A DNA stretch of 64,000 nt from Elusimicrobia bacterium GWA2_61_42 (GTDB lineage Bacteria; Elusimicrobiota; Elusimicrobia; Elusimicrobiales; UBA9959). The stretch is taken from NCBI GenBank assembly GCA_001799615.1, contig MGTU01000029.1, positions 62,001-126,000 on the forward strand. The letters run 5' to 3'. The translations under genes and the position numbers were made by a program. Positions within the stretch are counted from its first letter, which is position 1. Each line of letters begins with the position of its first letter. A model generated the notes under the pieces. It ran no database searches. It was given only the letters and a program-made list of their open reading frames with translations, and had not been told where the DNA came from. Of this stretch, positions 1-64,000 are shown in pieces.

Positions 1-791
1 TTCTCTATCAGGATGCCGGCTATGCGCCCGGCCTGGTCCCGCGGAATGGCCACGTGGTGCCCGTCTTTAAGCGTCTGTATGGCATAGCGCACCAGGTCCA
101 TGCCTGAAGTGAGATAGCAGACGGCCTCCGGCGTGGCGCTCAGGATGGCGGCGTCCAGGGCGTCGGCTTCCTTCATGGATCCCGTGAACTGCGCCACCAC
201 CACGTTGCCGGGCAGCGGCTCGGCGCGGGGCAGGTCCTCTTCCTTGGTTCCCAGCAGCGACCAGAGGTTCTTTTCTTTTTTGGGCTGGGCGGCGGCGATG
301 CGCGCCTCATTCTGCTGGCTGACAAATTCGGGCAGACCGGTGGTGGCTTCCAGGGATACGGGCTGGATGCCGGACAGCTGCAGGGCGCTTTGCACCGCCC
401 CGGTGCTGAACAGCACCTGGTCCGCCAGGATGACCACCGGGCGCGCTATTACCCTGACCTGGTCGGCGAACCCTATGGGCAGCGGCCAGCTCAGGCGGCG
501 CAGCGGGGAGAGGAAAGTGGGGGAGATGCTGGCGATGGATTCCAGGGTGAAAAGGTGGACCCTGGGATATTCCTTGTGCAGGGCCAGGAAGGCTTCGCGG
601 TCGCCCGGGGGCACGCGGTTGAAGTCCACCACCATGGCGGAGCAGTCGCCGGTGCTCAGGCGGGTGGCCGCGTATTTCAGATTGGGCACGCAGACGAGCT
701 CGAACCCCCTGCCCGACATGGACGGCGCCATCTCGTCAAGGAGTTCCTTCCCGCTGGTGATCACCAGCACGCGGCCTTTGATTTCTGCCAT
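1..791 (-). CDS. Receiver-like/hypothetical protein, 3' end cut by window edge
   Basis: Minus-strand frame open from CAT at 789-791 to the window edge; reads MAEIKGRVLVITSGKELLDEMAPSM...; absent from ORF track because incomplete. Confidence 0.6.
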   Translation of the reverse strand, partial: MAEIKGRVLVITSGKELLDEMAPSMSGRGFELVCVPNLKYAATRLSTGDCSAMVVDFNRVPPGDREAFLALHKEYPRVHLFTLESIASISPTFLSPLRRLSWPLPIGFADQVRVIARPVVILADQVLFSTGAVQSALQLSGIQPVSLEATTGLPEFVSQQNEARIAAAQPKKEKNLWSLLGTKEEDLPRAEPLPGNVVVAQFTGSMKEADALDAAILSATPEAVCYLTSGMDLVRYAIQTLKDGHHVAIPRDQAGRIAGILIE

Positions 792-875
792 TAATATCTA
801 TTATAGCGGTAGGCGGAGACCTCATGCAAATTTTTCAGAGGCCGGTCCGGCCGCCCCCGCGGGCGGGCGCCGAAA

Positions 876-2288
876 TTAATTCCTGGGTTCGTCCGAGGCC
901 TCTATCACGGGCCTGGCCATTCCCGTCGGGGGGCCGGGCTGGTGGGGCCGGGTTTCCTCCATGTTCTTTACCAGCTGGAAGGCCAGGCGCGCCACCACGT
1001 CCGGGCGCGCTTTGGCCAGGTCCTTAGTTTCGTTGGGGTCGGAGCAAAGGTTGTAAAGCTCCCATTTGGGCTTGTAGATATAATGATGCAGTTTCCAGCA
1101 TTTGTCGCGCGCTATCCGTTCCTCTATCATCGAGTCGCCTTCCCTGTAGGGGATGCTTCTGCGGTTGCGCGCGAAGGCGTATTCCCGCCAGGGGGAGGCG
1201 GGGTCTTTGAGCAGCGGCACAAAGCTGTGCCCCTGCAGGCCGAGGCCGTATTTGCTTACCCCGGCCATGTCCAGGATGGTGGGCATCAGGTCTATGCGCT
1301 GCACCAGCTGCTTGAACCTTTTGCCGGAGGATTCGGGGATGGCGGGATTCCTGACGATGAGCGGCACGTGGGAGACCGGCTCGTACAGGCTCTGTGTATT
1401 GTTCAGCAGTCCTTTCTCGCCCAGCATTTCGCCGTGGTCGGCGGAGATGATGAGCACGGTGTTCTCTTCCAGGCCCATCTCGCGCAGTTTCTTGACGAAA
1501 TTGCCTATCAGCCTGTCCACGCCTTTGAGAGCCGCGTCGTAATGCGCGGTCATGTGTTTGAGGTGGCGCGGATCGCTCTTGAACTCTTCCACGTCCGCCC
1601 GCATGTTCTCCCGGCCCTCGAACTCGCCGTTGTGGACGCGCGCGAAGGGGACGGTGAGCACGTCGGAGCTGTGCACCACGCCTTCATAGCCGCGGTCGTA
1701 AATGTCAGGGTCGGCGGACTGGTAGGGGACGTGCAGGTTGTCTATGGTGGCGAACAGGAAAAAGGGCTGCTCCTTGTTCTTTTTCATCCAGCTCAGCGTG
1801 GCGGCCAGGTTATTTTCGAACGGGGCGGGGGTGCGGTCGGCGGTAGCGGAGGAAAAAGTGTTGTTGTACTCGTCGAAACCCCTGGTCAGCCCCCATTCGG
1901 GGATAAGGTAGACGCCGCCGCTGAACAGCGCCGTCCTGTACCCCGCGCCGCCCAGCTCCTGCGCCAGGGTGCTTTCGAAAGGGGGCAGCTTCTTGGCGGG
2001 CAGGTTGGTGTATAGCCCGTGTACCTCTGGCACGTGCCCGGTCAGCAGGCTGGCGTAGCCGGGCAGGCACCAGGACCCTTCCGAGACGGCGTTCTCGAAA
2101 ACCGCCGCCCTTTTACCAAGGGAATCTATATTAGGGGTGGTATTGCGCTTGTAGCCGTAGGTGCCGAAGTGGTCGGCCCGGGCAGAGCAGATGTCCAGGA
2201 AGACCACGTTCATTTTTTTTGCGGCTTGCGCCGGCGGCGGGCAGAGCGGCAGCAGCGCGCAGATGGTGAGGGCCCAGGGTTTTATCAT
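876..2288 (-). CDS. Sulfatase-family hydrolase, secreted
   Basis: 470 aa; signal peptide; ADHFGTYGY..TTPNID, C-L-P-G-Y-ASLLTG, SADHGEMLGEKG, HVPLIVRNP motifs. Confidence 0.85.
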   Translation of the reverse strand: MIKPWALTICALLPLCPPPAQAAKKMNVVFLDICSARADHFGTYGYKRNTTPNIDSLGKRAAVFENAVSEGSWCLPGYASLLTGHVPEVHGLYTNLPAKKLPPFESTLAQELGGAGYRTALFSGGVYLIPEWGLTRGFDEYNNTFSSATADRTPAPFENNLAATLSWMKKNKEQPFFLFATIDNLHVPYQSADPDIYDRGYEGVVHSSDVLTVPFARVHNGEFEGRENMRADVEEFKSDPRHLKHMTAHYDAALKGVDRLIGNFVKKLREMGLEENTVLIISADHGEMLGEKGLLNNTQSLYEPVSHVPLIVRNPAIPESSGKRFKQLVQRIDLMPTILDMAGVSKYGLGLQGHSFVPLLKDPASPWREYAFARNRRSIPYREGDSMIEERIARDKCWKLHHYIYKPKWELYNLCSDPNETKDLAKARPDVVARLAFQLVKNMEETRPHQPGPPTGMARPVIEASDEPRN

Positions 2289-2489
2289 CGTGTTGTCTCC
2301 GTGAACGAGGCGCGCTGCGCAGCCTGAACGGGGCCGGCGACGGCGGTCTTAAGACAATGGTAACTAAAGCCCCCGGGGCTGTCAATGCGCGCCGTCCGCG
2401 CCCGGAGGCCCCTATTTTTTCCGCGCCCCTTGACGCGTCAAGGGGGCGGTGTTATACTATTGACGGAGCGCTTGGTTACAGGAGCTAAT

Positions 2490-3599
2490 ATGAAATCCGC
2501 CCTTTTCCTGCTTGTTCTTTGCGTCACCGCGGCCGGAGCCGCTGACCGCGGGTCCCCGCCGTTCTCGTCCGAAGGCCTGGCGGACCGGATAAAAGGCGTA
2601 ACGGTGACCGCCCCGGCCGAGCCGGAGAAGATGACCGTCCCGTTCAACCCCCAATATGTGGAGAGACCGGTGGTGAACCTGGCCCCTAACCGCGGCAAAT
2701 ACCGGCCCTATATCCCGGCCCTCGACAGGGTGAAGGCGGTTTTCCTGGCGCCTTACGATCCGAACCGGGACGCCGGCAAGGGCTACGGGAACATGGAGAT
2801 CTCCGAGATCATGGAGGCCATAAACGTGACCGCGGCGGAACTGAGCAAGATGAAGGTGCGGGCCATCCTGGTAGGCAACCCCGGGCAGGACCTGCGCGAC
2901 TCGCTGGCCAGGGTCAAAGAGCTGGGCGGGGACATGGCCTATGTGGAGACCTTCGCCAAGGCCGACAGGCACCTTAACCATGTGTGGTTCCGCGACTACG
3001 GCCTGCTGCCGATAAAGAACCTGGAGACCGGCAAATGGGATAACTTCAGCATGATCATCCGCGGCAAGCCCCTGGACGACCTGCAGCGGCTGGCGAAGGA
3101 CCGCTTCGGCCTGGCCACCATAGACAGCCTGGACGTCAGCGAAACCGGCGGCCAGCTGCGCGGCGGCAACATCATGGCGGACGCGGCGGGGCGCTGCTTC
3201 TCGGCCGGCTTCAGGCATCCTTTATACGAGGCCACTTTTAAGTGCGCCAAGACCGTCACTTTCCCGTGCCGCTCGGACGTCTGCCACGTGGACGAATACG
3301 TGACCTTCCTTAAGAACGATACCGTCGTGACCAACAAGGCGGAATTCGTGCCCGCCCTGAAAGAGGCCGGCTACAAGAACATCCGCATGGTGCCCGACGA
3401 CATCCACCTTTCCCTGGCCAACGTGCTGATAGTGAACAACACGGTCTTTATGATGTACCTGGACCACGTGAAGGATAAGATGCTGACAGCCAAGGCCGTC
3501 TTCGAGGCCGAGGGCTACAAGGTGATCCCCGTGAATTCGGGGGGCGCCGGCCGGCAGTACGGGGCCGTACATTGCCTGACCAAGGAAATACCTGAATAA
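2490..3599 (+). CDS. Agmatine deiminase / peptidylarginine deiminase-family protein, exported
   Basis: Signal peptide MKSALFLLVLCVTAAGA; WFRDYG, GGN, HVDEY, GAVHCLTKEIP motifs; start chosen at ATG 2490. Confidence 0.85.
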   Translation: MKSALFLLVLCVTAAGAADRGSPPFSSEGLADRIKGVTVTAPAEPEKMTVPFNPQYVERPVVNLAPNRGKYRPYIPALDRVKAVFLAPYDPNRDAGKGYGNMEISEIMEAINVTAAELSKMKVRAILVGNPGQDLRDSLARVKELGGDMAYVETFAKADRHLNHVWFRDYGLLPIKNLETGKWDNFSMIIRGKPLDDLQRLAKDRFGLATIDSLDVSETGGQLRGGNIMADAAGRCFSAGFRHPLYEATFKCAKTVTFPCRSDVCHVDEYVTFLKNDTVVTNKAEFVPALKEAGYKNIRMVPDDIHLSLANVLIVNNTVFMMYLDHVKDKMLTAKAVFEAEGYKVIPVNSGGAGRQYGAVHCLTKEIPE

Positions 3600-3692
3600 A
3601 CGAGAGCGGCCGGCCGCAAGGCCGGGCTTCGGGGTTGCCGCCGGGGAAGAGTCCCCGGCGGTTTTGTTTTCAGGCCGCGGTGTTAAGCCGGT

Positions 3693-4493
3693 TCAGCGCC
3701 TGCCGCCTTGGGACAAAGCCGCGGCGCGGTTCACGGCGTCCTCGAACCTCGGTCGCCCGTAATGGTCGTAGAGGTCGCTTTCGTAGTCCTCGCTGACGGG
3801 CAGCGCCGGGTCGAACCCCGGGCTTTCCTTTATGGCTTCGCGCGTCAGGTCCACGAACACCTCGGAAGTTTCCCAGTTCACGCTCTCTATCCAGTGCGGG
3901 GAAATAAGCACCTTCCGGTTGGACAGCCAGGAGCCGGTATCGGCCACCAGGTAGCGGATGGCCCACCGGCCGTCGTCGACTATATAGTCCTCGACGCTCC
4001 CGATGGGGCCGTCGGCCGCGTGCAGGCGGTAGCCCCGCACCATAAGCGTGCTTTGCAGGTGCGCCTCTTCCCCGGACGGCCGGGGCTCCGCGCTTTCCGG
4101 CCTCTCCTCTTCCTCCGGCGCAGGCGGGAACAGCATGCCGCCGGACATGCTGCCGGCGTAGAAGCCCTCGCCCCAGTAGAGCGGCCAGGCGTAATGCTTG
4201 TGCAGCTCCAGCTCGTGCCGGCGCGTTACGGTTTTTTTAGTGTCTATGTCCGGGCTGTTGCTCACCTGCTCCCGCGTCAGGGCGACCGGAAAGGTTTTGG
4301 ACTTCCAGTCCGGCATTCTCAGGGCCGCAGGCGAAATAAGCACCCTGCGGCCGGACAGCCAGCTGCCCGTGGCGGCTACCATGTAGCGGATGTGCCAGGT
4401 CTTGTCGTCGAAGTAGAACTCTTCCACTTTTCCCAGTTCGCCGTCCGTGGCGTGTATCTTGTGCCCTCTCAGGCTATTTATGTTGCGCAGCAT
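3693..4493 (-). CDS. Protein with two PRC-barrel domains
   Basis: 266 aa; internal duplication (LRGHKIHATDGELGKVEEFYFDD...HIRYMVAATGSWLSGRRVLISP / VRGYRLHAADGPIGSVEDYIVDD...AIRYLVADTGSWLSNRKVLISP). Confidence 0.85.
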   Translation of the reverse strand: MLRNINSLRGHKIHATDGELGKVEEFYFDDKTWHIRYMVAATGSWLSGRRVLISPAALRMPDWKSKTFPVALTREQVSNSPDIDTKKTVTRRHELELHKHYAWPLYWGEGFYAGSMSGGMLFPPAPEEEERPESAEPRPSGEEAHLQSTLMVRGYRLHAADGPIGSVEDYIVDDGRWAIRYLVADTGSWLSNRKVLISPHWIESVNWETSEVFVDLTREAIKESPGFDPALPVSEDYESDLYDHYGRPRFEDAVNRAAALSQGGRR

Positions 4494-4753
4494 TTTTTCC
4501 CCCTCGGCCTTGGCGCCGCCCGCGCGGCGCTGCCGGCCTTATGTGAGTAACGGAGAGCAGCGCCCCCGCGCTTGCCCTTTGCCGGGAAGCCCGTGATGCA
4601 CCGCGTTTTGTCCGTTAACTGTTACTAACCCCTGCCCATGGGCCTATTCTAATAGATTTAATTAGAAAAATACAACCTTAAATCCGCGGCTTTGCGGGGC
4701 CGGGTGTATTTGTGGTTTAATTCGGTTGGAAAGCCTGCGCGGGCGGAGGGAAA

Positions 4754-5152
4754 ATGGTGCACAAATTCAAAGTCAGTACTTCGGCCAAGTCGGAGATGGC
4801 GGACATAACCCGCCAGGTGGGGGCGCTGGTGCGCGAAAGCGGGGTGGAGAGCGGGGTCTGCCACATTTTTGTGCCGCACACCACCTGCGGGCTGGCTATC
4901 AACGAGAACGCCGACCCGGACGTGAAGCGCGACATAATCGCCAAGCTGGATGAAAGCGTGTCGGAGGATTTTCCCTACAGGCACGCCGAGGGCAATTCCC
5001 CGGCCCATATAAAATCCATCCTGGTCGGCCCTTCGCTTACCGTCTTTGTCGAGGATGAGACGCTGCAGCTGGGGACCTGGCAGGGCGTTTACCTGTGCGA
5101 ATACGACGGCCCCCGCGATCGCGAGGTCTGGGTAAAGACCATAAAAGCTTAG
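4754..5152 (+). CDS. YjbQ/UPF0047 family protein (secondary thiamine-phosphate synthase)
   Basis: 132 aa; CHIFVPHTTCGLAINENADPDV and GTWQGVYLCEYDGPR motifs. Confidence 0.9.
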   Translation: MVHKFKVSTSAKSEMADITRQVGALVRESGVESGVCHIFVPHTTCGLAINENADPDVKRDIIAKLDESVSEDFPYRHAEGNSPAHIKSILVGPSLTVFVEDETLQLGTWQGVYLCEYDGPRDREVWVKTIKA

Positions 5153-5264
5153 GACTGCCGCGACGCGCGGCCTTTCGGGAGCGGCGGCTGAAACTTTTTG
5201 CCCCTTTTCGCATCTCATTAAAGAAGAGCGATATTTTAACGCCATCTTTTAGTCCGGAGGACGC

Positions 5265-5777
5265 ATGGAACAGGTTATCTTGGACGTCAGGGAGCAGGAC
5301 GAGTTCGCCGCGGCGCACGTGCAGGGGTCCGTGTGCGTGCCGCTTTCGCGGTTCGCGCAGGCCGCGCCTGGCGTTCTTCAGTCCATGCTGGGCAAAAAGA
5401 TCCTGATCATGTGCCGCAGCGGGAAAAGGGCCGGGCTGGCCCTTGAGCAGATCTCGCAGCTGGGCTTCGGGGGCCAGGTTTCGGCGGAAGTGTACCAGGG
5501 CGGGATCCTGGAATGGGCCAGGCAGGGGAAACCGGTGGTGAGCCGCAAGGCGGAACCGCTGTCCCTCGCCAGGCAGGTCCGTCTGACGGCGGGCCTGGGC
5601 GTGCTGGCCTCGGCGGTGCTGGGGTTCGGGCTGGACCAGCGCGCTTTCTTCGCGGCCGCCCTTATAGGCGCCGACCTTGCGCTGGCCGGCCTGACCGGTT
5701 CCTGCCAACTGGAAAAACTGCTGGCGGCCCTGCCCTGGAACAAACAGCACCCGGGCCGGGACTGCAGCTGCGGTTGA
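5265..5777 (+). CDS. Rhodanese-like domain protein with C-terminal DUF2892-like membrane region
   Basis: ILDVREQDEFAAAHVQGS, IMCRSGKRAG active-site loop, hydrophobic C-terminus. Confidence 0.85.
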   Translation: MEQVILDVREQDEFAAAHVQGSVCVPLSRFAQAAPGVLQSMLGKKILIMCRSGKRAGLALEQISQLGFGGQVSAEVYQGGILEWARQGKPVVSRKAEPLSLARQVRLTAGLGVLASAVLGFGLDQRAFFAAALIGADLALAGLTGSCQLEKLLAALPWNKQHPGRDCSCG

Positions 5778-5841
5778 CCGCAGAAAGGCCCCGGGCGCTT
5801 TTGCCGCCAAAGATAAGGGGCCGGATATCGTATTATTTAAC

Positions 5842-7419
5842 ATGGCCCAGGAACTGATCCTCAGCGGTTTGCGCGTCCCCGTCGAAACGGACGGGGAGCA
5901 GGAATATCTCAAGGCCGCGGCCCTGCGGCTTAAACTTCCCGCAGCCGGGGTTTCCATCGTCAGGCTGCTCTCAAAAACGCTGGCGGCCGGGGACCCAAAC
6001 CAGTTCTATTACGAAGTGACGCTGGCGGCGCGCGTCCCCGCCGGTTACGAGAACAAGGATAATTTCCCTTTATACGCCGCAAGGCAGGCCCCGGTCTACA
6101 AATCGGCGCCGGCGGGCCTGCGGCCCGTAATAATAGGGTTCGGCCCGGCCGGCATGTTCGCCGCGCTGGAGCTTATAGCGTACGGTCTTAAGCCGCTGAT
6201 CTTCGAAAGGGGAAAAAGGCTGGAAGAGCGGCACCTGGACGTGCAGGCGTTTATCAGCGGGCGCAAGCTGGCGCCGGACTCCAATATCCAGTTCGGCGAG
6301 GGCGGCGCCGGCGCCTACTCGGACGGCAAACTGTTCTCCCGCGTGAATAACACCTCCTATGCCAGCCGCGTGCTGGACACCTTCATTAAATTCGGCGCGC
6401 CGCCGGAGATAGGCTATGTCGGCAAGCCGCACCTGGGCACGGACGCGCTGCGCCGTATCGTGGCGAATATCCGCGCTTATGTGCTGGAAAGGGGCGGCGA
6501 AATACGCTACAGCTCCAAAATGACGGATATCATTATTTCGGGAGGAGCGGCGGCCGGGGTGGTCATAAACGGCTCGCAGGAATATTTGGCGTCCGCCGTC
6601 TACCTGGCCATAGGCAATTCCGCGCGGGATACTTTCGAGCTGCTGCATAAAAAAGGCGCAAGCCTGGAAGCAAAGCCCATCCTGGCCGGCGTAAGGCTGG
6701 AGCACCCGGCCGCGGCCATAAACCTTATCCGTTACGGCGATAAATACAAGGATTTCCGGCCCCTGGGCGCCGCCACTTATTCTTTCAATTACACCAACCG
6801 CAAAACCGGCCGCGGGGCTTACACCTTCTGCATGTGCCCCGGCGGCGAGGTGGTGAACGCTGCCTCCGAAGAAGGCGGGCTGGCGCTGAACGGCATGAGC
6901 TACGCGGCCAGGAGTTCTCCCTGGTCCAACTCGGCCATAGCGGTGACCTGCGCCGTGGCGGATTACGGTTCGCCCCACCCGCTGGCCGGGGTGGCGTTCC
7001 AGAGGGAAATAGAGCGCAAGGCTTTCCTGGCCGGCGGCAGCGATTGGAAAGCCCCGGCGCAGAACCTCGCGGATTTCCTGGCCGGCAGGCCCTCCGCCGG
7101 TATCAACGGCAATTCTTATAAAATGGGAACGCGGGCCGCAGACCTGCGCGCCGTCTTCCCGGCTTTTATAAGCGAAACGCTGCTGGCCGCTTTTGGGGAA
7201 TGGCGGGCGCAGTGCCCGGCTTTTACCGGGCGCGACGCCGTGCTGATGGGGCCTGAAAGCAGGACTTCCTCGCCGGTAAGAGTGCTGCGCGGTAAAAATT
7301 TCGAGTCGGCCGCCATACAAAACCTCTACCCCATAGGCGAAGGGTCCGGGTACACCGGGGGGATAACCAGCGCGGCCTCCGACGCCATAAAAGCCGTGGA
7401 AGCCGCGCAGCGGGTTTAG
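5842..7419 (+). CDS. NAD(P)/FAD-dependent oxidoreductase (COG2509-like)
   Basis: 525 aa; PVIIGFGPAGMFAALELI, LYPIGEGSGYTGGITSAASDAIKA. Confidence 0.85.
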   Translation: MAQELILSGLRVPVETDGEQEYLKAAALRLKLPAAGVSIVRLLSKTLAAGDPNQFYYEVTLAARVPAGYENKDNFPLYAARQAPVYKSAPAGLRPVIIGFGPAGMFAALELIAYGLKPLIFERGKRLEERHLDVQAFISGRKLAPDSNIQFGEGGAGAYSDGKLFSRVNNTSYASRVLDTFIKFGAPPEIGYVGKPHLGTDALRRIVANIRAYVLERGGEIRYSSKMTDIIISGGAAAGVVINGSQEYLASAVYLAIGNSARDTFELLHKKGASLEAKPILAGVRLEHPAAAINLIRYGDKYKDFRPLGAATYSFNYTNRKTGRGAYTFCMCPGGEVVNAASEEGGLALNGMSYAARSSPWSNSAIAVTCAVADYGSPHPLAGVAFQREIERKAFLAGGSDWKAPAQNLADFLAGRPSAGINGNSYKMGTRAADLRAVFPAFISETLLAAFGEWRAQCPAFTGRDAVLMGPESRTSSPVRVLRGKNFESAAIQNLYPIGEGSGYTGGITSAASDAIKAVEAAQRV

Positions 7420-7440
7420 CGCGCGGGTGCTTTAATGAAG

Positions 7441-7475
7441 AACGCCTCCCGGCCGGGGAGGCGTTCTTCTTTTAT
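7441..7475. terminator. Bidirectional intrinsic terminator between convergent genes
   Basis: AACGCCTCCC/GGGAGGCGTT 10-bp stem followed by T-rich tract. Confidence 0.7.
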
Positions 7476-7497
7476 CCTGGCGCTTTCAGAGGCAGGC

Positions 7498-8796
7498 TCA
7501 GGCTTCCCAGTACGCTTCCTGCAGGCTGTCCTCTTTTTCCGGCAGGCCGCGGGTCAGGCGCGGGGAATTCTGGGCCAGCACCTCGAAGCTCACCCGGTTG
7601 GCGTACTTGGAGATCTGCGACAGCGAGGAATAGCTTAAGGAGTTAATAAGGTTCTTGGGCGAGTTCGGCACTTTGGCCTGGTGGTATTTCCTGGCGCCCA
7701 GGTCGTGCAGGATGGCCGCCAGGGCGCCGTCGCCGGCGCCGTTGGTGTTCTTAATGATCATGGGCCCGCCCAGGAAAGGGTTGATGTGGGTGTAGATCTT
7801 TATGGGCTTCTCGCAGTCGTCTTTCCGCATGGGGCGGCTGAACTCGTACTTGTTATATTCCACTATGGACTTGGTGTGCAGCTTATAGGTGGTTTTCCTG
7901 GCGAATTTCTCGTCCACGTAGCCGGCCAGGTAAAGCCCGTGCGCGCCCACGGTAAGCAGCACCAGGTCCGCCAGTTCCAGGGTATTCTCCGCGGCCAGCA
8001 GCGGGTCGTTCAGGCCGGTCAGGGCCATGGCTTCCAAATCGTTCATGGCCACGCAGGTCACGTATTTTTCTATGAATTCCCGGAAAAATTCTTTTTTGGA
8101 TTCTATCAGGAAGCTGGTGCCCAGCGTCATCACCACGGGCACCTTGGCCTTCAGGGCGATCTCGCAGGCCTTTACCGTGGAATGGAAGATCGGGTCCTTC
8201 TCCTCGCGCAGCAGGTAGGCGGAGATAAGCAGGGCCGAGGCTTTTTCAATGACTTCCCCGGGGATGAATTCAGGGGCCAGGTCGTTCATGCAGCCCTTGC
8301 TGATGCCGAAGGTCCGCTCGCCGTCCGGCGTCACAAAACACATGGCCCTGCCCATCGGGTTTTCCGAAGGCTGCAGGTAGGAGAGGTCCACTTTGGAGCT
8401 GGTATTGCGGATGTACTTGAAGGCATAGTCGCCCACCGTTATGTTCCTGGTGATCGCCCCCAGGGCGACGGAACGCTCGTCGGATAAAATAGAGTAATTG
8501 TGAAGGGTGTTGCCGACGGAACCGCCGGCATATTCGCCCAGGACCTTGCCTTTCGCCTTCAGGTCCCGGTAGACGGCCTCGGCCGTCCGGTCGTCGAGGA
8601 TCTGGGATTCGCCTTTCTTCAGCGAGTGCTGGAACAGGAAGCCCGGTTCCACGCCGCATTCGATGTCCACCAGCAGCTGGTCGATGCCCACCAGGTAGAA
8701 AGGCTCGGCCTGCAAAAAATGGGGATCGGCGCTCTCGCGGCCTTTTTCCGTAACCGGGAAGTAATGCTTGTTCTTTCTTTTGCCTGGGAATTTCAT
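7498..8796 (-). CDS. gsk: Inosine-guanosine kinase (PfkB family)
   Basis: 432 aa; MKFPGKRKNKHYFPV, GIDQLLVDIE, AGGSVGNTLHNYSILSDERSV, NTNGAGDGALAAILHD, SPRLTRGLPEKEDSLQEAYWEA, closely resembling remembered E. coli Gsk. Confidence 0.9.
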   Translation of the reverse strand: MKFPGKRKNKHYFPVTEKGRESADPHFLQAEPFYLVGIDQLLVDIECGVEPGFLFQHSLKKGESQILDDRTAEAVYRDLKAKGKVLGEYAGGSVGNTLHNYSILSDERSVALGAITRNITVGDYAFKYIRNTSSKVDLSYLQPSENPMGRAMCFVTPDGERTFGISKGCMNDLAPEFIPGEVIEKASALLISAYLLREEKDPIFHSTVKACEIALKAKVPVVMTLGTSFLIESKKEFFREFIEKYVTCVAMNDLEAMALTGLNDPLLAAENTLELADLVLLTVGAHGLYLAGYVDEKFARKTTYKLHTKSIVEYNKYEFSRPMRKDDCEKPIKIYTHINPFLGGPMIIKNTNGAGDGALAAILHDLGARKYHQAKVPNSPKNLINSLSYSSLSQISKYANRVSFEVLAQNSPRLTRGLPEKEDSLQEAYWEA

Positions 8797-8909
8797 GGTG
8801 GCCTTTAATATTTATACTATGTAATGGATATTATAGGAAAATAGGGGCGGCCCGTTCGCCGGCCCCGGTCCCGGCCGCGCCGGCGCTTTGAACTTCCAGG
8901 AGGCTCGTC

Positions 8910-9671
8910 ATGACGCAGCAGCTGCTTATCCCTTTATTAATAACCGGCACCGGCGCGGCGATGCTGCTGTACGGACTTTTCAAGCGCAGCCAGGCTTTGT
9001 CTTTCCGCTCCACGCCCTGCACCCCGGTCCGCTCGCTGGCCAAAGAGGAGCGCCAATTTATAACCGGGGTGGCCCATTCCCCCGTTCCCATAACGGCCCC
9101 CGTCTCCAAAAAAGCCTGCGTGTTCTACCTTGAGAAGGTGGAGCGCAATGAAGCGTCCACTTCCTCCAGGGGCAGGAGCCGCACGCGCTGGACGGAAGTG
9201 TCCAGCACCGCCTACGGAGCTTTCTTCGTGAAGGACGGCTCGGGGTCGGCCCTGGTGCTCCCCTCGGCGCGAAGCCTGGACCTCAATAAGCCGGAGGTCA
9301 CCGAATCCGACGAGGTGCTGCCTGGCATGGCCCTGGAGGGCGCCGTCAGGAAAGCGGAGCAATACATAGCCGAGGGGGAGAACGTTACGGTGCTGGGCAC
9401 GCCGCGGACCCTGCCCGAGCTGATGAATTACGTGCGCCAGGACGGGCAGGTGACCCTGCCTTCCGACCTGATAGCGGAGCTGCTGAAGCTGGAAAAAGAG
9501 AACGCCGTCCTGCCCTGCTTCTTCGCCTACGGCGCGGAAAAGGTTTCCGACCTGTCCTATACCGACTACCTGGCGGGCACGGAATCCTCGGCCGCCATGC
9601 TGCTGCAGCTGGGCGCCATCCTGGCGGTGGTGGGCGGCGCGGCGCTGCTGTACGCGCTGCGCGTCTTCTAA
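8910..9671 (+). CDS. GIDE-domain-like membrane protein (MULAN/E3-ligase-like fold in bacteria)
   Basis: 253 aa; N- and C-terminal TM segments; PVSKKACVFYLEKVE...GSALVLPSARSLDL...GENVTVLGTPR. Confidence 0.65.
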   Translation: MTQQLLIPLLITGTGAAMLLYGLFKRSQALSFRSTPCTPVRSLAKEERQFITGVAHSPVPITAPVSKKACVFYLEKVERNEASTSSRGRSRTRWTEVSSTAYGAFFVKDGSGSALVLPSARSLDLNKPEVTESDEVLPGMALEGAVRKAEQYIAEGENVTVLGTPRTLPELMNYVRQDGQVTLPSDLIAELLKLEKENAVLPCFFAYGAEKVSDLSYTDYLAGTESSAAMLLQLGAILAVVGGAALLYALRVF

Positions 9672-9777
9672 GGCCGCGCCGACGGGCGTGAGGGTATTTT
9701 GCTATCATAAGTGCCAAGCCGGACAGCTCAGCTGACCTTTAAAACAACAACGTTTCCGGCCTTTTTTCAGCCTCTTC

Positions 9778-10653
9778 ATGGAAAAAGTTTATATTTACGC
9801 GCTCGCGGCCAACCTGGTTTTCGCCATCGGCGTGCAGTTCTTCACGCATTACGCCCGGCGCATCTCCAGCGTCTGGGTAAATTGTTTCAAGGCCGCGGTG
9901 GCGTCCGTTCTGTTCCTGGCCACCGTCCTGGCGCAGGGCGGCTTTCACCAGATAGACCCGCTGTTCGCCGGCCTGTTCTTCCTGTCGGGGATGGTGGGCC
10001 TGGGCATCGCCGATCTTTGCCTTATCAAAGCCTTTTCACTGATGGGGCCCGGCCGCACCATGCTGATCTTCGGCTTCCAGCCGCTGATCATCGGCCTGCT
10101 CAGCTACTTCGCTTTCGGCCAGGCCGTGAATACGCGCCAGCTCGCGGCCGTGTTCTTCTTTATCGCCTGCCTTTTTATCTTTTCCCTGGAATCCTTCAAG
10201 AAGCACGGGCATTGGAACACCCGGGCCAGCCTGTTCGCGCTGGCCGGCGTGGTGATGGACGGCATAGGGGTGATCATAACCAGGTTCGCTTTCAACGCCA
10301 ATACGGGCATAGGTACCACGGAAGGGAATTTTTACCGCGCGGTGGGCGCGCTGCTGCTGTTCGGGGTCATGTCGAAGGTGCGGCCTTTCCAGTTTTTCGA
10401 GAAACTGCGCGCGCTCAGCCGGCGGAGCCTGCTGTGGCTGACGGTGGGTAGTTTCGCGGGGACCTATCTTTCACTGATGTTCTACCTGACCGCCGTGCGC
10501 TACGCCGGGGCGCTGGCCGCCGTGGCCGGCATAGGCATAACCGGCACGCTGTTCTCCTCCGCTTTCGAATGCGCCTACGAAAGAAAGCTGCCGTCGGCTT
10601 ACCTGCTGGCCGCTTTCGTCTTTTTCTTCGCCGGCATGGCTTTCCTGTTCTAG
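9778..10653 (+). CDS. EamA/DMT-family transporter
   Basis: 291 aa; about ten hydrophobic segments, DMT-like composition. Confidence 0.8.
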   Translation: MEKVYIYALAANLVFAIGVQFFTHYARRISSVWVNCFKAAVASVLFLATVLAQGGFHQIDPLFAGLFFLSGMVGLGIADLCLIKAFSLMGPGRTMLIFGFQPLIIGLLSYFAFGQAVNTRQLAAVFFFIACLFIFSLESFKKHGHWNTRASLFALAGVVMDGIGVIITRFAFNANTGIGTTEGNFYRAVGALLLFGVMSKVRPFQFFEKLRALSRRSLLWLTVGSFAGTYLSLMFYLTAVRYAGALAAVAGIGITGTLFSSAFECAYERKLPSAYLLAAFVFFFAGMAFLF

Positions 10654-10715
10654 CGGCCCGCCGGGATAAAAGCGCGTTTATTTTGTTATCATAAGGGTTC
10701 GGCACGGAGGTCTCC

Positions 10716-11294
10716 ATGGACGTAAAAGAAGCTATCGAAAAACGGCGCTCTTACCGGGCGCTGGGACCGGCTGAAATAACGGACCAAACGCTCAAAGAGC
10801 TGGCCACCGCCGCGCAGCTGTCGGCCTCGTGTTTTAACAACCAGCCGTGGAAACTGGTTTTCGCCAGGTCAAAGGACTCCCTGGCAAAAATTCACGACTG
10901 TCTGAGCAAGGGCAACGATTGGGCGAAGCGGGCCCCCCTGATAATAGCGGCTTTCGCTAAAAAAGAGAACGACTGCGTTATAAAGGAAAGGGAATATTAT
11001 TTATTCGACCTGGGCATGGCGGTTTCCGCCCTGCAGCTGCGCGCTACAGAGCTGGGGCTGGTGGCCCATCCCATCGCCGGCTTCGACAATGAGAAAGTCC
11101 GGCTGGCGCTGGGCGTGCCGGAGGATAACCTGGTGCTTACCCTGCTGATCGTGGGCAAGAAAACGGACGACCTGGCCGCCCTGACCCCGCAGCAGGCCGC
11201 CATGGAAGAAAGCCGGCCGCCGCGGCTGCCGCTCGAGAACATTTTCAGCGTGGACGCTTACGACGAAAAACTTGCCGTAAAACCGGCGCATTAA
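10716..11294 (+). CDS. Nitroreductase family protein
   Basis: 192 aa; [28 protein letters not shown]. Confidence 0.88.
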
Positions 11295-11310
11295 TACAAG
11301 GAGAGAGACC

Positions 11311-11655
11311 ATGGAAGAAATTACTCTTAAATCGGGCCTGAAATATATCGATATCGAAGTGGGGCAGGGCCCCGCGGCCGTCAGCGGCAAGGAAGTTACC
11401 GTGCATTATACCGGCACCTTCCCCAACGGCAAGAAGTTCGACAGTTCGGTGGACCGCGACGAGCCCTTCGCCTTTAAGCTGGGCGCGGGCCAGGTGATAA
11501 AGGGCTGGGACGAGGGCGTGGCCGGCATGCGTATCGGAGGCAAGCGCAAACTTGTCATCCCGTCGGAGCTGGGTTACGGCAAACGCGGCGCTGGCAGCGT
11601 TATCCCGCCCGACTCGGTGCTGCATTTCGAAGTGGAGCTGCTGGGCGTAGAATAA
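11311..11655 (+). CDS. FKBP-type peptidyl-prolyl cis-trans isomerase
   Basis: 114 aa; [48 protein letters not shown]. Confidence 0.95.
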
Positions 11656-11668
11656 GCACGGCGCGCCA

Positions 11669-11703
11669 TAAAAAAACCGCCGGGACAGCCCGGCGGTTTT
11701 TAT
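11669..11703. terminator. Intrinsic terminator
   Basis: aaaaaaCCGCCGGGacagCCCGGCGGttttta. Confidence 0.8.
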
Positions 11704-11717
11704 TTATAAGTTAAGGC

Positions 11718-12539
11718 TCAGTAAGGTTTTTTTAAAAGGTCAGGGCGCAGTACCGTCACTTTACCGTTCTTCTGGTAGCTGACCACCGTCACCGGGACGT
11801 CTATGGCGCTCCGCAGGCCGCCTTCGCGCTCTATCTGGCCGAAGGTAAAAGCCATGCCCCCGGGCATAACGCCGGTCCGTTTCCATTTCAGGTACTCGTC
11901 GACTATCCATTTCTTGACGTTCAGCGGGCACGGGAATAAATAATTCCCCGGGGCCAGGTAAAGCGCGCCCATGGCCGGGTCCACCGTAAAATCCACGTAG
12001 TCGGAATCGGGCCTGAGCCCCATCCAGAGCTGTCCCGCCGGGAAATCAGGGGTGGTGAAAAATACGCCGTGCAGGTCCTGGTAATAGTCCGCCCGGTGCG
12101 ACTCGGGGACAATGTAAGGCCGGGGCCCGGCTTTCATGAGGCCGCTGTTCACTATCAAATCCACCACGGGGACCCCGTCCACCTGGGCGTTGGAGGTCCA
12201 GTGGCGCAGGATGCCGGTCTGCGCCGGCTTAACCAGCTTTACCGAAGCGGGCGCTCCCCAGTAATAATACTGGTCCTGCCCGTCCATGCCGCCGTTGACG
12301 AAATTCACCTGCGTCAGCCCCGCGGAGGCCATGGCCGCCAGGCGTTTGGCGTGCGCGGCGGTGTAGGCCACGGCTTCGCCGGCCGCGCGGGCTTCAGGAG
12401 CGGCTAAGGGGATAGTGAGCTCCGCGGGCAGGCCCGCGTTAAGCGCTGAACTCTCCAGGGCGTTATAGGCGGTGCCGGCTTGGGCGGCGGGGGAGAACAA
12501 CAACAGCAGGGCGAAAAGTCGGGCGGAGAGTCTTTGCAT
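11718..12539 (-). CDS. Secreted hypothetical protein
   Basis: 273 aa; N-terminal signal peptide LFALLLLFSPAAQAG. Confidence 0.6.
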   Translation of the reverse strand: MQRLSARLFALLLLFSPAAQAGTAYNALESSALNAGLPAELTIPLAAPEARAAGEAVAYTAAHAKRLAAMASAGLTQVNFVNGGMDGQDQYYYWGAPASVKLVKPAQTGILRHWTSNAQVDGVPVVDLIVNSGLMKAGPRPYIVPESHRADYYQDLHGVFFTTPDFPAGQLWMGLRPDSDYVDFTVDPAMGALYLAPGNYLFPCPLNVKKWIVDEYLKWKRTGVMPGGMAFTFGQIEREGGLRSAIDVPVTVVSYQKNGKVTVLRPDLLKKPY

Positions 12540-12550
12540 GTTTTCCTTGT

Positions 12551-13804
12551 TCAGTCGGCGGCTTTTACCTGGTCCAGCGGCGAGCCTTCGAATTTATTGC
12601 CTATGGCGTCCAGCGTTTTCTCCAGGGCCGCGGGGTTCTTGCCGTAGATAGCCAGCAGCTTGCCCACAAGTTCGCGTGAATAGGCGTTGCGCGGCAGCCA
12701 GACTTCTTTGAGGATGTTATAGGCGTTGGATTGGGAATGCGGCGAAGAAAGCAGTTCCACCTCGATGCTCTGGTTGGCCTGGTCGCGGAAGCTTTCCAGC
12801 TGGTGGTAGTAAGCCCGCAGCACCGGGTTGGGGCTTTTGGCCATGGGGCCCCAGTCCGACACCAGGTTCTCCAGCAGCCGCTCGGTGAAGTAACCCAGCT
12901 CTTTCGCCAGGGCCCAGCGGGGGGCCTGTTTCTCGACGTGCCCGGCCAGGAACAGGATCGTCTCCACCTTGGCCTGCTCGTCCGCGCTGGCCTGGCCGAA
13001 AGCGTATTGCGCTCCCGTAGGGCGCCAGGCCGCCCGCTTGCGTATAGGTTCCGAGCTGTTGAAAGGGCTGCCGCTGTCGAAAGGCCCGGGTTTCCACTCG
13101 AAAGGCTCCGGCTCGTAGGCTTTTTCGAGCTGCGTTATGCGGTAAAGATGCTGCTTTAAATAGCTTTTCTTGTGGAAGATCAGGCCGCCGCCCAGGTAAT
13201 AGACGCCGTGGTCCCCGTCGTTAAGCACCAGGATATCTCCCGGCTGCAGGGCGGAGGCGGGCACGCTTTTAAAATACATGGAAAGCCGCTGGTTAGCTTC
13301 CGGGTTGCCGACATGCCGCAGTTTATCAGGCGCCATCATGCCCGCCGCGATGAACGCTGCGTTGAAACAGTTGGGGCCGGCGAAGTTGGGTTCGCGGTTG
13401 AAGAGCGCCGCGGCGGCGGGGGGGAGGAACTGGTTGAGAGAAACCAGGGACGCGCCGGGATTTTTTGCCGCCAGGTCGAGCTCGGCCGGGGATACCGGCT
13501 GCAAAGGCAGGGCTTTAGCTCCGGCGGGCGCGCCGAAAGCAGAACGCAGGCGCGAAGAGAGCGTGTTGGCGTCCAGGCCGGGCTTCAGTACCGCCAGCAA
13601 ATTCTGGCCGCCGCCTATATGCGGCACCGCCACCTCTACGCCGTTGACGGTATAGACGGCGAATTTTTCCGCGGCCGGGGCCGGAGCGGGCAGCCGGAAC
13701 TCGGCGGGTTCCGGGACCTGGGCGGCGCTGATGCCGGGCAATTCGAAAGCGGCCAGGTTAGAGCAAAGCGTAAAAGGCAAAAGCAGAAGCAGGTTTTTGA
13801 CCAT
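12551..13804 (-). CDS. Secreted hypothetical protein with NlpC/P60-like Cys-His region
   Basis: 417 aa; signal peptide; GPNCFNAAFIAAGM...PGDILVLNDGDHGVYYLGGGLIFHK. Confidence 0.5.
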   Translation of the reverse strand: MVKNLLLLLPFTLCSNLAAFELPGISAAQVPEPAEFRLPAPAPAAEKFAVYTVNGVEVAVPHIGGGQNLLAVLKPGLDANTLSSRLRSAFGAPAGAKALPLQPVSPAELDLAAKNPGASLVSLNQFLPPAAAALFNREPNFAGPNCFNAAFIAAGMMAPDKLRHVGNPEANQRLSMYFKSVPASALQPGDILVLNDGDHGVYYLGGGLIFHKKSYLKQHLYRITQLEKAYEPEPFEWKPGPFDSGSPFNSSEPIRKRAAWRPTGAQYAFGQASADEQAKVETILFLAGHVEKQAPRWALAKELGYFTERLLENLVSDWGPMAKSPNPVLRAYYHQLESFRDQANQSIEVELLSSPHSQSNAYNILKEVWLPRNAYSRELVGKLLAIYGKNPAALEKTLDAIGNKFEGSPLDQVKAAD

Positions 13805-13916
13805 TACTTATAGTATAGGCCGGCCGACAGGCGCATATCAGTGCCATTGGGCCGTAAAAATACCGGGTCTAAAGGCCTACCTGTAAAGCCCCCTCAATTT
13901 TGAGTAAAATGTTGAG

Positions 13917-14552
13917 ATGCTTATAGAGTTAAATCCCGTAGAAGCCCGGGTGCTGGGCTCGCTGGTGGAGAAATCCCTGACCACCCGCGAACAGTACCCG
14001 CTCACTTTCAACGCCCTGCTCAATGCCTGCAACCAGAAGACCAGCCGCGAGCCGGTCATGACCCTGGACGTGGACGCGATGGGCAAGGCCGTGCAGTCCC
14101 TGGTAGAAAAGGGTTTTGTGGAGCGCATCCAGGCGCCCGGCGACCGCGTGCCCAAGTTCCGCCACGACATAGGCAAGCTGCTGGGCTCGGACGAACCCAA
14201 ACTGACGGGCGTAATGACCGTGCTGCTGCTGCGCGGGCCGCAGACCCCCGGCGAAATTAAAGGCCGCACGGACCGCCTCTGCGAATTTACGGGTACGGCC
14301 GAGGTGGAAGGGCTGCTGCAGGAACTTTGCGCCAGGGCGGAAAACCCCATAGTAGCCCGCCTGCCGCGCCAGGCCGGCCAGAAAGAAGTGCGCTACCAGC
14401 ACCTTTTCTCCGGCGCCGCCCCGGCCGCCGCCGCGGAGCCCGCAGCCGCGGTCCAGGCTTCCCCTGACCGCGTAGCGCAGTTGGAAAAAAGGGTGGAGAC
14501 CCTGGAGGCGCTGGTGGCGGGCCTTGAAGAGCGGCTCGGCAGGCCCGCGTAA
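13917..14552 (+). CDS. YceH family protein (UPF0502/DUF480)
   Basis: 211 aa; LNPVEARVLGSLVEKSLTTREQYPLTFNALLNACNQKTSREPV. Confidence 0.93.
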   Translation: MLIELNPVEARVLGSLVEKSLTTREQYPLTFNALLNACNQKTSREPVMTLDVDAMGKAVQSLVEKGFVERIQAPGDRVPKFRHDIGKLLGSDEPKLTGVMTVLLLRGPQTPGEIKGRTDRLCEFTGTAEVEGLLQELCARAENPIVARLPRQAGQKEVRYQHLFSGAAPAAAAEPAAAVQASPDRVAQLEKRVETLEALVAGLEERLGRPA

Positions 14553-14590
14553 GCCGGCCCTGAAAATTCGGTATTTCGTCAGGAGGATAT

Positions 14591-14836
14591 ATGGCTAACA
14601 GGTTCTACGCACCCGGTAAAGGTTCCCAGTATAAGGTGGAAGGCGCCAAGCCGGCCGGTTTTTTGGCCGGGTTCTGGCACGGCCTGATAGCGCCGATAAC
14701 TTTTATTTTCAGCCTTTTCTTCGACAATGTCTCCTCCTTTGAAACGGCCAATAACGGCAAGTTTTACGAGCTCGGCTTCCTGCTCGGAGTAGGGGCTTTC
14801 TCCTCGAGGCTGGCCCATCACAACCGCTGCTGGTAA
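14591..14836 (+). CDS. Small membrane protein, hypothetical
   Basis: 81 aa; ribosome-binding site aggagg upstream; hydrophobic segment. Confidence 0.55.
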   Translation: MANRFYAPGKGSQYKVEGAKPAGFLAGFWHGLIAPITFIFSLFFDNVSSFETANNGKFYELGFLLGVGAFSSRLAHHNRCW

Positions 14837-14880
14837 ACCGGGCCTGGGCGCGGCCTCCCCGTGTTTCCTGTAAGACTTCT

Positions 14881-15666
14881 ATGCTTAAACAACTGGTAAA
14901 AACTATCGGGATCCTGCTGCTGGCTGCGTGGCCGGCCTGCGCCGTTACCATAATGGAGCGGGAGATCTCCTGCCCCGTCTGCGGGCAGGCGTTCTATACC
15001 AGGCTGGACGTTGTGGAAACCCAGTCCGACATGCGCCTGGACCTCAAACCGGTGGGCGTGACTTCCGCGCCGTGGCGCTTGCCCGACTGCCCCAAGTGCG
15101 GGTTCGTGATCTATAAGATCTCCTTCCCCAAGGCGGAACTGGCCCGCTGCCGGGACATAACGGCTTCGGAAGAGTACCAAAAGGGCCTGAAGCGGGCCGC
15201 TTATTTCCGCGCCGGGCTGCTTTACGCCAAGCTCGGTAAGCCGGCTTTCAGCACCGCCAATATCTTCCTCAAGGCATCCTGGCAGGAGGAAAGCGACGCC
15301 GCCGCCCTGAAAGAGGACCTGGAGCTCAGCCTTAAATATTTTACGGCCCGCGCCGCGGACGAGACGGATAAAACCGAGGAATGGGAGAATTCCAAGCTGC
15401 TCATCGGCGAGCTGCTGCGCCGCCTGGGCCGGTTCGAAGAAGCCAGGGCGCATTTGACCGGGCTGAAGACCCTTAAAGGCTTTCAGAATAATTTTTTCGC
15501 CGAGATCGTGGAGTACGAGCTGAAACTCTGCGCCAAGGCCGACTTTGCCCCTCACACCATGGAGGACGTTCGGGACTCCAAAAAACCGCTGCTGGCCAGG
15601 GCCTGGATACAGACGAAAAAGTTCTTCGCCCGCCTGCCCGCCCTGTTTTCTAAAAGATCCGAGTAG
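14881..15666 (+). CDS. DUF2225-like protein
   Basis: 261 aa; REISCPVCGQAFYT...DCPKCGFVIY zinc-ribbon then helical repeat region. Confidence 0.7.
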   Translation: MLKQLVKTIGILLLAAWPACAVTIMEREISCPVCGQAFYTRLDVVETQSDMRLDLKPVGVTSAPWRLPDCPKCGFVIYKISFPKAELARCRDITASEEYQKGLKRAAYFRAGLLYAKLGKPAFSTANIFLKASWQEESDAAALKEDLELSLKYFTARAADETDKTEEWENSKLLIGELLRRLGRFEEARAHLTGLKTLKGFQNNFFAEIVEYELKLCAKADFAPHTMEDVRDSKKPLLARAWIQTKKFFARLPALFSKRSE

Positions 15667-15733
15667 CCCCGCTTACGCGCCCGCGCCGCCGCCCGAAGCC
15701 CGGGCGGCTTTCTTGTTTTCAGGCCCAGGGCCC

Positions 15734-15769
15734 TTGACAACTAGTTTAGAATACCCTAAACTACTATAC
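15734..15769 (+). promoter_or_regulatory. Promoter with palindromic operator for the ArsR-family regulator
   Basis: TTGACA (15734-15739), N17, TAAACT (15757-15762); perfect inverted repeat TAGTTTAG-N6-CTAAACTA at 15742-15763; ATG at 15770. Confidence 0.6.
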
Positions 15770-16072
15770 ATGAACAAAGCCATGCTTTCCAAAGCCGAGG
15801 GGATCGCCGGCATGCTTTCCTGCATTGCGCATCCCTCCCGTCTTATGATAATTTGTATGCTGGTAAAGAGGGAAATGTTCGTGCACGAGGTAGTGGAAAA
15901 ACTCGGCACGACCAAGGGGAACATCTCGCAGCACCTGCGCGTCCTTGCCGACCGCGGCCTTATCCAAAAGCGCCGCGACGGCAACCGCATCTTCTACAGC
16001 ATTAAAGACCCCAACCTGGCCGACTTAATAGCCAGGATAAAGAAGCTTTATTGCCCGAATTTCGATATTTAA
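15770..16072 (+). CDS. ArsR-family regulator, SqrR/BigR-like (candidate persulfide sensor)
   Basis: HPSRLMIICMLV...GNISQHLRVLADRGLIQKRRDGNRIFYSI...IKKLYC; two Cys in the positions typical of SqrR/BigR. Confidence 0.8.
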   Translation: MNKAMLSKAEGIAGMLSCIAHPSRLMIICMLVKREMFVHEVVEKLGTTKGNISQHLRVLADRGLIQKRRDGNRIFYSIKDPNLADLIARIKKLYCPNFDI

Positions 16073-16089
16073 GAACGGAGGTACTCATT

Positions 16090-16335
16090 ATGGACCTTAG
16101 CCAGATAAAAGCCGACAAAACCGTGGACGCCCGCTCGATGGCCTGCCCCGGCCCCCTGCTGGAAGCCAAAAAAGGCATAGCCGGCGTGCCCGTAGGCGGA
16201 GTGCTGGAGATCCAGTCCGGCGACAAAGGCAGCCGCGAAGACATCCCCGCCTGGTGCGGCAAGTCCGGCCACGAGTACCTGGGCGTGCTCGAGCACGACG
16301 GCTATGATTCTTTGTTCGTGACCCGCAAAAAATAA
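16090..16335 (+). CDS. TusA-family sulfur carrier protein
   Basis: DARSMACPGPLLEAKKGI (CPxP motif); start at ATG 16090 after RBS ggagg. Confidence 0.9.
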   Translation: MDLSQIKADKTVDARSMACPGPLLEAKKGIAGVPVGGVLEIQSGDKGSREDIPAWCGKSGHEYLGVLEHDGYDSLFVTRKK

Positions 16336-16547
16336 CTAATTAAAAGTCTTCGCCGCCAAATAACGGGAGGGGTGACGCACGGGACGGCTTTTTGGGCCGG
16401 CCGCGGAAGGTGAACGGCAGGCACGCTTCTCGCCTCCCTAGCAGGGGATGGGTGGAGCGGCCGGACCGGAAAGGCGTTCCGGGCGGCAGGACCCCGAACT
16501 TGCAGTGGCGGCGCGGCGACAGAGGTTCCCAAAAGGGTATTCGGCTC

Positions 16548-16925
16548 ATGCCTAAAAAAATACTTATTATTACCACTAACCATAGCTCCTATCCCGGCGC
16601 GGACGCCGTGGGGCAGGCCCGCATGGGTTACTCCGCCAATACCTATGTGATCCGCGTCCCCGACCCCGTCATGTTCCCCGAGGACTTCTACCTCAACGCC
16701 TACGATAAGGGCATAGCCGGCATCATCATCATGTCCTCCGGCTCCGACTGCCCTTATGAGGGCGCCTACGAGCGGCTCTCTAAGCGTGTCGCCCGCGTCT
16801 ACGAGAAGATGAGGGCCAGGGGCATAGCCGCCAACCGGCTCAAGCTCACCACCATCTGCACCGTCTGCCGCGCGGCCTTTCTTAAGGAAATCTCCGAAAT
16901 GGAAAAGGCGGTGGCCGCCATATGA
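16548..16925 (+). CDS. MvhD/FlpD-like hydrogenase iron-sulfur subunit family protein
   Basis: YPGADAVGQARMGYSANTYVIRV, YEGAYERLSKRVARVYEKMRARGIAANRLKLTTI; start set at ATG 16548. Confidence 0.7.
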   Translation: MPKKILIITTNHSSYPGADAVGQARMGYSANTYVIRVPDPVMFPEDFYLNAYDKGIAGIIIMSSGSDCPYEGAYERLSKRVARVYEKMRARGIAANRLKLTTICTVCRAAFLKEISEMEKAVAAI

Positions 16926-18211
16926 GAGAACTTGAAAAGATAGAGGTAGACACGCTGGTCGTCGGCTCCGGCATAGCCGGCCTGCAGGCCGCGCTCGACC
17001 TGGCCGACCAGGGCTACTCCGTGGCCATAGTCGAAAAAGCGCCCAGCATCGGCGGCAAGATGATCTCGCTGAGCAAAGTGTTCCCCACCCTGGACTGCGC
17101 CAGCTGCATCACCACGCCCCGCATGGCCTCCGTTTCCCATCACCCCCGCATCAAGACGCTGACCTACAGCACCGTGGACGCCATCAAGCGCGAGGGCAAA
17201 ACTTTTACCGCCTCCGTCACCCGCAAGCCCCGCTATATCGACGAGAAAGAGTGTATCTCCTGCAAGCGCTGCGAGGAAGTCTGCCCCGTCTACCTGCCCG
17301 ACGAGTACGAGCAGGGCCTGGGCGCCAAGAAAACCATCTCCATACCTTTTACAAACGCCATCCCGCAGCTGCCGGTTATGCATCCCGAGCACTGCATCCG
17401 CTGCGGCGCCTGCGCCCGCGCCTGCCCCAAGGACTGCATAGAGTTCCTGCAGGAGCCGGCCCCGGTGGAGATCAAGGCCAAGGCCGTCATACTCGCCACC
17501 GGCTACGAGACCACCCCTATGACCGCCAAGAAGCAGTACGGCCTGGGTAAACTGCCCAACGTTATTTCGCCCATGGCTGCCGAGCGCCTGCTGGCGCCGC
17601 ACGGCCCGTACGGCCGCGTGCTGCGGCCTTCCGACGGCATGGTGCCCGGTTCCATCGCCTACGTGCAGTGCGCCGGCTCGCGCGACAAGAGCATCGGCGT
17701 GCCGTACTGCTCCCGCGTCTGCTGTATGTACGCCATCAAGCAGGCCATCCTGTTGTCAGGCTCGCTGCCCATCGCCGACATCACCATCTACTACATGGAT
17801 ATTCGCGCCTTCGGTAAAGGCTACGAGCAGTTCTACAACAACGCCCGGGCCATGGGCATCAACTTCGTCAAAGCCAAGGTGGCCCGCATCACCGAGGACG
17901 AGAAGCACAACCCCATCCTGCGCATAGAGCGGCAGGAGGGGGATTCCGCGCCGGCCGAGGTGAAGCACGAACTCGTGGTGCTGTCCCAGGGCCTGCTGCC
18001 CGGCTGCGATGTGTCCAAGTTTAATCTGGGCGCGGGCTTGAACGACTTCGGCTTCGTGCAGCTTTCCGACGAGACCGTCTCCTCGGCCGTCACGGCCGGG
18101 GCGGGCGTGTTTGCCGCCGGCGTGGTAAAGGGCCCGCGCGACATCCCCGACTCGGTGGTGGACGCCGGCTCGGCCGCCATGGAAGCCGCCAGCTATATAA
18201 GGAAACTGTGA
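16922..18211 (+). CDS. HdrA/QmoA-like FAD and 4Fe-4S protein
   Basis: 429 aa; VVGSGIAGLQAALDLADQG, CISCKRCEEVCP, CIRCGACARACPKDC. Confidence 0.88.
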   Translation: MRELEKIEVDTLVVGSGIAGLQAALDLADQGYSVAIVEKAPSIGGKMISLSKVFPTLDCASCITTPRMASVSHHPRIKTLTYSTVDAIKREGKTFTASVTRKPRYIDEKECISCKRCEEVCPVYLPDEYEQGLGAKKTISIPFTNAIPQLPVMHPEHCIRCGACARACPKDCIEFLQEPAPVEIKAKAVILATGYETTPMTAKKQYGLGKLPNVISPMAAERLLAPHGPYGRVLRPSDGMVPGSIAYVQCAGSRDKSIGVPYCSRVCCMYAIKQAILLSGSLPIADITIYYMDIRAFGKGYEQFYNNARAMGINFVKAKVARITEDEKHNPILRIERQEGDSAPAEVKHELVVLSQGLLPGCDVSKFNLGAGLNDFGFVQLSDETVSSAVTAGAGVFAAGVVKGPRDIPDSVVDAGSAAMEAASYIRKL

Positions 18212-20001
18212 TGGACGAGAAAATAACAGAAGCTTCGTCTAAAGACAATTACCGGCAGGAGCCGAAGGTCGGGGTTTACGTCTGCCATTGCGGCGGCAAC
18301 ATCTCCGACATTATCGACGTAAAAGCGGTGGCCGCGGCGCTGGCCAAGTATCCCGGCGTGGCCGTGGCCCGCGAGTACGCCTTCATGTGCTCGTCCAACG
18401 GGCAGGACCTGATAGCCGAGGATATAAAGAACCTGGGCATCAACCGCACGGTGGTGGCCGCCTGTTCCCCCAGCCTGCACGAACTCACTTTCCGCAACGT
18501 GCTGCAGCGCGCCGGAGTGAACCCTTACCTGCACGAGCACATCAATATCCGCGAGCAGGCCAGCTGGGTGCACAAGGCCGACCACGCGGGCGCTACGGCC
18601 AAGGCCATAAAGCTGGCGCAGGCCGGCGTGGAAAAAGTTCTCCGCAAAGATCCGCTCAACGCCATCCGCGTGGCGGCCGAACCCCGCGTGGCCGTGATAG
18701 GCGGCGGCGTGGCAGGCATGCGCGCGGCCCTGTCGGCCGCCGGCAAAGGGCTGGAGGCCGTCATCATAGAAAAAGCGCCGCGCCTGGGCGGCAAGTTGCT
18801 GGAGCTCGGCAAGATGTACCCGTCCGGAGAAGAAGGCCCGGCTATCGCCGGTAAGTTGGAAGCCTTGGTGCGCGCGGACAAGAAGATAACCGTGCACACC
18901 GGCGCCGATATAGACTTCGTCGGCGGCTTCGTGGGTAACTTCAAGATAAATTTTAAGAACGCCGACGGGACTTCCTCCCAGGTGAAGGCCGGCGCCATCA
19001 TAATGGCCACCGGCTACCAGCATTACAAGCCGGCCCAGGGCGAGTTCGGCTACGGCGAGGACGCCAACGTGGTCACGCTGCCGGAATTCATCTCCCTCAT
19101 GAAGAATTCCCCGGCCGGTCGCCTGGAGTATTCCGGCAAAGAGATAAAGAGCCTGGCCCTGATACACTGCGTGGGCTCGCGCCAGGTGGAGGGGATACAT
19201 AAGCCCCAGGCCGACGGCAAGATCAACGACTATTGTTCCCGCGTCTGCTGCTCTTCCGCTCTTTACGCCGCTAACCAGGTGAAGGACAAATATCCCGGCG
19301 TGCGGATCTACGACGTGTACCGCGATATCCGCACCTACGGCATGCAGCATGAGGAGTATTACGATAAAGCCTCGAAGGATGGTGTGCTGTTCCTTCGCCA
19401 CAACGAGGCTGACCAGCCTGTTGTGACCTCGGACCGCACCGGCCACACCGTTAAAGTTAAAGACGTGCTGACCTGGGGCGAAGAGCTGGAAGTGAAGGCC
19501 GACCTGATAGTGCTGGTCACCGGCATGATGCCTGCAGACATCTCTCTCATCAGGTCCCAGATGAAAATGCCGGTCGGCGCGGACCGCTTCCTGCAGGAAG
19601 TGCACCTGAAGCTGCGCCCCGTGGAAATGGCTAACTCCGGCGTCTTCATCGCCGGCACGGCCCAGTACCCCATGGACGTGCCCGAGGCCATGGCTGCCGC
19701 CGGCACGGCCGCCGCCAAAGCCGCCATCCTGCTGGCCGAACCCGATATCCCGCTGGAACCTTTCGTGGCCGTGGTGGACGAGCACAAGTGCACCGGCTGC
19801 GGCCTGTGCCCCGCCGAGTGCTCCTACGACGGCGCGCTGATGATGTCCGAGAAGAACGGCAAAAAAATAGCCGTGGTGAACCCCGCGCTCTGCAAGGGCT
19901 GCGGCGCCTGCGTGGCGGTCTGCCCGACTCGCGCCATTAACGTGGCCGGCTGGACGCTGGACCAGTTCGACGCGATGGTGGAAGCCATCGCCAAGGAATA
20001 A
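18208..20001 (+). CDS. HdrA/QmoB-like FAD and 4Fe-4S protein
   Basis: 597 aa; VYVCHCGGNISDIIDV, VIGGGVAGMRAALSAAGKG, CTGCGLCPAECSYDGA, CKGCGACVAVCPTRAI. Confidence 0.9.
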   Translation: MMDEKITEASSKDNYRQEPKVGVYVCHCGGNISDIIDVKAVAAALAKYPGVAVAREYAFMCSSNGQDLIAEDIKNLGINRTVVAACSPSLHELTFRNVLQRAGVNPYLHEHINIREQASWVHKADHAGATAKAIKLAQAGVEKVLRKDPLNAIRVAAEPRVAVIGGGVAGMRAALSAAGKGLEAVIIEKAPRLGGKLLELGKMYPSGEEGPAIAGKLEALVRADKKITVHTGADIDFVGGFVGNFKINFKNADGTSSQVKAGAIIMATGYQHYKPAQGEFGYGEDANVVTLPEFISLMKNSPAGRLEYSGKEIKSLALIHCVGSRQVEGIHKPQADGKINDYCSRVCCSSALYAANQVKDKYPGVRIYDVYRDIRTYGMQHEEYYDKASKDGVLFLRHNEADQPVVTSDRTGHTVKVKDVLTWGEELEVKADLIVLVTGMMPADISLIRSQMKMPVGADRFLQEVHLKLRPVEMANSGVFIAGTAQYPMDVPEAMAAAGTAAAKAAILLAEPDIPLEPFVAVVDEHKCTGCGLCPAECSYDGALMMSEKNGKKIAVVNPALCKGCGACVAVCPTRAINVAGWTLDQFDAMVEAIAKE

Positions 20002-20002
20002 T

Positions 20003-20296
20003 ATGGCCGACGCTAAAAAACTCGCGGAACAACTGAAGAAACTTAACGAGCTGCGCGGCCCGGTGCCGCAGGAATTGCGCGACCGGGTGGCCGCGCAGAA
20101 CAAGGCGCAGAAAGCCATCCTCGACGCGCTGAAAGAAGGGCCCAAGACGGCGCCGGAGCTGGCCGCCGCCGCCGGCCTGCCGGAAGACAGGGCGCTCTGG
20201 TACCTGGTGGGCCTGCGCAAGTACGGCAAGATCTCCGACGTGGCCGGGCGCGGGGATTACCCCAAATACGAACTGAAAGCCGGGGAGGCCAAATAA
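20003..20296 (+). CDS. Small winged-helix-like protein in Hdr operon
   Basis: 97 aa; AILDALKEGPKTAPELAAAAGLPEDRALWYLVGLRKYGKI. Confidence 0.6.
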   Translation: MADAKKLAEQLKKLNELRGPVPQELRDRVAAQNKAQKAILDALKEGPKTAPELAAAAGLPEDRALWYLVGLRKYGKISDVAGRGDYPKYELKAGEAK

Positions 20297-21390
20297 TGAA
20301 GGTCAACCCGGAACTCATCGACGAGATAAAGAAGTACGGCGCTTTCGACATCTCCGCCTGCTTTAACTGCGGCAACTGCACCGCGGTCTGCCCTCTGTCC
20401 AAAGAAGACGCCTCTTTTCCGCGCAAACTGATCCGCGCCGGGCACGTCGGCATGGAAGAGAAGATCACTTCCGCCATCGAGCCCTGGCATTGCTACTATT
20501 GCGGCGAATGCTCGTCCACCTGCCCGCGCGAGGCCCAGCCCGGCGAGTACATGATGGCGCTGCGCCGCTACCTCATCGCCAAGTACGACATCACCGGCCT
20601 GTCCAGGATTTTCTACAAGAACGGCTGGCTGCAGACCTGGCTGGCCCTGGGCCTGCTCGCGGGCTTCTACTTGCTCTATAGCTCCTATACCGGCGACTTC
20701 GGCGCGCTGGCCGGAAAAATAGAGCTGGCCTTCCCCGTTTACGTCACCATAGCGCTGGGCGGCTACATCATAAACATGTACCGCTACGCTATAGTAAAAC
20801 CGCTGGGCGGCATAAAAGCTTCGCTCAAGCCAGCGCATATCTACGAGACTTTCGTGCACGGCTTCACGCAGAAGAACTTTAACGGCTGCGAGGAGACCGA
20901 CTGGACCCGCTGGATAGCGCATCTGCTGGTGATGAGCGGCTACGTGCTGACGCTGCTGATCTCCAACCTGCATTTGCTGTCTCCGCTGGACAAGCAGTAC
21001 TCCGCGTTCAGCCCGGTCAGCCTGCTGGTCTGGTACGCGGGCCTGGCCATCCTCATCGGCGGCGGCGTTATGTCGCTGCGCAGGGTGTTCAAGAGCGCGG
21101 AGTCCTCCAAATTCTCGCACCCGAGCGACTGGCTGTTCGTGGCGACGATGTTCCTGATCGGCGCGAGCCTGTTGTTCACGCATTACCTCAACGTGGCTTA
21201 CGGCCCGCAGGACCCGCTGCTGGCCAAGGTGTACCGCCTGAACATCGCCATAGAGACGGTGTGGATCCTTCTCATCGTGCCGTTCACCAAGTGGATACAT
21301 ATCTTCTTCAGGCCGCTCGCGGTCTATTTCCAGCACGTAAAGCGCGAAGCCGCCGCCGGCACAGCGTTCGGCTTTAATTTGAGCAGGTAA
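20296..21390 (+). CDS. QmoC-like HdrC/heme-b-type membrane protein
   Basis: 364 aa; CFNCGNCTAVCPLS, CYYCGECSSTCPREA, then multiple TM segments with His. Confidence 0.82.
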   Translation: MKVNPELIDEIKKYGAFDISACFNCGNCTAVCPLSKEDASFPRKLIRAGHVGMEEKITSAIEPWHCYYCGECSSTCPREAQPGEYMMALRRYLIAKYDITGLSRIFYKNGWLQTWLALGLLAGFYLLYSSYTGDFGALAGKIELAFPVYVTIALGGYIINMYRYAIVKPLGGIKASLKPAHIYETFVHGFTQKNFNGCEETDWTRWIAHLLVMSGYVLTLLISNLHLLSPLDKQYSAFSPVSLLVWYAGLAILIGGGVMSLRRVFKSAESSKFSHPSDWLFVATMFLIGASLLFTHYLNVAYGPQDPLLAKVYRLNIAIETVWILLIVPFTKWIHIFFRPLAVYFQHVKREAAAGTAFGFNLSR

Positions 21391-21402
21391 AGGAGAAACA
21401 AC

Positions 21403-21954
21403 ATGGCTGACATAAAAGAACTGGAAGCGCAGGTAGCGGCCCTCAAGGCCGACGTGGAGGTCCTCAAGGCCAATGCGCCGGAGGACAAGCTCTCTATGGT
21501 GGTCATGAGCGGCGACATGGACAAGCTGTTGGCCTCTTTCATCATCGCCACGGGCGCCGCCGCGATGTTCGAGAAAGTGGTGATGTTCTTCACCTTCTGG
21601 TCCATCCCGGCCCTGAAAGACCCGAAGAAGACCGTCTCCAAGGACACGGTCTCCAAGATGTTCGAGCTCATGCTCCCGAACGGCGCCGACGGCACCAAGC
21701 TGTCCCAGATGAACATGGGCGGCATGGGCAAGGCCATGATCAAGTCCATCATGAAGAAGCACAACGTGATGACGCTCGAACAGCTGATGAAGACCGCGGC
21801 CGATTCCGGCGTGCAGATCTACGTCTGCCAGATGAGCATGGACCTGATGGGCTACAAGATGGAAGAGATGATAGATTACCCCAACCTCAAGAGCGCCGGC
21901 GTGGGCAAGTTCCTGGCCGAGGCCGGTACCAGCAAGTCTTCGCTGTTCATATAA
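21403..21954 (+). CDS. DsrE/DsrF/DrsH-like (DsrE2-like) family protein
   Basis: 183 aa; LSMVVMSGDMDKLLASFIIATGAAAM...MFFTFW...YVCQMSMDLMGY. Confidence 0.85.
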   Translation: MADIKELEAQVAALKADVEVLKANAPEDKLSMVVMSGDMDKLLASFIIATGAAAMFEKVVMFFTFWSIPALKDPKKTVSKDTVSKMFELMLPNGADGTKLSQMNMGGMGKAMIKSIMKKHNVMTLEQLMKTAADSGVQIYVCQMSMDLMGYKMEEMIDYPNLKSAGVGKFLAEAGTSKSSLFI

Positions 21955-21979
21955 TTTCGGTAAATCTAACGGAGGAAAA

Positions 21980-23161
21980 ATGAAAAAATCGGTTAACGTG
22001 TTTACTGCGGCGTTCGTTATAACCGGCCTCGCGGTCAACGTTTTCGCCACCAACGGCGACAATATGATCGGCGTAGGCCCCACCTCGCGCGCCATGGGCG
22101 GCACCGGCATAGCGGCCCCCCAGGACGCCATCAGCGCCATCTTCTCCAACCCCGCGGCGCTTTCCCAGTTGACGGGTTCCCAGTTCAACTTCGCCGGCAC
22201 CTACTTCGCCCCGACCGTAAAGGCGACCGTAGTTTCCGGTATGATGGGTACCTGGAAGGGTGAGAGCCAGGACACTGGATACGCGATTCCTGCCATAGGT
22301 CTTTCAACCCCCATAAATGACAAAATGATGTTCGGTATAGCCGCTTACGGCGTATCCGGTATGGGCGTGGACTACCGGGACATAGACCTTAACAACGACA
22401 TGAACACGAAAGTCTCCGTGATGAAGTTCGTGCCTGCCGTCTCCTATAAGAACGGAGCTTTCTCCTACGGCGTCGGCCTGGATATAGATTATCAAGCCGC
22501 CGACTTCGGTAAAGGCCTTTCGCATAATTACGCATTAGGCGCGCGTCTCGGTGTGGGCTATGAATATGGGGTGTGGAACTTCGGTCTTACCTATGTTACC
22601 CCGCAGAACGTGAAGCATGAGCGCGTTTACGACTTCGACGGTAATGGCGTGTACGATGATCTGAAGCTGGAGAACCCCTCCCAGTATGCCGCCGGTGCCG
22701 CATATAAGGGCCTGGACAAATGGATCTTCTCAGCTGATGTGAAATATGTGGATTGGGCCAATGCCGACGGCTACAAGGACTTCGACTGGGAGAGCCAGAC
22801 CGTATACGGCCTGGGCGTGCAGAACAAGACCACCGACAAGCTGACGCTGCGCGCCGGTTGGAACTACGGCAAGAGCCCGCTTAAGGTGCACAATAACTTC
22901 AATCCTACGGGCACCACCAATATCCAGGGTGTTAACATGATGAACATCGGATATGAGTATTTCCGCGTTATCGGTTTCCCCGGTATCGTGGAAAATCACA
23001 TGACCTTGGGAGCCGGTTATGAGTTCTCACCCAAGTTCACCCTGAACCTGGGCTACAAGAAGGCCTTCGCCAAGACTATCAAAGAGACCTCCACTGACGG
23101 CACCATCAAGTCCGAGCTCTCCGAAGACGCTTACGACCTCGGCCTCACCTTCAAGTTCTAA
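21980..23161 (+). CDS. OmpP1/FadL/TodX-family outer membrane protein
   Basis: 393 aa; signal peptide; NGDNMIGVGPTSRAMGGTGIAAPQDAISAIFSNPAALS; terminal F. Confidence 0.88.
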   Translation: MKKSVNVFTAAFVITGLAVNVFATNGDNMIGVGPTSRAMGGTGIAAPQDAISAIFSNPAALSQLTGSQFNFAGTYFAPTVKATVVSGMMGTWKGESQDTGYAIPAIGLSTPINDKMMFGIAAYGVSGMGVDYRDIDLNNDMNTKVSVMKFVPAVSYKNGAFSYGVGLDIDYQAADFGKGLSHNYALGARLGVGYEYGVWNFGLTYVTPQNVKHERVYDFDGNGVYDDLKLENPSQYAAGAAYKGLDKWIFSADVKYVDWANADGYKDFDWESQTVYGLGVQNKTTDKLTLRAGWNYGKSPLKVHNNFNPTGTTNIQGVNMMNIGYEYFRVIGFPGIVENHMTLGAGYEFSPKFTLNLGYKKAFAKTIKETSTDGTIKSELSEDAYDLGLTFKF

Positions 23162-23177
23162 TATTAAAGGTGAAAAC

Positions 23178-23208
23178 AAAAGGGGCGGCCAAAAGCCGCC
23201 CCTTTTTT
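23178..23208. terminator. Intrinsic terminator
   Basis: AGGGGCGGCcaaaaGCCGCCCCTtttttat. Confidence 0.8.
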
Positions 23209-23220
23209 ATTCCGCGGTAG

Positions 23221-23613
23221 CTATGCCGGCTCCTGCAGTATTTCTTTCACCAGTCCCTGCAAGGCTTCAATACTGAACGGTTTCTCAAAAAAGCCTTTTA
23301 AACCATATTTCTCGGCAAAGAGCGGCATCTCGCAGTGTTTAACGGACCCGGTTATCAGTATGCACTTGGTTTTGCCGTTCCCGGCGGCCGCCAGCTCTAT
23401 GAGTTCTGTGCCTGACCCATCTCCAAGCATCAGGTCGGTTATTAAAAGGTCGTAGGAGTTGGCGCCCATCAGGGCCCGCGCCCGGGTCGTGCCATTGGCC
23501 AGTGTGATCATGTATCCCCGGTCGCTTAAGGCGCGCTCATAAAGACGCAGCAATGACTCTTCGTCGTCTACCGCCAATATGGTCTTAGGCATATCTCCTC
23601 CGTTCAGCCCCAA
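23221..23613 (-). CDS. Stand-alone response regulator receiver protein
   Basis: 130 aa; ILAVDDEESLLRLYERAL, DLLITDLMLGDGSG, FFEKPF. Confidence 0.88.
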   Translation of the reverse strand: MGLNGGDMPKTILAVDDEESLLRLYERALSDRGYMITLANGTTRARALMGANSYDLLITDLMLGDGSGTELIELAAAGNGKTKCILITGSVKHCEMPLFAEKYGLKGFFEKPFSIEALQGLVKEILQEPA

Positions 23614-23619
23614 CTATAA

Positions 23620-23646
23620 GACGCGCCCGGGCCGAAAAAGGTTTAG
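23620..23646 (-). promoter_or_regulatory. ECF-type promoter of the receiver gene
   Basis: On minus strand CTAAACCTTT-N12-GCGTC. Confidence 0.65.
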
Positions 23647-23694
23647 TCTTGGCCGGGCTCTGGCGGCGGGTCTTTTATATAATCAGTTGAGGGG

Positions 23695-23725
23695 CTAAAC
23701 CTTTTAAACGGCCGGGGCGTCAGTG
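23695..23725 (+). promoter_or_regulatory. ECF-type promoter of the sigma-factor operon
   Basis: CTAAACCTTT-N12-GCGTCAGTG upstream of ATG 23743. Confidence 0.7.
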
Positions 23726-23742
23726 ACTATGTGGAAACCATA

Positions 23743-24318
23743 ATGGAGACGGACAAAAACATTAAGGCAAAGGCTTTGGCCGGAACGGATCCGGAGAGCG
23801 CTTTTGACCTGCTGATAGAGGAGCATCAGAGGCAGGTTTATTCCCTGGCGCTGCGCCTTACAGGCAACCAGGCGGCGGCGGACGACATAACCCAGGAAAC
23901 TTTTATTTCGGCCTGGAAACACCTTAAAGGTTTCCGCGGCGACAGTTCTTTGAAAACCTGGCTGCTGCGTATCGCGGCCAACAAGGTGCGGTCCTACTGG
24001 CGCTGGAAAAAACTCCGCTCCTGGGTGGGACTGGGTCCCAGGGACGGCGAAGAAGGCGCCCCGGCGCTGCAGGACCTGCTGGCGGACCGCCCGGAGGACA
24101 GACCGGAGGCCGCGGCGCTGGCGGCGGACCTGGAGCGCAGGGTTCAGGCGGCTATCAGTCTTTTGCCCCCGCGGCAGCGGGAAGTAGCCGCGCTGCGGGC
24201 GCAGGAATTAAGCGTGGCCGAAATAGCCGCCGCGCTGGGGATGGCAGAGGGTACCGTAAAGGCCCACTGGTTCGAGGCCAGGAAGAAGCTTGAAGCCTCG
24301 CTGGGGGAATATTTATGA
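23743..24318 (+). CDS. RNA polymerase sigma factor, ECF family
   Basis: EEHQRQVYSLALRLTGNQAAADDITQETFISAWKHL, LPPRQREVAALRAQELSVAEIAAALGMAEGTVKAHWFEARKKL. Confidence 0.95.
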   Translation: METDKNIKAKALAGTDPESAFDLLIEEHQRQVYSLALRLTGNQAAADDITQETFISAWKHLKGFRGDSSLKTWLLRIAANKVRSYWRWKKLRSWVGLGPRDGEEGAPALQDLLADRPEDRPEAAALAADLERRVQAAISLLPPRQREVAALRAQELSVAEIAAALGMAEGTVKAHWFEARKKLEASLGEYL

Positions 24319-24617
24319 AAGACGATGAAAAAGAAAAGAAACTTATCTCATTGCTGGCGGTACGCCGCCCCGAGGCTTTCTGGCAGCGGCAGCGGAACGC
24401 CATAACCGGTGCCGCCGCGCAGAGCCGCGGCTCGTCCAGGGCCTGGCTGCTGGCGCCGGCCGCCGCGGCCGCCGCCGTGCTGGTCGTTTTCCTGGCCAGG
24501 CTGCCGGGCCCCGCGCCGGCGCCAGAAACACAGATAGTCAGCACGGCCTTCCTGGAGCATTTGGACCTGCTGGACGATATGGACGTACTGGAGGCGGTGC
24601 CGGAGAACGAATTATGA
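24315..24617 (+). CDS. Putative anti-sigma-like single-TM protein
   Basis: 100 aa; overlaps sigma gene stop (ATGA), one TM helix. Confidence 0.55.
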   Translation: MKDDEKEKKLISLLAVRRPEAFWQRQRNAITGAAAQSRGSSRAWLLAPAAAAAAVLVVFLARLPGPAPAPETQIVSTAFLEHLDLLDDMDVLEAVPENEL

Positions 24618-24868
24618 AGAAAAGAAGCCTTACAACCTATCTCACATTGGGGCTCGCCGCTGCCGCCATGGCAGCCGCGGTGACGGCCCCGGCCGAGGTC
24701 ATAAATAACCTGGATTTCTTCAGCGATTACGAGCTGATCTCGAATCTTGAGATACTTGAGGATGGGTCCGTAGAGAACGGCGCGGTAGCTGACTCTACCG
24801 CGACGCTCAGCGTGTCCATTTCAAGTGAAACGGTAAAAGCTTCTACGGTTACGGCGGAGGGATTATGA
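24614..24868 (+). CDS. Small exported hypothetical protein of the ECF operon
   Basis: 84 aa; signal peptide; LDFFSDYELISNLEILED. Confidence 0.55.
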   Translation: MKKRSLTTYLTLGLAAAAMAAAVTAPAEVINNLDFFSDYELISNLEILEDGSVENGAVADSTATLSVSISSETVKASTVTAEGL

Positions 24869-25308
24869 AGATTATAAGATACATGTTGATTGCCGTTATC
24901 CTGGGCGTGTTCGCTTATGGCCCGGCTAGTTCTGGCGAAGCGAGCCCGGCCGCCAAGAATGCCGCCTGGGAAAAACTTCCCGAGGCCGAAAAAGCCCGTG
25001 TACTGGCCAATTATGAAAAATGGAAGAACCTGGAACCTTCCAAGCAGGCCGAGATCAAGGTTAAGTTCGAGCGCTTCAAGGCCATGCCCGCCGAGCGACA
25101 GGTTGAACTGCGCGGCCGCTGGGGCCGTTTTCAGGGCATGCCGGAAGTTGAGAGAGGGAAACTGCTGAAAAAGTTCCAGAAGTGGCAGAAGCTGTCAAAG
25201 GAGCGCCGCGAGGAGCTCCGCCGCGAATACCGCCGTGAAAAGAAATCCGAGAGGCGCTCGGGCTCCGGGTCGGGTTCCGGCTCGGGCGGCGGGAGGGGCC
25301 GGCGCTAA
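24865..25308 (+). CDS. DUF3106-like secreted protein
   Basis: 147 aa; WEKLPEAEKARVLANYEKWKNL...FQGMPEVERGKLLKKFQKW; Gly/Ser-rich tail. Confidence 0.7.
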   Translation: MKIIRYMLIAVILGVFAYGPASSGEASPAAKNAAWEKLPEAEKARVLANYEKWKNLEPSKQAEIKVKFERFKAMPAERQVELRGRWGRFQGMPEVERGKLLKKFQKWQKLSKERREELRREYRREKKSERRSGSGSGSGSGGGRGRR

Positions 25309-25323
25309 AGCGCCGGTTCGCGA

Positions 25324-25354
25324 CTAAACCTTTGGTGGCGCAGGCGCGTCAGTG
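25324..25354 (+). promoter_or_regulatory. ECF-type promoter
   Basis: CTAAACCTTT-N12-GCGTCAGTG; same spacing as the sigma operon promoter. Confidence 0.7.
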
Positions 25355-25392
25355 TGGGAAGCGGCACAAAGCCGCCCGAGTAAGGAGGAGTT

Positions 25393-25923
25393 ATGAAAAA
25401 CAAACTAATGACGATATCTGCCCTCAGCCTGGTTTCTGTCTTTTTTCTGGCGGTTTCGGTAAAAGCCGAAGACGCTGTTAAGGAGCAGGACAAGCTGCAG
25501 ACCCAGGACAAGCTGCAGACTCAGGACAAACTGCAGACGCAAGACCAGGTCCGCGAACAGGCTGAGCTGCAGACCCAGGACAAGCTGCAGACGAAAGATC
25601 AGCTCCGGCTTAAGGACGGCCAGAAGGCGGAAAAGCCTGGCGAGGGCGAAAAGAACGCCCTGAAAGAGCAGGAGCGTACCCGCCTTATGAAAGGCGCCGG
25701 CAACGCCAAAGGCGAGGCCTTAAGAGAAAAAACAGAGAATGCCGGAGAAGAAAAAGCCCTGAAGAACCAGGAGAAAACCGGCGACAAGAATGAAAAAGCG
25801 CTGAAAAAGCAGGAGCGCAAGCAGGAGAAGAAGCAGCTCAGGAAAAAAGAGCATTCCGCCGGGAATCGCGGGTCACGCCCGGAAGGACGCGGTCAGGGCC
25901 GGGGCGCCGGAAAGCGCAATTAA
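25393..25923 (+). CDS. Exported low-complexity protein with QDKLQT repeats
   Basis: 176 aa; signal peptide; QDKLQTQDKLQTQDKLQTQDQ, Lys/Glu-rich. Confidence 0.6.
   Translation: MKNKLMTISALSLVSVFFLAVSVKAEDAVKEQDKLQTQDKLQTQDKLQTQDQVREQAELQTQDKLQTKDQLRLKDGQKAEKPGEGEKNALKEQERTRLMKGAGNAKGEALREKTENAGEEKALKNQEKTGDKNEKALKKQERKQEKKQLRKKEHSAGNRGSRPEGRGQGRGAGKRN
25486..25605 (+). repeat. Imperfect 18-bp tandem coding repeats
   Basis: Repeated CAGGACAAGCTGCAGACC-like units. Confidence 0.85.
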
Positions 25924-25938
25924 AAAGAAAGACAGGGT

Positions 25939-25976
25939 TGCCGCCGTCGTCCGCTCAAGCGGACGGCGGCTATTTA
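25939..25976 (+). terminator. Intrinsic terminator-like hairpin
   Basis: GCCGCCGTCgTCCGCTcaAGCGGAcGGCGGC then attt. Confidence 0.6.
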
Positions 25977-25989
25977 TGAAAGGCATAAT

Positions 25990-26859
25990 ATGAAAAAACG
26001 AGTATACGCCGTTTTGGTATTTTTATTTTCAGCCTGCGGCGCGCAGGCTTATACTGACGTGGGCGGTAAATATACCGCCGGCCCCGACGCTTACGCAGGA
26101 CTTAATTTTTTTGCCGAATGGGGGGACGATAACTATTATCTGCGCCCCTCGCTTAACACCTACGCCAGCGACCTGGCCGACAGGTATTCAACTTACTCTT
26201 TTGGGGGCGGCCTGGAGGGGGAGCGCTGGAGCGCCGGGGCGGAGCTTTCCATGACCCCGGAAACGGGCGGCTACCAAAACACCGCTATTTACGCCGATCT
26301 CACCTATAACCTGCTGGGCCTGCCTGAAGAGGACGCCGCGCTTGAGGCCGCGTCGCTCGGCGTCTTTGCCGGGCTGACCGCCCACGAGGACAGCTATGCC
26401 TCGTCCACCACAACACTGCCCTCCGGCGGCGGACGCCGGAGCTCTGTTTCTACCCTGACCGAAGCTTTCAAACTTAACCAGACGGATTACGGCCTTTCGG
26501 CCTCCGTGAAGGCGTACGGTCTCAGGGCCAGCGGCCGGTTTACAAAAACCGCTTATGACAAGGACGTTACGGCCGAGGCGCGTGAGCTGCCGCTGAGCAT
26601 CGGCAGCATAGGCACCAGCGGTTTCCCGGATACCGCCGTTTCCGTGCGCCTGCGGGCTGCCGGCCTGCCGCTGTCGCCAGAGGCGGGCTACGCCAAAACC
26701 GCTTACCTGCTGGACCAGCCGGACTCCGAGTCTTTCAACTTCGGCCTGTCGGTAAAAGCCGGCGCCGCCGAGCTCTCTGCCGGCTGGGAAAACTTCAACC
26801 CCGGCGGCGGCGCCCCCAGGAGCGATTATTATTCTCTAGGGGTGACGTACTCTTTTTGA
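25990..26859 (+). CDS. Putative outer-membrane beta-barrel protein
   Basis: 289 aa; signal peptide; alternating residues; terminal YSF. Confidence 0.6.
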   Translation: MKKRVYAVLVFLFSACGAQAYTDVGGKYTAGPDAYAGLNFFAEWGDDNYYLRPSLNTYASDLADRYSTYSFGGGLEGERWSAGAELSMTPETGGYQNTAIYADLTYNLLGLPEEDAALEAASLGVFAGLTAHEDSYASSTTTLPSGGGRRSSVSTLTEAFKLNQTDYGLSASVKAYGLRASGRFTKTAYDKDVTAEARELPLSIGSIGTSGFPDTAVSVRLRAAGLPLSPEAGYAKTAYLLDQPDSESFNFGLSVKAGAAELSAGWENFNPGGGAPRSDYYSLGVTYSF

Positions 26860-26960
26860 TAATGAAACTTTTTTAACCCTGCCGCATCTCAACTTGGTAA
26901 CGGGGTCCTGAAAGTTGGTATATTGCTTTTAACGCAGGGGCGTTGAAAGGGGGAGAGAAA

Positions 26961-27719
26961 ATGAAAAAAATAGTAATAGTGCCGCTGCTGCTGGCGGCTG
27001 TGGCTGTTTCTTCGGCGTTCGCGGAAGGCGTGCCGCTTATAGGCGACGACGCGCCGGCCTTCAAAGCCGTCACTACGCAGGGGCCTGTGGACTTCCCTGC
27101 CGACTACAAGGGAAAATGGGTGATACTGTTCAGCCATCCGGCCGACTTCACTCCGGTCTGCACTACGGAGTTCATGACCTTCGCGAAAATGATCCCGGAA
27201 TTCAAGGCGCTGAATACCGAGGTTATAGGTCTGTCCATAGACAGCATCTACAGCCACGTGGCCTGGCTGCGGATGATAAAAGAGCGGATAGAGTATAAAG
27301 GCATGAAGAACGTGGAAGTCACCTTCCCGCTCATCGAGGATATAAAGATGGACGTGGCGCGGAAATACGGCATGGTACAGGCCAACGCCTCGGGCACCCA
27401 GGCCGTGCGCGCGGTGTTCTTTATAGACCCGGTCGGCAAAATAAGGGCCCTTATCTATTACCCGTTGTCCAACGGGCGCAACTTCGACGAGATAAAGCGC
27501 CTGCTGATAGCCATGCAGACCTCCGATAAGTACAAGGTGGCCACCCCTGCCGACTGGCGTCCCGGCGAGGACGTAATAGTGCCTCCGCCCAACTCCTGCG
27601 GCGTGGCCAAGACGCGCGTGGATACGCAGAAGGAGACCGGGATACACTGCTACGACTGGTTCATGTGTTTTAAGCCCCTGCCCGCAGAAGAGCCTAAGGC
27701 CGAAGGCAGAAAGCCTTAA
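26961..27719 (+). CDS. Exported peroxiredoxin
   Basis: Signal peptide; [21 protein letters not shown]. Confidence 0.9.
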   Translation: MKKIVIVPLLLAAVAVSSAFAEGVPLIGDDAPAFKAVTTQGPVDFPADYKGKWVILFSHPADFTPVCTTEFMTFAKMIPEFKALNTEVIGLSIDSIYSHVAWLRMIKERIEYKGMKNVEVTFPLIEDIKMDVARKYGMVQANASGTQAVRAVFFIDPVGKIRALIYYPLSNGRNFDEIKRLLIAMQTSDKYKVATPADWRPGEDVIVPPPNSCGVAKTRVDTQKETGIHCYDWFMCFKPLPAEEPKAEGRKP

Positions 27720-27739
27720 CTCACGGCGGCGCTGGATCA

Positions 27740-27769
27740 GGGCCCCGTCCCCGGACGGGGCCCTTTTTC
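27740..27769. terminator. Intrinsic terminator
   Basis: GGGCCCCGTCCccGGACGGGGCCCttttt. Confidence 0.85.
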
Positions 27770-27801
27770 GTTGCCAAATTCATATTCTTTTGTAAAATAG
27801 T

Positions 27802-28218
27802 ATGAATATGAAAAACGCCTCCCTTGACCGTTTCACCGTTTGCCTGGAGAAAGGCCTGCTCGCCCGCCTGGACGGGATCTCCGCCGAGCGCGGCTACCCC
27901 AGCCGTTCGCAGGCCATGGCCGATTTCATCCGCCGGGCCATAGTTAAGAAAGACTGGCGCGGCGGCCGCGACTGCGCCGGCACCATTTCCGTAGTCTACG
28001 ATCCCGCCGACAGCCGCCCCGGCCGCGGCCTTGAGGCGCTGCTGCGGGCCAACGCCAAAAGCGTGCTTTCTTTGCAGACCAACCTGCTGCCCGGGGGGAA
28101 AATGCTCGCCACGGCGTCCGTCATCGGGCGGCCGGCCGCGCTGGAACGCCTGGCCGACGCCCTGCGCGCCGTAAAAGGCGTTACTCACGGGGCCTTTTCC
28201 GTGGTTGCGCCGGTGTAA
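27802..28218 (+). CDS. NikR-like ribbon-helix-helix regulator with altered metal-site region
   Basis: 138 aa; RFTVCLEKGLLARLDGISAERGYPSRSQAMADFIRRAI; ACT-like C-terminus. Confidence 0.75.
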   Translation: MNMKNASLDRFTVCLEKGLLARLDGISAERGYPSRSQAMADFIRRAIVKKDWRGGRDCAGTISVVYDPADSRPGRGLEALLRANAKSVLSLQTNLLPGGKMLATASVIGRPAALERLADALRAVKGVTHGAFSVVAPV

Positions 28219-29349
28219 ATGAAAGATAAAGTTCTTCTCTGGCGCAAAGCCGCCGTGCTGGGCAGCCTCTGGGCGGCCTCGGAAATAATTCTCGGCAGCT
28301 TCCTTCATAACGCGCGTATCCCTTTCTCCGGCCGGCTGCTTACCGGCATCGGCATAGCCGTTATGGTGGCCGGCCACCGACTGTGGCCGGAGCGCGGCCT
28401 GCTGTGGCGCGCGGCCCTGGTCTGCGCCGCCATGAAATCCGTGTCGCCCAGCGCCGTACTGATAAGCCCCATGGTGGCTATTTTCACGGAGGGCCTGCTT
28501 GCGGAACTGGCCGTGCGGCTGGCCGGGGCCAATATCGCCGGCTATATGCTGGCAGGCGGGCTGGCCATGAGCTGGGGGCTGATCCACAAGGTGGGGCGGC
28601 TGCTCATACTTTACGGCGCGGACGCCGTGTACGCCTACGGCCGCGGCCTGGAGAAGATCATGGCGCTGCTGGGGGCTTCCGCCGGGGTGTGGGCGCCGGT
28701 ACTGGCGCTGCTGGGGCTTTATTTTGTCGGGGGAATGGCCTCTTCCCTGCTGGGGCTAAGGGCGGCCCGCCCCGGCCCCACAGTGGATTGCCGCCCGCGG
28801 GACGGCTCCAAATATTACGCCAAGTTCCACGGTTATGGCGCCGCCTACTATTCAGTTTACTCGCTGCTGCTGCACCTGCTGGTCCTGGGCGGGTTGATGG
28901 CCTCGGGCAGTTTGCCGCTGGCCGCGGCCGTGGTGGCCTCGCTGGCCTACGGCCTTGCCTGTGCATTTTTCTACCTCCGGGCGGCCGCGCTGCTGCGCCG
29001 CGGCTGGCTTTGGACGGGTGTTGTAGCGATTTCCCTGCTGGCGGGCTGGCTGCTGTCGGACCTGGCCTCCGGCCTGCGCATGGCCGCGCGGGCTTTCGCG
29101 CTGACGCTGGGCTTTGCCGCCGTAGCGCAGGAACTGCTTAACCCCGCGGTGCGCGGCGCCCTGGAGCGGGCGGCCGGCAAAACCTTCTTCGAAACCCTGG
29201 AGTACGCCTTCGGCGCTCTGCCGCAGGTGCTGGCGGCCCTGCCTTCCGGCAGGGACATGTTGCTGCGGCCAGCCGCTTCGCTGCGTACGCTGCTCTTGCG
29301 CGCGCCGGAGCTGCTGGCCGCGGCCGAAAAAGAAAATAAGAGGAGTTAA
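28219..29349 (+). CDS. Polytopic membrane protein, putative ECF-transporter-like/unknown
   Basis: 376 aa; many hydrophobic segments; directly follows the NikR-like gene. Confidence 0.55.
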   Translation: MKDKVLLWRKAAVLGSLWAASEIILGSFLHNARIPFSGRLLTGIGIAVMVAGHRLWPERGLLWRAALVCAAMKSVSPSAVLISPMVAIFTEGLLAELAVRLAGANIAGYMLAGGLAMSWGLIHKVGRLLILYGADAVYAYGRGLEKIMALLGASAGVWAPVLALLGLYFVGGMASSLLGLRAARPGPTVDCRPRDGSKYYAKFHGYGAAYYSVYSLLLHLLVLGGLMASGSLPLAAAVVASLAYGLACAFFYLRAAALLRRGWLWTGVVAISLLAGWLLSDLASGLRMAARAFALTLGFAAVAQELLNPAVRGALERAAGKTFFETLEYAFGALPQVLAALPSGRDMLLRPAASLRTLLLRAPELLAAAEKENKRS

Positions 29350-30116
29350 ACCTTCGGGTGCCAGACTATGACGGCTTTCCTGGCCAGGGTGGTCTGCTTT
29401 ATAACGCCGCCGCGCGCGGCTTTCATCAGCACCGGTCCCAGCCATTTATAGTCCGGCCGCTTGCCGTTCACCTTCATATTAACTTCCAGCTCGCGCAAGG
29501 TTTCGGCTGGCGTCATGGCCTTGGTCCAGGAATCTCGCACATAGCGCAGTCCGAACTTGCGCCCCAGCGCCTTCAGTACTGGCAGCACCAGGTCCGCACC
29601 GTGGGGCGCCAGGTACTTCAGGCCGTGATGGCGGTAGATCTTTTCTAGAAAGGCGTTGCGGCGCAAGCCGGCCCAGCCTATGTAGACGCAGCACTCCGGC
29701 GCAGCTCGCTCCATCTTCAGCACTTCCGCCTTATTGTGCACCGCCATGGTCATGCTGGCCAGCGCCACATCATAGCGGCCGGCCGTGCGCGCGGCCGGCA
29801 GAGCCGCCCACTTTGAAGCTATGGCGCGCGCGTTCTTTATTCCTTGCTTTTCGGCCTGGCCGCGGAAGACCTTGAGCATGCCGGGCGAACCGTCCACCCC
29901 TGTAACGCTTTTGGCTCGGGCCGCCAGCGGCAGGGCGTAATTGCCGGTGCCGCAGCCGATATCCAGCAGCCGTCGGCCGGTGAACCTGGCGCCCAGGCCC
30001 GCTGCTATTTTAAGGATCCGGCGGGTCTTTAAAAGCGTCTCCCGCTCGAAGGGCTGCGGGTAATTGACCGCGCGGGCGTTCCAGTAGAATTTCTCGTTGG
30101 CGGGGGTGGCTTTCAT
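29346..30116 (-). CDS. Class I SAM-dependent methyltransferase
   Basis: 256 aa; RLLDIGCGTGNYALPLAARAKSVTGVDGSPGML. Confidence 0.88.
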   Translation of the reverse strand: MKATPANEKFYWNARAVNYPQPFERETLLKTRRILKIAAGLGARFTGRRLLDIGCGTGNYALPLAARAKSVTGVDGSPGMLKVFRGQAEKQGIKNARAIASKWAALPAARTAGRYDVALASMTMAVHNKAEVLKMERAAPECCVYIGWAGLRRNAFLEKIYRHHGLKYLAPHGADLVLPVLKALGRKFGLRYVRDSWTKAMTPAETLRELEVNMKVNGKRPDYKWLGPVLMKAARGGVIKQTTLARKAVIVWHPKV

Positions 30117-30304
30117 ATAAGGATTATATTAAATGACGATCGTTGACTTTGCCTTCTCCATCTGACAAAATGAAGGCTGGGGGAGTAAAATAGACCGCTG
30201 TCGTGAACTTGAACCCGGGCCCGCGCGCCTGGACCTGCCGGCCTTCGAGGCCGGGGATTATTTGTTTAATGATAAAAAAAGAAGAGAAAGTAAGGGGAGG
30301 GAAC

Positions 30305-31765
30305 ATGAAAGAGAGGAAAGTAAACAAACTGACCTCGGTGACCGGCGCGCCGGTAGCCGATAACCAGAACAGCCTTACGGCCGGCCCGCGCGGCCCCATG
30401 CTGCTGCAGGACGTGTGGTACCTCGAGAAGCTCGCGCATTTCGACCGCGAGGTAATCCCGGAGCGCCGCATGCACGCCAAGGGCTCGGGCGCCTTCGGCA
30501 CCTTCACGGTGACCAAGGACATAACCAAATACACCAAGGCCGCCATGTTCTCAAAGGTGGGCAAGAAGACGGAATGCTTCACGCGCTTCTCCACCGTAGC
30601 AGGCGAGCGCGGCGCGGCCGACGCCGAGCGCGACATACGCGGCTTCGCCATGAAGTTCTACACCGAGGAAGGCAACTGGGACCTCGTCGGCAATAACACG
30701 CCGGTATTCTTCCTGCGCGACCCGCTGAAGTTCCCGGACCTCAACCACGCCGTCAAGCGCGACCCCAAGACCAACCTGCGCAGCGCCAGGAACAACTGGG
30801 ACTTCTGGACCTCCCTGCCCGAGGCGATCCACCAGGTGACCATCACCATGAGCGACCGCGGCATCCCGGCCAGCTACCGCCACATGCACGGCTTCGGCAG
30901 CCATACCTTCAGCATGTTCAACGCCAAAAACGAGCGCGTGTGGGTAAAGTTCCACCTGCGCACGCAGCAGGGCATAAAGAACCTCACCAACGCCGAGGCC
31001 GACGCCATGATAGCCAAGTGCCGGGAGAGCCACCAGCGCGACCTGTTCGGCGCCATAGAGAAGGGCGACTTCCCGAAGTGGACCATGTACATACAGGTGA
31101 TGACCGAGGAGAAGGCGGCCAAGCTGTCCTACAACCCGTTCGACCTCACCCGCGTGTGGTTCCACAAGGACGCCCCGCTCATCGAAGTGGGCGTGATGGA
31201 GCTCAACCGCAACCCGGAGAATTACTTCGCCGACGTGGAGCAGGCGGCCTTTAACCCTGCCAGCGTAGTACCCGGCATCGGCTTCTCGCCGGACAAGATG
31301 CTGCAGGGGCGGCTGTTCTCCTACGGCGACGCGCAGCGCTACCGCCTGGGCGTCAACCACCACCACATCCCGGTGAACAAACCGCGCTGCCCGTTCAATT
31401 CGTACCACCGCGACGGCCAGATGCGCACCGACGGCAACCACGGCGCCACGCTGGGCTACGAGCCCAACAGCTACGGCGAGTGGGTGCAGCAGCCCGGCTT
31501 CGCCGAGCCGCCGCTGAAGCTGGAAGGCGCCGCCGACCACTGGGCGCAGGACGACGACAACTTCAAGCAGGCCGGCCTGCTGTTCAGGCTGATGAAGCCC
31601 GCGCAGCAGCAGGTGCTGTTCGCGAACACCGCGGCCGCCATGGGCGACGCCCCGAAGGAAATAAAGCTGCGCCACATCGGCAACTGCTATAGGGCCGACC
31701 CCGCCTATGGTGAGGGCGTAGCCGAAGCGCTGGGGTTGGAGGTTAAGGAAGCGGCGGCGAAATAG
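30305..31765 (+). CDS. Catalase (heme, clade KatA-like)
   Basis: [80 protein letters not shown]. Confidence 0.96.
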
Positions 31766-31850
31766 AAAAAAGTGGCGCCGCCGGGTCCCGAGGGAACCGC
31801 CCGGAGTTTGACCTGGGCGGTTCCTTTTGCTAGCATATAGTTATTGGCAT

Positions 31851-32162
31851 ATGCCAATAACTATGACCCGTCCCTTGAAATGCAGAAAGATAACCGCCGA
31901 GCCGCGGGCTTATTACTTTAAGCCGCGCGCGGTGCCTATGTGCGAACTGGAAGAGGTGTCTCTCCGTCTGGATGAATTCCAGGCGCTTAAACTTTCTGAA
32001 GTGGACGGTAAAGAGCAGGCGGAGGCCGCCGCGGCCATGAAGATCTCAAGGCAGACTTTTGGTAATATCCTGGCTTCCGCGAGGCGAAAGATAGCCGACG
32101 CCGTGGTTAACGGTAAAGCGCTGAAAATAGACTGCCGTCTCGCCGGAACAAAGAAGGCTTAA
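31851..32162 (+). CDS. DUF134 family protein
   Basis: RPLKCRKI...LRLDEFQALKLSEVDGKEQAEAAAAMKISRQTFGNILASARRKIADA. Confidence 0.85.
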   Translation: MPITMTRPLKCRKITAEPRAYYFKPRAVPMCELEEVSLRLDEFQALKLSEVDGKEQAEAAAAMKISRQTFGNILASARRKIADAVVNGKALKIDCRLAGTKKA

Positions 32163-32596
32163 TGGAGAGCGAGGAAAAGAAACAGCCGCATACCGGCCAC
32201 AAATCCCACGCGGCCTGCGTTGCCTGCGGCGGGGCCAACCCGGTAGGACTGCGGCTTAAATTCGTGAAACAGGCCGACGGTTCGGTGCGCGCCTCCGTTT
32301 TTTGCCGCAGGGAAATGTCCGGGTACGACGGTTTTCTGCACGGCGGCATCGCCGCCCTTATGCTGGACAGCGCTATGACGAATTGCCTTTTTTCAATGGA
32401 GATAGCGGCCCTGACCGCGGAGTTCAATCTTAAATACAAAGCGCCGGTGCTTATCGGCCGTGCGGCTGAAGTTACGGCCAGGCTTGTTTCCGACATGGCC
32501 CCCTTGTATGTTCTTTCGGCTGAATTGAGCCAGGACGGCAAGGTGAAAGTTTCCGGGGAAGCTAAATTCCTTAAAAATATATTCCTCAAAGATTAA
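32162..32596 (+). CDS. PaaI-like/hotdog-fold thioesterase
   Basis: 144 aa; GYDGFLHGGIAALMLDSAMTN. Confidence 0.82.
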   Translation: MESEEKKQPHTGHKSHAACVACGGANPVGLRLKFVKQADGSVRASVFCRREMSGYDGFLHGGIAALMLDSAMTNCLFSMEIAALTAEFNLKYKAPVLIGRAAEVTARLVSDMAPLYVLSAELSQDGKVKVSGEAKFLKNIFLKD

Positions 32597-32627
32597 ACAC
32601 GGTTCATTCTGGTGCGCTAGGCGGCAT

Positions 32628-33440
32628 ATGAAGAAAATAAATCTGCGGGCTTTCGTCAGCCTTTCCCTGCTGTTCTGGACGGCGGCTTTGCTTATGAACG
32701 GCGTGGTGCTGTATATCGCGCCGCCCGGCCGCGACGCCCACTGGGTGAACTGGACCTTCTGGGGGCTAAGCAAGGACCAGTGGGGCGCGCTGCATACCAT
32801 AGGCGGCTTCCTGTTCGTGGTCTTCGCTCTATGGCATATAGCGCTTAACTGGCGGCCCATGCTGGCCTATGTAGAGGCAAAAGCGGGGAGCGCCACCTCA
32901 CATAAGGCGGAACTTTCTCTGGCGGCTTTAGTTTTCGCCGCGGTCACGGCCGGTTCGGCTCTGGATTGGCCGCCGTTCAGGCAGGTCATGGACTATGGTG
33001 AGTCCGTGAAAGAAGGTTGGATTCCGGCCGCGCAAAAACCGGAAGTGGCGCATGGAGAGCTGTTGCGCCTGGAAGATCTTTGTTCCCGCCTGGGCCGCGA
33101 TTACAAGGAGACCATGGCTGTGGTCTCCGCGGCCGGACTTAAAATAGAGGAAGACAAGACACTGCAGTACAATGCGGACCGCAATGGGCTGTCCCCCGCC
33201 GAACTTTACGAGAAGCTTTTTGGCGCCAAGAAGGCGGGCGCCGGCGTGGCGGAGGGCGGCGGCTACGGCAAGAAGACAGTGAAGGGGCTCAGTGAAGAGT
33301 TTTCTGTGCCGTTGCAGACCGCCCTGGAACGGCTCAAGGCCGCCGGCTGCGAGACAGCCGCGGACTCGACCCTGCGGCAGGTGGCGGCCTCCTGCGGCTT
33401 GACCCCCATGGAAGCGGCGGCCCTTATAAAGGGGAGCTAG
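32628..33440 (+). CDS. DUF4405-like membrane protein
   Basis: 270 aa; WGLSKDQWGALHTIGGFLFVVFALWHIALNWRPM. Confidence 0.75.
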   Translation: MKKINLRAFVSLSLLFWTAALLMNGVVLYIAPPGRDAHWVNWTFWGLSKDQWGALHTIGGFLFVVFALWHIALNWRPMLAYVEAKAGSATSHKAELSLAALVFAAVTAGSALDWPPFRQVMDYGESVKEGWIPAAQKPEVAHGELLRLEDLCSRLGRDYKETMAVVSAAGLKIEEDKTLQYNADRNGLSPAELYEKLFGAKKAGAGVAEGGGYGKKTVKGLSEEFSVPLQTALERLKAAGCETAADSTLRQVAASCGLTPMEAAALIKGS

Positions 33441-33459
33441 CTGCTCCACGACGGGAGAG

Positions 33460-33504
33460 TTGACATCCCTTCCGCAAGTAGATATAATTGAGAACGATTC
33501 TCAA
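33460..33504 (+). promoter_or_regulatory. Consensus promoter overlapped by Fur-like box
   Basis: TTGACA (33460-33465), N17, TATAAT (33483-33488); inverted repeat TTGAGAA-CGA-TTCTCAA at 33488-33504. Confidence 0.75.
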
Positions 33505-33509
33505 TAACT

Positions 33510-33977
33510 ATGAGCCCTCATAAAGAACATAATCCCAACTGCTGCTGCCGCCGCATACGGGGCCATGGCCGCCGCATGACGCCGGCCAGGCACGCGGTGC
33601 TGGATGCCCTCAGTGAACGGGGGGAGCACCTGACAGCTGAAGAAGTTTTCAGGTCAGCCGCGCGCCGTTATCCCAACCTGGGGCTGGCCACGGTTTACCG
33701 CACGCTGGAGCTGCTCACTGAACTGGGGATGGTCAGCCGTTTCGATACCGGGGACGACAAGGCCCGTTACGAGTTCGCCGACCCTACCGGAGCCAAAGGC
33801 CACCACCACCACCTGGTCTGCACTTCCTGCCGCAAGATAATAGATTATAAGGATTTTATAAAAGAAGAAACCGAACTGCTGCGCAGTACGGAAGAGGGCC
33901 TGTCCCGGAAATACGGTTTTAAGATCAACAGCCATGTTATTCAGTTTTACGGTGTTTGCCGGGAATGCGGAGGCTGA
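33510..33977 (+). CDS. Fur/PerR-family transcriptional regulator
   Basis: 155 aa; RMTPARHAVLDALSERGEHLTAEEVF, HHHHLVCTSCRKIIDY, CRECGG. Confidence 0.92.
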   Translation: MSPHKEHNPNCCCRRIRGHGRRMTPARHAVLDALSERGEHLTAEEVFRSAARRYPNLGLATVYRTLELLTELGMVSRFDTGDDKARYEFADPTGAKGHHHHLVCTSCRKIIDYKDFIKEETELLRSTEEGLSRKYGFKINSHVIQFYGVCRECGG

Positions 33978-33993
33978 TTTTTTTTTAAATTTT

Positions 33994-34012
33994 ATTGAGA
34001 ATAATTCTCAAT
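33994..34012 (+). promoter_or_regulatory. Fur-like box upstream of DUF302 gene
   Basis: Perfect inverted repeat ATTGAGAA-TAA-TTCTCAAT. Confidence 0.75.
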
Positions 34013-34037
34013 GCTAAAACAAGATAAGGAGTATATC

Positions 34038-34544
34038 ATGAGCAACCTTAAAAAAGCGGTCTGGGCGGCGGTATTCATGGTGCTGGGCGGGTCCCTGGCG
34101 GCCTTCGCGGCCTATAAGGCCGCCCCTTCCATGATGATAATTTCGGGTGAAACAGGAATGACTTTCGACGAGAGCGTGGCGAAACTGGAACAGAGCATAA
34201 AGGATAACGGCTGGGAGCACGCCGGGACCTCACGGTTAAGCGATTCTATAGAGAAAAAGGGGCTCGTGCTGGGCCGGAAAGTTGCCGTGGTGAAACTTTG
34301 CCATCCGGAGTACGCGCTGAGCGTTCTTAAAAGCGACAGACATCTGTCTGCCCTGATGCCCTGCTCTGTAGCCATTTGGGAGGGCGACGACAGGAAGGTG
34401 CATTACTCCAAAATGAACACGGGGCTGATCGCGCCGGTTTTCGGCGGCAATGTCCGGAGGGTCATGGGCGGTTTTGTGGCGCGGGACGAACATAAAATAC
34501 TTTCCATTTTTTGCGGCGCGGGCGACGCCTGCACTCAGGGCTGA
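34038..34544 (+). CDS. DUF302 domain protein, membrane-anchored
   Basis: N-terminal TM; TFDESVAKLEQSIKDNGW; start ATG 34038 with RBS. Confidence 0.8.
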   Translation: MSNLKKAVWAAVFMVLGGSLAAFAAYKAAPSMMIISGETGMTFDESVAKLEQSIKDNGWEHAGTSRLSDSIEKKGLVLGRKVAVVKLCHPEYALSVLKSDRHLSALMPCSVAIWEGDDRKVHYSKMNTGLIAPVFGGNVRRVMGGFVARDEHKILSIFCGAGDACTQG

Positions 34545-34563
34545 GGGATTTAAGGAGGCATAT

Positions 34564-34788
34564 ATGCCAAACAGAAACGGAACGGGGCCCGCGGGGACGG
34601 GCCCGATGAGCGGCAGGGGGATGGGCCGCTGCGGCGGCGGGCGCGGCGCCGGTAACGGCCGCGGGCCCGGCGGCCGGCGCGGGGGCTTTCAGGTTCCCGC
34701 TGCGGCGCAGGACGAAACGGCGGCCCTCAAGGCCCGCGTGGCGGAGCTGGAGAAACGCCTGAACGAAACAAAGGGCGAAGGTAAATAA
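34564..34788 (+). CDS. DUF5320-like Gly/Arg-rich protein
   Basis: MPNRNGTGPAGTGPMSGRGMGRC...; C-terminal coiled coil. Confidence 0.8.
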   Translation: MPNRNGTGPAGTGPMSGRGMGRCGGGRGAGNGRGPGGRRGGFQVPAAAQDETAALKARVAELEKRLNETKGEGK

Positions 34789-34847
34789 GGTATTACCGCG
34801 GACTGGAGCACACCGCTCCCGCCCGCGGACTTAAACAGGAGAATAAA

Positions 34848-35225
34848 ATGAAAATTGGAATTACATTGAACGACGGCCAGGGTATGAAGAGCGAAGTCTG
34901 CGCCCATTTCGGACAGTGCTCGCATTTCCTGATCGTAGACGTGGAGAACGGGAAAGTTAAGGATTCAAAAGTTGTGGTTAACAGTGCCGTGCACGGCGGC
35001 GGCGGCTGCGTGGCTGTTACTGAAATTCTTAAATACGGCATCACGCATGTGATCGCGGGCGGCATGGGCATGGGCGCCCAGCAGAAATTCGCGAACGCCG
35101 GCGTGCCGATAGCCTGTTATTCGGGGAAGGCCGAAGGCGCGATAAAGGCGCTGCTTTCCAGCGAACTGGCCGAAGGCATTGCGCCTTGCAAAGACCACGG
35201 CCACGAAGGGGAATGCGGCCATTAA
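34848..35225 (+). CDS. NifX/NifB-like (dinitrogenase Fe-Mo cofactor family) protein
   Basis: 125 aa; VCAHFGQCSHFLIVDVENG...VTHVIAGGMGMGAQQKF pattern. Confidence 0.85.
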   Translation: MKIGITLNDGQGMKSEVCAHFGQCSHFLIVDVENGKVKDSKVVVNSAVHGGGGCVAVTEILKYGITHVIAGGMGMGAQQKFANAGVPIACYSGKAEGAIKALLSSELAEGIAPCKDHGHEGECGH

Positions 35226-35252
35226 CAGTTCAGGGAATCATTAGGAGGGATA

Positions 35253-35930
35253 ATGGAAAACACAGAAAAAAAGGGTATGCCGTTATTGGGGGATAAGTTC
35301 CCGGAACTGCAGGTTGTTACGACGCGCGGGGTAAAGAACCTGCCCGGTGACTATAGGGGCAAATGGTTCGTGCTGTTCAGCCACCCGGCCGACTTTACGC
35401 CGGTATGCACTACGGAGTTCGTGGCTTTCCAGAAGCGCTATGACAAGTTCAAGGCGCTGGGCTGCGAGCTCATCGGCATGAGCGTGGACCAGGTGTTCTC
35501 CCATATCAAGTGGGAAGAATGGATAAAAGAGAAGATAGGCGTAGAGATACAGTTCCCGATAATCGCCGATAACGGCAACGTGGCCGGAACCCTGGGCCTG
35601 ATACATCCCGGCAAGGGCACCAATACCGTGCGCGCGGTGTTTATAGTGGACGCGGAGGGAATTATACGCATAATCTTCTATTACCCGCAGGAACTGGGCC
35701 GCAATATGGACGAGATCCTCAGGGCGGTAAAGGCTATGCAGATCTCGGACGAGCACGGTGTGGCCATGCCGGCGCAGTGGCCGGACAGCGAGGTGGTGGG
35801 CAAGGACCATGTAATTATTCCTCCCGCCAAGGACGTGGACGCCGCTAAACAGCGCTTCGTCGACGCCAAGGCAGGCAAGTTCGAGTGCCTGGACTGGTGG
35901 CTTTGCCATAAGGAACTGAAAGTAAAGTGA
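35253..35930 (+). CDS. Peroxiredoxin
   Basis: 225 aa; [25 protein letters not shown]. Confidence 0.93.
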
Positions 35931-36766
35931 AACTTGCGATAGCCAGCGGAAAAGGCGGCACCGGGAAGACCAGCCTGGCCTGCGCCCTTGCGCGGGCGCT
36001 GGGGCCCGGCGCCGCCCTGCTGGATTGCGACGTGGAAGAACCTGACTGCGCGCTGTTCCTGAAGCCTGAGATCGAAAGCGAAACGGATTTCAGCGTACCG
36101 GTGCCGCTGATCGACCCGGGTAAATGCAGGGGCCATGGCCGCTGCCAGGCGGTTTGCGAATATAACGCCATAAAACTGTTCAACGGCAAACCTTTCCTAT
36201 TCGACCATATGTGCCACAGCTGCGGCGGCTGCGTGCTGGCCTGCCCCGAGAAAGCCATAACGGAAAAACCGCATCCCGCCGGTAAAATACGCGTTGGCCA
36301 GGTCTCCGGGCAGTTCTTCGCCGACGGAATTATGCACATCGGCGAGCCCAGCCCCGTGCGGCTTATAAAAGCGGTTAAAAAACTTGCCCCGGCCTCCGGC
36401 GACGCAATAATAGACTGCCCTCCCGGCACCTCCTGTCCGATGATAAACGCCGTTACCGGCAGCGACTTCTGCCTGCTTGTCAGTGAGCCCACGCCCTTCG
36501 GCCTGAGCGACCTGAAACTGGCCGTAGAAACACTTGAAAAAATAAATATCCCCTACGCTCTCGTGATAAACCGCTACGACCTGGGCGATACAGAGATGGA
36601 AGACTGGTGTGCGGAGAAAGGTGTGAAAATACTTTTAAGGATCCCTTTTGACCGGGAGATAGCCGCGGCCTATTCCCGTGGGGCGACCATGCTTGAAGTC
36701 AGGCCGGAATACAGCCAGGCGCTTATAGCGATGTTCAATTTGATAAAAGAGGGGCTCCGCGCATGA
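35927..36766 (+). CDS. MinD-superfamily P-loop ATPase with inserted ferredoxin domain
   Basis: [40 protein letters not shown]. Confidence 0.88.
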
Positions 36767-37629
36767 AACAGGTGCTTATCCTGAGCGGCAAAGGCGGCAC
36801 CGGCAAGACCACGCTGGCCGGGGCCTTCGCGCGCCTGGCCGCGCCTTGCGTGGTGGCCGACTGCGACGTGGACGCCGCGGATCTGCATATAATACTTTCC
36901 CCCGAACCGGCTGAACGGAAGGAGTTTTGCGGCGGAAAGAAAGCTTCCATCGACCCGTCAAAATGCACCTCCTGCGGGCGCTGCCTGGAAGTCTGCCGCT
37001 TTGACGCGGTTTCCGCGGACCCGTTCAAAATCAGCGAGACTGCCTGCGAGGGGTGCGGGGTCTGCGTTTGGAATTGTACCGCAGGGGCGATCAATTTCAA
37101 AGAGGCGCTAAGCGGTACCTGGTCGGTCTCGCCCTGCCGTTACGGCACTTTTGCCGGCGCGCGCCTGGAGCCTGCGGCTGAAAATTCCGGCAAGTTGGTA
37201 GCGCTTTTAAAAAACGAAGCGGTTAAGGCCGCGGAAGCCGCGGGTGCGGAGTTCCTGATACTGGACGGTTCTCCCGGCATAGGCTGCCCGGTGCTGGCCT
37301 CGCTGGGCGGAGTGGAGGCGGTGGTAATGGTGGCGGAGCCCACCGTCTCCGGCCGGCACGATTTCCTGCGGCTGGCGGAACTGCTGCGGCAGCAGAAAAT
37401 CAAGGGTTTCCTGCTGGTAAACAAATGGGATTTAAACACTGAAGAGACCGAAGCTCTGGAGGCGGCCGCGGGGGGCCTGGGTTTCGGTCTCCTTGGCCGG
37501 GTCCCCTTTGACGCCTTGGTGGTAAAAACATTGCTTGCCCGCAAAACTCTGGGCGAAGACGGGCCCGGCCCGGCAGCTAATGCCGTGGAAAAAGCCTGGA
37601 AGATCCTGCGGTCCGAACTGGAGACATGA
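36763..37629 (+). CDS. MinD-superfamily P-loop ATPase with inserted ferredoxin domain (paralogue)
   Basis: [49 protein letters not shown]. Confidence 0.88.
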   Translation: MKQVLILSGKGGTGKTTLAGAFARLAAPCVVADCDVDAADLHIILSPEPAERKEFCGGKKASIDPSKCTSCGRCLEVCRFDAVSADPFKISETACEGCGVCVWNCTAGAINFKEALSGTWSVSPCRYGTFAGARLEPAAENSGKLVALLKNEAVKAAEAAGAEFLILDGSPGIGCPVLASLGGVEAVVMVAEPTVSGRHDFLRLAELLRQQKIKGFLLVNKWDLNTEETEALEAAAGGLGFGLLGRVPFDALVVKTLLARKTLGEDGPGPAANAVEKAWKILRSELET

Positions 37630-37630
37630 T

Positions 37631-37993
37631 ATGGACGAAAGGAAAATGGCGCTAGAAGCCGCCGTGGAGAAATATCAGGGACGGTTGAACGACCCCGACG
37701 CTTCAGCCAGCGTAACCGGCCCCTGCGGCGATACGATGGAATTCTATATCAACATAAAAGACGGCAAGATCGAGGAGATACGCTACCACGCCGAAGGCTG
37801 CGGCGTCACAAAAGCCTGCGGCGCGATAGTATCTTTTTACGCCGACGGCCGTCCGTTGTCGGAAGCTTTTTTTGTCTCGCCGGGGCTTATCGTTAAGACA
37901 ATGGGCGGGGTGCCCGACGACCATAAGCATTGCCCTGTATTGGCCGCCACGGCTTTCTACCGCGCGCTGGGAGACTACCTGGTGAAACCCTGA
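37631..37993 (+). CDS. NifU/IscU-like Fe-S scaffold-type protein
   Basis: TGPCGDTMEFYINIKDGKIEEIRYHAEGCGVTKACGAI. Confidence 0.75.
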   Translation: MDERKMALEAAVEKYQGRLNDPDASASVTGPCGDTMEFYINIKDGKIEEIRYHAEGCGVTKACGAIVSFYADGRPLSEAFFVSPGLIVKTMGGVPDDHKHCPVLAATAFYRALGDYLVKP

Positions 37994-38724
37994 TGGAATT
38001 TAGGCTGCTCATTTTAAGCCTTATAGGCAGCGTCCTGAGCGTGCTGGCCGCCGGCCTTTTTCTTTTCTTCCCGAAAAGGACCCGCGACAACCTGGTTCCC
38101 TGTCTTATCAGTTACGCCACGGGCACCCTGCTCGGCGCGGCCTTTCTCGGTTTATTGCCTAAAGCCCTCAACATGGGCGCCGCCCCGGTGGCGGTGCTGG
38201 GCGCGGCCCTGGCCGGGATCTTCGCTTTCCTGGGGCTTGAAAAGACGCTGCTCTGGCGGCATTGCCACCATGAAAACTGCGAGGTGCATTCTTCCGCGGG
38301 GATCATGATAGTGATAGGCGACGCCCTGCACAATTTCATGGACGGGGTGCTCATAGGTTCGGCTTTACTGGTTTCGCCGGGGCTGGCCCTGACCTCCACG
38401 CTGGCCGTAGTCGCCCACGAGATACCGCAGGAAACAGGGGACTTCGCCATCATGCTGGCGGCCGGCTGGTCTCGCAAAAAAGCGCTGTGGGCGAATATTG
38501 CTTCTTCGCTGGCCACCCTGCCGGGAGCTTTCGGCGCATATTATGCGCTGGCTTATTTCAAACCGGCTCTCCCTTATGTGATGGCCGTCTCGGCCGCAAG
38601 TTTCATCTATATAGCCCTGGCCGACCTTATCCCCGCCGCGCACCGGCATCCCGGTCAGGGTAAACCGGTCCTGCAATTCCTGCTGGGGCTGGCGGGCGTA
38701 GGCACCATAGCCTTTTTGTGTTAG
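37993..38724 (+). CDS. ZIP-family metal transporter
   Basis: GDALHNFMDGVLIGSAL, AVVAHEIPQETGDFAIM. Confidence 0.9.
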   Translation: MEFRLLILSLIGSVLSVLAAGLFLFFPKRTRDNLVPCLISYATGTLLGAAFLGLLPKALNMGAAPVAVLGAALAGIFAFLGLEKTLLWRHCHHENCEVHSSAGIMIVIGDALHNFMDGVLIGSALLVSPGLALTSTLAVVAHEIPQETGDFAIMLAAGWSRKKALWANIASSLATLPGAFGAYYALAYFKPALPYVMAVSAASFIYIALADLIPAAHRHPGQGKPVLQFLLGLAGVGTIAFLC

Positions 38725-38750
38725 GGCATTGAGAGATAAAGGAGAACAAA

Positions 38751-39071
38751 ATGAAAATCTGTGTATCCGCCATGAGCGGTTCGATGGAAGCCAAGGTGAG
38801 CGAACGCTTCGGGCGCGCGCCTTATTTCGTGATAGTCGAGAGCGAAGATATGAGCTTTGTACCGGTGCTCAACGCCGCGGTAAGCATGCAGGGCGGCGCG
38901 GGCCCCGAGGCCGTGCGCCAGGCGGCGGATCATGGCGCCAAGGTTGTGCTGACCGGTGAGCTGGGCGGCAACGCCAAAACGGCGATCGAGGCCGCGGGCA
39001 TAAAAGGCGTAACCGGTATTTCCGGCGAAAAGACGGTGCGCCAAGCCGTTGAAGAATACCTGAAGAAATAG
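38751..39071 (+). CDS. NifX-like (dinitrogenase Fe-Mo cofactor family) protein
   Basis: 106 aa; VSERFGRAPYFVIVESE...VVLTGELGGNAKTAIEAAGIKGVTG. Confidence 0.85.
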   Translation: MKICVSAMSGSMEAKVSERFGRAPYFVIVESEDMSFVPVLNAAVSMQGGAGPEAVRQAADHGAKVVLTGELGGNAKTAIEAAGIKGVTGISGEKTVRQAVEEYLKK

Positions 39072-39111
39072 CCGCAGCGCGCAGAAAATAAAAAAATACA
39101 AGGAGACTGCT

Positions 39112-39435
39112 ATGTCCAGCGAAATACAGTTGACCGAAGATAATTTTGAAACTGAAGTTATAAAATGCGCCACCCCTGTGCTGGTGGATTTCTGGGCGCC
39201 CTGGTGCGGCCCCTGCCGCATGATAGGCCCTCTCATCGAGGAAATAGCAAAAGAGTATGTCGGCAAGGTAAAGGTGTGCAAATTGAACACAGACGACTGC
39301 CAGGTAACCGCCTCGACCTATGGGATTTCAGCTATTCCCACCATACTGCTTTTTAAGGGCGGCAAGGTGACCAAGCAGTTGGTCGGGCTACAGCCCAAAG
39401 AGGAATTAAAGAAACAGCTGGATAAACTTATCTGA
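39112..39435 (+). CDS. Thioredoxin
   Basis: VLVDFWAPWCGPCRMIGP; STYGISAIPTILLFKGG. Confidence 0.96.
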   Translation: MSSEIQLTEDNFETEVIKCATPVLVDFWAPWCGPCRMIGPLIEEIAKEYVGKVKVCKLNTDDCQVTASTYGISAIPTILLFKGGKVTKQLVGLQPKEELKKQLDKLI

Positions 39436-39495
39436 AAGCGGTTTAAAACAGGGTGTGTGGGCGCTCTAGTCGGAAATTCTGCGGCAGGAGGATCT

Positions 39496-40137
39496 ATGCT
39501 CGGAAAAGAAAACAGTGAAATAAGAAGCGCGCTTATGGAGTTGACCGGAACGCACTGGATAGGCGTTAAATTCCATAAAAACAAGCCGCGGGGCTTAAAG
39601 CTTTCAGCGCCGGCGGCTTTCTGCGCGGCGGCGGCCGGCGCGGTAACAGAAACGGCGCTGCTCAAGGTGAGCGCCATCCCCTGCGCCGGCGCCAGGTACG
39701 CGTTCAACGCGCCGGGCGCCAAGGCCCCGCCGCTGGCCGCTTTTATTCCGGCCAGGTTTAACAAAGTTATGGACCCGGCCGCCCCGGTTTCCGGCGCGCC
39801 GCGCCTGCCGTACGCTCCGGAATATGTGAGCTTTAACCTGAGCGGTCCCGCCGACCTTTACCTGTCTTTTATGCTTAATGAGTCCGCTAATGAGCTGGCG
39901 CAGGCCTGGGCCGCCGTCACCGGAAAAAACATGGACTGCCGGTTCACCGGCGTAATGAGTTTCTGCTCCGAAGGGGCCGCGGCCGCGCTTAACGGGAAAA
40001 GACCGGCCGTATCCCTGGGTTGCGCCAAGGCCATAAGGTCCGCCGGCCTGCAGGGGCAGGTCTGCGTCTGCCTCACCGAAGGTAACGCCGTAAAAGTCGC
40101 GGGGGCCTGGCAGGGCAGGCTAGCGGCGGCGGTGTGA
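39496..40137 (+). CDS. DUF169 family protein
   Basis: LTGTHWIGVKFHKNKPRG...; start ATG 39496 with RBS. Confidence 0.7.
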   Translation: MLGKENSEIRSALMELTGTHWIGVKFHKNKPRGLKLSAPAAFCAAAAGAVTETALLKVSAIPCAGARYAFNAPGAKAPPLAAFIPARFNKVMDPAAPVSGAPRLPYAPEYVSFNLSGPADLYLSFMLNESANELAQAWAAVTGKNMDCRFTGVMSFCSEGAAAALNGKRPAVSLGCAKAIRSAGLQGQVCVCLTEGNAVKVAGAWQGRLAAAV

Positions 40138-40928
40138 TGGAACTCAAGTATTGCTATGGCCCCGTGGGGTCCTGGCGGCTGGGCGCTTCCCTGGGGATAG
40201 ACCCCATTTCGCGCCCGGAGAAGGTCTGCGACTTCAACTGCGTTTACTGCCAGTTGGGGGACTGTGCCACGGTGCGGCCCGCCAGGGCCGTTTACGTGCG
40301 GCCGGAGGAACTGGGACCGGAGCTGGCCGCCATAAAAGCCCCCGCCGATTACCTGACCTTCTCAGGCCGCGGCGAGCCAACGCTGGCGGCCAATTTAAAC
40401 GAGTTAAGGCTCGAGTGCGCCAGGCGCAGGCCGGAGAGAACCGCCGTAATAACCAATGCCTCCCTGATCTATTCCGAGAAAGTGCGCGAAGACCTGGCCG
40501 GCTTCGACTTCGTGCTGGCTAAGCTGGACGCCCCGGATATGGAGCTTTTCAGGGAGATAAACCGCCCGGCGGACGGGGTTTCCTTCGGTGAGATCCTCAA
40601 AGGGCTGATCCTGTTCTCAAAAGGCCGCCGCGGCCGCCTGGCCATACAGACCATGCTGATAGGCCCCAATAAAGCCTGCGCCCCGGAGCTGGCGGCCCTG
40701 TACGCGCAGATAGCACCCGATGAGGTGCAGTTGAACACCCCGCTGCGCCCCTGCGCCCAAAAACCGCTCAGCTGCGCCGAAGTTGAGCTGGCCTGCCTCC
40801 TGATAAAAACGGAACTTAAAAGGCTGGGCAAGGGCGGGATAAAGGTGATAAGCGTCTACAGTGAAAAGCACCCGGAGGTTTCCCCGGTAAGCGCCCCGGA
40901 CACACTCAAACGCCGCGGTAAGATTTAG
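40137..40928 (+). CDS. Radical SAM protein (COG0731-like)
   Basis: YGPVGSWRLGASLGIDPISRPEKVCDFNCVYCQLG. Confidence 0.88.
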   Translation: MELKYCYGPVGSWRLGASLGIDPISRPEKVCDFNCVYCQLGDCATVRPARAVYVRPEELGPELAAIKAPADYLTFSGRGEPTLAANLNELRLECARRRPERTAVITNASLIYSEKVREDLAGFDFVLAKLDAPDMELFREINRPADGVSFGEILKGLILFSKGRRGRLAIQTMLIGPNKACAPELAALYAQIAPDEVQLNTPLRPCAQKPLSCAEVELACLLIKTELKRLGKGGIKVISVYSEKHPEVSPVSAPDTLKRRGKI

Positions 40929-40961
40929 TTGCTGAATCAGTTTATTTCCAAGGAGCAAAAT

Positions 40962-42332
40962 ATGAGCGCCGATAAATCCAGCGATATCCTGATAATAGGC
41001 GGCGGGCCGGCGGGGCGTATAGCGGCGCTGACGGCGCGCAGATATTATCCTGACAAGAGCGTGCTGCTGGTCCAGAACGTGGCCAAAGGCGTGGTGCCCT
41101 GCGGCATCCCCTACATGGCCTCCAGTCTCAAGAGTCCGGACGATAATTCTTCGCCCTGCGGCTCGCTCTCCAACAGCGGCGTGAAGGTGCTGGACGCCGA
41201 CGCCGTCGCGCTGGACCGCGCGGCCAAAACCGTCTCTTTCGGGAATGGAAGCGCGGCCGCCTATGACAGGCTGGTGCTCGCCTGCGGCTCCACGCCGTTG
41301 ATCCCCAAGGTGCCCGGCGCTGGGCTGAAGAACGTCTTCCGGATCTACAAGGACCTCGACCGCCTCAAGGAGATGTTCTCCGCGCTCAAGGCGGCCTCGC
41401 ATATTACTGTGCTCGGCGGCGGCTTTATAGGAGTGGAGATGGCCGAAGAATTGGCCAAGGCCGGCCGCAAGGTCACGCTGGTGGAACTGCTGCCCGGGCT
41501 GCTGGCCAATTCCTTCGACCCGGAGTTCGGCGAACTTGCTACGGCCAAACTCAAAGGGTTGGGTGTGCGCGTGATCACCGGGACCGCCGTAGAGGCCATA
41601 GAAGGTTCAGGCTGCGCCGAGAGCGTGCGGCTGGCCGGAGGCGAGACCTATGCCTGCGACGCCGTGGTGCTGGCCATAGGGGCCGTGCCCAACGCCGGGC
41701 TGGCCGCCAACGCCGGGCTGGACCTGTCACGCACCGGCGCCGTGGCGGTGGACGAGTACATGCGCACCTCCGATCCCTGCGTTTTCGCGGTGGGCGATTG
41801 CGCGGAGAAGAAGGACTTCTTCACCCGCCGCCCGGTCTCGGTAATGCTCGCCTCCACCGCCACCGCCGAGGCGCGCGTGGCCGGTTCCAACCTGTTCGGC
41901 TTAAAAGTGGTGCGCGAGAACAAGGGCACCATCGCCGCCTATTCCACCTGCGTGGACGGTCTGGTGCTGGCTTCGGCCGGCCTCACCGAAGCCGCCGCCC
42001 GGCGGGAAGGTTTTGAGGTGGTGACCGGCGTCAGCGAAGGTGTAGACCGCCACCCGGCGGCCATGCCCGGAGCCTCCAAGGTAAAGCTGAAGCTGGTCTT
42101 TTCGCGGCATTCCGGCCTGCTGATGGGCGGCCAGGTATACGGCGGCGTCTCCAGCGGCGAGCTGATAAATATAGTCGGCGCCGCGGTGCAGACCGGCATG
42201 TCCGTCACCGAACTGGAGACGCTGCAGGTGGCTACGCACCCGTGGCTCACCAGCGCGCCCACGGCCTATCCTATAACAGCCGCGGCGCAGGACGCGTCGG
42301 TGAAGCTGTTCCGCGCGATGAAGGAGAACTGA
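40962..42332 (+). CDS. FAD-dependent pyridine nucleotide-disulfide oxidoreductase (CoA-disulfide reductase/NADH oxidase-like)
   Basis: ILIIGGGPAGRIAAL, GVVPCGIPYM, VLGGGFIGVEMAEELAKAG, VFAVGDCAEKKD. Confidence 0.88.
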   Translation: MSADKSSDILIIGGGPAGRIAALTARRYYPDKSVLLVQNVAKGVVPCGIPYMASSLKSPDDNSSPCGSLSNSGVKVLDADAVALDRAAKTVSFGNGSAAAYDRLVLACGSTPLIPKVPGAGLKNVFRIYKDLDRLKEMFSALKAASHITVLGGGFIGVEMAEELAKAGRKVTLVELLPGLLANSFDPEFGELATAKLKGLGVRVITGTAVEAIEGSGCAESVRLAGGETYACDAVVLAIGAVPNAGLAANAGLDLSRTGAVAVDEYMRTSDPCVFAVGDCAEKKDFFTRRPVSVMLASTATAEARVAGSNLFGLKVVRENKGTIAAYSTCVDGLVLASAGLTEAAARREGFEVVTGVSEGVDRHPAAMPGASKVKLKLVFSRHSGLLMGGQVYGGVSSGELINIVGAAVQTGMSVTELETLQVATHPWLTSAPTAYPITAAAQDASVKLFRAMKEN

Positions 42333-42333
42333 G

Positions 42334-43143
42334 ATGCAGCTCAACGAGGAACTGAAAAAGCAGGAGCAGGAGATAACCTCGCGCATGGCGCTGGTGCGCA
42401 ACAAGGTGCTGGTGATGAGCGGCAAGGGCGGGGTGGGCAAGAGCACCGTGGCGGTGAACCTGGCCGCGGCCATGGCCGCCTCCGGTAAAAAGATAGGGCT
42501 GCTGGACATAGACCTGCATGGCCCCAACGTGGCGCGCATGCTGGGCATCGCGGGCAGGCGCCTGGAGTCCGACGGCGAAAGCATACAGCCTTATGCCGCG
42601 GCGCCCAACCTGGCGGTGTGCAGCATGGCGCTGCTGGGGGCGGACCCTTCCATGGCGCTTATCTGGCGCGGACCGCGCAAGACCTCGGCCATAAAGGAAC
42701 TGCTTGGCGGGGTGAACTGGGGGGAACTGGATTATCTCTTTATCGACTCGCCCCCCGGCACCGGCGACGAGTCTCTTACCGCGGCGCAGGCTATGCCCGG
42801 GCTTGCCGCCGTGCTGGTGACCACGCCCCAGGAAGTGGCCCTGGATGACGCGCGCCGCAGCGCTTCTTTCGCGGCCAGCATGAAAGTGAAGATACTCGGC
42901 GTAGTAGAGAATATGAGCGGTTTTGTCTGCCCCGGCTGCGGCCTTGAGACGCCCATCTTCAGCAGCGGCGGCGGAGAGAAATTAGCGGCGGAACTGGGCG
43001 CTGCTTTCTTGGGCAGGCTGCCGCTGGACCCGAAGGCGGTTATGTTCGCCGATTCCGGGCGCACGCTTTTTGACATGGAATCCGGCAGAACGCGCGATGC
43101 GGCCCGGGCGATAGCGGAAAAATTTGCCGGGGTCTGCCCCTGA
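42334..43143 (+). CDS. Mrp/NBP35-family Fe-S carrier ATPase
   Basis: VMSGKGGVGKSTVAVNLAAAMA; DSPPGTGDESLT; FVCPGCGLETPIF. Confidence 0.93.
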   Translation: MQLNEELKKQEQEITSRMALVRNKVLVMSGKGGVGKSTVAVNLAAAMAASGKKIGLLDIDLHGPNVARMLGIAGRRLESDGESIQPYAAAPNLAVCSMALLGADPSMALIWRGPRKTSAIKELLGGVNWGELDYLFIDSPPGTGDESLTAAQAMPGLAAVLVTTPQEVALDDARRSASFAASMKVKILGVVENMSGFVCPGCGLETPIFSSGGGEKLAAELGAAFLGRLPLDPKAVMFADSGRTLFDMESGRTRDAARAIAEKFAGVCP

Positions 43144-43144
43144 T

Positions 43145-43675
43145 ATGAGCGTACTGGGCATACGGCTTTACGGCGACCCGGTGCTTACCCGCAAGACCCG
43201 GCCGGCTTTATTGCCTTCGGAGCGCGCGGACGTGGCGAAGCTGGTGCGCGACCTGTTCGAGACCATTGAAGCCAACGGCGGGGTGGGCCTGGCGGCCAAC
43301 CAGGCCGGCGTGTCCCTGCGCGTGGCCGTCATCCGCATCCCTCCCAAGGAGGGCCCGGGCGTACGGCTTGTGCTCGTCAACCCGGAGCTGGTGCGCGGCG
43401 AAGGGGCACAGACCGGGGAAGAGGGCTGCCTCTCCTTCTCGGGCCTGTTCCTGAAGATAAAACGTTTTGAAAAAGTCAGGGTGCGCTCCTTTAACGAGCG
43501 CGGCCTGCCCGTGGAGATAAACGCCGACGGTTTCCTGGCCCGCGCGCTGCAGCACGAGATAGACCATCTGGACGGGAAAGTTTTTGTGCAGCGGCTTTCC
43601 CTGGTGGCGCGTCTTCGCCTGAAGCCGAGGCTGGCCAGGCTTAAAAAAGAGTGGCGTCTTTTGAGGAAGGAATGA
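43145..43675 (+). CDS. def: Peptide deformylase
   Basis: GVGLAANQAGVSLRVAVI; EEGCLSF; LQHEIDHLDGKVF. Confidence 0.95.
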   Translation: MSVLGIRLYGDPVLTRKTRPALLPSERADVAKLVRDLFETIEANGGVGLAANQAGVSLRVAVIRIPPKEGPGVRLVLVNPELVRGEGAQTGEEGCLSFSGLFLKIKRFEKVRVRSFNERGLPVEINADGFLARALQHEIDHLDGKVFVQRLSLVARLRLKPRLARLKKEWRLLRKE

Positions 43676-44574
43676 GGACCACGCTCGACTGCATACCCTG
43701 TCTGTTCAGGCAGGCCCTGGATTCTGCCCGGATGTTCTCCGCGGACCCCGCCGTGCACGAAAGTATCCTGCGCGATGTGCTGGACTGGAGCCGGGATATG
43801 GACATGTCCCAGCCGGCCCCGGTAATGGGGCGGCGCATCTACCGCCGCCTGCGGGAGCTGACCGGAGTAAAGGACCCTTACCGCGCGGCCAAGGCCGGCC
43901 AGAACCGGCTGGCCCTGCGCCTGCTGCCGGAGCTCAGGGCCGCCGTGAAAAAAGCGGCGGATCCGCTGGAACTGGCCGTTAAACTCGCCATCGCCGGTAA
44001 CATCATAGACATGGGCGCCGCCGGGGACGTGAGCCTGGCCGGGGTGCGCAGGGCCATCCGCCATGCCCTGACCGAGCCTATCGACGGTAACCCTGCCGCG
44101 TTCAGCCGCGCGGTAAAAAGGGCCGGAAGCATACTTTACCTGGCCGACAATGCGGGTGAAATAGTTTTAGACCGCCTGCTTATAGAGCAGCTTGGCCCCG
44201 GGCGCGTAACCGTGGCGGTACGCGGCGCGCCCGTATTGAACGACGCTCTCTTATCCGATGCCCGTGCCGCCGGTTTGCACAGGCTAGTCAGGGTGATCGA
44301 CAACGGTTCGGACGTGGCCGGCACGGTGCTCGCGGAAACTTCAGCCGGCTTCAACAGGCTGTTCCTCGGGGCCGGCCTGGTTATAGCCAAGGGCCAGGGC
44401 AACTACGAGACCTTAAGCGACACGCCGCGCCCGGTGTGGTTTTTGTTCAAGGCCAAATGCCCTATGATAGCCGCCCGTGCCGGCGCCGGCCTGGGCGCGC
44501 AGGTGCTGCGCCTAGAGAAAGGGCCCGCCTCGCCTTATGGCCGTTGCGGTTCGGGTAATGCCGGGTGGATTTAA
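43672..44574 (+). CDS. DUF89/ARMT1-like protein
   Basis: RTTLDCIPCLFRQALDSARM; ILYLADNAGEIVLDRLLIEQL; AKGQGNYETL. Confidence 0.85.
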   Translation: MRTTLDCIPCLFRQALDSARMFSADPAVHESILRDVLDWSRDMDMSQPAPVMGRRIYRRLRELTGVKDPYRAAKAGQNRLALRLLPELRAAVKKAADPLELAVKLAIAGNIIDMGAAGDVSLAGVRRAIRHALTEPIDGNPAAFSRAVKRAGSILYLADNAGEIVLDRLLIEQLGPGRVTVAVRGAPVLNDALLSDARAAGLHRLVRVIDNGSDVAGTVLAETSAGFNRLFLGAGLVIAKGQGNYETLSDTPRPVWFLFKAKCPMIAARAGAGLGAQVLRLEKGPASPYGRCGSGNAGWI

Positions 44575-44611
44575 AAAAGTAAAATATCAGCATGGGGTGC
44601 GGCAAGAGAGC

Positions 44612-45754
44612 ATGATGAATAAGAAACTTAAAATTTTAACCGCCGCGGCGGCGCTGGTGGCGCTGGTAATAGCGGGTTCGCTGCTCTCTTCCCGCCTGTG
44701 GGGGGAGAAGGCGGGCAAGGCGGAGCTGGTTGGGCCGCTGGTGTATTCTCAGGGTATGACCGCGGCCGAGTTCGCCGCGGCCAATAACCTGCCGCTGGAA
44801 GTGGCTGCCGCGTCCTTCGGCAGCCGGGACGTCGGTTTTTTATACTACGACATGAGCGCCCTGCCGCCGGACGGGCTTAAGGCCTCGGTAGAACGCGAAC
44901 TGGCGCTGTATAACGAGGCCGCTTCCAAGAACTGGCTGAAGATAATCCTGAAATTCGTGATGTGGGCCGCCTTCCTGCTGGCAGTGTTCCCGCTGCTGCG
45001 CCGAGGCCTGGTGAAAGGCGCCCTGCGCAACTGGCTCTACTTCGCCGGCGTGCTCATATTCGGCGTGGCCCTGGGGGCCGACCCCAGCCCCATGGGCACC
45101 GTAAAAGACGCCGTCGTGCTCTACGGTCAAAGCGGCGCCATATTCCTGCCCCGCCTGAAGGCGCTGGTGATATTCCTGCTGCTGGTGGTGCTGGCCAACA
45201 AGTTCATCTGCTCCTGGGGCTGCCAGCTCGGAGTCCTGCAGGACCTGTTCTTCCGGCTGGGCCGGGCCGCGAGCCTGAAGCGCTGGCGCCCGCCTTTCGT
45301 GGTTACCAATGCGGTGCGCGTGCTCTTTTTGATAGCGCTGGCGCTGGGGGCTATGATGGGCAGCGACATTATAGCGCCGGTGGACCCGTTCAAGATCTAC
45401 AGCCCGCTGGCCCTTACTATCTGGGGCGCGGGGTTCATAACCCTGCTGCTCGCGGCGTCCCTGTTCCTGTACCGGCCCTGGTGCCACCTGCTCTGCCCGT
45501 TCGGGCTGGTCGGCTGGCTCGCCGAAAAGATCAGCGTGTACAAGGTAAGGGTGGATTACTCCAAATGTGTGGCCTGCGGCGCCTGCGAGCGCGCCTGCCC
45601 TTCCACGGTAATGGGGGCTATACTCAGGCGGGACCGCGTTATTCCGGACTGCTTCTCCTGCGGCGACTGCCTGGCCGCCTGCCCCGCCGGGGCCGTCTCC
45701 TTTTCGGCCGGCCGGCGCCAACTGCCGCCTGCGGATAAATTTGAAAAGAGCTAG
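44612..45754 (+). CDS. NapH/NosR-like polyferredoxin membrane protein
   Basis: FICSWGCQLGVLQDL; YRPWCHLLCPFG; CVACGACERACPS; CFSCGDCLAACPAGAV. Confidence 0.8.
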   Translation: MMNKKLKILTAAAALVALVIAGSLLSSRLWGEKAGKAELVGPLVYSQGMTAAEFAAANNLPLEVAAASFGSRDVGFLYYDMSALPPDGLKASVERELALYNEAASKNWLKIILKFVMWAAFLLAVFPLLRRGLVKGALRNWLYFAGVLIFGVALGADPSPMGTVKDAVVLYGQSGAIFLPRLKALVIFLLLVVLANKFICSWGCQLGVLQDLFFRLGRAASLKRWRPPFVVTNAVRVLFLIALALGAMMGSDIIAPVDPFKIYSPLALTIWGAGFITLLLAASLFLYRPWCHLLCPFGLVGWLAEKISVYKVRVDYSKCVACGACERACPSTVMGAILRRDRVIPDCFSCGDCLAACPAGAVSFSAGRRQLPPADKFEKS

Positions 45755-45763
45755 AATATCTAT

Positions 45764-46036
45764 ATGAAGTTCAGGGCGGCAAAAACACTACTGTGCCTCG
45801 CCTTCGCGGCCGTCGCCGCGGGGTCCTGGGACCTGCATATGCTGGGCGCCAGGCACGAGGCCGGCGAAAATTGCCAGGTCTGCGCCGTGGCCTCGTCCCC
45901 GGAACTCAACGCCGATTGCGGCAGCGAATTGCTGGTCCGCCCCGATAATTTTGTAGTGACCAAGGCTTCCCGCCACGGGCTGCCGGTAGAAACTCCGTTC
46001 ATAGCGGCCTTCCACGGCCGCGCCCCTCCACGCTAA
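45764..46036 (+). CDS. Small exported hypothetical protein with CxxC
   Basis: 90 aa; signal peptide; GENCQVCAVASS. Confidence 0.5.
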   Translation: MKFRAAKTLLCLAFAAVAAGSWDLHMLGARHEAGENCQVCAVASSPELNADCGSELLVRPDNFVVTKASRHGLPVETPFIAAFHGRAPPR

Positions 46037-46097
46037 AAAGGCAGCTGCTGCCTTTTCAACTATCATCCAACCTCCTAAAAGGTAGCTGCTGCCTTTT
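46036..46097 (+). repeat. Two tandem near-identical 21-nt hairpins
   Basis: AAAAGGCAGCTGCTGCCTTTT (46036-46056) and AAAAGGTAGCTGCTGCCTTTT (46077-46097). Confidence 0.9.
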
Positions 46098-46127
46098 GGT
46101 GGGCCAGTGATCATATAAAGGAGATTT

Positions 46128-47267
46128 ATGAATAAAATAATCGTTTTATCGTTATTTTTAGGGCTTTACGGTGCGGTCTGCGCGCAGGAATCCGGCACGC
46201 CGCCGCAGGGAATGCGCGGTACGCCGGCCAACCTGCCGGACATCAGCCTGATCGGCGTTATCGAGGGGCATACCAGTTCGGACAAGTCGGACGACACGCG
46301 CGGCATGCTGCAGTTCAACGAGGTGGAGACGGCCTTCCAGGGTTATATTTACCCGGAGATGAAAGCGGACGTGTTCCTCGCCCTGCATAAGCACGATGAA
46401 GAGTACGCCAGCGAGATCTGCGAGGCCAAGGTCTCCTTCCTGCGCCTGGCCGAAGGGCTTTCGGCTGAAGTGGGGAAGGTGAACGCAGAGTTCGGCAAGC
46501 TGAACAAGGCTCACAGCCATACCCGGGCCATGGCCGACCAGCCCGCCGTGCTGACAAGGTTCCTGGGCGAGCATGCCCTGAACCCGCAGGGCGCGGTTTT
46601 GAAATACCTGCTGCCGCTGCCTTTTTACGGGCAGGTACAGGCGGGCGCCTGGCAGGGCAGCGCCCACGCCCATCACGTGGACGGGGACCTGACGGCCGAC
46701 GTGCTGGACGTGGACCAGAGCACGGTCACGGTGGTGCTGGCTCCGGCGGAAAGCGAGGAATTCTCCCCGGCCGGGAAGATCTATACCGGGCGCATGAACG
46801 TGTCCTTTCCTCTTTCGGACGGCTCGGAGCTGGAGCTGGGCGCCAGCTACCTTAAGGGCAAAGGCAGCCATTGGGAGCATCACCAGGATAATATAAAGCT
46901 CGCCGGCGCGGACTTTGCCCTGAAGTTCTGGCCTACCGCCTATAAGCGCCTGACCATACAGGGCGAGTACCTGCGCCTGACGCGCGACATCCCGGTGGGC
47001 AAACTCAAGCGGGACGGCCTCTACGCCTTCGCCAATTACAGGCAGAGCAAGTACTGGGACTTCGGCGCGCGTTTCGACTACGCGGAGAACGCCTTCCCGG
47101 AGATAACCTATGAGCGCGATTATTCGCTGATAGCCACCCGGCACCTTACCGAAACCACCACGCTGCGGGCGCAGTATAAACATATAAACCTGAGCGGCGG
47201 GAAGGCCGACGAGGCCTGGTTCCAGCTGATCTTCGGCCTGGGCCCGCACAGCCACGAGCTGGAATAA
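46128..47267 (+). CDS. Outer-membrane porin-like protein, His-rich segments
   Basis: 379 aa; signal peptide; beta-strand-like alternation; HSHTR, HAHHVDGD, HWEHHQD. Confidence 0.65.
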   Translation: MNKIIVLSLFLGLYGAVCAQESGTPPQGMRGTPANLPDISLIGVIEGHTSSDKSDDTRGMLQFNEVETAFQGYIYPEMKADVFLALHKHDEEYASEICEAKVSFLRLAEGLSAEVGKVNAEFGKLNKAHSHTRAMADQPAVLTRFLGEHALNPQGAVLKYLLPLPFYGQVQAGAWQGSAHAHHVDGDLTADVLDVDQSTVTVVLAPAESEEFSPAGKIYTGRMNVSFPLSDGSELELGASYLKGKGSHWEHHQDNIKLAGADFALKFWPTAYKRLTIQGEYLRLTRDIPVGKLKRDGLYAFANYRQSKYWDFGARFDYAENAFPEITYERDYSLIATRHLTETTTLRAQYKHINLSGGKADEAWFQLIFGLGPHSHELE

Positions 47268-47277
47268 GGAGAAAGCC

Positions 47278-48192
47278 ATGAAAAAAACATTATTGACGGC
47301 GGCGGCGCTAGCGCTCTGGGCCTGCCCGGCGCGCGCGGAATTGAAAGTGATAACGGCCTCCACCGACCTGAAGTATATCTGCGAAAGAATAGGCGGCACG
47401 GAGGTTAAGGTGGAAAGCCTGGCTTCGGGCAGCCAGGACCTGCACATCGTAGAGCCCCGCCCCAGCATGGTCTTTAAACTGAAGAAGGCTGATATGGTGG
47501 TGCGCGTCGGGCTGGACCTGGATATGTGGCTCGACAGCCTGGTGAACGCGGCCAGGAATAAGAACTTGTTCTACGGGGCCAAGGGGTACGTGGACGCTTC
47601 CGCCGGCGTGCCGCTGCTGGAGAAGCCGGAGGGCAAGGTGGACGCCTCGATGGGAGACATTCATATCTACGGCAACCCGCATTACTGGCTGGACCCGGCC
47701 AACGCCAAAATAATGGCCGGCAATATCCTGGCGGGCTTAAAGCGCCTGGCGCCGGAGAAGGCCGGGGAGTTCGATACCAACTACGCCGCGTTCGTTAAAG
47801 GGACAGATGAAAAGCTGGCCGGTTGGGATGCGCGCATGGCGCGGCTTAAAGGGCTGAAGATAATAACCTATCACAGTTCCTGGCCTTACTTCGCTAAGCG
47901 CTTTGGTCTTGAGGTATCCGGGCACGTTGAGCCCAAGCCGGGTATACCACCTTCCGCCGCCCACCTGGGCGGGCTTGTAATAAAAATGAAAGCGGAGAAT
48001 ATCGGGATAATACTGACGGAGACTTATTACCTCAGGAAAGGGCCGGACTTCCTGGCCGGCAAGACCGGTGCCAGAGTCGTTACTGCCCCGGTAAGCGCGG
48101 GCGGGGCAGAGGGCGTTAAGACCTACTTCGATGTGTTCGACCGGGTGATAGGCGGGCTTGAGTTCGCCGTCTCTGCCCAAGGACACAAGTAA
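47278..48192 (+). CDS. Metal ABC transporter substrate-binding protein (ZnuA/MntC-like)
   Basis: 304 aa; STDLKYICERIGGTEVKVESLASGSQDLHIVEPRPSM; HYWLDPANAK; TYHSSWPYFAKRFGL. Confidence 0.9.
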   Translation: MKKTLLTAAALALWACPARAELKVITASTDLKYICERIGGTEVKVESLASGSQDLHIVEPRPSMVFKLKKADMVVRVGLDLDMWLDSLVNAARNKNLFYGAKGYVDASAGVPLLEKPEGKVDASMGDIHIYGNPHYWLDPANAKIMAGNILAGLKRLAPEKAGEFDTNYAAFVKGTDEKLAGWDARMARLKGLKIITYHSSWPYFAKRFGLEVSGHVEPKPGIPPSAAHLGGLVIKMKAENIGIILTETYYLRKGPDFLAGKTGARVVTAPVSAGGAEGVKTYFDVFDRVIGGLEFAVSAQGHK

Positions 48193-48205
48193 GGAATACA
48201 GACTT

Positions 48206-48229
48206 CCCGGGGCGGTTCGCCGCCCCGGG
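48206..48229 (+). promoter_or_regulatory. Intercistronic 10-bp hairpin with UUCG loop
   Basis: CCCGGGGCGG-TTCG-CCGCCCCGGG between SBP and permease genes. Confidence 0.85.
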
Positions 48230-48247
48230 TGGTTATAAGGGGAATCT

Positions 48248-49063
48248 ATGCTTGAAATAATGCTGCCAGCTTTTGCCGCGGCTGTGATATTAGTCGGGAT
48301 ACATGCCTACCTCGGGATACACATACTGGCGCGCGGCGTAATTTTTGTGGACCTGGCCCTGGCGCAGATAGCCGCGTTAGGCGCAATCACCGGGGTGCTG
48401 CTCGGCTTTGAGCTGCACACGACGGGTTCCTACTTCTCCTCGCTGCTGGCCACATTCATCGGCGCGGGCGTGTTCTCCCTGACAAGGGGCAAAAAAACCT
48501 CCGGGGCGATGCAGGAAGCGGCCATAGGGATAGTGTACGTGGTATCGGCGGCCATGGCCGTAATGGTGCTGGACCGGCTGCCCAGCGAGGCGGAGCATTT
48601 AAAAGGCATGCTGGTGGGCAACATACTTTTTGTAACCTGGCCGCAGGTCTTAAAAACGCTGGCGCTTTACTCCGCCGTGGGGCTGGCTCATTATGTATTC
48701 CGCCGGCGGTTCATAACCATCTCCTGCGATCCGGAAAAGGCCGGCGGCCAGGGCTGGTCGGTGCGGTTGTGGGATTTTCTTTTCTATGCCCTGTTCGGGC
48801 TGGTGGTTACCAGCTCGGTGGAACTGGCCGGCGTACTGCTGGTGTTCACGTTCCTTATTATCCCGGCCGTATCCGCCATGCATTTTGTTTCCAGCGTCAG
48901 CGGCCGGCTCTGGCTGGGCTGGGGGCTTGGTGTGGCGACCAGCATGTCCGGGATCGCCGCTTCGGCGGCGTACGACCTGCCTACCGGGCCGGCTATCGTT
49001 TGTGCCTTCGGCATCCTGGCCCTTGTTTCATTCGCGGCGGGAAGACTTAAAAACAAAGCTTAA
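48248..49063 (+). CDS. Metal ABC transporter permease (ZnuB-like)
   Basis: 271 aa; GIHILARGVIFVDLALAQIAALG; LVFTFLIIPAV. Confidence 0.9.
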   Translation: MLEIMLPAFAAAVILVGIHAYLGIHILARGVIFVDLALAQIAALGAITGVLLGFELHTTGSYFSSLLATFIGAGVFSLTRGKKTSGAMQEAAIGIVYVVSAAMAVMVLDRLPSEAEHLKGMLVGNILFVTWPQVLKTLALYSAVGLAHYVFRRRFITISCDPEKAGGQGWSVRLWDFLFYALFGLVVTSSVELAGVLLVFTFLIIPAVSAMHFVSSVSGRLWLGWGLGVATSMSGIAASAAYDLPTGPAIVCAFGILALVSFAAGRLKNKA

Positions 49064-49066
49064 CCC

Positions 49067-49282
49067 CTACTTGTTGTGGTTTGTGGGGCAGGCCAGGCCT
49101 TTAAAGCCTAGCTTGGACATCAGCCACACTATAGGGCAGTCGCTGCCCACCGTAAGGCGGAAGAACACCCAGCCTGACGCCAGCGCGGCCAGGTAGAAAT
49201 CCGGGTTCCGCTCCTTGCCCAGGAACATGAAAGCCGCGGTCAGCAGCGCCGAAACGATTATCCCAAAAGTTTTCATCAGCAC
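49067..49282 (-). CDS. DUF2892-like small membrane protein
   Basis: 71 aa; GIIVSALLTAAFMFLG...LTVGSDCPIVWLMSKLGFKGL. Confidence 0.7.
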   Translation of the reverse strand: MLMKTFGIIVSALLTAAFMFLGKERNPDFYLAALASGWVFFRLTVGSDCPIVWLMSKLGFKGLACPTNHNK

Positions 49283-49467
49283 TCCTTCAGCCCGAGCTTC
49301 TTAAAGACCCAGATAGCCGGACACCACTTAGTAAAAGCCGACTGCAGCAGATTCGCCCCCACAAAAGCCGTCAGCCATAAAAAGTTTTTGTCCACATAAA
49401 CCGCCAGCCCCGCGCTCAATAACACCATAACCCCAGCCAGTAGCCTCAACGCCTCATTAAGTTTCAT
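49276..49467 (-). CDS. DUF2892-like small membrane protein
   Basis: MKLNEALRLLAGVMVLLSAGLAVYV...KWCPAIWVFKKLGLKEC; start moved to internal Met. Confidence 0.75.
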   Translation of the reverse strand: MKLNEALRLLAGVMVLLSAGLAVYVDKNFLWLTAFVGANLLQSAFTKWCPAIWVFKKLGLKEC

Positions 49468-49498
49468 AATTCTCCTCCAGTATTTAAAATCGGGACGT

Positions 49499-49678
49499 TT
49501 TTCCATTGCCGGAGGGGCGACCAAGGGGCCGGGTTAGCAAAACCCTGCCGGAGCCCGACGCTTGCGTAAGCGCGGAGGGCGAGGCGGGGAGTGGCGAGCA
49601 CGGTGTGCGAGACCACGTTTTTGCGTTCCGGCCCCTTGGTCGCCCCGACTCCACATCTCGCAGCCCCGCAATGGAAAA
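49499..49678. repeat. Nested inverted-repeat element (MITE/REP-like or structured RNA)
   Basis: Outer 11-bp IR TTTTCCATTGC/GCAATGGAAAA and inner perfect 19-bp IR GGGGCGACCAAGGGGCCGG/CCGGCCCCTTGGTCGCCCC. Confidence 0.85.
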
Positions 49679-49687
49679 CTTTCCTGA

Positions 49688-52600
49688 TTACTCCCCTGTC
49701 GCGCCCAGAGCCTCGTCCGTGCTGGCGTCGGGCCCGGGCTGCGCCGGCCTGAGCATGTGTTCCTTGTCCTTGAAGGTCAGGAAGTACAGCACCGGCACCG
49801 CCACCCGCGACAACAGCGTAGCCGCTATCTGCCCCGCTATCAGCGAGATCGCCAGCCCCTGGAAAATAGGGTCGAACAAGATCACGCCCGCGCCCACGAT
49901 CACCGCCAGCGCCGTCAGCAGCATCGGCCTGAACCGCACCACGCCCGCCTCTATCACCGCCTCCCTCAGCTCCATCCCCTCTCTCACCTTAAGATTAATG
50001 AAGTCCACCAGGATGATGGAATTCCTCACCACGATACCCGCCGAAGCTATGAACCCGATCATCGAAGTAGCCGTAAAGAACGCGTTCATCCCCCAGTGCG
50101 CCGGGATGATCCCTATCAGCGCCAGCGGGATAGCCGCCATGATGATCAGCGGCGTCAGGAAATCCTCGAACCAGGCCACCACCAGGATGTAGATTAGCAC
50201 CAGCACCATGGCGAAGGCCAGGCCCAGGTCCCGGAACACCTCGTAAGTGATATGCCATTCCCCGTCCCACTTTATAGCCGTCTCCGAAGAGCTCACCGGC
50301 TGGCGGGTGAAATACTGGTTGATCTTCGCGCCCCGCGCCTTGGACAGCGCGTCTATCTTCGCCTTCAGGTCCAGCACCGCGTACACCGGGCTTTCCGTGC
50401 CGCCGGCGATGTCCGCCGTCACGTACATCACGCGCTGCAGGTTCTTGTGGTAGACCGGCTGGTTCTCCAGCCCGTTCTCCGCCTTTACGAAGCTGGCCAT
50501 GGGGATGGCCGTGCCGTTGGGTGAGAAGAACTTTATCTCCTTCAGCGTGGCCAGCTGCCGGCGCTTTTCCGGGGAAAGCCGCAGGCGGATGTCCACGGCC
50601 TCGTTCTCGTCCTCCACGTGCGCGGAATCTATATCCGAGCCCGACAGCGACAGCGCCGCGGTCTGCACTATCTCGGCCGCCGCCACGCCGTTCAAGGTCG
50701 CCTTCTGCCTGTCCACCACCAGCCGGGTGATGGGCTGGTCCTCGGGGATGTAGGAATCCACGTCCACTATCCCTTCCGTGTTCCTCAGGATGTTCTTGAT
50801 CTCCTCGGCCAGCGCCTTCTGGTTCTTAGGGTTGGGGTCGAAGACTTCCACCAGCATGGTGGACATCACCGGGGGGCCGGGGGGAACTTCCGCCACCTGC
50901 AGCCTGGCGCCGTAGGCGTCGCCGATCTTCTTGAGCGGCGCGCGCACGGCCACCGCAATGTCGTGGCTCTGGCGTTTCCTTTCGTGCTTGTCGGACAGGT
51001 TCACCTGGATGTCCGCCTGGTAAGGCTCGCGGCGCAGGAAATAATGCCGCACCAGGCCGTTGAAGTTATAGGGGGCGGAGGCGCCGGCGTAAACCTGCAG
51101 GTCCCGCACTTCAGGCACGGCGGCCAGCAGCGCCGCCATCTCGCCGGCGGCCTTCTGCGTGAGCTCCAGCGAGGAACTCTCGGGCATGTTGATCATCACC
51201 TGGAACTCGTTCTTGTTGTCGAACGGCAGGGTCTTGAAGATGACCAGCCTGAAGCCCACCATGGCCAGCACCACGGCCAGCAGGCCGGCGGTGAACAGCA
51301 GGAATTTCTTGCCGTTGGCCGGCTGGTAAATGAGCTTTTTCATCAGCCCGCGGTACATGCGGTCCAGGAAGCCTTCCCTGTTGTTCTCGCAGTGCTTTAC
51401 CGGCCAGCGCTGCACCACCCTGGCATACAGCCACGGCGTGAAGGCGAAGGCCACGCCCAGGGAGAACAGCATGGCCACCGAGGCGCCTATGGGAATAGGG
51501 CGCATGTAAGGCCCCATCATGCCGCTGACGAAGGCCATGGGCAGGATGGAGGCGATAACGGTCCAGGTGGCCAGGATGGTGGGATTGCCCACCTCGTCCA
51601 CGGCGTTGAGGATATTCCTGTATAAAGAATTCTTGCGGTGCAGCACGCAGTGGCGGTTAATGTTCTCCACCACCACGATAGCGTCGTCCACCAGGATGCC
51701 TATGGAGAAGATCAGCGCGAACAGGGTGATGCGGTTCAGGGTGTAGCCGTAGAGGTAATACACCAGCATGGTCAGCGCCAGGGTTACGGGGATGGCCACC
51801 AGCACCACGGCGGCTTCGCGCAGGCCCAGCGTCAGGGCGATAAGCAGGGTGACCGACAGGGTGGCCAGCAGCATGTGGTAGATGAGTTCGTCGGATTTGG
51901 CCTTGGCGGTCTCGCCGTAGTTGCGGGTGACGGTGATGTTTATGCCGTCGGGGAGTTCGCGGCCTTTCATGGCCTCCACTTTGGCCAGCACCGCGCGGGA
52001 CACTTCGGTGGCGTTGGCGCCGCGGCGCTTGGCCACCGAGAGGGTGACGGCCGGGGCGGGGGCGGCCTTTACGGCCGAGGCGGGGCCCTGCACCATGGTG
52101 ACGGAGCGTTCTTCTTCGTCGGGGCCGTCCTTGATGTCCGCGACCTCCGACAGCTTGACGGGGTGCCCGTCGAAGACGCCCACGATTATGTTCCTGAGGT
52201 CGTCGGCGCTGCGGATGAAGGCGTCGGTTTCGGCCAGCAGCCTGGTGCCGCCCTGGTTGTAATGGCCGGCGGGCAGGCTGGCGTTGGACATTTTTATGAT
52301 GCCGGCGAGCATGGGCGGGGTGAGGCGGTGGCGCGCCAGCGCGGCGGGGTCGAAATGTACTATGAACTGGCGTTTATGGCCGCCTATAATGCGGGTTTCG
52401 GAGACGTTGGAGACGGCGTTGAGCTCGGTCTGGATGCGGGCGGCGGCGCGGCGGAGCTCGTAGTCGTTCCTGTCCTGGCCCCAGAGGGTGAGCGCCAGCA
52501 CGGGGACGTCGTCGATGGCGCGGTACTTTATGAGGGGCTCGCCGGTGCCGCGGGGGAAGAGGTCCTTGTTGTCGAGGGTTTTGGTATAGATGAGGTTGGC

Positions 52601-52945
52601 GGCGGTTTCGGGCGCGGTGCCGACCTTGAAGCGGACGGTGAACATGGCGAAGTTGGGCTGGGCGATGGAGTAGATGTATTCCACGCCGGGTATTTCCCAG
52701 AGTTTGCGCTCGCCTACTTCTACGAGGTGTTTTTCTATTTCTTTGGGGGCGGCGCCGTAGAAGGGGACCATGACGTCGAACATGGGGACGTTGATCTGGG
52801 GTTCTTCTTCACGGGGGAGTTTGAAGGTGGAGAAGACTCCGAGCAGGATGAAGGTGATGATGAGGATGGGGGTGAGGCGGGAGCTGATGAAGCCCTCCGC
52901 CATGCGCCCGGCCATTCCGTATTTTTTTTCTATATCGTTCTTCAT
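49688..52945 (-). CDS. RND-family efflux pump inner-membrane transporter
   Basis: 1085 aa; REEEPQINVPMFDVMVPFYGA; ALIFSIGILVDDAIVVVENINRH; IGFIASAGIVVRNSIILVDFIN. Confidence 0.95.
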   Translation of the reverse strand: MKNDIEKKYGMAGRMAEGFISSRLTPILIITFILLGVFSTFKLPREEEPQINVPMFDVMVPFYGAAPKEIEKHLVEVGERKLWEIPGVEYIYSIAQPNFAMFTVRFKVGTAPETAANLIYTKTLDNKDLFPRGTGEPLIKYRAIDDVPVLALTLWGQDRNDYELRRAAARIQTELNAVSNVSETRIIGGHKRQFIVHFDPAALARHRLTPPMLAGIIKMSNASLPAGHYNQGGTRLLAETDAFIRSADDLRNIIVGVFDGHPVKLSEVADIKDGPDEEERSVTMVQGPASAVKAAPAPAVTLSVAKRRGANATEVSRAVLAKVEAMKGRELPDGINITVTRNYGETAKAKSDELIYHMLLATLSVTLLIALTLGLREAAVVLVAIPVTLALTMLVYYLYGYTLNRITLFALIFSIGILVDDAIVVVENINRHCVLHRKNSLYRNILNAVDEVGNPTILATWTVIASILPMAFVSGMMGPYMRPIPIGASVAMLFSLGVAFAFTPWLYARVVQRWPVKHCENNREGFLDRMYRGLMKKLIYQPANGKKFLLFTAGLLAVVLAMVGFRLVIFKTLPFDNKNEFQVMINMPESSSLELTQKAAGEMAALLAAVPEVRDLQVYAGASAPYNFNGLVRHYFLRREPYQADIQVNLSDKHERKRQSHDIAVAVRAPLKKIGDAYGARLQVAEVPPGPPVMSTMLVEVFDPNPKNQKALAEEIKNILRNTEGIVDVDSYIPEDQPITRLVVDRQKATLNGVAAAEIVQTAALSLSGSDIDSAHVEDENEAVDIRLRLSPEKRRQLATLKEIKFFSPNGTAIPMASFVKAENGLENQPVYHKNLQRVMYVTADIAGGTESPVYAVLDLKAKIDALSKARGAKINQYFTRQPVSSSETAIKWDGEWHITYEVFRDLGLAFAMVLVLIYILVVAWFEDFLTPLIIMAAIPLALIGIIPAHWGMNAFFTATSMIGFIASAGIVVRNSIILVDFINLKVREGMELREAVIEAGVVRFRPMLLTALAVIVGAGVILFDPIFQGLAISLIAGQIAATLLSRVAVPVLYFLTFKDKEHMLRPAQPGPDASTDEALGATGE

Positions 52946-53001
52946 GGTAGTACTCCTGTTCGCGTTTTAAAAATCCTCGAGATGTCCGGTCGGGTCTGTC
53001 C

Positions 53002-53113
53002 GGGGTATTACCCTGCTCACCCGGACCGAGGAAACCCTTGCGTCGGTTTCCCCCCGCCTAGGGAATTTATGGCGGGGCCCCCTTTCCGCAACGGGTGATC
53101 AGGGCAACACCCC
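53002..53113 (-). promoter_or_regulatory. Structured element upstream of RND gene
   Basis: 22-bp outer stem (19 pairs) enclosing two perfect 7-bp hairpins. Confidence 0.6.
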
Positions 53114-53158
53114 GGCCATCCCCTCCGACACTAAGCAACTTTAGTAACTCTCCAATTA

Positions 53159-54511
53159 TTAAATTCCCAGTTTGTCGGATATTTCTTTTACGGCGCCGGC
53201 GTCCAGGGTTTCGGAGGCGAGGAGGGTCTGGGCGTGGTAAAGGTTTAATTTATAGAGGGTTTCGTAATAATGGGCTTCGGCCTGGAGGACGGAGGCCTGG
53301 GCGCGCAGGACTTCGAGGACGCTCTGGCGGCCCTGGCGGTAGAGGGGGCGGAAGAGTTCCAGGGACTGCCTGGCTTTTTCCAGGGTTTCCCTGGCTATGG
53401 GCAGGTTCTCTTTGGCGGCCTTGTAATTGTTCAGGGCTTCGGCTACTTCCAGGGAGGCCTGTTTGCGGGCTTCGTCCAGGCGGCTGGCGGCGGCGGCGGT
53501 TTCGGCGCGGGCGGCGTCTTTTTTGGCGAAATAGGCGGGGTCGCCCAGCGGGAGGGTGAGGCGCAGGCCCAGCATGCGGTTGTCCCGGAACTCGGAGAGG
53601 CTTTGGGAATTGGTTTCCCAGCTGCCGAAGGCTTCCACTACCGGCAGCACGGAGTTCTTCTGCGAGGCTTCGGAGGTTTTATAAAGGGCGGTCATTTTTT
53701 CCAGCGCTTTGATGTCGCGGCGCCCGCCGGCGGCCGCGGCGTCCAGCTGGCCGCGGTTGGTCCCTGCGTACGCGGCTTCCCGGAGCGCGCCGGCGGCTTC
53801 CACGCCAGCGGACGGGTCAACGCCCAGGGTCAGGGCCAGTTTTTCTTTTTCCAGTTCCTGCGCCATGTTCCAGGCCAGGCTGTAGCCGCGCAGCGTGGAA
53901 AGGATGGCTTCGGCGCCGTAATAATCCGAGCCCAGCACCATGCCTTTGTCTTTTAGCATCTGGGCGGTCTTCAGTTCGGCTTCGGCGGCTTTTACGCTTT
54001 CACCCGCTAAGGCGGCCAGGCGGGCGCGCAGCAGCACGGTCAGCCACTGGTAGGTGATCTTGAAGGTTATGCCGGAGCGGGCCCGCTCGTAGCCGCTCCG
54101 GGCGGCCTCGGTGCCTAGTTTGCCCATCTTTACCGCGTTGGAAACGGCAAAACCGGTGAAAAGCGGGATCCCGGCCTCTATGCCGGCCATGTAGTTGCGG
54201 GCCGGGTCCGGGTCATTGATCGTGGCCATGGAGGCCATGCTGAAGGTGCCCTGCTTCATGGCGGTGGCAAAGGCGTAGACGGGGTCAGTGCCGTCGGTGT
54301 ACATGCCTTTGAGCTTGAAGCCGCCCAGGCGGGCCAGTCTCGCCTGGCTGAGCCCGGCTTTGGCCCCGCTGACGCGGGCCGCCTGTTCCTTTAATACATT
54401 ATCGGCTTTAAGGCCTTGTTCCACGGCCGCCTCAAGGGTGAGGGGGGCGGCTTGCGCTGTAAGGGGTAAAAATAACAAGATGGTTAAAAGCGTTGTTTTT
54501 GTGTTCATCAT
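53159..54511 (-). CDS. TolC-family outer membrane efflux protein
   Basis: Signal peptide; LTLEAAVEQGLKADNVLKEQAARVSGAKAGLSQARLARL...SLELFRPLYRQGRQSVLEVLRAQASVLQAEAHYYETLYKL. Confidence 0.88.
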   Translation of the reverse strand: MMNTKTTLLTILLFLPLTAQAAPLTLEAAVEQGLKADNVLKEQAARVSGAKAGLSQARLARLGGFKLKGMYTDGTDPVYAFATAMKQGTFSMASMATINDPDPARNYMAGIEAGIPLFTGFAVSNAVKMGKLGTEAARSGYERARSGITFKITYQWLTVLLRARLAALAGESVKAAEAELKTAQMLKDKGMVLGSDYYGAEAILSTLRGYSLAWNMAQELEKEKLALTLGVDPSAGVEAAGALREAAYAGTNRGQLDAAAAGGRRDIKALEKMTALYKTSEASQKNSVLPVVEAFGSWETNSQSLSEFRDNRMLGLRLTLPLGDPAYFAKKDAARAETAAAASRLDEARKQASLEVAEALNNYKAAKENLPIARETLEKARQSLELFRPLYRQGRQSVLEVLRAQASVLQAEAHYYETLYKLNLYHAQTLLASETLDAGAVKEISDKLGI

Positions 54512-54603
54512 TACTGCCTCCGGGTTAACTCTCACTAATGAGATGCGGCAACAGGCGAAAAGTTTCAGGCAATATTGTAGACTAGCCCGATACGGGAGAG
54601 CAT

Positions 54604-55119
54604 ATGAGAAAATATCTTTGCGCCATGTTCGCGTTGTTCCTTTCCGGCTGCGCCTCTGTTCCAAAGGGCCTGGCGCCTGTCACCGGCTTCCAGTTGGACC
54701 GCTACCTGGGGACCTGGCACGAGATAGCCCGCCTGGACCATTCTTTCGAACGCGGCCTTACCGGGGTTACGGCCGAATATTCGCTGCGCGCCGACGGCGG
54801 TGTTCGGGTGCTTAATAAAGGTTTCAAACAGGCGAAAAACGAATGGAAATCCGTCGAAGGCAGGGCCTATTTCACCGGGGATAAAGGCACGGGCAGCCTG
54901 AAAGTAAGTTTCTTCCGGCCCTTCTACGGGGGCTATAACATAATAGAGCTGGATAAGGATTATAACTACGCGCTGGTGGCCGGGCCCAGCCGGGCGTACC
55001 TGTGGATACTTGCCCGCAGCCCGGAGCTTGAGCCCGCGGTGCTCCAAAAGCTGGTTTCGCGGGCGCGGGAGCTGGGCTTCGACGCCGACAAGCTTGTTTT
55101 TCCCGGGCCCGCCAAATAG
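54604..55119 (+). CDS. Lipocalin-family lipoprotein (Blc-like)
   Basis: Lipobox LFLSGCAS; LDRYLGTWHEIARLDHSFERGL; NYALVAGPSRAYLWILAR. Confidence 0.93.
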   Translation: MRKYLCAMFALFLSGCASVPKGLAPVTGFQLDRYLGTWHEIARLDHSFERGLTGVTAEYSLRADGGVRVLNKGFKQAKNEWKSVEGRAYFTGDKGTGSLKVSFFRPFYGGYNIIELDKDYNYALVAGPSRAYLWILARSPELEPAVLQKLVSRARELGFDADKLVFPGPAK

Positions 55120-55194
55120 GACGGCCCAGGTTGACAGCCGGTGGCGGTGGTTTGTAGTATTCTGGTAGAAGAAAAATTTAAAAGGGGTGCGAAT

Positions 55195-55509
55195 ATGAAA
55201 AAATCTGACAAAGTTATCGGCGCGGGCATCGGCATAGCGGCCCTGGCGGCCATCGGCGCGTATTTCCTCACCGGGGAGCGCGGCGCCAAGAACCGCGAGC
55301 GGATCTACGGCTGGACCCTCAAGATGAAGGGCGAGGTGCTGGAGAAAGTGGAAGACCTCAAGAACATGAAGCGCGAAGACTACGAGAAGATCGTGGACGA
55401 AGTGGCCGCCCGCTACGAGAAAGTGGAACGGGTGAGCGCCTCGGAGCTTAAGCGCATCACCACGGAACTTAAAGACGCCTGGAAGCACATCAGCAAGCAG
55501 CTTAAGTAA
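55195..55509 (+). CDS. Small YtxH-like membrane-anchored coiled-coil protein
   Basis: MKKSDKVIGAGIGIAALAAIGAYFLTGERGAKNRERI... Confidence 0.6.
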   Translation: MKKSDKVIGAGIGIAALAAIGAYFLTGERGAKNRERIYGWTLKMKGEVLEKVEDLKNMKREDYEKIVDEVAARYEKVERVSASELKRITTELKDAWKHISKQLK

Positions 55510-55532
55510 GCCGCGGCTTCCGCGCGCGAAGA

Positions 55533-55563
55533 CCGCCGGGCAGCCCCGGCGGTTTTCTTTTTT
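55533..55563. terminator. Intrinsic terminator
   Basis: CCGCCGGGcagCCCCGGCGGttttcttttttt. Confidence 0.75.
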
Positions 55564-55590
55564 TGGCCGCGATATTTATATAATTTAAAT

Positions 55591-57021
55591 ATGATCAAAC
55601 TCCACGATGTTAACTCGAAACTGCTGGAAGCCCACTACGCCGTCAGGGGCAAGATCGTCTCCCGGGCGCACGAGCTGGAAGCCCAGGGCAAAAAAATAAT
55701 TTACTGCAATATCGGCAATCCGCAGGCGCTCAAGCAGCGGCCGCTGACTTTCGTGCGGCAGGTGCTGAGCCTGGTGGAATACCCCGCGCTGATGGACCAG
55801 CCGGAAGCCGCCAGGCTTTTTCCCGCCGACGCCGTCCGGCGCGCCAGGCTGATCCTGGAGAAGAACCCCAGCGGCACCGGGGCCTACACCCAGAGCGCCG
55901 GGCTGCCCTTCATCCGCCAGGCCGTGGCTGACTTCATCAACAAGCGCGACGGCATCCCGGTGGACCCCAACCGCGTCATCCTCACCGACGGGGCCAGCAA
56001 GGGCGTGCAGTCCGTGTTCACGATGCTCACCAATAAAGAGAACGACGGCTACATGATCCCCATCCCCCAGTACCCGCTCTACAGCGCTACCATCGCGCTA
56101 TACGGCGCCCGGCAGATAAATTATTTCCTGGACGAGGAGCATAATTGGCAGCTCAACGAGGAAGAGCTGACCCGCAGCATAGAGGCCGCGCAGAAGGACG
56201 GCATCAACCCCGTGGCCATAGCCGTGATCAACCCTGGCAACCCCACCGGCGCCGTGCTTTCCAAAGAGAATATCGAGATGATCATCCGCTTCGCCAGGAA
56301 GCACCGCCTGTCCATCCTCGCGGACGAGGTCTACCAGGAGAACGTCTACGGCGCGGGCCTGAAGTTCCACTCTTTCGCCCGGGTCATGCACGAGCTGGGC
56401 GAGAAGGAAGTTACCCTGTTCAGCTTTCATTCCGTTTCCAAAGGCTTCCTGGGCGAGTGCGGGCACCGCGGCGGCTATATGGAAGTCCGCAACATGGCCG
56501 ACGACGTTTACGCGGAGATGATAAAGCTGCAGTCCATCGGGCTTTGCTCCAACGTGGACGGCCAGCTGGTCACCTACCTGATGGTGGCCCCGCCCGCCAA
56601 AGGCGACGAAAGCCATGAGCTTTACGTTAAAGAACGCGGCGCCATCCTGGGGGATCTGAAGGAGAAGGCGGAGATCCTGGGCCGCGGCCTCAACGAGATA
56701 AAGGGGATGAAGACCGATATCCCGCAGGGCGCCATGTACGCCTTCGTTAAATTCGAGCTGCCCCATAAGAAAGGCGTCGACCTGTCCAAACTTACGGAGG
56801 AAGCGCGCCAGAAGTACGAGGCCGCCAGGGATAGCGAGTACTGCCTGCGGCTGCTGGAAGAGACCGGCATCTGCGTGGTGCCGGGGTCCGGCTTCGGCCA
56901 GCTGCCCGGGACGCTGCACTTCCGCACCACCTTCCTGCCGCCCAAAGAGGATATCAAGGCGCTGGTGGAAAAAATGAAGAAATTCCACGCCGCCTACGCG
57001 GCCGAGCTTAAAGACAAATAA
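55591..57021 (+). CDS. Class I aminotransferase resembling eukaryotic-type alanine aminotransferase
   Basis: 476 aa; RGKIVSRAHELE, IGNPQALKQRPLTFVRQVL, IPIPQYPLYSATIALYGA, INPGNPTGAVLS, SFHSVSKGFLGECGHRGGY, LRLLEETGICVVPGSGFGQ. Confidence 0.9.
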   Translation: MIKLHDVNSKLLEAHYAVRGKIVSRAHELEAQGKKIIYCNIGNPQALKQRPLTFVRQVLSLVEYPALMDQPEAARLFPADAVRRARLILEKNPSGTGAYTQSAGLPFIRQAVADFINKRDGIPVDPNRVILTDGASKGVQSVFTMLTNKENDGYMIPIPQYPLYSATIALYGARQINYFLDEEHNWQLNEEELTRSIEAAQKDGINPVAIAVINPGNPTGAVLSKENIEMIIRFARKHRLSILADEVYQENVYGAGLKFHSFARVMHELGEKEVTLFSFHSVSKGFLGECGHRGGYMEVRNMADDVYAEMIKLQSIGLCSNVDGQLVTYLMVAPPAKGDESHELYVKERGAILGDLKEKAEILGRGLNEIKGMKTDIPQGAMYAFVKFELPHKKGVDLSKLTEEARQKYEAARDSEYCLRLLEETGICVVPGSGFGQLPGTLHFRTTFLPPKEDIKALVEKMKKFHAAYAAELKDK

Positions 57022-57042
57022 CGGGCGGTCAGCGCCCGCCGC

Positions 57043-57076
57043 GCCGCCGGGGGAAGCCCCGGCGGTTTTATTTTTG
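57043..57076. terminator. Intrinsic terminator
   Basis: GCCGCCGGGGgaagCCCCGGCGGttttattttt. Confidence 0.75.
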
Positions 57077-57081
57077 GAGGG

Positions 57082-58080
57082 TCAGGCCGCCGGCTGCGGG
57101 GCGTCCTGCATTTTGTTGTAAAGGGCTTCGAACTGCGGGGCTATGCGTTTGAAGATGGCGAAGATCTTCGGGTCGAAGTGCTCCGGTTTCAGCCGGTCGT
57201 CGCCCTCGGTGATCACGCGCACCGCGCCGGCGTGGTCGTAGCAGGGCTTGTACACGCGGGAGTTGCGCAGCGCGTCGTAGCAGTCGGCTATGCTCACTAT
57301 GCGGGCTTCCAGGGGTATCGCCTCGCCCTTCAACCCCGCGGGGTAGCCGGTGCCGTCCCACTTTTCGTGGTGGCAGAGGGCGATGCGCTTGCCGAATTCC
57401 AGGTGCGGGTGGTCGCCGATGATCATGGCGCCGAAGGTGGTGTGCTTTTTCATCTCCTCCATCTCGGCCTCGTCCAGGCGGCCGGCTTTCTTGAGGATGT
57501 GGCTGGGCACGTGCACTTTGCCCACGTCGTGCAGGGTGGCCTGCAGGCGGATGTTCTCTATGAATCTCTCCGGCATGCCCAGCTCCCGGGCTATCAGCGC
57601 CGAGTACTCGCCCACGCGCAGGATATGGTTGCCGGTGTCTATGTCGTTGGCCTCGGCCGCCCGCGCCAGGGAGCGTATCAGGTAGGTGAAGGCGTCCTCG
57701 TACTCGCGCGCGCTCAGGATGTTCTTTACGCGCAGCAGCAGTTCCGTCTGGTCGATGGGCTTGGATAAAAATTCGTCGGCGCCGGATTCCATGCTTTTCA
57801 GCTTGTTGTCGCGCGAATCCAGCGAGGTGATCATGATCACGGGGATGTGCTTGAGCTCGCCGTCGGCTTTCATGGCGCGGCAGGTCTCATGGCCGTTCAT
57901 GACCGGCATGTTCACGTCCATCAGCACCAGGTCTATGTTCTTTTCGGCCATCACGGCCAGCGCGGTCCTGCCGTCCTGGGCCGTGGCCACCTCGTAGCCG
58001 TGCGGCGCCAGCAGCGTTTCCAGGAGTTCCAGGTTGAAATCCTCGTCATCCACGCAAAGTATACGGTAAGCCCTCTTCAT
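57082..58080 (-). CDS. Response regulator with HD-GYP domain
   Basis: 332 aa; REC (VDDEDFNLELLETLL, DLVLMDVNMP) plus LHDVGKVHVP and HHEKWDGTGYPAGLKGEAIPLEARIVSIADCYDAL. Confidence 0.95.
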   Translation of the reverse strand: MKRAYRILCVDDEDFNLELLETLLAPHGYEVATAQDGRTALAVMAEKNIDLVLMDVNMPVMNGHETCRAMKADGELKHIPVIMITSLDSRDNKLKSMESGADEFLSKPIDQTELLLRVKNILSAREYEDAFTYLIRSLARAAEANDIDTGNHILRVGEYSALIARELGMPERFIENIRLQATLHDVGKVHVPSHILKKAGRLDEAEMEEMKKHTTFGAMIIGDHPHLEFGKRIALCHHEKWDGTGYPAGLKGEAIPLEARIVSIADCYDALRNSRVYKPCYDHAGAVRVITEGDDRLKPEHFDPKIFAIFKRIAPQFEALYNKMQDAPQPAA

Positions 58081-58505
58081 AAAAATTATTCTAGCAAACT
58101 GCGGCGCTGCTGTCGTATTTCAAAAGGACGCTGCTTCCTAACTTCCTATATTATTGGGCACTGAGGTGAAATAGGAAGAGCAGGACGCAATGTCTCTACT
58201 ACTGCAAGCAGGCACTTGCGCCCCAAATTGCTAAATTTCAAGACCTGACCCCTTCCCTTGCATAGGGCCGGCTTTGCCGTCAGGCAAAGGCGGAGCTGCG
58301 GCCGCAAGGGCCGTTTCCGCAGATCATAACCTCGTGGCGCCCGTCGTAAAACGTGGGGTGGAATGATACGGGCACGTAGTGGAACCGCTGTCCTGGCGCA
58401 TTCTTGCGCGAATTTAAAAGGCCATTTCGCCAGAAATGGCGATAAGCGCGCTTAAGGAGCTTTTAAGGGGGGGAAAGGTCGTTTAGAGCGAGAAAGCGCC
58501 TCCAG

Positions 58506-58553
58506 GAGCCGCCAGCGGCGGCTGTATGCGGGCGTAAACCTGGGGAGTTTAGC
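58506..58553. repeat. Left copy of imperfect direct repeat flanking RiPP-like cassette
   Basis: GAGCCGccagCGGCGGCTGTATGCGGGCGTAAACCTGGGGAGTTTAGC. Confidence 0.8.
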
Positions 58554-58600
58554 AACTTTGGATTAATTGGAGTCTGCATCCAACCGGAAAAGGATTCAGA

Positions 58601-59749
58601 TTAATTAGCAGGTTCTGGAGTGACGGATATATTCCCCCCCCTAAGTTCCATCCACTCTACACGTCCTTCCTGAAAACGCCGCAGGCCGCCGGCAAGGCCG
58701 ATAAAAATAAAATATGCGCCAAATAATATCCGGTAGCCGCCCGAAAAAAGATACTCTGGCGAATGAATCAGTGTGTTTAGCCCATGCCACACATTCCCTA
58801 GGCTACCTCCGATCCTCCAAAGGAAATAAAACGAAAATGCGACAAACGCCGCTAAATAAAAGTAATGCAGCCCTCGTGCCCAGCGCTTCGCCTTAAACTC
58901 AGTATATACATCTTTGTAAAGCCAATAACCATCAGTTCGGAAAAGCGGGTTAAGATTGAAGAAGACTATAACCATTATCCAGCGCGCGGCTTCCGCGAAA
59001 GCAATGTCTCCGGTAAATGAGCAAACCAGCAAAAGCAAAAATAAAAACGCTCCCTGAAAAACGAATCCTCCACAATCTATGAGTATTTTTCTCGCAAGGC
59101 CGACTTTCTCAATACCGGAGACATTGGTGTAAAATACGGGATATATAAGATAAATCGAAAACCCTATGGGCCTGAAGCCGATGCCCGAGGACATTGCGGC
59201 GAATGAGTGTCCTAATTCATGGATCAGACTACCAAGAATAATCAGAAGACATACAACGAAGCCGCTCGCTTTTCCGGCTAAAGGAACCGGGATTGCCTTT
59301 TCCGGACCAGTAATCAATAATAGTGTCCCCCATAATAATCCAATAATTGAGAGGGTTGCAAGAAATTGTGTAACTTTATTAATCGCGACTGGCCCGGCCA
59401 TGAAAATCTTGAAGAACTTTTCCTGTACTTGAGCAGAAAGCAGTTTTATACTCGGTGCCAGAAACATTCTAAACAAATCTTTCCAAGAACGCTTCTCCTT
59501 TTTCCGCAACGCCCCTAGAGAAACAAGCTTGTTAAATATCTTTTGTGGTTCATTAAGGCCAAGACCGGATAAAGAATTAAAATACAATTCTTGTGCGCCA
59601 CTATCCGGCAATCCCTTTATCAACCATGCGGTTTCCACACTCAGATGATAACAGGAAGTATCGGTAATGGCTAGATGTTTTTGTTCGTCTTTAACCGAAT
59701 AGGCTTTTTTAAGGTGATTTTCGTAAATAATATCAGCGGCAGAAATCAT
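58601..59749 (-). CDS. Polytopic M50-type zinc metalloprotease with N-terminal PqqD/RRE-like region
   Basis: 382 aa; HELGH in TM context; NLNPLFRTDGYWLYKD second motif; several TM helices. Confidence 0.85.
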   Translation of the reverse strand: MISAADIIYENHLKKAYSVKDEQKHLAITDTSCYHLSVETAWLIKGLPDSGAQELYFNSLSGLGLNEPQKIFNKLVSLGALRKKEKRSWKDLFRMFLAPSIKLLSAQVQEKFFKIFMAGPVAINKVTQFLATLSIIGLLWGTLLLITGPEKAIPVPLAGKASGFVVCLLIILGSLIHELGHSFAAMSSGIGFRPIGFSIYLIYPVFYTNVSGIEKVGLARKILIDCGGFVFQGAFLFLLLLVCSFTGDIAFAEAARWIMVIVFFNLNPLFRTDGYWLYKDVYTEFKAKRWARGLHYFYLAAFVAFSFYFLWRIGGSLGNVWHGLNTLIHSPEYLFSGGYRILFGAYFIFIGLAGGLRRFQEGRVEWMELRGGNISVTPEPAN

Positions 59750-59752
59750 ATC

Positions 59753-61147
59753 TCAACCATGCACGGACACCGTGTCCCCATTACCGTGGGAGGGGGGGGT
59801 AAATCCCGGGTTTTGTTTCTTTTTTTGATAGGCAAGCTTAATTCCGTCAAGAATAACCCTTTTCATGTCTGAACAGTGCGGCTTAAATAAATCCCCAGTC
59901 TTGGCGCGGCATCTTACCCCGCACTGGCCGCCACAAGCAAGCGCCACGGAACATTTAAGGCATTCATCCATGTTGGCAATATGTCTTGTTTTGTACGTCT
60001 CGTGCAGAGGGAAGAATTTAACTCCACTTTCTGAAACATGCCCAACACGAAACTCCGGGTAACCAGCCTCTTCGAAACAGGCGTATAAGTCGCCAAACGG
60101 GTCCAATACCACTGTGTGTTGCATTGTCTGCATACAAAAGCATGTATGGATCAAGCCTATCCCTTTTTCAAGCTGGAACAGATAACCCATTTCATGGGCC
60201 CGGAGGCTTACAGGGTGCTCTAGGTCTATCCCCAAATCGAACACCTGGGACGACAATTCAGCGAGGTCCATAAAATCTGTAGTATCCACCTTGGCGACAT
60301 TGTCATGCAATGGGCTTGCGTATATGCTCGCGTATTTATTCCCGAGAATGTTTTTGGCTTTAAGTTCTTCAATCAACCGCGGCACAGAGGCGAGCGTGCG
60401 CCTGTTGAGATTAAGTCTTATACTAATCTTTGTTCTACGCGAAAGAAGCATAGCGATATTATCAGTAATCTTGTCAAAGGTCTTTTCTCCAGATACGGGG
60501 ATACGGGAGGTATCATGAAGCGCACTGCTGCCATCCAAGGATATCTGCACGTGATTAACAAAACCGGGGCCAGGACCGAAAATATCCGCCATGGAGTCTA
60601 CTTTAGTGGCGTTTGATATGGAGCTGGCAGGCATACTGTGCTTTTTCGTGTACTCTAAAGTCTTGCGTATTACCGCCTCATTTGCCGGCAGGAACGGCTC
60701 TCCGCCGTAAAAAGATACATCAAAGTTTTTGTAATCAGCTCCGGGAATTATTTGAGGGAGATGTCTTTCAAAAAATCCTTCAATTTGCGCAGGCGTCATA
60801 ACCGCCTGCGATTTATGAGGCCGATGCTCTTGCTGGTAGCAGTATTTACAAGCTAGGTTGCAGTTATAACTCATTAAAAGCATGATTCCACCATGCTTAA
60901 CCTCTCTCTCCCATTTTTGGTGAAGGGCGGCAGAGAATTCCTTAAATCGCTCTAACTCCAAGTCAGGCGGTAGGGATGTTATATGTCCACGCTTTACAAG
61001 CACGTCAATATCTTCTTGGTTTAAATCTTTCAGCTTTTCCGAGTTCCCGGATTTAAGGATATCGATCAATTTCCATGGAATCTCGTCGAGACACCCATTA
61101 ACTCCGTTGAATAAAAGCGCAGATCCACCAAGGTCTATAACATTCAA
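59753..61147 (-). CDS. Radical SAM/SPASM peptide maturase
   Basis: 464 aa; CNLACKYCYQ; FYGGEPFL; VQISLDG; C-terminal CLKCSVALACGGQCGVRC..C SPASM-like Cys set. Confidence 0.93.
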   Translation of the reverse strand: MNVIDLGGSALLFNGVNGCLDEIPWKLIDILKSGNSEKLKDLNQEDIDVLVKRGHITSLPPDLELERFKEFSAALHQKWEREVKHGGIMLLMSYNCNLACKYCYQQEHRPHKSQAVMTPAQIEGFFERHLPQIIPGADYKNFDVSFYGGEPFLPANEAVIRKTLEYTKKHSMPASSISNATKVDSMADIFGPGPGFVNHVQISLDGSSALHDTSRIPVSGEKTFDKITDNIAMLLSRRTKISIRLNLNRRTLASVPRLIEELKAKNILGNKYASIYASPLHDNVAKVDTTDFMDLAELSSQVFDLGIDLEHPVSLRAHEMGYLFQLEKGIGLIHTCFCMQTMQHTVVLDPFGDLYACFEEAGYPEFRVGHVSESGVKFFPLHETYKTRHIANMDECLKCSVALACGGQCGVRCRAKTGDLFKPHCSDMKRVILDGIKLAYQKKKQNPGFTPPSHGNGDTVSVHG

Positions 61148-61183
61148 ATAGCGGCTGATATAATGTTTTATTGAAGTATCCCC

Positions 61184-61924
61184 CTACTTTTTAGGCAGGC
61201 AGGGCTGAGGTTGGAACCCGTTTTTAACCAGCAAGGCGCAAATCTCTACTTTATCTTCTACCTTCACCGCCCAGGTTGAATCAATTTTATAAGCTTGGGT
61301 ATAAGCTTCCGCTGCCTCTTTGTACTGGTTAAGCCGCAAAAGAGCCCTGCATTTATTGAATTGCATATAAGCCCTGGGTTCTGGTGAAATAGAAATTGCT
61401 TTATCAATATCCAAGATAGCCTGCGCATATTTTCGCTGGTGTAATTCCGTTGCCCCTCGGCCAAAGTACAGCTTACCCATAAAGGACGTATTTTCTTTCC
61501 AATATTTATGCCCTTGGGGAACAATACCATTTGGGAATACTTGTTCCAGCTCTTTTATCGCTTTATTGAACCCTTCATATGCGCCGTTGAGGTCCCCTTT
61601 CCAGAAGTTTATAGTCGCCTGGTGGAATATAATTGCCTGAGGCTCATCTTTTTTTAGTTCTGGGTATTCACGCACCAAGGTATCTAGTGCTTTTTGTGCG
61701 GATTCCGTGTCCCGATTTGTTAGTGCTTTCCCAATTTCCCACACCTGTCTTTTTTCGCGGGACGTAAACATTAATCTACGTAGTTTTGAATAAACTCCCT
61801 CTGCGTCTTCTTCAAAATTACCGACCTCTATATCCATAAGTGCAGGAGAATCCTGGGGAATAGTTTTGCTGTCACCGGCTATCGCCGGTGAGGAAGCAAG
61901 CATAATCGTTAATAGTAGTTTCAT
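61184..61924 (-). CDS. Secreted TPR-repeat protein
   Basis: 246 aa; signal peptide MKLLLTIMLASSPAIAG; YFGRGATELHQRKYAQAILDIDKAISISPEPRAYMQFNKCRALLRLNQYKEAAEAYTQAYKID. Confidence 0.8.
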   Translation of the reverse strand: MKLLLTIMLASSPAIAGDSKTIPQDSPALMDIEVGNFEEDAEGVYSKLRRLMFTSREKRQVWEIGKALTNRDTESAQKALDTLVREYPELKKDEPQAIIFHQATINFWKGDLNGAYEGFNKAIKELEQVFPNGIVPQGHKYWKENTSFMGKLYFGRGATELHQRKYAQAILDIDKAISISPEPRAYMQFNKCRALLRLNQYKEAAEAYTQAYKIDSTWAVKVEDKVEICALLVKNGFQPQPCLPKK

Positions 61925-61953
61925 TATTGTTCCCTCACATAGACTATTATCAC

Positions 61954-62253
61954 TTACTGTACAGGCCGACAGTTATTACCGGGACAAACTGTGAATGGGC
62001 GACACTGGTCTGGGTCTTTATATCCCACTGGGCCTGTACATTCGCAAGCGTCAATAAAACAAAACCGTTTACACCAATCATCATCAGGGCAAACGCCTCT
62101 CTTACATGAGCACAAGTCCGGACAGGGGCCCTCCTGACATTTTAGGATCATAACTGGTAAAGCTTCAAACTCTATACGATCCTTAGCTTTTTCAAGTGTT
62201 AAAATATCGCCAGCTGTGAGATTCAAGGATTTTACTATGCTCTCGGTTTTCAT
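61954..62253 (-). CDS. Putative Cys-rich RiPP precursor peptide
   Basis: 99 aa; Cys-free ~38-aa leader then ~61-aa region with 12 Cys; co-directional and upstream of rSAM maturase. Confidence 0.7.
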   Translation of the reverse strand: MKTESIVKSLNLTAGDILTLEKAKDRIEFEALPVMILKCQEGPCPDLCSCKRGVCPDDDWCKRFCFIDACECTGPVGYKDPDQCRPFTVCPGNNCRPVQ

Positions 62254-62368
62254 TTTGTTGCCTCTTCCCTTTTTAGATACGCCAAGGGCAATTCCCCTAA
62301 ATTATTTAAAGGACATTATTGGTAGTCTAGCTGATAGTTCTTGACGGCGCAAGTGGGGGGCGTTTTAC

Positions 62369-62413
62369 GAGCCGGCGGCGGTTATATGGGGGCGTAAACC
62401 TGGGGAGCTCAGC
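62369..62413. repeat. Right copy of imperfect direct repeat flanking RiPP-like cassette
   Basis: GAGCCGGCGGCGGTTATATGGGGGCGTAAACCTGGGGAGCTCAGC. Confidence 0.8.
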
Positions 62414-62684
62414 GCCGCTTAGCTTTTAAAAGGCCCTTGGCGGGGTTGAAGTCCACGTCCAGCCGGGGCGGGGTCCATATCAACTGCCCGGTCTTGGGGT
62501 GCCGGACATGGCGCCCTGGGCGGGTCTTCTTGGTGAAGGAACCGAAGTCTTTAAAGTAAACCCACTCGCCTTTCTGCAGGCTGTCGGTCATATGCGCCAG
62601 GATTGAGTCGAGAATCGCGGCCGCGTCCACCTGTGGGAGGAAGAATTCTTTGGCGATTGCTTTAGCGAACTGGCTTTGAGTCAT
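62409..62684 (-). CDS. HU/IHF-family DNA-binding protein
   Basis: MTQSQFAKAIAKEF...LQKGEWVYFKDFGSFTKKTRPGRHVRHPKTGQ; start set by ATGA overlap at 62681-62684. Confidence 0.85.
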   Translation of the reverse strand: MTQSQFAKAIAKEFFLPQVDAAAILDSILAHMTDSLQKGEWVYFKDFGSFTKKTRPGRHVRHPKTGQLIWTPPRLDVDFNPAKGLLKAKRR

Positions 62685-62857
62685 TGCCTGCGCTTCCGCG
62701 TGGGGTTCTCGTGCGCGGAGATCCATACCATTACGGTTTGCGAGATCTTCCCTAAGTCGGTGGGATTGTGCTTTATGCCCTGGGCGGCGGTCTGGTCCCA
62801 GGTGAGGTCGGTTTTCTTGAGGTACTTCTCGACCGCCGCGGCCATGTCCGCTTTCAT
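62681..62857 (-). pseudogene. Small or 5'-truncated gene coupled to HU-like gene
   Basis: Minus frame MKADMAAAVEKYLKKTDLTWDQTAAQGIKHNPTDLGKISQTVMVWISAHENPTRKRRQ ending in TGA that overlaps HU ATG; frame open upstream only to a TAA near 62935. Confidence 0.45.
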
Positions 62858-62941
62858 GACGGTATTGCGCTTGGCGGCTTTAGCCAGGGCGACGGCTTCT
62901 CGCAGCGTGACCAGTTGCCTTTAAGCGTAAGCGCCGGTATA

Positions 62942-63232
62942 ATGTTTATGCTGGTTGTAGGGTTCATGCTGAACTTCGACGCGCGGCGTTACGTGTACGA
63001 CAAATACACGGCTTACAGCCTGGGTACGGAATACGCCCTGTTCGGCGGCCCCGGGAGCATGTCGGGGCTGAGTTTAAGGGGCGGGGTTAACGGCGGGGCC
63101 GCACAAAGCGCCGCGGGCGCGTTCAGCGCGGGAGCCGGCCTTAAGCTGCTGAACGCGGACCTGGATTACGCCTTGTCGCCGGAAGGCAAGCTGGGCAGCA
63201 CCCAGCGCATAACGCTGAAGAAGAAGTTTTAG
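62942..63232 (+). pseudogene. C-terminal fragment of PorV/PorQ (UPF0164)-like outer-membrane protein
   Basis: ...GLSLRGGVNGGAAQSAAGAFSAGAGLKLLNADLDYALSPEGKLGSTQRITLKKKF resembles only the C-terminal strands of that family. Confidence 0.5.
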
Positions 63233-63283
63233 ATTCGCAATACGGATGTGGATCGGTTTAGCCGCGGTTGTTTTGTCCTATTA

Positions 63284-64000
63284 ATGCCTGATTTTTTTTC
63301 CGACCTAAAGAACAAACATCACAAGCGCGTTTACGGCGCGCTGGAGATAGTGAAGTACATCGGGCCGGGCCTGCTGGTGACCGTCGGGTTCATAGACCCC
63401 GGCAACTGGGCTTCCAACCTGGCGGCCGGCTCCTCTTACGGCTACACGCTGCTGTGGATGGTGACGCTGTCCACGCTGATGCTGATCATCCTGCAGCACA
63501 ACGTGGCGCACCTGGGCATAGCCACCGGCCTTTGCCTCAGCGAGGCCGCGCGCAAGCATTTGCCGGCCGCAATCTCCAGGCCGCTGCTCTGGTCGGCCAT
63601 GGCCGCCTCCGTTTCCACTTCCCTGGCCGAGATCCTGGGCGGGGCCATTGCCCTGCAGATGCTTTTCAAGATCCCGCTTAAGGTGGGCGCCGTCATGGTG
63701 ACGGGCCTGGTGCTGTACCTGCTGCTCTCCAACAGCTACCGCCGCCTGGAGAAATGGATAATAGGTTTCGTGTCGCTGATCGGGCTGTCTTTCATCTACG
63801 AGCTGAAACTGGCGCCCGTGGACTGGCCCGCAGCGGCCGCCGGCTGGGTCACCCCGGCCCTGCCCGACGGCTCCATGCTGATAGTGATGAGCGTGCTGGG
63901 CGCGGTGGTGATGCCGCATAACCTTTTTCTTCACTCGGAAATAATACAGAGCCGCCAGTGGAACCTGGAAGACGAGGCGGTGATCAAGCGGCAGCTCAAG
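63284..64000 (+). CDS. Nramp-family divalent metal transporter, 3' end cut by window edge
   Basis: IGPGLLVTVGFIDPGNWASNLAAGSSYGY; VVMPHNLFLHSEIIQSR. Confidence 0.93.
   Translation, partial: MPDFFSDLKNKHHKRVYGALEIVKYIGPGLLVTVGFIDPGNWASNLAAGSSYGYTLLWMVTLSTLMLIILQHNVAHLGIATGLCLSEAARKHLPAAISRPLLWSAMAASVSTSLAEILGGAIALQMLFKIPLKVGAVMVTGLVLYLLLSNSYRRLEKWIIGFVSLIGLSFIYELKLAPVDWPAAAAGWVTPALPDGSMLIVMSVLGAVVMPHNLFLHSEIIQSRQWNLEDEAVIKRQLK

Follow-up and report, generated by a model that had tools for sequence, protein, structure and literature searches.

In a stretch of 64,000 nucleotides from Elusimicrobia bacterium GWA2_61_42 (hereafter the window), a small gene on the minus strand probably encodes the precursor of a RiPP that would be matured by the radical SAM (rSAM)/SPASM enzyme and the M50 protease of the same operon, with an exported TPR protein as a possible partner. 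The precursor very probably belongs to an unnamed rSAM-RiPP family. The operon, the division of the precursor into leader and core, the co-occurrence of precursor and enzyme, and the motifs and relatives of the rSAM enzyme can be read from the sequences themselves. The leader/core interpretation is supported because the leader is conserved, the core is variable, the rSAM gene co-occurs with the precursor, and the cores match no known family and have no confidently predicted fold.

The precursor gene starts with ATG and has a Shine-Dalgarno sequence 7 nt upstream. The first of its Cys residues is residue 39, and it contains two CxC pairs (CSC and CEC) but no CC; no signal peptide was seen. The window has 207 ORFs that begin with Met and reach 60 amino acids or more, and this one has the highest Cys content of all (12.1%; the next two have 10.3% and 7.6%). 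Its homologues, which make up a family of 30 precursors with the window precursor included, and the substitution patterns (pooled dN/dS of seven sister pairs, ~0.11 for the leader and ~0.21 for the core) indicate that this is a real gene under selection and not a chance ORF. The coordinates of the features are summarized in Table 1.

Table 1 Features of the operon and its flanks, in window coordinates
Feature	Position	Strand	Basis
Gene for the precursor peptide (99 aa with 12 Cys)	61954..62253	-	ORF, family of 30 precursors, dN/dS
Shine-Dalgarno of precursor (GGGAAGAGG)	62261..62269	-	Sequence
Conserved Cys-free leader, residues 1-35	62149..62253	-	Alignment of the leader across the 30 precursors
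Hypervariable Cys-rich core, residues 36-99	61957..62148	-	Core identity versus shuffled baseline
C-terminal core module C-x-C-x-GPVGY...C-[RH]-P-[YF]...NCRPV, residues 70-99	61957..62046	-	Alignments
Exported TPR protein of 246 aa with Sec-type signal MKLLLTIMLASSPAIA and a conserved pair of C-terminal Cys	61184..61924	-	Pfam TPR_2 3e-12, alignment
rSAM/SPASM enzyme, RRE-like N-terminus	59753..61171	-	Pfam, NCBIfam, alignment, model, Foldseek
M50 membrane metalloprotease, HELGH and NLNPLFRTDG	58601..59749	-	Pfam, NCBIfam (both sub-cut-off), conserved motifs
Terminator-like hairpin with T-run, ~160 nt downstream of protease	58421..58440	-	Pattern scan, consensus match only
Left copy of 43-bp flanking direct repeat	58511..58553	+	
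Right copy of 43-bp flanking direct repeat	62371..62413	+	

The 30 precursors, aligned over the leader block, share the consensus LNLTxGxxLTLEKxxDRxEFEAL, in which N11, L18, L20, E21, K22, R26, E28, and A31 are invariant or nearly so, as is a Phe of the leader. The mean pairwise identity was 53% for the leaders and 29% for the cores, compared with 22% for shuffled cores. The cores carry 2 to 12 Cys residues, whose number and spacing vary across the family; several combine 2 to 5 Cys with Pro-rich tails, Pro-rich cores occur in one clade, and about a third of the family shares all or part of the GPVGY-type C-terminal module. Cys is the single residue retained in nearly every otherwise divergent core. 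A bare CxxxC core was observed at locus L071, which comes from another family of the phylum. Two or three precursors per operon are common (three at most), with different cores behind one type of leader, and similar core types group together on the tree of the rSAM enzymes (5 changes versus 9.1 after shuffling; 0 of 200 shuffles were as low).

An earlier note on this DNA had proposed an ORF for a 12-Cys precursor here, and the ORF was confirmed at exactly that position, on the minus strand, with 12 Cys that include two CxC pairs. The note took the Cys-free N-terminal part up to K38 as the leader; residues 1 to 38 are indeed without Cys, but the conserved leader stops slightly earlier, at about residue 32 to 35 (EFEALPVM). 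The note had proposed aligning homologues to see whether leader and Cys spacing are conserved separately; the leaders proved conserved and the Cys spacing of the cores variable. The leader/core architecture that it proposed is strongly supported by the different evolution of the two parts, by the rSAM co-occurrence across the phylum, and by the RRE-like domain on the rSAM enzyme and the resemblance of that enzyme to TigE and CteB.

Of the 341 Elusimicrobiota genomes searched, 15 have a precursor homologue, 16 have the enzyme, and 14 have both (Fisher P ~7e-22, uncorrected for phylogeny); the two genes are usually side by side. Their presence is patchy even within the genus of the window. Genome G058 has the precursor, and its rSAM gene is broken off after residue 66 (locus L033, 2741-3028, minus strand); in G043, both enzyme loci begin at the end of a contig or close to it. 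G018 is a genuine exception, having an rSAM gene with no detectable precursor despite 7 kb of upstream sequence. At L042, L043, L044, and L045, precursors carrying this leader stand as orphans, far from any rSAM gene, in genomes that have one elsewhere; these may be substrates in trans.

Outside the phylum, a single scan of genome contigs, which finds close relatives only, was used. A locus labeled Hydrogenedentota (L028) was rejected as a sign of wider spread; it is probably misbinned because it lies on a 3.2-kb contig with 86% DNA identity to an Elusimicrobiota locus. No relative was found on viral contigs. Plasmids gave only 25% relatives (Rhodococcus and Muribaculaceae); on the Rhodococcus plasmid (L086, 4902-7499, plus strand), a distant rSAM gene is followed by a gene for a membrane protein with HESGH, but a precursor belonging to this family was not seen. 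No RiPP family described from Elusimicrobiota was found, and the papers that name both appear to be surveys.

The minus-strand operon is ordered precursor, exported TPR protein, rSAM/SPASM enzyme, and M50 protease, with gaps of 29 nt, ~12 nt, and 3 nt, respectively. This order, with one to three precursors, recurs in most related loci, in which the TPR gene is usual but optional. A DUF4097-type gene comes next in five homologous loci, and no transporter recurs across the homologous operons. The TPR proteins were aligned from 13 operon copies, and the Sec-type signal was judged by eye. The M50 protein scored just below the cut-off of Pfam M50 (7e-6) and below that of the NCBIfam model YydH/LiaK (1.2e-9), and both of its motifs are kept in its homologues. 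A sister system (L072, 4386-9500, minus strand) has three precursors with a different leader, NIIESVEFLAxDDLLVAELDKRLSFTAL, and a 558-aa protein encoded before the rSAM and M50 genes; at L039, a second radical SAM gene (4065-5135, plus strand) lies directly 3' of the M50 gene.

The aligned rSAM enzymes keep the CxxxCxxC motif and the cysteines of the SPASM domain, and Pfam Radical_SAM is above its cut-off. Almost all NCBIfam relatives of the enzyme are maturases of peptides or proteins, and no named NCBIfam maturase family reaches its cut-off (best, TIGR04463, with 114 bits versus 525). By sequence profile it matches CteB, TigE, and anSME, and the alignment to the TigE structure (8vpo) runs from residue 10 on. 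The model of the full enzyme is of moderate quality (pLDDT 64), and its top Foldseek matches were TigE (8vpo), CteB (5wgg/5why), SuiB, and anSME. Residues 11 to 90 were predicted at pLDDT ~80 as three strands followed by three helices, which is the order of an RRE, suggesting that the N-terminus is an RRE-like domain. The start codon is probably ATA (61171-61169, minus strand) with GGGGGA 7 nt upstream, where the homologues have ATG; an alternative start is TTG at 61147. The ATA seems to be a rare start, a mutation, or an assembly error.

We propose that the RRE-like domain of the rSAM enzyme would bind the conserved leader; in CteB, the leader lies as a strand against the RRE (PMC8326336). 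The enzyme, using its SAM-binding and auxiliary Fe-S clusters, would then cross-link the Cys-rich core by radical chemistry. Thioethers built on Cys are the most likely bonds, although we give this bond type only about even chances. Cleavage by the M50 protease at the cytoplasmic membrane, probably directly behind EFEAL(P)xM, would free the core from its leader; proteases of this type process RiPPs, as EpeP and TglG do in epipeptides and pearlins (PMC10885120). The core would then presumably be exported and meet the exported TPR protein as a partner, which we guess to be a chaperone, receptor, or immunity protein. We regard recognition of the leader, its cleavage by the M50 protease, and export as well-motivated inferences.

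The earlier note assigned the core to thioether or other radical chemistry, and we treat thioether formation as a candidate. In CX3D/E motifs, PapB joins Cys to the acidic residue (Asp or Glu), and it tolerates other spacings as well (PMC9413430). In the cores, CX3D/E was not enriched (an acidic residue at Cys +4 was observed 10 times against 18 expected). Enrichment was seen for acidic residues directly before Cys, for Asn at positions +1 and +3 from Cys, and for Tyr at +3. Since PapB tolerates other spacings, the absence of a CX3D signature is still compatible with thioethers. The best structural relative, TigE, belongs to a cyclopropylglycine (Tig) pathway and is not known to be a thioether enzyme, and some cores have only two Cys. 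The same RiPP architecture could accordingly carry another rSAM chemistry, such as a C-C or C-O cross-link, a cyclopropane, or an epimerization, with the Cys residues serving later for disulfides or for binding metal. We take this seriously but hold it to be short of likely; the retention of Cys in nearly every otherwise divergent core speaks against it, and by sequence the enzyme is about as near to CteB and the PapB family as to TigE.

With 12 Cys in about 60 residues, the core might instead be a metal-binding or redox peptide of the metallothionein, ferredoxin-like, or zinc-knuckle kind, and the rSAM and M50 neighbors would also fit a system that matures a metal-handling protein, with no secreted natural product. 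CxxC is a common metal motif, but it is depleted in the cores (9 observed versus ~19 expected, z ~-2.7), and CC is absent throughout the family. The variable number and spacing of Cys and the several cores with few Cys and Pro-rich tails also fit poorly, and we regard this explanation as improbable. The earlier note recognized no metal-protein fold, and our searches agree: the precursors had no match in NCBIfam, Pfam, or PDB profiles, and the AlphaFold2 model was uninformative (pLDDT 44), with no confident core fold. The contrary outcome that the note had named, homologues with a known toxin or metal-binding fold and no rSAM neighbor, was not observed. A small, Cys-rich, and hypervariable product could also be a disulfide-rich secreted toxin or antimicrobial unconnected with the rSAM enzyme; this is highly improbable given the conserved leader, the lack of a visible signal peptide, and the strong co-occurrence and adjacency of the rSAM gene.

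In one variant, the leader and core form the C-terminus of a longer protein (L034, 9203-10546, minus strand, and the cut-off L028 copy, 3-461, plus strand), which has two hydrophobic segments, one at its N-terminus and the other (TLPMATGALLIAGASFGAWALRGK) ahead of the leader. By the positive-inside rule, the leader and core would lie in the cytoplasm. No M50 gene was found in the L034 locus or in the rest of its genome (G044, 83% complete). On a wider interpretation, the RiPP family could be a separate Elusimicrobiota class, in which one enzyme type would make an undescribed cross-link on interchangeable Cys- or Pro-rich cores, with release by M50, an exported TPR partner, and one branch with a membrane-anchored precursor whose leader and core form a cytoplasmic tail; we consider this rather unlikely.

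The operon has a GC content of 42 to 49% in surroundings of ~60% and is flanked by the two repeat copies, which are 86% identical. The 18-bp heart of the repeat occurs nowhere else in the genome at up to two mismatches. In the related genome G032 (contig C92; locus L083), the flanks directly adjoin each other and share a single copy of the repeat (84% over 447 bp), which indicates an empty site. Related genomes contain a dispersed repeat that the left flank resembles, and recombination between such copies would explain the arrangement simply. The four-gene cassette looks mobile.

The RiPP interpretation adds an unannotated family to Elusimicrobiota. It offers ~30 natural pairings of leader and core for a single enzyme family, a ready-made panel for examining the tolerance of the enzyme, the residues linked, and the role of an exported TPR partner in a modified-peptide pathway.

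Among known systems, the ranthipeptides/SCIFF (CteA-CteB) likewise have an rSAM-SPASM enzyme, with an RRE to which the RRE-like domain here may correspond, and a short leader with a Cys-rich core; CteB ranks with the best matches of the rSAM enzyme both by sequence and by structure. However, the SCIFF maturase model TIGR03974 gave 84 bits against a cut-off of 425, SCIFF peptides have six Cys in ~45 residues whereas the precursors here have 2 to 12 and match no model, and the operon here adds an M50 protease and an exported TPR protein. PapA/PapB (freyrasin) also has many thiols per core, but the PapB family model NF047865 reached 113 bits, below its cut-off of 340, and CX3D/E is unenriched here. 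TIGR04463 (rSAM_vs_C_rich), whose name refers to a Cys-rich target, is the best NCBIfam match of the enzyme, although far below its cut-off and with precursors here that match no NCBIfam model. TigE is the best Foldseek match, and its profile alignment takes in the N-terminal domain, but the structural alignment has 15% identity, and its substrate is presumably unrelated to the precursors here. EpeXEP (YydFGH) differs in its epeAB-type transporter, absent here, whereas our system has an rSAM enzyme of the SPASM type with an RRE-like domain and a Cys-rich core, and the M50 protein gave 38 bits against the NF058609 cut-off of 225; the two nevertheless share a precursor, an rSAM enzyme, and an M50 protease in one operon, and YydH/LiaK is the best match of the M50 protein.
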